A stretch of DNA of 32,453 bases from assembly GCF_001561995.1 (NCBI RefSeq), contig NZ_LLWC01000014.1, positions 1 to 32,453 on the forward strand, read 5' to 3'. Within the stretch, counting starts at the first letter, position 1. Every line of letters begins with the position of its first letter. The DNA comes from Polycladidibacter hongkongensis. Its GTDB lineage: Bacteria > Pseudomonadota > Alphaproteobacteria > Rhizobiales > Stappiaceae. A program made the translations under genes and the position numbers. Below the pieces are notes generated by a model, which searched no databases, was not told where the DNA came from, and saw nothing but the letters and a program-made list of their open reading frames with translations. Positions 1 to 32,453 of this stretch are shown here, piece by piece.

Positions 1-358
1 CCGGTAGGCGCGCCAGTTCCAGCTGGTCATTATGCCAGCGCCTGCGGCGGCTTGGTGCCCATTCCATCCGGCCCTCATAGCCGATAAAGCCGAGCCCCAT
101 ATGTACGGCACGGATATCACCGCGTAACCGCTGCCAGCGTATGCCATCAAAATAGAGCTCATAGAGGTTTGGCACATAGGGCGAGAGGATGCCAAGTCCC
201 GCCTCGCGGATCAGGTGCGGCACCAGTGACGGGCTGGGCGCTGCATAGCGGCTGGGGATCAACTCCACCAGCGTTTGCAGCTTTGCCAGTTGCGCTGCAA
301 TACTGGCAAAGGCGGCTTTTTCTGCGCTTGTCGCACCGCGCCACAATCCTGCTGCCAT
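1..358 (-). CDS. phage tail protein I-like (partial, C-terminus outside window)
   Basis: An open minus-strand frame runs from an ATG at 358 to the window edge without a stop, about 119 codons. The start has a GAGGGGG ribosome site and lies 20 nt after baseplate J, which is where gpI sits in P2/Mu-type tail operons. The protein begins MAAGLWRGATS and contains LSPYVPNLYELYFDGIRWQ and a GLGFIGYEG stretch, typical of the tail protein found next to baseplate J in alphaproteobacterial myoviral prophages. Known gpI proteins form part of the baseplate wedge. The assignment rests mainly on position and on this recalled motif; tail fibre genes would be expected to the left of the window. Confidence 0.7.
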   Translation of the reverse strand, partial: MAAGLWRGATSAEKAAFASIAAQLAKLQTLVELIPSRYAAPSPSLVPHLIREAGLGILSPYVPNLYELYFDGIRWQRLRGDIRAVHMGLGFIGYEGRMEWAPSRRRRWHNDQLELARLP

Positions 359-377
359 TATCGCCCCCTCGCAGCCT

Positions 378-1235
378 TTAGCGACCGCGCCCCATGAAAT
401 GAATTGAAATCTCGCCTAGCGCCAGCGCCTCAGCAGGCCATGCCTCGGTGTCACCTACAGGCGCCACCACCCGCACGTTGCTGATCGCCCCTGCGCCGAT
501 CGACTTTACCGCGGCGATGATATCTGCGTGGTTGAGATCGAGCCCCAGCAAATCCTGCGCATCCCACCACAGCCGCAGCTGGCCCGCAAGATCATCCAGG
601 ATGCTCTCGCTCGCCTCCGGCGTTAGCCAGATATCAAGCGCCACATCAACGGTTTTGCGCACCGCCGAGGCCACATGAAAACGGTCACTGGTGACCTGCT
701 GCGCCATCAGCGCTGTTTCCACCTGCTGCAACAGCGCGCCGCTGGCATGCCCGCCCGTCGCGCTGGAGAGCACCGCCACGTGAATGGCCGGATCGATGCC
801 ATGCGGGTCGGAGTATATTTTAACGTCTCTCACATCTGGCGACGCATCAAAGGCAATCGCTGCATAGCGCTCAGCGGGACCGCCTGCACTACGCCCGGCG
901 ATGTGCCGTTTTATTGCAGCTGCATACTCTGCATCGCTCTCGCCAACCCGGCGAGGCCGATCATAAAATTCGCCCAGCTCAGTCAATCCCGCAGGCGAGG
1001 CATAATCGATCAGGTGCCCGGCATAGGCCGCGTTGATTTCGTCACCAAGCAGCGCTGCCCGGTAAGCTGCCGCCTCGAAAATAATTTTGACAGGATCAGT
1101 TTCCAAGTCGCCCAGATCATAATCAATACCGACAGCAGCAAAACGTGCCCGCACATCCACCATCATCTCAGCGAGGATCGCCTCCGGATCCTGATAGGGC
1201 ACTAATGTGGGCGGCGGGAGTTTCATTGTTTGCAT
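378..1235 (-). CDS. baseplate assembly protein J (gp47-like)
   Basis: The 285-residue protein has the baseplate J/gp47 organisation: an N-terminal segment with LPPPTLVPYQDPEAIL, then a central RPRRVGESDAEYAAAIKRH stretch where the first domain meets the repeated beta domains, then a C-terminal part. In P2 and Mu this protein forms the baseplate wedge together with W/gp25. It lies between the W/gp25 gene and the tail protein I gene, the standard order. The length is close to the P2 J family norm. The start at 1235 is followed by a second possible Met at codon 4; the first is kept. Confidence 0.88.
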   Translation of the reverse strand: MQTMKLPPPTLVPYQDPEAILAEMMVDVRARFAAVGIDYDLGDLETDPVKIIFEAAAYRAALLGDEINAAYAGHLIDYASPAGLTELGEFYDRPRRVGESDAEYAAAIKRHIAGRSAGGPAERYAAIAFDASPDVRDVKIYSDPHGIDPAIHVAVLSSATGGHASGALLQQVETALMAQQVTSDRFHVASAVRKTVDVALDIWLTPEASESILDDLAGQLRLWWDAQDLLGLDLNHADIIAAVKSIGAGAISNVRVVAPVGDTEAWPAEALALGEISIHFMGRGR

Positions 1236-1269
1236 GGATCCACCCTATTTTGCGGTCAGAGGTTTGCCG

Positions 1270-1635
1270 CTAAAGCGAAAATTCGTGGGATGAGGCAACG
1301 CTGCCATCGCCCAAATGGCCGCGCGGCAGGTAATCACCCGAAATCCGCAGGCCCACATTGCCTGCGCGTTTGTCCTCAATGGTCTCTATCGGCTGGATCC
1401 GCCGCACAGCAAAACGCGGTTCATAGAGTTCGATCGCCAGCGCCACGAGAAAGGCGAGCAGCATTTGTCGTTTGCGTGTCTGCGGTTGCATCAGCACACT
1501 GGCCAGCAGCGTTCCAAATTCCTCGCGCAGCACCCGCTCACCGGGCGTTGTCGGCAAGATCACCTCGCTGATACTCTGCTGCACATGGGCGAACCCGTCC
1601 AGCAGCTGTAGATTATGCCGGTTGAGCCCGCTCAT
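1270..1635 (-). CDS. baseplate wedge protein W (gp25/lysozyme-like fold)
   Basis: This 121-residue protein matches the GPW_gp25 family in length and motifs. It has an N-terminal LLDGFAHVQQSISEVILPTTPGERVLREEFGT segment (given here across residues 11-42) containing the conserved I-x-x-I-L-x-T-P-G-E-R and EFG core, followed by a region rich in R and E. In T4 and P2 the family joins the wedge to the tube-proximal baseplate. The start overlaps the stop of the 63-aa gene upstream by ATGA, indicating translational coupling. It belongs to the same tail operon as J and V. Confidence 0.88.
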   Translation of the reverse strand: MSGLNRHNLQLLDGFAHVQQSISEVILPTTPGERVLREEFGTLLASVLMQPQTRKRQMLLAFLVALAIELYEPRFAVRRIQPIETIEDKRAGNVGLRISGDYLPRGHLGDGSVASSHEFSL

Positions 1636-1823
1636 CGCTGCGGCTTTCGCTTGCGAGCTGCAGTTGCAGGCCCCTCCGCATCTGGCTGCGGTGCGCGCTG
1701 AATTAACCCCAGCAACAACAGATGCTGTGCCGCTTCGTCACCAAGGCGCACCTCATCCCCGTCTTTTAACCATCTCCCACCAATACGGCACGGGGCCGCA
1801 CTGCAAAACCGATAGGTTTGCAT
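1632..1823 (-). CDS. small phage protein of unknown function, between V and W
   Basis: A 63-residue frame with a good GGAGA site before the ATG at 1823 and an ATGA overlap with the W/gp25 gene downstream. It starts MQTYRFCSAAPCRIGG, has a leucine-rich middle (LLLLGLIQ, about residues 36-43) and ends in a basic tail (AARKRKPQR). The short N-terminal part followed by GDEVRLGDEAA resembles small barrel-like phage accessory proteins, but I do not recognise a family. Its tight packing into the tail operon supports it being real. Confidence 0.65.
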   Translation of the reverse strand: MQTYRFCSAAPCRIGGRWLKDGDEVRLGDEAAQHLLLLGLIQRAPQPDAEGPATAARKRKPQR

Positions 1824-1858
1824 CGCCTGTCTCCAATTGCTCAGGTTTGAAAATTCAG

Positions 1859-2416
1859 TTAGTTGGGCGGATCGGTATCCGCCTTCCCGCGCTTGATGCC
1901 GCCATGGCTGTGGCTGTGGTCAATACGCTTGCCCGATGATTTCACATGGCCAGCGGAAAATTCGGTATTGCCCTGCTGCGACAGCGTTTTGGCAACTGCG
2001 GCGATACCGGCCTCATCTAGGGTCAGCGAGGTGCCCCCAACGGACAGCCGAATGCTATCATGGCGCAGCTCCAAGCGCATTGCCCCGCCTGAAATCACCA
2101 GCTCCTCGCCGTGCTGCGAGGGGCTGGGCCGGGCCCCATTATAATAGCCCCCCAGCGCCAACAGCCGCGCGCCATCTCCTGCCACGCGCAGCACCAGCAT
2201 GGTCTCGCCAGCGGCCGGCGTCACCCGCACTTTGAATGCCCCTGCCGCCATGTGCAACAGGTCTGCCTCCACGGGCGTCCCCTGCCCATCCAGATCAAGC
2301 GTCACCACCTCGCGCGCCGGATCGTAACCGGTGACACGGGCAAAGCGGGCCTGCTGGCGGTGTTGTCTTTCAAGGGCCGTGAGCCGCCGATCAAGATCAA
2401 GCAGACAGTATTCCAT
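1859..2416 (-). CDS. baseplate spike/assembly protein V (gp45-like)
   Basis: The 185-residue protein has the gpV layout: an N-terminal OB-like domain (about residues 20-95, with DLDGQGTPVEADLLHMAAG), a repetitive beta region typed by ELVISGGAMRLELRHDSIRLSVGG, and a C-terminal tip containing HSHSHGG near residue 170. In P2 gpV and related spikes, histidines of an HxH motif at the apex bind iron and make the membrane-piercing point. The gene abuts the upstream gene, with its ATG immediately following the TAA, and precedes the 63-aa and W genes. Confidence 0.88.
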   Translation of the reverse strand: MEYCLLDLDRRLTALERQHRQQARFARVTGYDPAREVVTLDLDGQGTPVEADLLHMAAGAFKVRVTPAAGETMLVLRVAGDGARLLALGGYYNGARPSPSQHGEELVISGGAMRLELRHDSIRLSVGGTSLTLDEAGIAAVAKTLSQQGNTEFSAGHVKSSGKRIDHSHSHGGIKRGKADTDPPN

Positions 2417-3079
2417 TTACTCTGTCTCCCACATCAAGCCCAGCACCCGCCGCGCGGCGAGGCTGTCATGTGCGCCCATGGCAGCGATCTGCCAATCTGC
2501 AAGCCTGCCATCCCCAGCCATCACCTGCCGCGCCAGTTCGCCAACCTCGCGTACCGCCGCCGTTTCATGGCCGGTGAGATATTCGCAAATTTCGGCATAA
2601 ACCCCGCTGGCACCAGCGCCCATCACCGGCCCGCTAGGCGGGCGGGCAGTGATAAACAATCCGCGAGCCGCGTTGCTAACAGTGCTCCGCTCATCCTCGG
2701 CAGCAAAACTCTCGATCTGCCAGCTGTCGCCCGCTAACCGACGCCACAAATCAGCAGCGCGGCTGTCGGTATCAGCAAGCGCCCAAAACACCCGCTCCTC
2801 CAACAGATCACACCATAGCTCCTCGGCACCATCGCGCGCGGGGCTGTTGTCTGCGCGCGAGGAGGTAATAAACTCGATAATCAGATCTACGGTGGTGCGC
2901 CCCTTACCGCCCGGGGCCCGCACCGCGCGATTGCAGCGCACCACTGCCAGCCCGCCAAGCGGGACACCATCTGTAAGGTTCGTGCCACTCAAATTCGTGT
3001 CATAAACCTGACCTTGCGGGAAGGCGCGCCCGTCCAGTGCCAGTACTGTCAAGGTGCGCAGCAGCAATCGTGCGAGCAT
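2417..3079 (-). CDS. phage neck or tail-completion protein candidate, unknown family
   Basis: A 220-residue protein starting MLARLLLRTLTVLALDG with an AAGGGAAA site 5' of the ATG. It contains a conserved-looking ITSSRAD segment near residue 72 and an alternating acidic helical part. It lies between the FII-like candidate and spike V, where phages with lambda-like heads carry head-tail connector or Mu gp37-like genes. I do not recognise a specific family, so the structural role is inferred from position only. No membrane segment is apparent beyond the short hydrophobic start. Confidence 0.6.
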   Translation of the reverse strand: MLARLLLRTLTVLALDGRAFPQGQVYDTNLSGTNLTDGVPLGGLAVVRCNRAVRAPGGKGRTTVDLIIEFITSSRADNSPARDGAEELWCDLLEERVFWALADTDSRAADLWRRLAGDSWQIESFAAEDERSTVSNAARGLFITARPPSGPVMGAGASGVYAEICEYLTGHETAAVREVGELARQVMAGDGRLADWQIAAMGAHDSLAARRVLGLMWETE

Positions 3080-3102
3080 AGGTTTCCCTTTCGAAAAGAT
3101 GG

Positions 3103-3501
3103 TTATTTCACAAGCTTGAGGGCGCAGAGCAGCCGCTTGCCCGACAGGTCTTCGCTGGTGACAATCGCAAAAATCTGGTCAGCACGGCGGATCCGGTCAT
3201 CGCGGCGCGGGCGGCGCAGCTGCTGCCTGTCAAAATCGGTGGCGTCCAGTATCACGTAGATCTCATGGCCAAAATATTGCGTGACCTGCGCATCATCGCC
3301 ATCGCGGTTTTGCGCGCGGCCCAGCTTGTGGTCATCTGTAAAAAACTCTCCAGAGGTCGCCACAGGGGTTTCACCTGCCTGCACCGCGACGGAGAGGCCA
3401 CCCCGCGCCCGCGCGCGCAGGAGGCAGATCACCGGCTCGGCGAAGGCCGCGCCAAACCGGCGATTGCTCGCAGCAAGCCGCTTGTCAAACGCGCTTGTCA
3501 T
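3103..3501 (-). CDS. head-tail joining protein candidate (FII position)
   Basis: The chosen start, MTSAFDKR at 3501, overlaps the stop of the major capsid gene by one base (TGATG). A longer frame to 3543 would run into the capsid gene and is less likely. The 132-residue product contains a basic segment and QLRRPRRDDRI, recalling the QLRRGD motif of lambda FII, which completes the head so tails can attach. It immediately follows major capsid E, as FII does in lambda. Sequence similarity is too weak for a firm family call. Confidence 0.6.
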   Translation of the reverse strand: MTSAFDKRLAASNRRFGAAFAEPVICLLRARARGGLSVAVQAGETPVATSGEFFTDDHKLGRAQNRDGDDAQVTQYFGHEIYVILDATDFDRQQLRRPRRDDRIRRADQIFAIVTSEDLSGKRLLCALKLVK

Positions 3502-4544
3502 CACTCGGCCTGTAGCTCGGCCAACACCTGCGGCTGATTGCAAACGGCGATGCGGTTCGACTGGCTCTCCAGCTCCCAGCCCTTGCCGTGTTTCAATGGC
3601 TCGATTGAGATTTTTACATCATCGATCTGCTTTGCAGGCTGGTTGATGCTGTCCACATGCAGCGCAGGGGCTGCAAATGTGTGCATCAGGTTGCCGGTGC
3701 CCGTCGGAAACGAGTGGCCAACACCTGCGTCGATGATCGGCGCTTGTTTGGTTTTTTCATTCTCTTTCACTGGCATCGAGCCCGCATACTCACGAAACGT
3801 GATGTTGCCAAATTTGAACATGCGGCCGTAAACGCCGCCAAGCGCGTAGTCCTCAACAGTGCTATGCAAGCGTGAATTCTGCGCGTTCACCACATATTTC
3901 TCAACGTTTTGGTGGCTGATCAGCGCATCGAAAAATTCCGTCGAAACCACCGCCTCAACACCGGACTGGGTTTCATTCATCAGGTTGTCGCGGGTATGTT
4001 TTTGCAGCTCCGCGCATTTTGCCCGCACATCCGTATCCGGTTTATTCAGCTGAAAATTGATGGTTTTTTTATTGATGTCAAACGCGTCATAAAGATCAAG
4101 CAACTGGTTGCCATCACCATCAACCACTTCGCCCCGCAGCATGCCAAGGCGCAAATATTCCAGCGTTAAAGAATGGCTGCGCCGGATCGTTTGCAAAGTG
4201 CGCAGCAACTCCTGATCCACACTGGCTGGCACCAGCTTGCCGCCAACCACTTCAAGCAAATTGTCTGGATCATCAACGAGAATTTGATCCAGCACCGGGA
4301 AATGCGGAATTTCGATAATAATCGCATTTTCCTTGCCCCGCTCGATGGTTTGGCCCGGTGCGCCGCGCTCGCGCGATCCGAGCACCCGAACGATGCCGTC
4401 CTTGACGTCGATGCGCACATAGGTGGATTTCTTGCGCGAGATCGGCGCAATATTCATGGCATTCAGCAGCCCGTAGGTGGTGGGCAGGCGGTTGACCTCG
4501 CGGGTCAAATCCACGGCGCTGTAGCCCATTGCATAATCGGCCAT
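3501..4544 (-). CDS. major capsid protein E
   Basis: The 347-residue protein is a clear member of the lambda gpE family. It has an early VNRLPTTYGLLNAMNIAP stretch, then VLGSRERGAPGQTIERG, and IEIPHFPVLDQILVDD near residue 80. The C-terminal part has FPTGTGNLMHTFAAPALH. Lambda gpE is 341 residues and builds the icosahedral shell. A GAGGA ribosome site lies 8 nt before the ATG. Decoration protein D lies directly upstream and the FII candidate downstream, reproducing the lambda C-D-E-FII order. Confidence 0.93.
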   Translation of the reverse strand: MADYAMGYSAVDLTREVNRLPTTYGLLNAMNIAPISRKKSTYVRIDVKDGIVRVLGSRERGAPGQTIERGKENAIIIEIPHFPVLDQILVDDPDNLLEVVGGKLVPASVDQELLRTLQTIRRSHSLTLEYLRLGMLRGEVVDGDGNQLLDLYDAFDINKKTINFQLNKPDTDVRAKCAELQKHTRDNLMNETQSGVEAVVSTEFFDALISHQNVEKYVVNAQNSRLHSTVEDYALGGVYGRMFKFGNITFREYAGSMPVKENEKTKQAPIIDAGVGHSFPTGTGNLMHTFAAPALHVDSINQPAKQIDDVKISIEPLKHGKGWELESQSNRIAVCNQPQVLAELQAE

Positions 4545-4616
4545 TGGGAGTTCCTCTGGTGTTCTCTTTTGAAAGGGAGTTTGGTTGTTCGCAGCGCAAT
4601 CCTGCGCGCAGATCGC

Positions 4617-5000
4617 CTAGCGCAGTTTGATACCGCGCCCGCGCATGGCTGTTTTCAGCGCTGTTTTTTGCGGTTCGGTGGCCCCTTCCGGCCATTTGAT
4701 CGCGCTTTGCGCCACAATCGCCGGACCATCACTGAGCAGGGTAATGCGCAGGCCTGCACTACCTGCTGCAACGCTGCGCTCCTGAATGGCAAAACCGGCA
4801 AATTTCCCGGCAGCTCCGTTCTCGGTGAGATCAATCGGCTGCGCCTTACCGCCAACAACGGCAAAAATACTGCCAACCTGAATACCAAGCGCTTCTGCAG
4901 GCACTGCCAGAGGGTATTCCTCTCGGCAAAACTGTTGGCTGGTCTCGTATTTCACCAGTGCCGAGGCGCGCTCTGGCGCCTGCATTTTAATTACACCCAT
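4617..5000 (-). CDS. head decoration protein D
   Basis: I use the ATG at 5000 (MGVIKMQ), preceded by an AGGA site, not the longer frame to 5060, whose first 20 residues look like leader. The 127-residue product is slightly longer than lambda D (110) and has the family's pattern: an extended N-terminus, then SIFAVVGGKAQPIDLTENGAAG with the LT-x-NG-AAG element, and a short hydrophobic strand GLRITLLSDGP. D proteins trimerise on the expanded capsid and stabilise it. It sits between the protease/scaffold gene and major capsid E. Confidence 0.88.
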   Translation of the reverse strand: MGVIKMQAPERASALVKYETSQQFCREEYPLAVPAEALGIQVGSIFAVVGGKAQPIDLTENGAAGKFAGFAIQERSVAAGSAGLRITLLSDGPAIVAQSAIKWPEGATEPQKTALKTAMRGRGIKLR

Positions 5001-5079
5001 TGTGTTGTCCTCATGTCTGTGCAGGCTTTGCTGCGCATGGATCAGCGTTCCGCGCGGCACTCATGCCGCGCTGGTCCGG

Positions 5080-5529
5080 TTAGTCCGCCAATTGTGCCTC
5101 TATCAGCTGGCTCAAGCCGCTTTTCGCGGCTGAAGTGTTTGCGCCGCTTTGGGCAAGGTCGCCTTGCGCCGCATCCTGCTGCGTTTTATGCGCAATCCAC
5201 TGCTGCGCCCCGCTTGGCGCGTTCTCACGCCCCGCCCCCTCTTCTGCGCCGTCTTTTTCAGCGGCCGCCAGCATTTTTGTCGCGGTAGCCACATCCAGCC
5301 CCGCCTCAATAGCAGCCCCTGCCTGCGCGGGGCGGAGCTGTGCTTCCGGCAGAGCCAGGATGGCGCTCACCCGTTCCCGCTCAGTGCTAACACCTGCCGC
5401 CGTCGCTTTTGCCAGTTCCGCCGCGTTTGCAGGCGCTGTGTTGTTGCTGCCGCTGTCGGCCGCAGCATTAACATCGGCCTGCGGTTGGCTGTTGTCGGCC
5501 ACCCCTTGCGGGGCTGTTGCATTGCTCAT
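5080..5529 (-). CDS. nested in-frame scaffold protein (Nu3-like)
   Basis: Inside the protease gene, in the same frame, ATG at 5529 is preceded by an ideal AGGAGA site at 7 nt spacing. It would give a 149-residue protein identical to the C-terminal third of the protease. This segment is low-complexity Ala/Gln/Asn at first, then has helices (residues about 55-100) and a helical C-terminus ending LIEAQLAD. In lambda, Nu3 is made from an internal start in C and acts as the scaffold that templates the head and is then degraded. The arrangement is seen directly; the function is inferred from lambda. Confidence 0.75.
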   Translation of the reverse strand: MSNATAPQGVADNSQPQADVNAAADSGSNNTAPANAAELAKATAAGVSTERERVSAILALPEAQLRPAQAGAAIEAGLDVATATKMLAAAEKDGAEEGAGRENAPSGAQQWIAHKTQQDAAQGDLAQSGANTSAAKSGLSQLIEAQLAD

Positions 5530-6444
5530 GTTCGTGTCTCCTATGTGCTGCGCTTTTTGATTGCGGCCAGCGCGGGCCGCACTTAGGTGCCGGAGGCGCG
5601 CCAGCGCCTCGCTATAGCTGGCGATACCATCGGCCAGCCCCGCCTCAACCGCCGCCTGCCCGCGAAACATGCGGGCCTGCGTTTCCCGTACGGACTGTTC
5701 AGATATCCCCCGCGCCTGTGCCACATGCAGGCAAAAGTCATCGTAAAGCCCGTCAATGTCGGCCTGTAGATTGGCCCGCGCCGGATCGCTCAAGGGTGCA
5801 TGTGGATTGCCATCTATTTTTCGCGCGCCCGCATGCAGGTAGGTGTAGTTTTTGCCTGCCTGTTTATCCGCCCCGCTCTGGTCCAGATGCAGCGCCACCA
5901 CGCCGATGGATCCCACCGAGGCCGAGGGGGCGAGCAGGATTTCATCACAGCCGCAAGCCAGCGCATAGGCAGCACTGGCGGCATATGAATTGGCATAGGC
6001 GATAACCGGTTTGCTCGCTGCAAGCCGTTTAATCTCGCTAGCAAGGGCAAACACCCCGCCTGCCTCACCGCCGCCGCTATCGATATCAAGTAGCACACCG
6101 TTTGCATCAGCGTCCGCGCCCGCTTGGCGCAAAAGCTCTGCCGTCCCTTCATAGGAAATCAGGCCCGAGCGGGAATTCAGCCAGCTGCCACGATTTACCA
6201 GAGAACCGACGATTGTGATTACGGCCATACCCTGATCGATCTGATAGAGATAACGATCCTTATCTATTCGCGGCGCACCGGAAAAGCGGTTTGCTTCCAG
6301 AGGGACGGCCTCGGGCCCACTTGCACCCTCCAGCCCGATCCGCCCGCCAAGCACTCCGGCGAGCACCTGCAGCTTGTCCTGTGCCAGTAACAGCGGCGTT
6401 CCCAGCGCGAGCTGCGCCACCTGCGGTAAATAATTAGCGCTCAC
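5080..6444 (-). CDS. S49-family capsid maturation protease (lambda gpC-like)
   Basis: The start chosen is GTG at 6444, with GAGGAGA 6 nt upstream; it overlaps the end of the portal gene by 11 bases. The longer frame to 6489 has no site. The 454-residue product has an SppA-like domain at about residues 60-280: a LDIDSGGG oxyanion loop near 119-126, a nucleophile Ser157 in SYAASAAY, and a likely general-base Lys209 in GARKIDGNP. S49 proteases cut the scaffold and portal during head maturation. The last 150 residues are an Ala/Gln-rich linker and helical part that matches the nested scaffold frame. Confidence 0.9.
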   Translation of the reverse strand: MSANYLPQVAQLALGTPLLLAQDKLQVLAGVLGGRIGLEGASGPEAVPLEANRFSGAPRIDKDRYLYQIDQGMAVITIVGSLVNRGSWLNSRSGLISYEGTAELLRQAGADADANGVLLDIDSGGGEAGGVFALASEIKRLAASKPVIAYANSYAASAAYALACGCDEILLAPSASVGSIGVVALHLDQSGADKQAGKNYTYLHAGARKIDGNPHAPLSDPARANLQADIDGLYDDFCLHVAQARGISEQSVRETQARMFRGQAAVEAGLADGIASYSEALARLRHLSAARAGRNQKAQHIGDTNMSNATAPQGVADNSQPQADVNAAADSGSNNTAPANAAELAKATAAGVSTERERVSAILALPEAQLRPAQAGAAIEAGLDVATATKMLAAAEKDGAEEGAGRENAPSGAQQWIAHKTQQDAAQGDLAQSGANTSAAKSGLSQLIEAQLAD

Positions 6445-8023
6445 GGCCTGTCTCCTCATCTGGTTCGCTTTGCGCGGGGTTTCCGCCACTGGCAGCCCCC
6501 GCTAGCGGCTGCAGGCGCGGGTGGACGAGGCCGCGCGCTTCATGATCGGCAATCTCGCGGGCTAATTGCTCGCTCTGGTCGTCATAATCGATGCCGTCCT
6601 CGGCCAGCGCCTGCGTCAGCGTTGTGCGCCCCAGCGCAAGGTTTTGCGCCAGCGCGCGCGCGTCTTTTGCAGGATCCGCGCTGCCGCGCCCCGGACCGAG
6701 CCACTGACCGGCCACATAAGCGGTGGGCCGTTGCCAAAAACTGGCGGCACCCTTTGGCGGGGCAATGGCCCCGCTGGCGATGCCATCCTCAATAACTGCG
6801 GCCAGCCACGGGCGGCAAAACTGTGCCACAAATCCCGCCCGCTCGCAGGTAAACCCGCGCCACACATTCAGCATCGCGCCGCGCCAGCCGGAATAGCTGA
6901 GCTTGGAATAGTCGCCCGTCAGCATCTCAACCGACAGATCAAAGGCGCTGGCAATATTGCGCAGCGCCGCCATCTCAAAAGCGTCATAACTGGACGATGG
7001 CCGCGCCGGATTGGTGAAATTGACTTTCTCCCCGGTGGCCAGCTGCATCACCTGCACCCCGTCCATCTGGATCGGGTGGTCTTTGTGATGCCCCTCGCGC
7101 TCTACAGCGAGCGTATCCATGTACTGCGCCGCGGCCCTACCGTCGTCATTCTCGCCAAGTAGCTCGGCCAGCACCGAGTGATCCGCGCTGCTTTCAATAA
7201 AAGCGGCCAGCGTTGCATTCAGCGTTGCCGCCTGTAATTCCGCCTCGTCGAATTTTCCCAGTTGCCGCAGTTTTTTAACAATCGGCGCCACGGGCGAGCG
7301 GCCACGAATTTCGCCAATATCGCCCGCATAGAAATAGTGCAGCACGCGGCGGCTGCCATCGCGATCATAACGCGGCACCCGAACGCTCTTTTCGCGTGGC
7401 AGCACAAGCCCATCATCCGGATGCGCCCCAAGGAAATGATAGGCCACCGGCCCGCCAAACCGGTCCAGCTCGATACCATCACGAAAGCGCGTGGTTTCCA
7501 GCTGCCCTGTAGGCTGGGCCAGTTGCTGCGAGTGAATGAGCTCCACGGCTATATTGGAAACGCCCCCGCGCGGCAAAAACCGCAGGCGCGCCAACGCATC
7601 CCCGTGCCACAGACTGTGCCGGAGCGCCAGCGCCATAATCTGACCACCTGAAAGCCGCCCCGCCGCATCGCAGCGGTGTTCCAGATCCTCAATTGAGGCC
7701 CGCCAATGGCTCTCGATCTGCCGGGCAAGTTGTTTGGCCGCATCCTGCGAAATGCCAAGACTGATCGCGTCCGGCCGCGATGAAAAATTCAGCCCGGCAC
7801 CGATTATACCATCGACTTTCCGCCGCACCGCCGCCGATGCCCAGGGGTTGTTGCGCGAAAGGTCGGCAACGCGGGCAGATAACGGCTCGCGGTCAGCCTC
7901 AAGCGCCGCTTGCGGGCTCACACGCGGCGCGTAATAGCCGGAAAGCGCTGGATGCGTGCGGCTGGCGGCCTCATAGGCCCCGCGCCCGCCCAACCAGCGG
8001 CTGCTAAATAACGATTTTAACAT
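6434..8023 (-). CDS. portal protein (lambda gpB family)
   Basis: The 529-residue product has the lambda-portal signatures: an N-terminal LSRNNPWASAAVRRKVDGIIGAG segment (residues about 54-76), HSLWHGDALARLRFLP, and a central DRFGGPVAYHFLGAHPDD strand region. Lambda B is 533 residues. It forms the dodecameric vertex through which DNA enters and to which the tail attaches. The start at 8023 has an AGGA site. It follows gpW and overlaps the start of the protease gene. Confidence 0.93.
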   Translation of the reverse strand: MLKSLFSSRWLGGRGAYEAASRTHPALSGYYAPRVSPQAALEADREPLSARVADLSRNNPWASAAVRRKVDGIIGAGLNFSSRPDAISLGISQDAAKQLARQIESHWRASIEDLEHRCDAAGRLSGGQIMALALRHSLWHGDALARLRFLPRGGVSNIAVELIHSQQLAQPTGQLETTRFRDGIELDRFGGPVAYHFLGAHPDDGLVLPREKSVRVPRYDRDGSRRVLHYFYAGDIGEIRGRSPVAPIVKKLRQLGKFDEAELQAATLNATLAAFIESSADHSVLAELLGENDDGRAAAQYMDTLAVEREGHHKDHPIQMDGVQVMQLATGEKVNFTNPARPSSSYDAFEMAALRNIASAFDLSVEMLTGDYSKLSYSGWRGAMLNVWRGFTCERAGFVAQFCRPWLAAVIEDGIASGAIAPPKGAASFWQRPTAYVAGQWLGPGRGSADPAKDARALAQNLALGRTTLTQALAEDGIDYDDQSEQLAREIADHEARGLVHPRLQPLAGAASGGNPAQSEPDEETGRER

Positions 8024-8092
8024 TGATGTATCCTAGCGCCGCAGAGAATGCGCAATAGTCAGCCTTGTTGGAGGCTGCAAACAAGTTGCCCC

Positions 8093-8329
8093 TCAAAAAA
8101 CCACAGTTCGGGAGCTGCGCCCGCTGCGCCGCGCCAAGCCCAACTGTGCCCGCAAGCGGGCAATATAGCCCTGCAATTGGCGCAGGTTTGTGGGCCGATA
8201 TTCGACCTCGCGCCCGCTCTCGGAGCGCAGGCGCACCTCCTGCGCCCCCAGCGCCAACTGGTGCTCCGCCTCCTCTGCCTGCATCAGGCGCTGTGTCATG
8301 AGCGCCCGCTCGGCCTCGCTTAGTTGCAT
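8093..8329 (-). CDS. head-tail joining protein gpW
   Basis: The ATG at 8329, with an AGGA site 8 nt upstream, gives 78 residues. An alternative GTG start at 8356 overlaps the terminase stop but has no clear site. The protein matches lambda gpW in size and pattern: a helical N-terminus, a GREVEYRPTNLRQLQGYI segment aligning with the RVEFTATSVSDLKKYI part of gpW, and a C-terminal basic tail RRSGRSSRT. gpW binds the portal connector after packaging. Its position between terminase and portal is the lambda position. Confidence 0.85.
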   Translation of the reverse strand: MQLSEAERALMTQRLMQAEEAEHQLALGAQEVRLRSESGREVEYRPTNLRQLQGYIARLRAQLGLARRSGRSSRTVVF

Positions 8330-8355
8330 GGGGTCGGTCCTGTCGTTCTGGTTCA

Positions 8356-10395
8356 CTACTGCCCGCGCCGCGCCGCCCGTTCAGCCAAAGCTTTGGTCCG
8401 GCGTTCCGCCCGTCGCCCGGCTCTCGTTTGTAAGGGGGCTGAACTCGGCCTCGGCGGTTGCCGGGTCGGGTTTACAAGGTTCTCAATCTGGGGCGACGGC
8501 GGGGCCGCACCCAAGAGGTCATCAATATCGCTCTGAGCTCCCTCCGGCGGGGTAGATTGCTCTATCATCAGAGCCTCCCAGTCGCTGGCTGTCAGATTAC
8601 GAATTCCATCATGGATGGCCGCCCCGTTGGCGTAGTTCATCATGTCGAGCACCTCGTTGCGCTCGCGCAGCAACGTCCAGCGGTATTCAACACGCCCTGT
8701 TTTTTTGTTGCGCTCGCCCAGCCACGCCTCAGCGGTGAGCTGCTCGTAAAACTCGTCATCCAGCCCTGAGGGAAACGCGATCGACCCTGCCAAGCTCCAA
8801 TCCTCGTTCTCCCGCAAAGCGCGGTAAAGCGACAGCTTCATTTTCGAAACGGCGAGGGTAAACAGCCAGCCCTGCCAAGGCCGTCTTTTGCGCTTGCGGC
8901 CCCGATCCGTGTACTCGCTCCCCGAACCTGCAATAATCGGCACCTCGTGGCGGGTGGCTCCGTGCACCATAATCACCTCGGTTCTTCGGTGTCGCCGCTG
9001 GCGGATCCAGCCGAAAACGTCCTCCGTTGAATAGCCGCCATCAATGGCCAGTTTGCTCACCGGTAGGTCAACCCCGTGGGCGTTGCGCCACTTCCGGCGC
9101 TGCACGGCATCAAGCCCGTCGCGCGTCGTCGCCTCGCCGATGTGCCCCGCAATAGTGCCGTGATCAATGACAGCTCGGCGCTGATCGGGGCCATAGGCTA
9201 CGGCCAACCATTCCACGCGGTCCTGCTGGCAGTCGCAGCCCACATAAATCCGGTGGTATCCATCCGGTACAATCCCGCGCCGCACACCAATCTCGCCAGC
9301 CAGCTCCTGCAGTTTCTCCCAGTCAGGCGCCGTCCCCTCAACCTCCAGCGGTTCACCGATTACATCGTTCATAAACCGCTGCAATTTGTCGTTATCGCCC
9401 TGCGCCTCCAGATAATCCGTCTCGATCTGGGCAAAGCTCTGCAGCAGCGAATAGGCCGACCAGATTTTAAACGAACGGTGCTGTTTTGCCACCTTGGGAT
9501 TACGGGCAATCCAGCGGCCCTGCATCAACATCTGCGGTCGGTGCTGTTCCTCGATCAACCCGCCGCACTCGGGGCAGGAAAAACAACCGCATCCGGGGCG
9601 CTCCGGATCAATTTTCTCTTTGAAGTTTTCGAATTCCAGCGTGTGCTCATGGCCGCAGTGCGGGCACGGCACATGGTAGTCCTCCTGCGAGCCCGCTTTA
9701 AACGCATTTGTTATTCTGCAGCCGGGCCACAGCATCGGCGTGGACACCTTGAATATCTTGGCAAACGCAAACGCCTGCGCCCGCGATTGCGCTTGGCCCT
9801 CCGGATCGCCCGCGTCGTTGTTCACCCATTTGGCCAGATCATCGAGCACCATAAACGGGCGGCTCTCCATAGAAAGCGCGGCGGGGGAATTGGCTCCCGA
9901 TATCAATAGGCTGGCCAGCCCGTCGGTGCTGTCCTTGCGCAAAACCGTTTCAGTGTTCTCGCGCGAGTTTTTCGGAAACCGGCGCAAGAAGGCAGGCATG
10001 TCGGCCACAAACGGGTCGTATTTTGATTTCGACCAGCGCTTGGCATTATCCAGCGTTGGCGTGATGTACATAAAATCGCCGCCACGCTGCTCCAGCATTG
10101 AACAGGTATAAATCAGTGCCAAAATGGTACCGCCCAGCTGCGCCGATTTTTGGAAACTCACCGTTCGGCAGGGATCTTCTGGCGATAACGCTTTTAGGAT
10201 TTCGGTAAAAAAAGGAAAATTTGCAGGGTTGTAATAGCCGGGAAAATCCGATCGCTCAGGCCGGAAGTAAACATTTTTACGCGCCCACGCTTCATGGTCC
10301 ACCGGCGGCGGCGGCATCATCGCCTTGGCCGTTGCCCGTGCCAGATGGTGCGCGGGGTTGGCGCGGTGGATCATGTGCTGTACAGCGCTGTGCAT
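8356..10395 (-). CDS. terminase large subunit (GpA family)
   Basis: The 679-residue protein belongs to the GpA family. It has an adenine-binding segment DHEAWARKNVYF near residue 33, an altered Walker A QKSAQLGGT at 82-90, a Walker B with MVLDD at 182-186, and a zinc ribbon CPHC (244-247) plus CPEC (274-277). The nuclease part starts at YVGCDCQQDRVEW. It pumps and cuts DNA at the portal. The start at 10395 lies inside the small subunit gene (104-nt overlap). It leaves 33 residues before the DHEAWA motif, as in lambda gpA, though no strong ribosome site is visible there; the MM pair at 10320 is a possible alternative. Confidence 0.93.
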   Translation of the reverse strand: MHSAVQHMIHRANPAHHLARATAKAMMPPPPVDHEAWARKNVYFRPERSDFPGYYNPANFPFFTEILKALSPEDPCRTVSFQKSAQLGGTILALIYTCSMLEQRGGDFMYITPTLDNAKRWSKSKYDPFVADMPAFLRRFPKNSRENTETVLRKDSTDGLASLLISGANSPAALSMESRPFMVLDDLAKWVNNDAGDPEGQAQSRAQAFAFAKIFKVSTPMLWPGCRITNAFKAGSQEDYHVPCPHCGHEHTLEFENFKEKIDPERPGCGCFSCPECGGLIEEQHRPQMLMQGRWIARNPKVAKQHRSFKIWSAYSLLQSFAQIETDYLEAQGDNDKLQRFMNDVIGEPLEVEGTAPDWEKLQELAGEIGVRRGIVPDGYHRIYVGCDCQQDRVEWLAVAYGPDQRRAVIDHGTIAGHIGEATTRDGLDAVQRRKWRNAHGVDLPVSKLAIDGGYSTEDVFGWIRQRRHRRTEVIMVHGATRHEVPIIAGSGSEYTDRGRKRKRRPWQGWLFTLAVSKMKLSLYRALRENEDWSLAGSIAFPSGLDDEFYEQLTAEAWLGERNKKTGRVEYRWTLLRERNEVLDMMNYANGAAIHDGIRNLTASDWEALMIEQSTPPEGAQSDIDDLLGAAPPSPQIENLVNPTRQPPRPSSAPLQTRAGRRAERRTKALAERAARRGQ

Positions 10396-11107
10396 GGGTC
10401 AAGCTGGTCTCGTCCATAAGGGGCGGCGCGCCTTTGGCCTGCGCATTCAGCCGTTTTGCGGCCTCCACCCTTAGTTTTTTAAATTCACGGGTAAGCAAGT
10501 GTTCCAATTCGCGGGCATCCATGTTGCTCAGGTTCGGGGCCAGCAGGCTGGCAAGCTGGCGCACGCCGCCGTCATAGGCAGCAATTATTGCCCGTGTCAT
10601 CTCACCCATGGTTTTGATCGCGGCGCCCACCGGCATTAATTGCCCCTCGGCCAGCCGCTTGGCCTCTTCTGCCTGCGCGTTCTCGCGCTGGATTTTTTTG
10701 AGCTGTTCCGCCTTGATATCGCGGGCAAGCGCGGCAGCTTCTGCCTCATCGCGCTCTATCTGGGTGGTGGTCGTGGATACCGGTGCAGCTGGTGGTGCTG
10801 GCGAGTGTTCAGATGCAATCGCTGGCCCCGGGCTGGCAGGCAAATCTGTTTCGGGGCTTGGCTTTGCTGCTGCCGCATCGCTAAGACTACTCAGCCGCGT
10901 GCCAATCCCGTTGCCCATCATCTGGCCGCTATCAAGCCGCGCCTGCAATTGCCGCACGGCGATTGCAACATCAATCTGGGCGCTGCGCCCTTCCCCCACA
11001 ATAGCCTCGCCAGATATTTTCCCCTCGCTAATCCATTGGCTCACGCGCCCTGCGCTGACACCGGCAGCAATGGCAAACGCGCCTTTTTTCATGAGCTGCC
11101 GTGCCAT
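10292..11107 (-). CDS. terminase small subunit (Nu1-like)
   Basis: The start has a GAGGTGAG site just before ATG 11107. The first 60 residues, with MKKGAFAIAAGVSAGRVSQWISEGKI, form a winged helix-turn-helix as in lambda Nu1. Residues about 75-115 are a Pro/Ala/Ser-rich linker and 115-160 a charged coiled coil (IERDEAEAAALARDIKAEQ). The C-terminal third probably contacts the large subunit. It recognises the packaging site, expected just upstream (see the 11108-11325 gap). The gene overlaps the large subunit by 104 nt. Confidence 0.85.
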   Translation of the reverse strand: MARQLMKKGAFAIAAGVSAGRVSQWISEGKISGEAIVGEGRSAQIDVAIAVRQLQARLDSGQMMGNGIGTRLSSLSDAAAAKPSPETDLPASPGPAIASEHSPAPPAAPVSTTTTQIERDEAEAAALARDIKAEQLKKIQRENAQAEEAKRLAEGQLMPVGAAIKTMGEMTRAIIAAYDGGVRQLASLLAPNLSNMDARELEHLLTREFKKLRVEAAKRLNAQAKGAPPLMDETSLTHAQRCTAHDPPRQPRAPSGTGNGQGDDAAAAGGP

Positions 11108-11325
11108 TTCTCACCTCGTTCCCCCGCTCGAAAACCAAGACAATTCCATCAAAAATCCATGAAACCGGCTCAACTAAACACGCAAAAGACCCTGTTTAGG
11201 CTGCCAGTTTAGGCTAGAAACCGAGCCGACTTTAGCGCAGACCCCCGCGGTTGCATCCGCCCGCGGGGCGCGAAAAAACGCAGGGAGGACCCATGCACCC
11301 CGCACCCATTCACCGCCACTCTCGC
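11108..11325. other. non-coding gap upstream of small terminase; cos-site candidate
   Basis: This 218-bp stretch carries no convincing gene. It has a GC-rich palindrome (CCCCGCGG at 11243-11250 and CCGCGGGG at 11261-11268) about 140-160 bp upstream of the small-subunit start. Between the two lie three copies of GTTTAG, direct at 11194 and 11207 (as GTTTAGGCT) and inverted at 11174. In lambda the cohesive end site lies directly upstream of Nu1, with cosN followed by Nu1-binding repeats. The call is inference from layout. Confidence 0.45.
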
Positions 11326-11892
11326 TCAATGGCCGAACAGGTGTTGGTAGAGATCGAGAGCCGAGTTCTGCAACGACTTGCGAACGGTTTCCCCTGCCTC
11401 TTCAAGCGCATCGGAGTTGCCTCGCTCCACTTCACGGTTCGGGTTCCATCCCCACAGCTCGGCAATCTGCTCTTTGTGAGGCTTGGTTTCCATCGCTGTG
11501 CCGCGCAACCGCTTGAACACGCCGCGATGGCCGCTTGGCATGGTGGCAATAAACGTGCCGCGATGCATGCCCCAACTGGGGGAGAAAACGCCTGCACGTT
11601 TTTGCCTCGTTCCGCGCGCTGCAATCAGCGGGAACCATCCAGCCCTAAATATTATCTCCGAGGTTGCCGAGCCGCCATTGGCGCTCACCACCTCCAATTT
11701 CCTGCGGATCTTGGTTTTGGAATAACCCAGCGGCCTGCCGTCATTGGCCAGACTGTCCTCGTAGCTCAGCCGCCCAGCCTTGAGCGCCGCTCTGGACACC
11801 CGCGACAACTCCTTGGCGCTAAAATTATGCGCCGTCCCTTCCAGCAGAGCTGCGAACCCGTCCAGATCACCGGTGTCAATCTCGATCCGCAT
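11326..11892 (-). CDS. minor tail protein Z-like
   Basis: The ATG at 11892 with GTGGGGA upstream is preferred; an ATG at 11922 falls on a terminator T-run. The 188-residue product resembles lambda gpZ: TKIRRKL at residues 60-66, FPLIAARG near 87-94, then a basic MPSGHRGVFKRLRG stretch around 118-131, and EQIAELWG. gpZ is needed late in tail assembly to connect tail and head properly. Unusually it lies upstream of the terminase and the cos candidate, away from the rest of the tail genes. Confidence 0.7.
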   Translation of the reverse strand: MRIEIDTGDLDGFAALLEGTAHNFSAKELSRVSRAALKAGRLSYEDSLANDGRPLGYSKTKIRRKLEVVSANGGSATSEIIFRAGWFPLIAARGTRQKRAGVFSPSWGMHRGTFIATMPSGHRGVFKRLRGTAMETKPHKEQIAELWGWNPNREVERGNSDALEEAGETVRKSLQNSALDLYQHLFGH

Positions 11893-11923
11893 CAGATCCC
11901 CACGCCTACCCGCACCAGCCATG

Positions 11924-11960
11924 AAAAAACCGCCACGCGGCGAATTATCGCTGCGGGCGG
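11924..11960 (-). terminator. rho-independent terminator
   Basis: On the minus strand CCGCC (11960-11956) pairs with GGCGG (11934-11930), with an inner GCGA-TAAT-TCGC stem, followed by six T residues (11929-11924). It lies between the 228-aa gene and the gpZ-like gene, separating replication from late genes. Confidence 0.75.
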
Positions 11961-12015
11961 TCTTGTGTTCGCAAGCACCCTGTCAAAAACTGGGGCGCGG
12001 CACAACCCCCTTTTT

Positions 12016-12702
12016 TCAGGCGGCGGCCATCCTTGCCCGCAATAGCCCATGCAGCTGCGCCGGTTCTTCTCGCCACGGCAACAACTTATGCGCTGTGAGC
12101 GGGGGCAGATTGTTTTCCACCTGTTTTAATCCGGCGGCCCACAGCGCATAGGTTTCGCGCTCCAGCTCCACCAGTTCCTGTGGCAATTGGTAGATCACCA
12201 GCTCACAGGCCTGCCCCACCCGGCACGTGCCGCCATCCACGCCGCGCAGCATCGCCCCGCTTTTCACGCTCACGCGGCCATATTCGCTGGCATAGCTCAT
12301 CAGGGCCCGCCCGTTGCCACCGCGCTTGGCAATCAGCGCCTGATCAGCGCCCGAGGGTTTGGCAGGGCGTGTGCGCGAGCGGGCGTAGTGCACAATCAGC
12401 GCCGCGGCATCCAGCCCCTCCGGCCCGCAGGCGGCAAGCGCAGCCACCTCGTCCACCAGCGCCTGCGCATCGCGGTGCAGCGCGCCTGCCAGTTTGCAGC
12501 CGCCGCCATCCACGCGCACACCAAGCTCCGCCATGGCGCTGAACGACGCTGCACCGGAGCGGTAGCCCAACAGCGCCAGATCATCGCGGCCCGCATCGCA
12601 GATGCCCGCCAGTTGATCGGCATAGGCCCACTCGGCCAGATCGGCAATCCCGAGCCCTATCGCTTTTTGCTCCCCTGAATTCGCCATGCCTGCCATTGCC
12701 AT
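12016..12702 (-). CDS. hypothetical protein in late-regulator position
   Basis: The ATG at 12702 has GGAGG 8 nt upstream; a longer TTG frame to 12801 would place its start inside a repeat and has no site. The 228-residue product is Ala-rich and helical, with ALIVHYARSRTRP near the middle and CRVGQACELVIYQLPQELVELERETY toward the end. I recognise no family. It is the last gene before a strong terminator that stands ahead of packaging and structural genes, the place where lambdoid phages encode antiterminator Q. A regulatory role is possible but not shown. Confidence 0.65.
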   Translation of the reverse strand: MAMAGMANSGEQKAIGLGIADLAEWAYADQLAGICDAGRDDLALLGYRSGAASFSAMAELGVRVDGGGCKLAGALHRDAQALVDEVAALAACGPEGLDAAALIVHYARSRTRPAKPSGADQALIAKRGGNGRALMSYASEYGRVSVKSGAMLRGVDGGTCRVGQACELVIYQLPQELVELERETYALWAAGLKQVENNLPPLTAHKLLPWREEPAQLHGLLRARMAAA

Positions 12703-13099
12703 CACCTGTGCCTCCGCATTTGCCATCTGTCTTTGCCAATTGCCAGTCCGTTTTGCCCCGTTTTCCGTTTTTGCGAGGGTCGCGCGGGTTTTGCGAGGCA
12801 AAGTTTCAAACCCGCGCAGTCAAATTATTCAATTATTAAAGCCTGTTAGTTTCCTCTTTCGAGGGTTTCGAGTGTTTCGTGTCGCAACGTGCGCATGAAT
12901 AAAAATCCCAAAAACAAAAAACCGCCTATAGATCATCCCCGCAGCCCCATACGTGCGCGTGCGCGTAAACCCGCGCGACCCTCGCACGCGGCCCGCAAGG
13001 CCTTGCCAACAAACAGCAAAACACGCGCGAGCGTTTGCCGTTCCGCCTCGCAATACCCTCGTTACCCTCGCAGCGCGAGGCGCGCGCGGGTACACCTCC
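12703..13099. repeat. 397-bp repeat-rich intergenic region next to helicase (origin or operator candidate)
   Basis: No convincing gene lies here. The heptamer CGAGGGT occurs on the plus strand at 12774 and 12860 and on the minus strand at 12978, 13055 and 13064 (the last two as direct repeats 9 bp apart). A perfect 19-bp inverted repeat joins 12773-12791 and 12967-12985. An AT-rich stretch lies at about 12821-12840. The iteron-like repeats with an AT-rich segment next to a replicative helicase suggest an origin or regulatory site; this is inference. Confidence 0.45.
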
Positions 13100-14812
13100 C
13101 TAAATCGGCGGGTCAACATGTACCACCTCATCTGGTAAGTTAATGCGAACATTGATGTATTTGCGAATACGCCCGTTGATTTTCTCAATGCCTTTCTTGG
13201 GCAATTCGCGGCCAAACAGGGTGTTGGTAAACACTTTGACAGCGCTCACCTCGCACCAGCGCTTATAGGCGTTGTACATGGTCTGCGCGGTTACCTCGGC
13301 CACCGGCTGGCCCGCATCGTCGGGCGGCACGGCGATGAGACACTGATCGACAAATTGCTGGATCGGGTCCATCTCCGATCGGTAGCTATCCGTCATGCCC
13401 GCAACCGCCTCCGGCACCTGCAATCCCCCCTCCACATAGGCCGCCAGCCCCTCGATCATCCAGTTGAGAATACCGGCCCGCTCTGCGGCAAACTCCGCCA
13501 GCACCTGTTCCAGCGGTCGTCGTTCTGCCTCCGGTATTTTGACAGACCACGGCACAATCAGCAGCCGCCGCCAGATGCCGTGATCCGTGCCGGTAATGTA
13601 GGGTTTGTCATTCCCGCTCATCACCGCCTTGAAAATGGGCGTCATATCGAAAAAACCCTGATGCAACCGGCGCACCTGCATGGGCTCGCCGCCGGTCAGC
13701 GCCTTAATCAGTTCCTCTTTTACCGGCTCGCCGCGCGGCAATTCGGAAACCCGCACCAAGCGTTTGCCCACCAATGTGGCCAGATCCGGTGTGGCCTGGT
13801 CGCCGCGCCGCTGGCCGGATCCGGTGACACTCTCGGGGTTCAGCTGCCCGGCATAGCCGCCAAGCAAGGCGCAGATCGCCTCGATAAATGTGGATTTGCC
13901 ATTGGCCCCGTCGCCATAGAAAAACAGCAGCTTTTGCTCGGCGGTGGAGCCGGTCAGGCAATAGCCCATAAAGCGCTGCAAAAAACCCTGTATCTCTTCA
14001 TCTGGCTGAAAATAGTCTAAAAACGCCTGCCAGCGCGGGCAGGCAGCGCCCTTGTCATAGGCCACCTGCGCACACTTGGAAATGAGATCCGCCCGCGCAT
14101 GGTCCTTGGCATTGACGTTGACAACCTGCCCGCCCTCGCCATCGCCCTCAGGGTGCAGATGCAGCGTGGCGCTTTGCGTGTTTAGCACAAAGTCATCCGC
14201 ATCCATGTCATCAGGCCCATGGGTTTTGTGGGGCAGCGCCATCAGCAACATGGATTTGACCCGCGCCGCATTGCCGCTGGAGACAGAGAACGCCCGCTGC
14301 CGCGCCCGCCGCTTGTTCAGCGCCTCTCGCGCCGCCTCTGCGGCCTCCAGTATCTGCCGCTGCGCAGGAGTTGGCTTGCCATCACTCACCACCAGCGCCT
14401 CCCCTGCCTCGATCGCCCGCTGCTCATGCGGCGAATACTCTAAAAACGGGGCCTCCAGCCGGATGCGCTCGGCGGTTTCCTGCGCCAGCCGGGTCACCAC
14501 CTCCTCCCCGCCGGTCAGGTCCCAGTGGCTGCCGCACCAGCTGTAAAACCCGTGCTCGCGAATATGCAGGAATTCATCGCCAAAATGGGCGATCAGCCGC
14601 TGGCCGTTGCCGGTGTCGTTGTGGTCCAGCGCGCTGCAGGCCCGCAGCACCTGCTGGTCGAGCACATTGTCACCCTGTGCCCCGCCAGCTGCCCCGCCTG
14701 CTGCCTCATGCGGACCGCCGCGCCGGGCACCGCGCGCAGGGCCTGCCCCTGCCTGTGCTGCATTTGCCTCACGCGCGGCGGCCGCCAACGCTTTTTTGAC
14801 AGCTGCGCTCAT
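13100..14812 (-). CDS. SF3 helicase / D5-type primase C-terminal protein (P4 family)
   Basis: The 570-residue protein is a phage/plasmid P4-family primase-helicase. After a low-complexity Ala/Gly start (to about residue 48) comes a D5-N domain (GFYSWCGSHWDLT near 88-100), a Walker A GDGANGKST at 300-308, then SELPRGEPVKEELIKALTGG and KAVMSGNDKP, typical of superfamily 3. The end is a winged-helix part (MYNAYKRWCE). It unwinds phage DNA for replication. Its start overlaps the stop of the primase gene (ATGA at 14809-14812), so the two are coupled. Confidence 0.9.
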   Translation of the reverse strand: MSAAVKKALAAAAREANAAQAGAGPARGARRGGPHEAAGGAAGGAQGDNVLDQQVLRACSALDHNDTGNGQRLIAHFGDEFLHIREHGFYSWCGSHWDLTGGEEVVTRLAQETAERIRLEAPFLEYSPHEQRAIEAGEALVVSDGKPTPAQRQILEAAEAAREALNKRRARQRAFSVSSGNAARVKSMLLMALPHKTHGPDDMDADDFVLNTQSATLHLHPEGDGEGGQVVNVNAKDHARADLISKCAQVAYDKGAACPRWQAFLDYFQPDEEIQGFLQRFMGYCLTGSTAEQKLLFFYGDGANGKSTFIEAICALLGGYAGQLNPESVTGSGQRRGDQATPDLATLVGKRLVRVSELPRGEPVKEELIKALTGGEPMQVRRLHQGFFDMTPIFKAVMSGNDKPYITGTDHGIWRRLLIVPWSVKIPEAERRPLEQVLAEFAAERAGILNWMIEGLAAYVEGGLQVPEAVAGMTDSYRSEMDPIQQFVDQCLIAVPPDDAGQPVAEVTAQTMYNAYKRWCEVSAVKVFTNTLFGRELPKKGIEKINGRIRKYINVRINLPDEVVHVDPPI

Positions 14813-15981
14813 GCGGCTCTCCCTGTTTTTTCTTTAATAAACCAGTCCGCCAAATCCATGCCTGCTGGCGGCCACACGCTGCTGGCGGCAATGCCCGCTC
14901 TTGCTGCCCGCGCCTGCACCATGGCCAGCAGCGCCCGCAGCACATGCAGATCAGCTGTGTCGCTGTCGGCTAAATAAATCAATGTCTTGCAGCCCTTGGC
15001 CGGAGCCGCACAGGCCGAGGTATAATCGGGCACGCGCGCGGGTAGCAGCTTGCCGGGGCGGGCCGGATGGGGTTCGCGGGGCGCGGTGGCATCCGCCCTG
15101 CCGGTGAGATTGCCAAGCGTGCCTGCCACCCATGCAGGACACCCAGAGGCAATCGCCGCGCCGCAGGTCTCGATCCCCTCTCCCAGCGACATGGTGAGCG
15201 CAGGGGGCGACAGCCGGATGGCGCTGCCCATAAACGGCCCGCGGATCTTCTTGGCAGGCAACACGCTGCCATCCTGCGCCACAATCCGCGCCTTGCCTTT
15301 TTGCTGCGCAGGCCCTGTCAAATCCAGCCATGTCATATGCAGCGCGGCAAACCGGCCATCGCGCCGCTGAAACGCCGCCAACATGGCAGGGCCTTGATGG
15401 ATAATGCGCAGGGTGCCATCCGCGCCCGCATGCCAGAACGGCAACGCGGGGTGATAGCGCAGCACCTGTGTTTGCAGCGCGGCCCCGCCAAGCGCCCGCA
15501 CTTCGCGCAAATAGGTTTCCGCTGGCGAGCCGGTAAACGCCGCGCCCTGCTGCCAGATCGCTTGGGCCCGCGCCCGTTCCTTAGCCGCATCTCGTGCCGC
15601 TTGTTCGTCCTGCGCTTGCCTTTTTTGCCGCCAGCGTTCCTGCCGCGCCTGCTTTCTCTGCGCCTGTGCTGCCTTGTCCGCAGCGCTGCGCGGGGCTGCC
15701 GCCGCCTCGCCGCCCAGTGCCTCCACCGCTTGGGAGAAAGAAAGCCCATCGCGCAACATCACATAGTCAATGGCGCTGCCCGCCGCCCCGCAGGCGGTGG
15801 AGTGGCAGCGAAAGGTGTTCTTTACGGGGTCCACCTGCAACGAGGGGTTTTTATCGCCATGCAGCGGGCAACAGCCGGAATAAAGCCGCCCGGCACGGCG
15901 CAAACGGGTGTCCGCGCCAATCAGCGCCACCAGATCCGCCTCCCGCTTCACCCGTTCAATCTCAAAGGGCTCAAAGCGCAT
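14809..15981 (-). CDS. CHC2/Toprim DNA primase
   Basis: The 390-residue protein starts after a GGGAGGG site. The N-terminus holds a CHC2 zinc finger (C38-P-L-H41, C59, C64; the second pair is spaced CxxxxC, wider than usual). A charged Arg/Lys/Ala helical linker follows at about 85-140. The Toprim domain contains LGEGIE (catalytic Glu) and LADSD (metal-binding Asp pair). It makes RNA primers for phage replication with the neighbouring helicase. Cytoplasmic, no membrane segment. Confidence 0.88.
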   Translation of the reverse strand: MRFEPFEIERVKREADLVALIGADTRLRRAGRLYSGCCPLHGDKNPSLQVDPVKNTFRCHSTACGAAGSAIDYVMLRDGLSFSQAVEALGGEAAAAPRSAADKAAQAQRKQARQERWRQKRQAQDEQAARDAAKERARAQAIWQQGAAFTGSPAETYLREVRALGGAALQTQVLRYHPALPFWHAGADGTLRIIHQGPAMLAAFQRRDGRFAALHMTWLDLTGPAQQKGKARIVAQDGSVLPAKKIRGPFMGSAIRLSPPALTMSLGEGIETCGAAIASGCPAWVAGTLGNLTGRADATAPREPHPARPGKLLPARVPDYTSACAAPAKGCKTLIYLADSDTADLHVLRALLAMVQARAARAGIAASSVWPPAGMDLADWFIKEKTGRAA

Positions 15982-16093
15982 GGGCCGCCCTCCCTTGGAA
16001 AATCTCAGTTCCGAAATCTGTGGGGAGCATGAACCGTTTAAACAGTCCAGACTGCGGCCAGTCAGAATGTCGTTTTTTTACCGGAGGTTGAAA

Positions 16094-16750
16094 ATGTGCT
16101 CCAAGCCAGTCTGGAATTACTGCGTCTATGCCGCTGCTGGTGGTTTTATGGCGGTATTTGCTCTTGGCATTGTAGTACTTGCCAATACAACCCGTAACCA
16201 TGATTTTGTATTTGTTGACACTGGAAGTATTCGAGAATGGCTTGGCGCATTGAGCGGTTGGGCAGCAGCTATTGGTGCTATCAGTGCCGCGTGGTTTACA
16301 ATTAGACAGATGCGTAAGGATAGCACTCTTGCAAAAATTACGGATATAAATACTAGTATAAATTATTTTTATAAAATAAGACGAAATATAAGTGGCACAA
16401 TAATTAATAGTGCTTTTCATAAAAGTACTAATCTTACCCAAGATGACATAACTTCTTTCAAAGCAAATATCGAAAAGAACATTGACTATGTAAATTCCAT
16501 AGTTAATAATATTGAAATTATCGATATTACCACCAAACAATATATAGATAAAGTCATTGTACATGGTGAAATATGCGCGCGTATGAATTTCCATTTTGTA
16601 GGTGGAACCAACCAAGATTTTATTTATGAAATTCCCAAAAATAGACGCAATGATATTGCATATTACTTTAATTTGGCCAAAGATACCATGAATAGCATAG
16701 ACCAACAAATATCTATACTTGAAAAGAGAAAAGATTTTGCTTGTTCCTAG
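16094..16750 (+). CDS. AT-rich membrane protein, candidate lysogenic-conversion (moron) gene
   Basis: The start at 16094 has GGAGG 6 nt upstream; the longer frame to 15908 is antisense to the primase. The 218-residue product has two N-terminal membrane helices (about residues 11-30 and 42-66, the latter ending AAWFTIRQMRK), then a long Asn/Ile/Lys-rich cytosolic part predicted helical. Base composition is visibly more AT-rich than on either side, with many AT-rich codons. It points against the lytic transcript. I recognise no family; the layout fits superinfection exclusion or membrane-linked phage defence proteins, an inference only. Confidence 0.75.
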   Translation: MCSKPVWNYCVYAAAGGFMAVFALGIVVLANTTRNHDFVFVDTGSIREWLGALSGWAAAIGAISAAWFTIRQMRKDSTLAKITDINTSINYFYKIRRNISGTIINSAFHKSTNLTQDDITSFKANIEKNIDYVNSIVNNIEIIDITTKQYIDKVIVHGEICARMNFHFVGGTNQDFIYEIPKNRRNDIAYYFNLAKDTMNSIDQQISILEKRKDFACS

Positions 16751-16818
16751 ATGCTTTTTTGTGAATTGATGTCCTGTATTTTTAGTATCAGAAACTACTA
16801 TGTTACATAGCTCTCCCA

Positions 16819-17601
16819 TCACCGCCCCTCCTGACCCTGTTTCAAGGTGAGGCCGCGATAGGTGATCAGGCGGCGTTTGAGCTTCACAAAGCCCATTTTC
16901 ATCGCCAACACCCCGCAAATCAGCCCGAACGCTGTCTGGCTGGCCGCTTCTTCGCCGCGTCCGGCGCTATACCGGCAATAGGCCTCGAACAACACTTGCG
17001 CCCGCACCTCGTCGCGCCCGATCTCGCAGGCCTCTTCGATAAATGCCTGTACGTGCGGCATAAGTTGCTCAACCACCCCGCCCGCAGGCCCTTCATCGTA
17101 AAAGCCGTTTGCTACGGGCAAGCCCAGATCCCGCCACAACCCGCGCGCCGATTGCCGTCCGGAAAGCTTCAGGGTTAACTCCACCAACCGCGCTTTGGTG
17201 GCAATGTCTTGCAGGTGATTCAGCTCCGGCCCGCTTGTGGCAAAACTGCTTGCCTGTTCCGCTTGCGGCGCGTCGCTGGCGGTGTAGCTGCCGGTTTTGC
17301 GGATGCTCGGCAACACCTCATGCGCCAGCCAGCGTTTGAACCGCTCTGCCGCTGGCTTGCGCGATTGGAAGATCAACCGATAAAGACCGAACTCATTTAT
17401 GATAACCATTTCTTGCTTGGCCGAGGGGGTGTCCACAGTATGGACCCCCCTCTCGTCTTCACCCAGCAGAGCAAGTGAAGATCGGGGATTGCCGAGCTCC
17501 AAACAGCGGCAGACATCCTTGCCGACAAACCAAGGTTCGCCGTCCAACTCAATCACCCGCACCAGATGATCCTCAAAGCCGAAATTCGTCAGGGCGTTCA
17601 T
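16819..17601 (-). CDS. Bro-N domain antirepressor
   Basis: The ATG at 17601, with GGAGG 7 nt upstream, overlaps the upstream gene by ATGA. The 260-residue product has a Bro-N domain at residues 1-105 (GEPWFVGKDVCRCLELGNPR, INEFGLYRLIFQSRKP, KRWLAHEVLPSIRKTG). A C-terminal domain with EAYCRYSAGRG resembles the helical end of D5-type proteins. Bro-N proteins of phages bind DNA and act as antirepressors. It is the second gene of an operon preceded by a C4-type RNA, the same order as c4-icd-ant of phage P1. Confidence 0.85.
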   Translation of the reverse strand: MNALTNFGFEDHLVRVIELDGEPWFVGKDVCRCLELGNPRSSLALLGEDERGVHTVDTPSAKQEMVIINEFGLYRLIFQSRKPAAERFKRWLAHEVLPSIRKTGSYTASDAPQAEQASSFATSGPELNHLQDIATKARLVELTLKLSGRQSARGLWRDLGLPVANGFYDEGPAGGVVEQLMPHVQAFIEEACEIGRDEVRAQVLFEAYCRYSAGRGEEAASQTAFGLICGVLAMKMGFVKLKRRLITYRGLTLKQGQEGR

Positions 17602-17876
17602 GCCATGCCCTCCGCAGTTGCGCTGCAAGCAGATAGGCCAAGGCGGGCAGCAGCGTCTTGCGCCCGTCCGCTCTCGTCATCCAGCAGCTGTAACAGGGTA
17701 AAAATGCAGGCCAGCCGCTCATCGCCGCCAGCCAATATCTCGTCGGCCAATGTGCGCATGGCAAACAGCAGCGCGCCGCTGGCCGCCTGTGCGCTGTACA
17801 ATTGATTTAGATTTTTCTGGAATGTATCGAGGTGGTTTTTTGCATGCACGCACCCGTTATCTGCCCGCTCACACAT
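17598..17876 (-). CDS. small protein in icd position, upstream of antirepressor
   Basis: The 92-residue product starts at ATG 17876 with an ideal AAGGAGA site 6 nt upstream and ends in an ATGA overlap with the antirepressor. It is helical: NHLDTFQKNLNQLYSAQAASGALLFAMRTLADEI. I do not recognise a close family; in P1 and relatives the gene at this place is icd, a cell-division inhibitor translated in coupling with ant. Its ribosome site lies inside a segment that can pair with the upstream C4-type RNA, so translation is probably RNA-controlled. Confidence 0.8.
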   Translation of the reverse strand: MCERADNGCVHAKNHLDTFQKNLNQLYSAQAASGALLFAMRTLADEILAGGDERLACIFTLLQLLDDESGRAQDAAARLGLSACSATAEGMA

Positions 17877-17885
17877 GGCAAATCT

Positions 17886-17925
17886 CCTTGAGTTGAATTG
17901 TATCCAACCACCGGAGGTTCCAATC
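17886..17925 (-). promoter_or_regulatory. seqC: target of the C4-type RNA overlapping a ribosome binding site
   Basis: GATTGGAAC (17925-17917) and CTCAAGG (17892-17886) repeat the seqA blocks and complement seqB. CTCAAGG runs into AAGGAGA, the ribosome site of the 92-aa gene, so pairing with seqB would hide it. Confidence 0.75.
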
Positions 17926-18001
17926 TCGGGCGGCCGGACGAACAGGATTGGAACTACCGCCCTCAAGGAAACGGCGCGCAAAAGCGCTCCTGCCCGCCCG
18001 A
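17926..18001 (-). ncRNA. c4: C4/CI-type antisense RNA (phage immunity RNA)
   Basis: On the minus strand a 76-nt segment is closed by an 8-bp stem, TCGGGCGG (18001-17994) with CCGCCCGA (17933-17926). Inside are a GCGC-TTTT-GCGC hairpin and two single-stranded blocks, CCTTGAG (17968-17962) and GTTCCAATC (17954-17946). Both blocks (seqB) are complementary to seqA at 18078-18052 and to seqC at 17925-17886. C4 of P1/P7 and CI RNA of P4 have this size and this A-B-C logic. The surrounding text (translated as WFFVMVGRAG) is the usual spurious peptide of such loci. Confidence 0.85.
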
Positions 18002-18008
18002 CCATAAC

Positions 18009-18038
18009 AAAAAACCACGCAACCAGAGGTATGCGTGG
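18009..18038 (-). terminator. terminator hairpin in the C4 leader
   Basis: On the minus strand CCACGCA (18038-18032), a 10-nt loop and TGCGTGG (18021-18015) are followed by six T residues. It lies between seqA and the 76-nt RNA, so it could end a short leader transcript carrying only seqA, or form part of the C4 processing context. Confidence 0.65.
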
Positions 18039-18051
18039 CGCAATGCGAGCG

Positions 18052-18099
18052 CCTTGAGAACAGAAAGGGGTTCCAATCCCCGCACGGCTTTTTTTGCCG
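18052..18099 (-). promoter_or_regulatory. seqA leader region with two hairpins
   Basis: A CGGC-A7-GCCG hairpin (18099-18085) is followed by GGGG-ATTGGAA-CCCC (18081-18067), which displays the GATTGGAAC block in its loop. CTCAAGG follows at 18058-18052. These are the upstream copies complementary to seqB of the C4-type RNA. Confidence 0.7.
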
Positions 18100-18129
18100 C
18101 ACTTGCCGGAAATCTCCCGACTGCCCCTA

Positions 18130-18158
18130 AGACTCTCGCAGGCGCGCGAAATTGTCAA
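18130..18158 (-). promoter_or_regulatory. promoter of the C4-antirepressor transcript
   Basis: A perfect minus-strand TTGACA at 18158-18153 is followed, after 17 nt, by a weak -10 (GAGTCT, about 18135-18130). It sits about 50 nt upstream of seqA, a good distance for the leader start. The -10 is poor, so strength is uncertain. Confidence 0.5.
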
Positions 18159-18261
18159 GCATGAAAACCTTTCACCACCACCCCAAGAAAAACCGGATAC
18201 CCTTACGGTATTATCCAGCGCGATTGACTCGCATTTTTCATGTATTGATGAGGCAAAGTCC

Positions 18262-18885
18262 ATGCACACCAAAGTGTTGAACCAGTTTAACCGCGCCCGG
18301 ATCGACCAAAGGCAAGTGGCTGAGTTGATCGGCATTGCCCGCGGTGTTATCGCAGATGGCACACTCAACGATTTGGAAATCGAGTTCTTGTATAAATGGC
18401 TCATCGCCAATGCGGATGCTGCGCAAAACCCGCTTGTCAACGCGCTGATCGCCCGCATTAAAGATGCGTTGGCAGATGGCGTGATTGACGATGAAGAGCG
18501 GCAGGACTTGCTCTCGACCCTGCATGAACTCACCGGTGCCGATTTTGAAACAGGCGAGGCATTGAAGGCCGCAACTTTACCGCTGGATGACCCGATGCCG
18601 GCAATCGTATTCCCGCACCGCAATTTCACCTTTACCGGCACGTTCACCTTTGGCAAGCGCAAGGATGTCGAGGCCGTAACGAAACAGTTGGGCGGCAACA
18701 TTACACCGCTGAATATGAAAACCCATTTTCTGGTTATAGGTGAATACGCCACCGACAGCTGGCTGCAATCCTCGTTTGGCACAAAGATTGTTAAAGCCGT
18801 CGAGATGCGCGAGAAGCGTCGCCCGATTGCCCTCGTCAGCGAAGCCCACTGGTATGAAGCGGCAGGCAGGCTCATCGACGCATAA
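18262..18885 (+). CDS. TerB-like / BRCT domain protein
   Basis: The start at 18262 (MHTKVLNQF) has a GAGG site at 8 nt; the frame continues upstream to 18094 but that part is C4 leader read backwards. Residues about 17-95 have a TerB-like acidic pattern with ADGTLNDLEIEFL and ADGVIDDEERQDLL. Residues 117-207 are a BRCT domain (FTFTGTF, KQLGGNI, FLVIG, final W197). BRCT domains bind phosphorylated proteins or DNA ends, as in NAD-dependent DNA ligase, but no ligase domain is present. It is encoded opposite to the lytic transcript and ends 7 bp from the MT-A70 gene. Function unknown. Confidence 0.82.
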   Translation: MHTKVLNQFNRARIDQRQVAELIGIARGVIADGTLNDLEIEFLYKWLIANADAAQNPLVNALIARIKDALADGVIDDEERQDLLSTLHELTGADFETGEALKAATLPLDDPMPAIVFPHRNFTFTGTFTFGKRKDVEAVTKQLGGNITPLNMKTHFLVIGEYATDSWLQSSFGTKIVKAVEMREKRRPIALVSEAHWYEAAGRLIDA

Positions 18886-18892
18886 GCTACCA

Positions 18893-19483
18893 TCATGCCA
18901 CCTCATCGAATTTGCCAGTTTCATCTCCAAAACAGTCCCAGCCAACGCGCTGCTCACGGGAAAACAAATCAAGGCGCCTATGAGCTGCCGGGAACAGTTT
19001 CTCTGCGGCCGCATACGCTTCATCTGGCTTGCGAGAATGCTCACGGCGCAGCCCCTCAATCACCGATCTGACATTTGAGCCAAACTTTGGTGCACCGACC
19101 TTACCAATTAAAAAAGGCTCCCCTGCACAGCGCAGGGCATACCCTGTGCCGAACGCCAACCTACGTTTTTTCGTGCGTTGACTTTGCGTGTATTTAACCC
19201 AATGGCCAGCCGTTACAAAGCTAAAGCCCCAAGCGTCGAGAACTTCAAATGCCTCGCGCAACAAGGGATTGGTCGCCCATAGCCATAGAACGCAATCGCC
19301 TGCGGCCAGATGAGAGACATTCATGTCTTTAATCTGATCTAGCGCCATACAATCGTATTTGGCGCTAGCATTTTTATGTTCTCCCTTTTTTGACCAATTG
19401 GCATAAGACCAAGGCGGGTCGGCCATGATTAAATCATAGGACAAGGGGGGGATTTGGCTAAGTTGATTGAATACTGCCCTCAT
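18893..19483 (-). CDS. MT-A70 family N6-adenine DNA methyltransferase
   Basis: The 196-residue protein has the catalytic DPPW at residues 22-25 and the family's LWLWATNPLLREAFEVLDAWGF segment. It ends with PDEAYAAAEKLFPAAHRRLDLFSRE, the SAM-related C-terminal motif. It transfers a methyl group from S-adenosylmethionine to adenine in DNA, probably shielding phage DNA from host restriction. It overlaps the C5 methyltransferase stop by ATGA, so the two are coupled. No restriction enzyme gene is adjacent. Confidence 0.88.
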   Translation of the reverse strand: MRAVFNQLSQIPPLSYDLIMADPPWSYANWSKKGEHKNASAKYDCMALDQIKDMNVSHLAAGDCVLWLWATNPLLREAFEVLDAWGFSFVTAGHWVKYTQSQRTKKRRLAFGTGYALRCAGEPFLIGKVGAPKFGSNVRSVIEGLRREHSRKPDEAYAAAEKLFPAAHRRLDLFSREQRVGWDCFGDETGKFDEVA

Positions 19484-21021
19484 GCCGCCCGCCTTTCTGC
19501 AGCATCAACACGCAGCTCTGGCAGGTTTGCAGCAACCAGCGCCTGCGCCCATGGCGGGCAGACCGAGTTGCCACATTTTGCCGTTTGCTCGGTTTTTGGG
19601 AATGGCTTGCCGTTGTAATCAAACTCGATCCGGTAGTCCTCCGGAAAGCCCTGCGCACGGTAGAGTTCAGCAGCGCTCAGCATCCGCATGCCAATATCGC
19701 TGATCACATAGGGCTCGCCGCCGATATTGACAGTCACAAGGCCAAAGCGGTCCTTGGTTGTCACTGTCCCCATTGGCTCATCCACGGGCTGACCAAGACT
19801 GGTGCCGTAATACGCAGTCAGAAATGCGCGCACCTCGCCCACATGGCTGCTCCCTGCGCTGACTGACGGCATGGGTGCATCGACTTTCTGGCCATGCTTG
19901 CAAGTGCCCCACAGCTTAACCAGATGGCTGGTAACAATGTTCTGCTGGGTGGCGCGGCTGGTGATAGTCGAAAGCGGTGCATCAGCAGCCCGCCCCGACA
20001 CATTAAAATTGTGCTGGGCTAGAAACACCGCCACCAGTGCCGAATTACCAATACCCTTGGTGGTAACCGTGCCAAGCGGCGCGGCGATATCTGCGCCCCT
20101 TGAGTTACCGAAGGTCCGATCGATGCACGGCATCACCAAAGCACGGCAGCCCCCCTTTTCGGTTTTAATGGTCGAAAACGGCTTGTTGAGCGGTTTCAAC
20201 CGCCCGCCATGGCTCATGTTCAAAATAAATGGCGCAGAATTATCAATAACGAATTTTTGAATGCCCGCTGCAATGCGCTTTAGTGTGTTTTCTGCCAGTG
20301 GTCTCTTGCGCTCAAAAATTGAAGGGCACGGAATGGACCAGTCAATGCATTCGGCTTCGGTTCGCCATGGTTTAAGCGCCCCCGTGCGTACTGCCTCGCT
20401 TTGAGGGTCGCCGTGGGTCGGCGCTGGCCAGATAATCGCCTTGCGATCGCGCCTGGCAATCACAAACAAGCGCCTGCGGATGGTCGGCGCGCCATAATCG
20501 CACGCCCGCAAAATGCGATGCTCCACCCGGTAGCCGAGCTGGCGCAGCGCCCCCTGCCAGGCTTCAAAATCCTCCCAGCCCTTAAACTCAGGCACGTTTT
20601 CCAGCATGATCACCCGCGGGCGCTTGCTCCCCAACTTTTGACAGAAATGCACCACGGACCACGCCAACATGCGCACGCTTTTTGAAACAGGCGCTGCCCC
20701 GCGCGCATTAGAGAAATGGCGACAATCAGGCGAGGCCCACAGCAGGCCCACAGGCCGCCCGTTTGTGTAGCTTTGCAAATGCACATCCCAAACGCTCTCG
20801 CAAAGATGCAAGGTTTGCGGGTGGTTCTGCGCGTGCATCGCCAGCGCTTTATCACAGTGGTTGATGGCGATATCCGGAGACCGGCCAAGCGCCAGTTCAA
20901 TGCCGGTCGAGGCCCCGCCGCCACCGGCAAAAGCATCAATAATCAGCTCATGCTCTGAATTGACCATTTGCGGCGGCACAGAGCCTGCTATGTGAGAATT
21001 TGAGAACAGATCCATGCTCAT
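19480..21021 (-). CDS. C5 cytosine DNA methyltransferase
   Basis: I use the ATG at 21021 (MSMDLF), with GAGG 8 nt upstream, rather than GTG at 21030. The 513-residue protein has motif I DAFAGGGGASTG near residue 30, motif IV as PDCRHFS (PDC instead of the usual PPC), motif VI LENV, motif VIII RRRLFVIARR and motif X GNSV. The central target-recognition part has several LSTITSR/MGTVTTKDR repeats common in phage enzymes. It methylates cytosine in a specific site, likely for anti-restriction. Confidence 0.9.
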   Translation of the reverse strand: MSMDLFSNSHIAGSVPPQMVNSEHELIIDAFAGGGGASTGIELALGRSPDIAINHCDKALAMHAQNHPQTLHLCESVWDVHLQSYTNGRPVGLLWASPDCRHFSNARGAAPVSKSVRMLAWSVVHFCQKLGSKRPRVIMLENVPEFKGWEDFEAWQGALRQLGYRVEHRILRACDYGAPTIRRRLFVIARRDRKAIIWPAPTHGDPQSEAVRTGALKPWRTEAECIDWSIPCPSIFERKRPLAENTLKRIAAGIQKFVIDNSAPFILNMSHGGRLKPLNKPFSTIKTEKGGCRALVMPCIDRTFGNSRGADIAAPLGTVTTKGIGNSALVAVFLAQHNFNVSGRAADAPLSTITSRATQQNIVTSHLVKLWGTCKHGQKVDAPMPSVSAGSSHVGEVRAFLTAYYGTSLGQPVDEPMGTVTTKDRFGLVTVNIGGEPYVISDIGMRMLSAAELYRAQGFPEDYRIEFDYNGKPFPKTEQTAKCGNSVCPPWAQALVAANLPELRVDAAERRAA

Positions 21022-21125
21022 GCGGCGCACCTCATGGCTGCGCTGACACTGGCCGCGCTTGCGCTAGCGTGCAGCTCTCGGCTAATGTGGTTGCGGTTGA
21101 TTAATCGATTTGGATTGTTTGTTTG

Positions 21126-22217
21126 ATGTCCATGCCTTCTGAAAGCACCGATCGCTGGATCCTGCCTATCTTTTGTGGTTGCCTTTTGGCCATACTGGCA
21201 TTCATTGGCTACCTCGCGGCGCCGGACTGGTTCTCGCTCGCCTATTGGGCGGCCACGGCAGATGGCGGGGCCATTGCCGCCACACCGCGCGCAACCATTC
21301 TGCGCGATTTGGGTGGGATAATACTTGGAGGTATCGGCTTGGCGCTGTTGACATGGCGCTCCATCGTCAACCACCGGCAGTTGAAGGTGACATTGGATGG
21401 CCAGCTTGAAGAACGCTTCCAAAGTGCTGCCGAATTGATGGGCAAAGAGGAAAACCAGTCGCTGCGCGAAGCTGGCATTCACGCTCTCATTGAGGTAGTA
21501 AAGCGAGATCCTAAAACGTATTATGATAGAGGCATTAAGCTTCTTTGCTCTTTTGTTCGGTATCAGTCTCCGGTAACGGACCACATTAGAGAGCAATTCA
21601 ATAAAGGCCCTAGAATATCGAGACCCAAAGAAGATGTTGTCGAAGCAATTACCGCACTTTGCTTCGCTATTAATAACTATCACATCCAATACGGAGAACG
21701 TACGGAAGTAAATCTTAGAATGAGCTACATTTTCGGGCTTAACTTCAGTAATATTAACATAAATGAATTTCACATAACGCAATGCATAATTGACACATGT
21801 TACTTTGAAAATGTTAACTTCAGAGAATTTCACAATGATGCTTGCATACACACTCTGTGTTACTTCATTAATACACAGCACGTAGGCGAAGATGTTGACG
21901 TAAACATGTTCCATCACTGCCATTTTATGTTTGATGATGCCTTTCGCCCAGGGGCCAAAGACTATTTGGACTGCACGTTCACTTGTCACCAAGTAGAAAT
22001 TCCAATTGATCAGAGCACTAATTTTAATCGTTGCTATTTTGACAGCCAAGTAATCAGAACAATTGGAAATCCAGAATTTACCAGCATTGAAATGACATGG
22101 TGCCGGCTTCGCGATGATTACGACCAAAACACGACATGGCCTGAAGGATGCAGCATTACACATGATACACATCGTCTTACCACTGGCTTCTTCATTTCCA
22201 CAAACAACACCGTATAG
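21126..22217 (+). CDS. AT-rich membrane protein with pentapeptide-like C-terminus
   Basis: Starts at ATG 21126 (another at 21132); no strong ribosome site. The 363-residue product has two N-terminal membrane helices (about 11-31 and 60-78) followed by QLEERFQSAAELMG and LREAGIHALIEVVKRDP, hallmarks of the widespread membrane pentapeptide-repeat family. The C-terminal half has irregular five-residue repeats (FSNININEF, FENVNFREF). The 3' two-thirds is AT-rich. It lies antisense to the lytic operon, converging with the small HTH gene. Role unknown; lysogenic cargo is inferred. Confidence 0.78.
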   Translation: MSMPSESTDRWILPIFCGCLLAILAFIGYLAAPDWFSLAYWAATADGGAIAATPRATILRDLGGIILGGIGLALLTWRSIVNHRQLKVTLDGQLEERFQSAAELMGKEENQSLREAGIHALIEVVKRDPKTYYDRGIKLLCSFVRYQSPVTDHIREQFNKGPRISRPKEDVVEAITALCFAINNYHIQYGERTEVNLRMSYIFGLNFSNININEFHITQCIIDTCYFENVNFREFHNDACIHTLCYFINTQHVGEDVDVNMFHHCHFMFDDAFRPGAKDYLDCTFTCHQVEIPIDQSTNFNRCYFDSQVIRTIGNPEFTSIEMTWCRLRDDYDQNTTWPEGCSITHDTHRLTTGFFISTNNTV

Positions 22218-22231
22218 ATCTGCTTTGATCA

Positions 22232-22426
22232 TCAAACGCCCTCCGGCGCGGCAGAGCAGCCCAACATTCCCCGCCGTGTGCGGCTGGCGGCAACAGCGAG
22301 GCGCACCTCTACCTCTGATAGGCCGTAGCTCTGCGCGATCTGGCGAATAGACAGACCCTGATCGGCCCGCCGCCGCAATTTCTCCTGAATATCCGGATGA
22401 ACTCCGCCTGCGTGCTCGTCTTGCAT
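22232..22426 (-). CDS. small helix-turn-helix protein
   Basis: A 64-residue protein with a GGGAGGG site upstream. The core DQGLSIRQIAQSYGLSEVEVRLAV (two-helix HTH, split here over residues 23-46) is a typical DNA-binding pattern. It lies downstream of the CII-like gene, in the same direction, and may be an accessory regulator of the lytic genes. Confidence 0.7.
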   Translation of the reverse strand: MQDEHAGGVHPDIQEKLRRRADQGLSIRQIAQSYGLSEVEVRLAVAASRTRRGMLGCSAAPEGV

Positions 22427-22452
22427 GCCTCTGCCCTCCCGGCCCCTAACCC

Positions 22453-22989
22453 CTAGCGGTTAGCCGTGGTTGTGAACGATCCATTCTCGCGGCGCAGATC
22501 GCCAGTCGCGCCCGCTCCCGCCTCCAGCACCGCGGCCAGTGCCGTTTGCATCACCACCGCCGCGCGGATTAATTCGTCGCATTCGCGCAGCAGCCGCGTC
22601 TGGCGGATTTCATCACGGCTAATACAGCCATCATCGGCAAGACATTCGCTTACCTTACCAACCACGTCCGACAATTCTTTGGAGAGGCTGGCCACATGGC
22701 GCAGCCAGTCGCGGTGGCTGTCCACCTGCGGCAGTTTATAAAGCGCATGGCCGGTAATCCCGGCGAGCACCGCTGTCACCACCGCCTCGCCGATCTCCGC
22801 CTCCAGATCGGCCACCACGTCTATGGGCATGTTGAGATCATCCTGCGGCTGGCCGTAACGGGCGAGCTGAGAGCGCTCCACCCGCGTGCCGAGGCTGGCC
22901 GCCTCTTGGCCGCCATTCAGCTTGATCAGCTCCTTGGCGTAGCGTTTGAGCCGCAAATAGGTTTCGCTGGATAAGGCACGCGCTGGCAT
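22453..22989 (-). CDS. phage regulatory protein, CII-like
   Basis: The 178-residue protein starts at ATG 22989. It has an HTH-like N-terminal half (LNGGQEAASLGTRVERSQL) followed by PQDDLNMPIDVVADLEAEIGE and a helical C-terminus with LLRECDELIRAA. The pattern of an HTH followed by a MPIDVVADLE segment recurs in small regulators of alphaproteobacterial phages and loosely resembles the CP76/CII regulator family. A perfect 9-bp inverted repeat lies 37-58 nt upstream. It follows the Cro-like gene in the immunity region. Confidence 0.6.
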   Translation of the reverse strand: MPARALSSETYLRLKRYAKELIKLNGGQEAASLGTRVERSQLARYGQPQDDLNMPIDVVADLEAEIGEAVVTAVLAGITGHALYKLPQVDSHRDWLRHVASLSKELSDVVGKVSECLADDGCISRDEIRQTRLLRECDELIRAAVVMQTALAAVLEAGAGATGDLRRENGSFTTTANR

Positions 22990-23025
22990 CACACAAAATT
23001 CCCGTTGTTTACCGGTGACAGCATC

Positions 23026-23047
23026 CAGCCAGTCGGTAGACTGGCTG
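23026..23047. promoter_or_regulatory. 22-bp palindrome, operator candidate
   Basis: CAGCCAGTC (23026-23034), GGTA, GACTGGCTG (23039-23047) form a perfect 9-bp inverted repeat upstream of the CII-like gene. No T-run follows on either strand, so it is more likely a protein-binding site than a terminator. Confidence 0.55.
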
Positions 23048-23206
23048 ACGTTAGGTCATTTACAAAAACACCCATCAAATTGATCAGGCAGGAGCACAGC
23101 ACATGCCCGTAAAAACACCGGCGGATCTGGCCACCCTGATGGCCGCCCTGCCGCCGCAGCTACATGGGCGGTTTGCCCCGCTCTGCGTTGCATCGGCTTG
23201 CAGGCA

Positions 23207-23524
23207 TCAGGCAGCTGTTGCCGTATCGTCCGCCAAGGGCAGAACAGCGCCAGATGCGGCGGCAGAGGCCGCCGCGCCCCCGCCGCCGCCTGGCGCCGCC
23301 TCTTGCGCTCTATCCACCCCACCACTCCGTGGCAGCTTCCAACTGAAAAGATGAAGCGGCACCACAACGTTTTGCGCCGCTCCAAGATCCCTCAGGGCGA
23401 GATACCAAGCAGCTGGAAAACGATTGGAGTGCTTTGCAGCAAACAACGCGCCCGCTTTCACGCCAAGCACCGCCATCACCTGCTGCTCACCAAGCTGATG
23501 CAATATTGTCTTTGCTTCGTTCAT
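23207..23524 (-). CDS. Cro/YdaS-like helix-turn-helix protein
   Basis: The 105-residue product has an N-terminal HTH of the YdaS type: ILHQLGEQQVMAVLGVKAGAL and NRFPAAWYLALRDL (residues 7-47). The C-terminal half is an Ala/Gly-rich low-complexity tail. It points away from the XRE repressor gene across an 86-bp divergent promoter region, the expected place for a Cro-type switch protein. No Shine-Dalgarno is visible before the ATG at 23524, so the mRNA may be nearly leaderless. Confidence 0.7.
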   Translation of the reverse strand: MNEAKTILHQLGEQQVMAVLGVKAGALFAAKHSNRFPAAWYLALRDLGAAQNVVVPLHLFSWKLPRSGGVDRAQEAAPGGGGGAAASAAASGAVLPLADDTATAA

Positions 23525-23536
23525 ATCGGCATGCTG

Positions 23537-23590
23537 TCAAATATTTTGAGTTACCGCAACCCAAAAAATCACTTCTATCAATTTTTTTGA
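23537..23590. promoter_or_regulatory. operator sites between cro-like and repressor genes
   Basis: TCAAA-TAT-TTTGA at 23537-23549 is a perfect 13-bp palindrome; TCAAT-TTT-TTTGA at 23578-23590 is a near copy. A second, overlapping palindrome TTTTGAGTT-N5-AACCCAAAA covers 23544-23566 (8 of 9 arm positions). These are the likely binding sites of the repressor and Cro-like protein. Confidence 0.6.
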
Positions 23591-23610
23591 GTCTGAGCGA
23601 TGGTAACCCC

Positions 23611-23907
23611 ATGAAACAACCAGCAGAATCAGAAAGCGCACAGGTCAGCGCTCGCCTTGCTTGGCTGCGCAGCCACTACAGCCTAGAGATCAAGGATATG
23701 GCAGCTGACATTGATGCCAGCTACACCCAGATGATCAACTGGCTCACCGGCACACAGCGCCTCTCGCTCAAAGGCGCACTGGCTATCAGTACGACCTACG
23801 GCATATCTCTGGATTTTCTATTTCTTGGACGCGTGGAGAGCCTCCCCCCCGAGCTCGCACGATCGTGGATGGCATTTTCCCGCGCAAAAGATGCGGCGCA
23901 GCAATAG
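23611..23907 (+). CDS. XRE-family phage repressor
   Basis: The start is MKQPAESES at 23611; the longer frame to 23434 crosses the divergent region. The 98-residue product is nearly all one HTH domain: LAWLRSHYSLEIKDMAADIDASYTQMINWLTG and LSLKGALAISTTYGISLDFLFLG, the XRE/CI-like layout with a short C-terminal helix. It lacks a cleavable peptidase domain, so it is not LexA-like. The poor ribosome site recalls leaderless cI transcripts. Confidence 0.78.
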   Translation: MKQPAESESAQVSARLAWLRSHYSLEIKDMAADIDASYTQMINWLTGTQRLSLKGALAISTTYGISLDFLFLGRVESLPPELARSWMAFSRAKDAAQQ

Positions 23908-23921
23908 CTGCACCCACACCC

Positions 23922-24092
23922 TCAATAGGCAATCGGACCGTAGTCCGTAGAGACCAGATGCCGCAGATTAGCCGCAACAAGTCTCGTCGCTCCCTCATCT
24001 AGCCCTCGCGTGAGACACTCAAGTACCTCCAGCGAGATCGCCAGCTCATAACTCAAAAAAATCAACAAATCACGACGAAAAAGTTCTGTCAT
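23922..24092 (-). CDS. small protein of unknown function in immunity region
   Basis: The ATG at 24092 (MTELFRRDLL) has GGAG at 8 nt; a longer frame reaches 24134. The 56-residue product is amphipathic helical: LLIFLSYELAISLEVLECL. It follows the secreted-protein gene in the same direction and converges with the repressor. No family recognised. Confidence 0.5.
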   Translation of the reverse strand: MTELFRRDLLIFLSYELAISLEVLECLTRGLDEGATRLVAANLRHLVSTDYGPIAY

Positions 24093-24182
24093 TACAATCG
24101 CTCCATCGGAGTTTTTAACACTCCGACAGAGCACATCACCCCTCAGAAACCCCTTAAAATTTATGGGGCACTATAGTCTAAT

Positions 24183-24686
24183 TTACTTCACAGCCGTTAT
24201 ACAGCGCTCCGCAAAATCCTGCAGCGCAGGGTCCGCACTCGATGTATACCGTTGCGATGCAATCGCACCACGTGAATTTCCAGCTATCAATTCCAAATCA
24301 TAGGGCCGCTGCCATATTGAGAAAAACGCGGCCACGGAAACTTCACTAGAAAATTCAACATGCTCCGCGCCCTGATAAACCCTGCGCCGTAGAAGCGTAA
24401 CCAGCTTAACCTCGCGCTCTCCGCCTGACGACAGCCGCATGTATGGGAGATCTGCATTGTATGCATCCATTTGCGAGCGAGAAAGCGAGAGACCTACGAG
24501 GACCCAGCGTAGCAGCACCACGCGATCTTTTTGCCAGCATTCCAGCTCGAGCAACTTATCCCCTCCAAACACTTCGAGTAACGACATGTACTGACCTGAG
24601 GATATTGAGTTCAGTTCTCGAAGCCGAGTTTCAGCCCTTCCTAACCCGGGCCACATAAGCAAGAAAAACAAAAGAAGAATTCGCAT
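24183..24686 (-). CDS. secreted or periplasmic protein, unknown
   Basis: Start at 24686 with GGAAGGA 6 nt upstream. The 167-residue product has a signal peptide, MRILLLFFLLMWPGLGRA, with likely cleavage after GRA. The mature part has two Cys residues and alternating charged and hydrophobic segments (YMSLLEVFGG, VKLVTLLRRRVYQ, ERCITAVK). The rest resembles no family I know. It is divergent from the early operon across a region carrying two operator palindromes, so it may be expressed in lysogens. Confidence 0.65.
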   Translation of the reverse strand: MRILLLFFLLMWPGLGRAETRLRELNSISSGQYMSLLEVFGGDKLLELECWQKDRVVLLRWVLVGLSLSRSQMDAYNADLPYMRLSSGGEREVKLVTLLRRRVYQGAEHVEFSSEVSVAAFFSIWQRPYDLELIAGNSRGAIASQRYTSSADPALQDFAERCITAVK

Positions 24687-24714
24687 TACATATCCTTCCA
24701 ATAATAAACATATC

Positions 24715-24765
24715 TCAAAATTTTTGATTACATAGATTGACAGATCAAATTTTTTGAGTTTTGAT
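24715..24765 (+). promoter_or_regulatory. early promoter with operator in the spacer
   Basis: TTGACA (24737-24742), a 17-bp spacer and TTTGAT (24760-24765) form a good promoter for the plus-strand early operon. The palindrome TCAAA-TTT-TTTGA lies at 24745-24757, in the spacer; another copy (ATT centre) lies at 24715-24727. This is the arrangement expected for repressor occlusion. Confidence 0.7.
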
Positions 24766-24811
24766 GTGTGCGTTACTTGTTCCGTTTAATGCACTCACAG
24801 GAGGTAGAGTA

Positions 24812-25144
24812 ATGCATAGTCAAACACACCAGCAAGCACCCCTTTCGTTCCCTTATGATCTGGGCGAGCGCGTGTATGTCTCTCAGCTCCGTGCTACGGG
24901 TATTGTTAGCGCGATCTGCATTCATCTGGATGGCGGCGCCCGCGCGCAGGTCGAGGTGCGCAACATCGCCAAAAACACTGGCGAACCCTTTCTCAATACA
25001 TACTGGCTTAGCGCAGAACAGCTGGCGCACCCGCTCACACAAGAGCAGCAACGCATTGCTGCGGAGGCTGCCGTCCTGAATGCGGTGGATGCGCCCGCAG
25101 AAATGACCGCGCAGACAATGGGCAGCAGGCCACTGGTCGCCTAG
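24812..25144 (+). CDS. hypothetical protein, first gene of early operon
   Basis: Start at 24812 with an ideal GGAGG site; the longer frame is not needed. The 110-residue product has a beta-rich middle, YDLGERVYVSQLRATGIVSAICIHLDGG, like a small barrel domain often seen in phage proteins, then a helical Ala-rich end. Function unknown. It is followed by a terminator hairpin at 25236-25260. Confidence 0.7.
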   Translation: MHSQTHQQAPLSFPYDLGERVYVSQLRATGIVSAICIHLDGGARAQVEVRNIAKNTGEPFLNTYWLSAEQLAHPLTQEQQRIAAEAAVLNAVDAPAEMTAQTMGSRPLVA

Positions 25145-25235
25145 CTCTTCCCTCCCCACTCACAACAGACACCTCAGGACAGCGGCACCCCTCCCAAAGT
25201 CGCAGTCCCAACTGGCGCGGGGCATACCGCTTCGC

Positions 25236-25260
25236 GCCGCTTCTTTTTGCGGCCTTTTTT
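25236..25260 (+). terminator. rho-independent terminator
   Basis: GCCGC (25236-25240), an 8-nt T-rich loop, GCGGC (25249-25253), then C and six T residues. It lies between the first early gene and the next, so full expression downstream may need antitermination or a second promoter. Confidence 0.6.
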
Positions 25261-25290
25261 GGGAGCCAATCGAATTTGCAGGAGGAATGA

Positions 25291-25578
25291 ATGGGCTACG
25301 CAATTCCGAATGAGCATGACGCAGCGCCCTGCCTTGGCAGCCAGCGCGACAGCTGGGAGGTCATCGCCGGGCCATCTGCCCGCGCGGGGGACGCCAGTGC
25401 CAAAACACAGGCGCTCATTGGCGATCTCACTTTGGCACTGGATCACCTGCGAGACACGGCAAAAACCACGCCGCGCGATACCGCCGCCATCGATCTCGCC
25501 ATCCGCGATCTCAAACGCCTGTCCATGCAGCACATGTCGGAAATGGTGGCGCTGCTGCCTGCTGGCCGCGCCAAATAG
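25291..25578 (+). CDS. hypothetical early protein
   Basis: Starts with a GGAGGA site. The 95-residue product has a helical C-terminal half (LIGDLTLALDHLRDT and AIDLAIRDLKRLSMQHM, separated by a short gap). No family recognised. It lies 11 bp before the next gene, so it belongs to the same operon. Confidence 0.65.
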   Translation: MGYAIPNEHDAAPCLGSQRDSWEVIAGPSARAGDASAKTQALIGDLTLALDHLRDTAKTTPRDTAAIDLAIRDLKRLSMQHMSEMVALLPAGRAK

Positions 25579-25589
25579 AGGAACCGCAC

Positions 25590-26123
25590 ATGTTGAACCC
25601 CTTTAATGCAAATCCGCCTGATGACGCGCCATTTTCCCGCCCGCTTGCCCGCCGCGAGCTCAATGCCATTGGCCAGAGCCTCGCGCAATGCCTGCTGCCG
25701 CAAATGCGCCGGCCATTATCTCTGGCGCAGCGGGATTGCGCTGTTCTGTCCCTGCTGGAGCCCCGCGCGCAGCGCCAGTACCTTGGCCTTGCCATCTACA
25801 GCCATCTTACTATGGCGGATGAGGACAATCCGGTGCTGGTGGCACGGCTAGCCATGAGCGGGCTGGATCCCGCCGAGATCACAGACTGGACGAGCACTAT
25901 CAACCAGCGCCGCTCTCAAATCAATCAGGCTGCTCGCACCCTCCATGGCAAACGCATAGTGCAAACCGGGGTGCCATCAGCGCTCAAGCGCCTGTTAAAT
26001 CCAGTCCACAGCTGCGAGGAGGCTGCCTGCCGATGGGTCGAATGCGCCGAAAATATCATCGCATACGCGCAGCACGCGCCCTGCACCCGCACCACCGCGC
26101 AGCAACAGGAGCCCGCGCAATGA
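25590..26123 (+). CDS. hypothetical early protein
   Basis: The 177-residue product starts at ATG 25590 with AGAGGA just before. It has a helical core (LSLAQRDCAVLSLLEP, LAIYSHLTMADEDNPVL), then basic and Cys/His-containing segments toward the end (HSCEEAACRWVECAEN). The C-terminus runs into the next gene in an ATGA overlap at 26120-26123. Conserved in appearance but not recognised. Confidence 0.65.
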   Translation: MLNPFNANPPDDAPFSRPLARRELNAIGQSLAQCLLPQMRRPLSLAQRDCAVLSLLEPRAQRQYLGLAIYSHLTMADEDNPVLVARLAMSGLDPAEITDWTSTINQRRSQINQAARTLHGKRIVQTGVPSALKRLLNPVHSCEEAACRWVECAENIIAYAQHAPCTRTTAQQQEPAQ

Positions 26124-26479
26124 TTTCGCAGCAGGAAATTGAACATTGCCTCACGCAGCTGCGCGGGCTCGCCGCCAGTTATGAGGCCCATGGCCGCCAG
26201 CAATACCAGCAGGGCCTCATGGCAGGGCGCCACACAGGCCTGAGCGAGGGAAAATCCAAAGCCTCGCAGCTGCTGGAAACGGCAATAGCCGCAGTTGAGG
26301 AGAGCATGGAGGTTAGCACCGTGACCGGCCATCCCCTCTACCCGCCGGAGCGCGAAGAGGCGCTGCAACTGCTGATGGGCCTGATCAAACAGGTCAACGC
26401 AATTGGTATTACAGGCGCACAGGCGAACGCTAGTGATCAACAACCATCACCAACAACGCCGACAAGGCCAACGCGTTAA
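26120..26479 (+). CDS. hypothetical helical early protein
   Basis: The start at 26120 overlaps the previous stop and has an AGGAG site; upstream frame to 26033 is not used. The 119-residue product is strongly helical (ISQQEIEHCLTQLRGLAASYEA, near the N-terminus) and ends in a Thr/Pro-rich tail. Translational coupling with the upstream gene is probable. Function unknown. Confidence 0.65.
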   Translation: MISQQEIEHCLTQLRGLAASYEAHGRQQYQQGLMAGRHTGLSEGKSKASQLLETAIAAVEESMEVSTVTGHPLYPPEREEALQLLMGLIKQVNAIGITGAQANASDQQPSPTTPTRPTR

Positions 26480-26493
26480 CGAGGGATAATCAG

Positions 26494-26886
26494 ATGAGCC
26501 AGTTCGAATATCGGGATTTCGCGCAGTTTCTCATGCATCTGGAAGATGGCGATCTAAACGCCGATGCCTCGCGCAAAATGCAGCAAATCTCGCAGGCACT
26601 AGCCGAGCACGTCGATACCCATGGCGGTAATCCGGAGGCCACGCTCACAGTCAAACTGAAATTCAAATCCAAATCCGGCGTGGTCAACGTCTCCGCGACG
26701 CTCAACGACACCTTGCCACAGCCGCCACGGCAAGGTTCGGTGCTGTGGACCTCGCAAAACGGCTTCACGCCGCAAAACCCCCGCCAGAGCGACATGTTCG
26801 ATGGGCCTCGCGCAATCTCGACAGAGTCGCCGCAGAGGCAGCCAGGCCCCCTTAGCCCCGAGCACCAACACCCGCGCACGGTCTAG
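26494..26886 (+). CDS. conserved phage protein preceding the DUF2303 gene
   Basis: The 130-residue protein starts at ATG 26494 with GAGGGATAA upstream. It has a helical N-terminus (FAQFLMHLEDGDLN), then a beta strand segment, LTVKLKFKSKSGVVNVSATL, and a Gln/Pro-rich tail. The same two-part pattern is common just upstream of DUF2303 genes in alphaproteobacterial phages. Function unknown. Confidence 0.7.
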   Translation: MSQFEYRDFAQFLMHLEDGDLNADASRKMQQISQALAEHVDTHGGNPEATLTVKLKFKSKSGVVNVSATLNDTLPQPPRQGSVLWTSQNGFTPQNPRQSDMFDGPRAISTESPQRQPGPLSPEHQHPRTV

Positions 26887-26939
26887 GCCCTGCGCCTACG
26901 CACGCCAAAACACACGAGCAACCTAACAGGAGAAACCAA

Positions 26940-27962
26940 ATGACCAACCTCGCAACCGCGCTGGAAAAGCTCTCTCAAATGAGCGGGCAAGCACACAATC
27001 CAGAAATAGTTCGCGTAAAGCATCCTCATTTTGGCAACGAAATCACCCAGCTGGTGCTACGTGATGGCGATGGCGGCATGCAGGCCATCGATCTCACAAA
27101 GGCACTTGAGCGATACGATCGCCACCCCCTGCGCCGCACCGGCACCATGCAAGCGCTGTCGCTGGAGAGTCTGATCGAGTTCACCCAGCGCAATATGGAG
27201 GAAAACTCTGCGATGTTCGCAGACAACCGCAGCGATCAGCTCTCGCTCACCACAGTGTTCAACTATAACGATCCGGTCAATCGCGACACCTGCTCCGCTC
27301 CTGCCGCAACTGCCGAGGACGAGATCTCCCTCCCCGCAGGCGGTGTATCGCTCCCCCAGTGGGGCGACCACAGAACGCGCTACGCGTTCCCCCTGTCCCG
27401 CGAATGGAACATCTGGCGCGCAGCTGAGCGCGAAAAAATGGACATGATCGAGTTCTCGCACTTTCTGGAGGACAACATCACCGATGTGATGCCCCTGCCC
27501 ACATTCCTGCTGCCGGGCGCCGCCGCTGATCTGGATAATCTGAGCGAGCCGGACAAAAACCTGCGCCAACTCATCATCCAACTGGAGAGCCGCCCATGCG
27601 GGCCGGATAAGCTCATGACACTGGCCAAGGGATTGCAGGTGCATGACCAGCAAAAAGCAAAAGTGGCTTACAACCGCTCCACTGGGGAGCAACAGCTGGT
27701 ATTTGAGGAGCAGCACACCGATGCCGAGGGGAAACCGCTGGCTGTGCCAAACCTGTTCCTGATCTCCATACCGGTGTTTGAGGGCGAACAATCCTATCGC
27801 ATTCCGGTGCGCCTGCGCTACCGCACCATTCGCGGCGGCGGAATTTACTGGCTGCTCTCTTTGCATCGCCCCGATCGCTGTCTGGAGCATGCGTTCAACG
27901 AGGCTTGCGCAACAGCTGCCTGCGCAACCGGCCTGCCGTTGTTCTACGGCACGCCAGAGTAA
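26940..27962 (+). CDS. DUF2303 (YfdQ) family protein
   Basis: The 340-residue product starts after an AGGAGAAA site. Family features are LRRTGTMQALSLESLIEF near residue 64, TVFNYNDP, RTRYAFPLSREWNIW (about 143-157) and a long C-terminal part with RIPVRLRYRTIRGG. DUF2303 proteins occur in early operons of many temperate phages next to recombination genes; their role is not known. The length is slightly above that typical of the family. Confidence in the family is good, in function none. Confidence 0.85.
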   Translation: MTNLATALEKLSQMSGQAHNPEIVRVKHPHFGNEITQLVLRDGDGGMQAIDLTKALERYDRHPLRRTGTMQALSLESLIEFTQRNMEENSAMFADNRSDQLSLTTVFNYNDPVNRDTCSAPAATAEDEISLPAGGVSLPQWGDHRTRYAFPLSREWNIWRAAEREKMDMIEFSHFLEDNITDVMPLPTFLLPGAAADLDNLSEPDKNLRQLIIQLESRPCGPDKLMTLAKGLQVHDQQKAKVAYNRSTGEQQLVFEEQHTDAEGKPLAVPNLFLISIPVFEGEQSYRIPVRLRYRTIRGGGIYWLLSLHRPDRCLEHAFNEACATAACATGLPLFYGTPE

Positions 27963-27965
27963 TTA

Positions 27966-28085
27966 ATGGCCAGCGCCTGGTTGATCTCCAAAAGCAGCCA
28001 AGCGTACTTTGGTGACCCTGCTGGTAGCAAGCTCTGCAAACAAGCGCTTGACGTGCGTATCGGCCAACTGAATGGAGGTAAGTAA
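27966..28085 (+). CDS. small ORF, 39 residues, coupled to hexapeptide-repeat gene
   Basis: ATG at 27966 opens a frame of 39 codons that fills the gap exactly and ends in TAATG, overlapping the next start by one base. It carries the ribosome site (GGAGG) of that next gene. MASAWLISKSSQAYFGD is plausible protein, but no family is recognised and the start has only a weak site. It may simply help couple translation. Confidence 0.45.
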   Translation: MASAWLISKSSQAYFGDPAGSKLCKQALDVRIGQLNGGK

Positions 28086-28687
28086 TGACCAAAAAATATG
28101 AATTCACCGGTGAAACAAAAACATTTACCGGGAAAACACTGAACCGCATTCGCGCGCTGAGAGATTTCGCCTATATCACGGCGGGCGATCTGGGCGGCTG
28201 GATCGAGAGTGAAGGCAACCTGTCACATGACGGCGATGCATGGGTCGACGGCGATGCACGGGTCAGCGGCGATGCACGGGTCAGCGGCGATGCACGGGTC
28301 AGCGACAAGGCACGGGTCAGCGGCGATGCACGGGTCAGCGGCAAGGCACGGGTCAGCGGCAAGGCACGGGTCTGCGACAAGGCACTGGTCGACGGCGATG
28401 CACGGGTCAGCGGCAATGCACTGATCGGCCGCCTCGATGATTATATCTGCGTCACCTCGATAGGGTCAGAAAATGGTTTTTTCACTGCCTATCTCACTAA
28501 AACAGGCAACATTGAGTGTAATTGTGGTTGTTTTGGGGACGATGAAACCAAAACACTGGCAGAGTTTGCAAGTGCCGTTGAGGCGACCCACGGCGATAAC
28601 GAGCACGCACAGGCCTACAGGCACATGATTGCCATGGTTAAGGCGCGGCTGGAGCCTCTCGCAGCCAAACGACGGGCTGAACTTTAA
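28085..28687 (+). CDS. hexapeptide-repeat (left-handed beta-helix) phage protein
   Basis: The 200-residue protein starts with the family head KYEFTGETKTFTGKTLNRIRAL, then GGWIESEGNLSHDG. From residue 49 it has eleven six-residue units (DGDARV, SGDARV, SGKARV, ending SGNALI), which would form a beta-helix. The C-terminal part has VTSIGSENGFFTAY, a CNCGCFGDD segment and helices. Members of this family are common in early phage operons; the role is unknown. It is encoded by near-identical 18-bp DNA repeats. Confidence 0.85.
   Translation: MTKKYEFTGETKTFTGKTLNRIRALRDFAYITAGDLGGWIESEGNLSHDGDAWVDGDARVSGDARVSGDARVSDKARVSGDARVSGKARVSGKARVCDKALVDGDARVSGNALIGRLDDYICVTSIGSENGFFTAYLTKTGNIECNCGCFGDDETKTLAEFASAVEATHGDNEHAQAYRHMIAMVKARLEPLAAKRRAEL
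28229..28426 (+). repeat. eleven tandem 18-bp coding repeats
   Basis: Each unit is close to GATGCACGGGTCAGCGGC and encodes one hexapeptide of the beta-helix gene. Nucleotide identity between units is higher than needed for the protein, so copy number may vary by slippage. Confidence 0.85.
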
Positions 28688-28704
28688 AAGGAGGAGGCGG
28701 CGTG

Positions 28705-29673
28705 ATGGCGGAAAACTCAAAAATTGAATGGTGCGACCACACATTCAACCCGTGGATCGGCTGCTCCAAGGTTAGCCCAGCCTGCGATAATTGCTACGCC
28801 GAGGCCTATGACAAGCGCTTTGGTGGGGAGCGCTGGGGTGTACATGCCCCTCGCAGGCTCACCAGCGATGTAAACTGGGAAAGGCCACTGAGCTGGAACC
28901 GGAAAGCCGCAAAAGAAGGAAAACGATACCGCGTTTTCTGTGCTTCGCTCGCAGATGTATTTGATAATCATTCAAGCATCCAGCCAGAATGGAGAGCGCG
29001 CCTTTGGGAATTGATAGAGAGAACACCCAACCTAGATTGGCTGCTCCTCACAAAACGTCCGCAAAATATCCAAAAGCTGGTTCCATGGGAATGGTTTTTC
29101 CCTATCAACGTCTGGATTGGTACCACCGTTGAGGATCAAAAAACGGCAGACCAGCGGATTAAGCACCTGAGCAAAATCCCGCAGGCGGTTCGCTTTCTCT
29201 CGTGCGAGCCGTTGATAGGCCCTGTCGATCTGACCAATGTTGAATGGTTTGATGGTCTGCGTTTCAATGCCCTAGAGGGCAAGTTGCATGGCGATACCGG
29301 CTACGTTTTTGAGCTTGAGTGGGTCATTGCAGGCGGGGAAAGCGGCGCAAAAGCCCGTCCGTCGCACCCGGACTGGTTCCGATCCCTACGCGACCAATGC
29401 GCATCTTGCCCAACACCGTTTCTGTTTAAGCAGTGGGGCAATTGGGTACCAATGCTTGACCGCGATAAAGATGATCCTGACTGGAGAGGCCCCTACGGCC
29501 GCGCGAATAGCCGACCCAACCAGTATCGTATCATTAATTTAGAGGGCGGCTGCGGGTTTCATGGCGAGCGCGTTCATCTCATGCGCCGCTGTACAAAAAG
29601 GGCCGCCGGTCGCCAGCTTGATGGCGTTGAGCATACAGCCTTTCCAAATCTAGCAAAGGAGGTGGCAGCATGA
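28705..29673 (+). CDS. Gp37/Gp68 family (DUF5131) radical-SAM-like protein
   Basis: The start may be ATG 28705 or GTG 28702, both after GGAGGAGG. The 322-residue product begins SKIEWCDHTFNPWIGC and has C20-x6-C27-x2-C30, a radical-SAM-like cysteine motif (CSKVSPACDNC). Then follow FCASLADVFD, LLLTKRPQNI and EWVIAGGESG, all family hallmarks. The reaction is not established. It ends in an ATGA overlap with DUF3310. It is frequent in early phage operons. Confidence 0.88.
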   Translation: MAENSKIEWCDHTFNPWIGCSKVSPACDNCYAEAYDKRFGGERWGVHAPRRLTSDVNWERPLSWNRKAAKEGKRYRVFCASLADVFDNHSSIQPEWRARLWELIERTPNLDWLLLTKRPQNIQKLVPWEWFFPINVWIGTTVEDQKTADQRIKHLSKIPQAVRFLSCEPLIGPVDLTNVEWFDGLRFNALEGKLHGDTGYVFELEWVIAGGESGAKARPSHPDWFRSLRDQCASCPTPFLFKQWGNWVPMLDRDKDDPDWRGPYGRANSRPNQYRIINLEGGCGFHGERVHLMRRCTKRAAGRQLDGVEHTAFPNLAKEVAA

Positions 29674-29891
29674 GTGATTTAGTAAATCACCCTCCCCACT
29701 ACACCAGTCACCCCTCTGGCGTAGAGTGCATTCAGGTGACTGAGCACATGGGGTTCAATCTGGGCAATGCACTTAAATACATCTGGCGAGCCGATGAAAA
29801 GGGCAATGCCCTGCAGGATCTGGAAAAGGCGCGGTGGTACATCTCAAGAGAGATCGAGCGGCGGCAAAGCAGCAAGGGATCAGAGGCATGA
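29670..29891 (+). CDS. DUF3310 family protein
   Basis: The 73-residue product matches DUF3310 by its start VNHPPHY and by SGVECIQVTEHMGFNLGNALKYIWR (near residues 16-41), ending in LEKARWYI. The family is common in phages; function unknown, sometimes labelled nucleotide kinase-like without proof. ATGA overlap with the Gp37/Gp68 gene shows coupling. Confidence 0.88.
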   Translation: MSDLVNHPPHYTSHPSGVECIQVTEHMGFNLGNALKYIWRADEKGNALQDLEKARWYISREIERRQSSKGSEA

Positions 29892-30063
29892 AGGCGAGAT
29901 CAAGATCCACTGTGACGACAACAGATACATCCTTGTTAGTGCAGACATACTCAGGACTGTGGCGGATCTTTCTGAGGAAGCTGATAAGCTGTGAGAGAAG
30001 CTGGATGCGTACTGGTCAGAGGAAAAAGCGACTTGGAATGGTTGGCACCATCTGAAGACTTAG
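29888..30063 (+). pseudogene. decayed small phage gene (frameshift and internal TGA)
   Basis: In one frame the sequence reads EGEIKIHCDDNRYILVSA then ILRTVADLSEEADKL, a TGA at 29992-29994, and then EKLDAYWSEEKATWNGW to a TAG at 30061. It is clearly protein-like, yet has no start in frame. The ATG at 29888, overlapping the DUF3310 stop, lies one base out of frame with it. The simplest reading is a gene with a frameshift near the start and a nonsense codon; the alternative 55-residue frame from 29888 (MKARSRSTV) looks non-biological. Confidence 0.5.
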
Positions 30064-30088
30064 CACGTAATGTATTGAGGGGGTGGGA

Positions 30089-30475
30089 ATGACAAACTTG
30101 GCAGAACAGCTAGTACGACAATCACATGAGATCCTCATTGAGGAGGTTCGTCAGAGAATGGAAGGGCAGCTCCAAATCAGCCACGGAAGGGCTGCTAAAA
30201 TCCTCAACCTTGACGTAAGGCGGCTTCAGGAGGAGGGTGACACCGGCCGAATTAAGTACATTGCGCGGGGTAATAAGAAGCGCCTCTACAACCTAGGCTT
30301 CTTGGTCGAGTATTTACTAACACCAACCAAGGGAGACGGAACGTGTCAGTCTACAGGCTCAAGGACAGTGCCGGGAAGGAGAAGAGCAAGGAGTACTACT
30401 ACGACTTCAGGATCAACGGTCGTAGGTTTTCGGGCTTTACGGGAACAACGTCAAAAGCAAAGGCAAAACAAGTAG
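30089..30475 (+). CDS. excisionase-like HTH protein with overlapping 3' end
   Basis: The ATG at 30089 has a GGGGGTGGGA site (a GTG lies 6 nt upstream). Residues about 20-75 (LQISHGRAAKILNLDVRRLQ, then RIKYIARGNKKRLYNLGFL) look like a MerR/Xis-type winged HTH. After residue 85 the sequence is Thr/Arg-rich and overlaps the integrase start by 133 nt in another frame, probably an artefact of a lost stop. Position just before int fits an excisionase or directionality factor. Confidence 0.55.
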   Translation: MTNLAEQLVRQSHEILIEEVRQRMEGQLQISHGRAAKILNLDVRRLQEEGDTGRIKYIARGNKKRLYNLGFLVEYLLTPTKGDGTCQSTGSRTVPGRRRARSTTTTSGSTVVGFRALREQRQKQRQNK

Positions 30476-31497
30476 AGGAAGCTAAAAAGGCCGAAGCTAA
30501 GACTCCCAATGACACAACCTCTATTGATGGCGCTTTTCAGCAGTTCTTCGAAGAAAAGGGCTGCGACTATGCCGACGAAACTACTATCCTTTGGCGCATG
30601 GGGTTACTTCAGGATGAGCTGACAAAAATCCTTGAGGATGAGGGGCTACCCCCTAACATCTCAGAGATTAAGACTAAGCACCTCACCAGCTATGTGAGTA
30701 TCAGACGCAAACAGCCAAACAACCGCAAGCGGCTCCCCTCACCCAGCACGATCAACCGTGAAGTACAGCTACTCCGGACAATCATTCGATACGCTGTGAA
30801 TGTGTTTGAGGTTGAGATGCGTCTACCCAATTTTGGCGAAGCCTTGAAGCCAGAGCCAAGCGAACGGATCGTTGAAATTGAGCATGACGACCTTGAGAAA
30901 ATCAAAGAAAACATGCGCTCTGACTACCATGACGCACTAGAGTTCTTGGTGCTCGCCGGCCCTCGCGCATCAAATGTGCTGATGGGCAAGGGGGTGGTGC
31001 TGAGGGAAGAGCATGTGAACTTGCAGAAGCGGCAACTAACCTTCTATGTCAAATCTAAGACGCCTGGGGGAAGGCCGGTCACAATCCCGATTACACAGCC
31101 AATGCTCATCATTCTGGCAAACAATATCGGAAACCACCCAGACGCAGTTTTTACCTATGTTGCGAAAAGCACTCGTGACGGAAGGAAAAAAGGTGAACGC
31201 TACCCCCTCACCTACACTGCTTTCAAAAGCGCCTTCAAGGCTGCTGCGAAGGAGATAAATAAGCCCGAGCTACGTGTGCACGACCTCCGACATACAGCCG
31301 CAACACGGATTTTGAGAAGTTCTGGAAACATTGCAGCAGCAAGAGATATGCTTGGCCATACCCGCGTGACAACAACCGAAAAATACAGCCACGTCATGAA
31401 ACAAGACCTGCTGGAAATTATGGAAAGCACTCACAATCGCCAACAGATTACCAACAAATCTGAAGCGCAACCAAAAAAGAATAGGAAACGCAGTTAG
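30343..31497 (+). CDS. int: tyrosine-type integrase
   Basis: The GTG start at 30343 has GGGAG upstream. The 384-residue protein has an N-terminal DNA-binding part (YYYDFRINGRRFSGFTG near residues 18-34). The catalytic domain has Arg in AGPRASNVL, a Lys strand SKTPGGRPVTIP, HDLRHTAATR, and the Tyr in GHTRVTTTEKYSHV. It catalyses site-specific recombination between attP and a chromosomal tRNA-Ser gene. The attachment core starts about 20 bp after its stop. Confidence 0.92.
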   Translation: MSVYRLKDSAGKEKSKEYYYDFRINGRRFSGFTGTTSKAKAKQVEEAKKAEAKTPNDTTSIDGAFQQFFEEKGCDYADETTILWRMGLLQDELTKILEDEGLPPNISEIKTKHLTSYVSIRRKQPNNRKRLPSPSTINREVQLLRTIIRYAVNVFEVEMRLPNFGEALKPEPSERIVEIEHDDLEKIKENMRSDYHDALEFLVLAGPRASNVLMGKGVVLREEHVNLQKRQLTFYVKSKTPGGRPVTIPITQPMLIILANNIGNHPDAVFTYVAKSTRDGRKKGERYPLTYTAFKSAFKAAAKEINKPELRVHDLRHTAATRILRSSGNIAAARDMLGHTRVTTTEKYSHVMKQDLLEIMESTHNRQQITNKSEAQPKKNRKRS

Positions 31498-31519
31498 TTA
31501 TAGGTTTCTGTGTCTCGAA

Positions 31520-31577
31520 CTTGAAAACCGGCGGGCGTGGAAGCGTCTCGTGGGTTCGAATCCCACCCTCTCCGCCA
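31520..31577 (+). other. attachment site core: 3' part of tRNA-Ser(UGA)
   Basis: The segment has the tRNA 3' half: anticodon loop CTTGAAA with UGA at 31522-31524, a long variable arm, T-arm GTGGG-TTCGAAT-CCCAC (31550-31566), acceptor strand CCTCTCC, G and CCA to 31577. The 5' side has no matching anticodon-stem partner and no D-arm, so this is a fragment, the usual int-tRNA overlap. A complete tRNA-Ser is expected at the chromosomal site or at the other prophage end. Confidence 0.85.
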
Positions 31578-31834
31578 GCTTGGCTTTTTCATTAGTTTGA
31601 AAAATGCGCTGGAAATTATTTTCTCAATAAATTCATATAGATACTCAATTTTCTCGCAAAATGAAAATTTGCGAGGAATCGCCTGTTACGGGATTTTATT
31701 GATTTTCTCCGCCACTCAGACCCTCCCGTCTCCTATTGATTGGCGATCCTAAGTTCGCACGCCTTTGTCTGATTGTATACGATCACAAATACGTGCAATG
31801 TTTTGGCATCTTTCATTACTGATTTTGAGGGGAT
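31578..31834. other. AT-rich non-coding stretch next to att
   Basis: About 257 bp without a convincing gene. It contains an 8-bp inverted repeat, CTCGCAAA (31653-31660) with TTTGCGAG (31668-31675). Such AT-rich flanks often hold integrase arm or host-factor sites, but nothing specific is recognised. Confidence 0.5.
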
Positions 31835-32158
31835 ATGGTTGTACGGCAATATTGCGCCTATGGCTGCAAACAACTTACCGCGGGTAGTACTTTTTTACCT
31901 GGGCACGATCAAAAGCTTCGCACCGCAATAGAGAATGCCGCGGGGGGCATCTTGAAGCTTAAAGATCTGGTTGAGGCCAATTATGGTCCCATTGTTCCGG
32001 AGCGAGGTAAAAAAGTTTGCCCCGAATGCGGGCATGTTTTTCAAGGAAATGGCTGGGACGGGATTGATGCTCATTGGCGTGCCAAGCATGAGGATGTAAT
32101 GCCATACGAACAGGCTTGGCCGCTTTTGAAAGAGGGACATTATCCCAAAACCGATTAA
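31835..32158 (+). CDS. small zinc-finger-like protein
   Basis: The ATG at 31835 follows GAGGGGAT. The 107-residue product has CAYGC near the N-terminus, then PGHDQKLRTAIEN, and a C-terminal CPECGHVFQGNGWDGIDAHW with a following H (C2H2-like: CPEC with H-x5-H). The pattern suggests a single zinc finger. Function unknown; it lies past the att core, on the opposite strand to the holin-like gene. Confidence 0.6.
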   Translation: MVVRQYCAYGCKQLTAGSTFLPGHDQKLRTAIENAAGGILKLKDLVEANYGPIVPERGKKVCPECGHVFQGNGWDGIDAHWRAKHEDVMPYEQAWPLLKEGHYPKTD

Positions 32159-32163
32159 GTACC

Positions 32164-32453
32164 TCACTTCGGCAGTTGTGGATCATCGCGCCAGCGGCGG
32201 GCGAGTTTGATCAGTCCTTCCGATAGAGCCAGCCCGCACATGCCCAGCATAAAGCCGGTGGCGCCCTCCACCCCTGCATCGGCGGGGCCAAACCAGCGCT
32301 CCAGCACCGGCGCGACCACGGGGGTGAGATAGCCCGCCACCAGCGCCCCGACCACCGTTGCGCCAATGGTGTTGGCAAGGCTGGCCCGCGGATGCACGAT
32401 CACCCGAACAAGCCCGCCGCAGATACCGGCAAGCACATGCATCAGTTTAATTC
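32164..32453 (-). CDS. holin-like small membrane protein (5' end probably outside window)
   Basis: Ninety-two residues from an ATG at 32442, but the frame stays open to the window edge (codons for IKL precede the Met), so the true start may lie outside. It has two or three hydrophobic segments, LANTIGATVVGALVAGYLTPVV and GATGFMLGMCGLALSEGLI, and a charged C-terminus RRWRDDPQLPK. This size and pattern fits phage holin-like proteins of the late lysis region. It is on the strand of the tail genes. Confidence 0.6.
   Translation of the reverse strand, partial: IKLMHVLAGICGGLVRVIVHPRASLANTIGATVVGALVAGYLTPVVAPVLERWFGPADAGVEGATGFMLGMCGLALSEGLIKLARRWRDDPQLPK

Follow-up and report, generated by a model that had tools for sequence, protein, structure and literature searches.

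We identified a C4-type antisense RNA ahead of an antirepressor operon in an alphaproteobacterial phage, and we consider the locus very probably to be an RNA immunity switch of the C4 type that belongs to a temperate phage. The stretch analysed (the window) is a whole contig of 32,453 bases, and family matches along it include a lambda-type portal, a GpA terminase, a capsid E protein, an S49 peptidase and an integrase. An earlier reading from the letters of the DNA, here called the first-pass annotation, had placed a P1/P4-type C4 locus on the minus strand of this contig; its observation is confirmed and its interpretation supported by the analysis below.

The window carries a C4 RNA between two sets of complementary blocks

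A scan of the whole window against Rfam (cmscan) returned one match at gathering level, the C4 RNA (RF01695) at positions 17926–18009 of the minus strand. The match covers the full model (1–87) with 62.3 bits against a gathering cut-off of 45 (E 5.7e-10 over the whole window), so that the check proposed in the first-pass annotation, the C4 covariance model on the minus strand, was passed. Folding of the 84-nt piece gives -43.8 kcal/mol (z -3.36), and 1 of 200 shuffles folds equally well; for the 271-nt leader as a whole (z -4.19) none of 200 shuffles was as good. By analogy with the annotated ends of P1, the mature RNA is predicted to run from 18003 to 17929; the closed RNA previously drawn at 76 nt is thus present, with a predicted length of 75 nt (77 in P1). 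It carries the two blocks claimed for it, which model alignment and block mapping place in a loop (b', CCTTGAGG, 17968–17961) and in a strand (a', GTTCCAATC, 17954–17946). A weak match to the Atu_C7 sRNA (20.1 bits) lies below its cut-off of 45.

Read along the minus strand from 18158 downwards, the elements follow in the order TTGACA, a1, b1, terminator, C4 (b', then a'), a2, b2 with the Shine-Dalgarno sequence, a 92-aa open reading frame (ORF) and the antirepressor. The candidate promoter (18130–18158) joins a perfect -35 box, TTGACA at 18158–18153, to a weak -10 box, GAGTCT at 18135–18130, over a spacing of 17 bases; the promoter of the first-pass annotation stands for its -35, and its -10 is poor. 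Next comes a1 (GGATTGGAAC, 18070–18079), 10 nt complementary to a' and exposed in the loop of a hairpin, GGGG-ATTGGAA-CCCC, in the minimum-energy fold (18067–18081), followed by b1 (CTCAAGG, 18052–18058), 7 nt complementary to b'. Between this seqA and C4 the fold places an intrinsic terminator (18009–18038), a stem followed by TTTTTT. A generic scanner reported neither promoter nor terminator at the locus; its loop limit is 8, and the terminator loop here is 10. On the other side of C4, the first target part in the operon leader is a2 (GATTGGAAC, 17917–17925), and b2 (CTCAAGGA, 17885–17892) overlaps the Shine-Dalgarno sequence AAGGAG (17889–17884) and ends 8 nt before the ATG of the 92-aa ORF. 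Perfect matches to a' and b' measure 10 nt at a1, 7 at b1, 9 at a2 and 8 at b2. The seqA (a1/b1), terminator hairpin (18038–18009) and seqC (a2/b2) that had been read in line on the minus strand are therefore each located.

The ORF in the position of icd (17598–17876, minus strand) has no family match in profile scans and is weakly similar to the ORF in the same position at another C4 locus, L004 (29% over 73 aa, E 2.7e-4). Its stop overlaps by 4 nt (ATGA, 17598–17601) the start of the antirepressor (16819–17601, minus strand), which matches Bro-N (E 3.3e-24) and phrog_130, anti-repressor Ant (E 1e-50), so that a small gene and a Bro-N antirepressor do follow seqC as described. Further along the same strand lie a zinc-finger DNA primase (14809–15981; Zn_ribbon_DnaG 2.4e-21, phrog_510 9.9e-55) and a D5-type primase/helicase (13100–14812; D5_N 2.4e-15, phrog_1156 5.1e-132). 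In a DNA search, 80 phage records gave matches, and the 20 listed all match solely within the antirepressor gene; the viral contig IMGVR_UViG_2744054961_000001 carries an antirepressor identical to that of the window.

A protein repressor had been proposed to act beside the RNA immunity. What we found is a CII-like protein (22453–22992, family match) and, on the plus strand at 23434–23907, a weak repressor candidate whose match to phrog_2328, 'transcriptional repressor', has an E of 1.2e-5; for this ORF the RstR model scores 18.8 bits (cut-off 80), and Pfam and PDB searches gave no match. Divergent from the operon, a plus-strand gene at 18094–18885, its start codon unsettled, is suggested by GC content by codon position and by weak matches to DNA polymerase III epsilon and LigA models, far below cut-off; its C-terminus is probably BRCT-like. 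The antisense frame of this gene has relatives elsewhere in the same genome (contig C7) and in genome G009. MT-A70 and C5-cytosine methylase genes lie beside the C4 operon (18893–21030, minus strand), and a DUF5131 gene (1.8e-84) is found at 28702–29673 on the plus strand.

Complementary blocks in chance controls

For a search free of any RNA model, the six blocks were sought in order as exact 7-mers with the window read on both strands. One place in the window holds the set, namely the C4 locus. When first-order Markov copies of the window were scanned 400 times, 4 scans also held such a set, so the blocks taken by themselves are not overwhelming evidence; what carries the case is the model match, together with block lengths of 7 to 10, the overlap of b2 with the Shine-Dalgarno sequence and covariation among relatives. 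Upstream of relatives of the window's antirepressor, where 46 of 48 regions were of sufficient length, the full six-block set occurs 7 times against none in 920 mononucleotide shuffles, the seven including the window itself (L192), the Stappia locus twice (L027 and L194), L035 and L203. The last two have all six C4-type blocks and no gathering-level Rfam match, and are possible unlisted relatives of C4.

A shorter a..b pattern matched at five places in the 16 genomes of the genus, three of which are the window locus itself and two of which lie in G007 and G014; the reversed control pattern matched once, in G003. No further exact target with this a..b spacing is thus indicated among the 16 genomes. 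The exact a..b pattern occurs in at least 120 stretches of viral contigs, a count made without control and hence uninformative.

C4 blocks covary across related loci

At E <=0.001, C4 is present in 17 of 101 genomes of relatives, 10 of 16 in the genus, 17 of 87 in the family, 17 of 397 sampled from the order (13 above cut-off) and 5 of 385 from the class, in sets that overlap, that all contain the window's genome and of which the larger were scanned with stricter filters that lose weak matches. We analysed all 48 distinct C4 places listed, including five below cut-off (L053–L057). One of them, L005 (genome G031), is letter-identical within a contig of Stappia albiluteola (NCBI: Stappiaceae, Hyphomicrobiales); G031 and the window's genome are of one family, so that the host probably belongs to Stappiaceae. 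Most relatives of the window's antirepressor, however, lack such an RNA, a point against the reading of the locus as a switch: C4 or the sRNA-Xcc1 RNA described below lies above cut-off beside them at 3 of 16 named loci, and at 5 of 32 relatives in viral contigs, a count that includes the window itself and, again, the Stappia contig.

Across the 48 places, the mean match of a C4 to its own flanks is 8.04 nt at a1, 7.12 at b1, 7.77 at a2 and 7.52 at b2, compared to 5.48, 5.41, 5.37 and 5.52 with shuffled flanks, and at each of the four sites none of 2000 shuffles reached the C4's own mean. The shuffles ignore relatedness between loci; because related loci share blocks, relatedness raises the shuffled means and does not lower them. 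Own matches of at least 7 nt were found at a1 in 44 of 48 places, b1 in 39, a2 in 43 and b2 in 37. Strict tests of position were passed at a1 in 44, b1 in 42, a2 in 39 and b2 in 40 places, and at all four sites in 32 of 48; L013, L021 and L054 fail at both downstream sites, and some failures stem from the rule of taking the longest match, as at L006, whose a2 was lost to a longer chance match elsewhere.

The matched strings vary among loci: 24 distinct strings occur at a2 and 31 occur at b2, and some of these differ merely in length or register. The C4 RNAs of L018 and L019 differ by three bases, all in a', and a1 and a2 are changed to match. Both downstream blocks are recognised by the locus's own C4 in 33 of 48 cases, against 21 of 2222 ordered pairs between different genomes. 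Beyond its own leader, the C4 of the window is predicted to recognise those of L025 and L026; none of the other C4 RNAs among the 48 fits the leader of the window. Among C4 loci residing in the same genome, 0 of 34 ordered pairs cross-recognise, a number without power against the 21 of 2222 between genomes. The first-pass annotation had named loss of complementarity in related phages as an outcome that would count against it; complementarity is retained, and the blocks covary over the 48 places and between L018 and L019.

Other parts of the layout recur in counts made without control. A TTGAC occurs no more than 140 nt upstream of a1 at 45 of 48 places, a stem of at least 4 pairs surrounds a1 at all 44 places with an a1 (lax search), a stem with a T-rich tail comes just before C4 at 45 of 48 (crude rule), and ATGG is found at the 5' end of C4 at 46 of 48. 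A start codon lies 5–9 nt after b2 at 39 of 48 places, a count biased upward in that start codons were chosen near b2.

When the proteins of the next gene were scanned singly at 20 other C4 places, 12 matched anti-repressor or transcriptional regulator families (L005, L006, L007, L011, L018, L022, L047, L048, L049, L050, L060 and L064). The remaining eight comprise a primase at L002, a replication-initiation fragment at L014 and six without a family match in these scans (L043, L059, L051, L053, L055 and L063). At L047–L050, L060 and L064 the regulator gene follows C4 directly and the small ORF is absent; at L002 and L014, C4 and a small ORF are followed by the primase or replication-initiation reading frame in place of an antirepressor. 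The product at L060 (692–1453, minus strand) is an AntA-type antirepressor whose C-terminal part matches the phage repressor families phrog_4 and phrog_6201. Several antirepressor folds (Bro-N, Rha, AntA, KilA-N and ORF6N) stand behind C4 places according to a survey by alignment of 88 hand-picked reading frames, which yields counts and not the matching member.

Comparison with known RNA immunity systems

The C4 RNA of P1 (AF234172) scores 68.8 bits with RF01695, and the annotation of P1 lists a1, b1, C4 (77 nt), a2 and b2, the last two marked as repressing translation of icd and ant. The immI region of P1 shares with the window the same RNA model, the order a1-b1-C4-a2-b2-small ORF-antirepressor at near-equal spacing, the TTAT/GG context at the 5' end of C4, the position of b2 just before the small ORF (10 nt before icd in P1, 8 nt in the window) and the 4-nt ATGA overlap between small ORF and antirepressor (icd-ant1 in P1). 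The two differ in the sequences of the blocks and in the region ahead of C4, where the annotation of P1 gives a C1 operator and two promoters, a layout not that of the window. P1 also matches the c4-a1b1 model (51 bits, Rfam), whereas this model (RF03163) has no match in 17600–18400 of the window even at E up to 1. By BLASTP, the Icd of P1 does not align with the 92-aa protein, and Ant1 shows no similarity to the antirepressor of the window (best E 4.3); both antirepressors match phrog_130, mostly over different parts of the profile. The claim that the locus reproduces c4-icd-ant thus holds for layout and class of function, and fails for homology to Icd and Ant1.

The CI RNA of phage P4 works by transcription termination, and unlike that mode, the position of b2 over the Shine-Dalgarno sequence in the window points to translation. 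P4 nonetheless resembles the window in having a small RNA flanked by two complementary targets, as seqA-CI RNA-seqC is outlined in the available part of PMC4825925. For Gifsy-1, the same part of that source describes short IsrK as activating the translation of orf45-anrP in trans and STnc1160 as thought to be processed out of a read-through transcript, and considers that STnc1160 might cause termination (PMC4825925). As far as it is described there, isrK-STnc1160-orf45-anrP is like the window in its terminated leader RNA, its RNA of ~80 nt from a read-through transcript and its small ORF coupled to the downstream gene, and is unlike the switch proposed here in that short IsrK is an activator. 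In Acinetobacter baumannii, the portion available of PMC5320573 describes Group 1 C4-like sRNAs that adopt the structure of C4 and carry a processing motif of the GG type, in many copies per genome; the window's genome has one C4.

A second RNA family with the same logic

At two of the antirepressor relatives (L037 and L204) the RNA ahead of the gene is sRNA-Xcc1 (RF02221) and not C4. This family was matched in 27 of 397 genomes sampled from the order (16 above cut-off) and 47 of 385 from the class (8 above cut-off), the window's genome being in both counts. In G002, G004, G556 and G751 there are ten or eleven matches per genome, part of them below cut-off, which suggests that the RNA spreads or multiplies in these genomes.

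We applied the block test to 25 sRNA-Xcc1 loci above cut-off, leaving out 15 further copies in G002, G004, G514 and G556. Mean matches to own flanks were 7.68 nt at a1, 6.68 at b1, 6.24 at a2 and 6.68 at b2, compared to 5.72, 5.47, 5.17 and 5.11 after shuffling, and 0 of 2000 shuffles per site reached the own mean. Matches of at least 7 nt were found at a1 in 21 of 25 loci, b1 in 15, a2 in 9 and b2 in 17. L235 gave no convincing targets in this test; L253 is a shorter stretch, and the sRNA-Xcc1 extracted from it resembles the others. At 23 of 25 loci the RNA is followed by a reading frame that has a Shine-Dalgarno-like stretch. One of these RNAs, L225, lies in the window's own genome (G000:C7:35843-35927, plus strand; 71.1 bits) ahead of an antirepressor with Phage_pRha and ANT domains, and its loop blocks match its own flanks, so that this genome has a further switch built on the C4 logic with another RNA family.

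Like C4, then, sRNA-Xcc1 presents loops whose blocks have matches both upstream and close to a downstream ribosome site; it differs in its second hairpin and forms a separate Rfam family without a clan, and the RNA of the window matches C4. The small ORF after sRNA-Xcc1 at L231 and L234 is 66–78% identical to that after C4 at L055 and L056, two C4 matches just under cut-off, and the DNA of L231 and L234 is like that of L055 within the gene and unlike it in the RNA part. The sequences look as if one RNA cassette had been exchanged for another before the same small gene. We therefore regard C4 and sRNA-Xcc1 as probably two interchangeable RNA classes for the same antirepressor-guarding switch.

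The literature on sRNA-Xcc1, in the parts available, treats it as an integron-borne, virulence-linked sRNA and states no link to C4. According to those parts, it lies upstream of symE in integron cassettes of Xanthomonas (PMC12444791); in a table of another paper, a Xylella genome has matches to sRNA-Xcc1, isrK and C4 that are no more than ~400 bases apart (PMC12189769).

Proposed mechanism and alternatives

The sequences themselves show the anatomy of the locus, a complementarity that covaries and the family of the antirepressor; from the analogy with P1 we infer promoter activity, C4 processing, a translational block, coupling and immunity. Transcripts from the TTGACA promoter would begin with the leader containing a1 and b1; many would stop at the terminator, and those reading through would contain C4. 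Host RNase P would cut the read-through RNA at TTAT/GG to give a C4 of ~75 nt, whose a' strand and b' loop would pair with a2 and b2 on the same or another transcript. Pairing at b2 would cover the Shine-Dalgarno sequence and leave the 92-aa ORF untranslated, and through translational coupling, given the 4-nt overlap, the antirepressor would not be made. A lysogen would in this way silence its own antirepressor and that of any incoming phage that shares its blocks.

C4 may instead act mainly on transcription, as in P4, with pairing to seqA or seqC stopping the polymerase in the leader and shutting the whole operon beyond the antirepressor, down to the primases (15981–13100). The terminator directly between seqA and C4, the primase genes on the same strand, the small ORFs followed directly by a primase or replication-initiation frame at L002 and L014, and the STnc1160 termination raised for Gifsy-1 in the available part of PMC4825925 all fit such an action, which is compatible with a translational switch. 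Termination alone, however, has no need of a b2 that ends 8 nt ahead of the window's ATG and 5–9 nt ahead of a start codon at 39 of 48 places (the upward-biased count), and we hold it unlikely, though not negligibly so, that transcription is the main target. It is distinctly doubtful that the short terminated a1/b1 RNA turns the operon on in the manner of IsrK, by sponging C4 or refolding the leader: the Gifsy-1 precedent of activation in trans (as given in the accessible part of PMC4825925) is joined here by an isrK match (RF01394) over the a1/b1 and terminator stretch, but this match stays far under the cut-off (22.1 bits against 50, E 0.019), and the stability of a short RNA at this locus is hypothetical.

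That the locus is a decayed remnant, kept in sequence and unexpressed, would agree with the weak -10 box and with a prophage that may be incomplete on the window, the window being a whole contig; we think it very improbable against blocks that match perfectly, two ORFs that are both open, and structural and integrase frames with family matches that are long and open as well. The stretch could also be read as protein-coding, since a 432-aa minus-strand ORF (17598–18896) is open across it, with a first ATG overlapping the end of the MT-A70 reading frame, and the frame is open through C4 in many other places too. Yet the part of this ORF upstream of 18094 is antisense to the plus-strand gene at 18094–18885, with its coding-like GC content by codon position and weak BRCT-type matches, and that gene explains this part of the spurious ORF; the C4 model fits the middle of the ORF, and the frame is interrupted ahead of the C4 start at 16 of the 45 places where a small ORF is present. 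Having no family match and an upstream part antisense to another gene, the 432-aa ORF was rejected as a gene, and we give this coding reading almost no credence.

Significance of a probable C4 switch in Alphaproteobacteria

The available part of Weinberg 2010 (PMC2864571) lists C4 under 'Proteobacteria, phages' and c4-a1b1 under gamma-Proteobacteria and phages. We found no published account of C4 RNA in Alphaproteobacteria or Stappia in a literature search that most subscription journals lay outside. The host group had been called one in which such loci are little described, which agrees with the literature searched; the loci themselves are not rare, being present in 10 of 16 genomes of the genus. 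In logic the locus is an ordinary C4 switch, in a host group for which this search gave no account of one; earlier alphaproteobacterial members in Rfam are possible.

A switch worked out in coliphages is hereby extended to Alphaproteobacteria, with natural covariation over 48 places. L018 and L019 offer ready-made specificity variants that bear on how few bases decide phage RNA immunity. If C4 and sRNA-Xcc1 are indeed interchangeable, the sRNA-Xcc1 standing before symE in integron cassettes would act in cis to keep symE switched off, which would give sRNA-Xcc1 a testable role.
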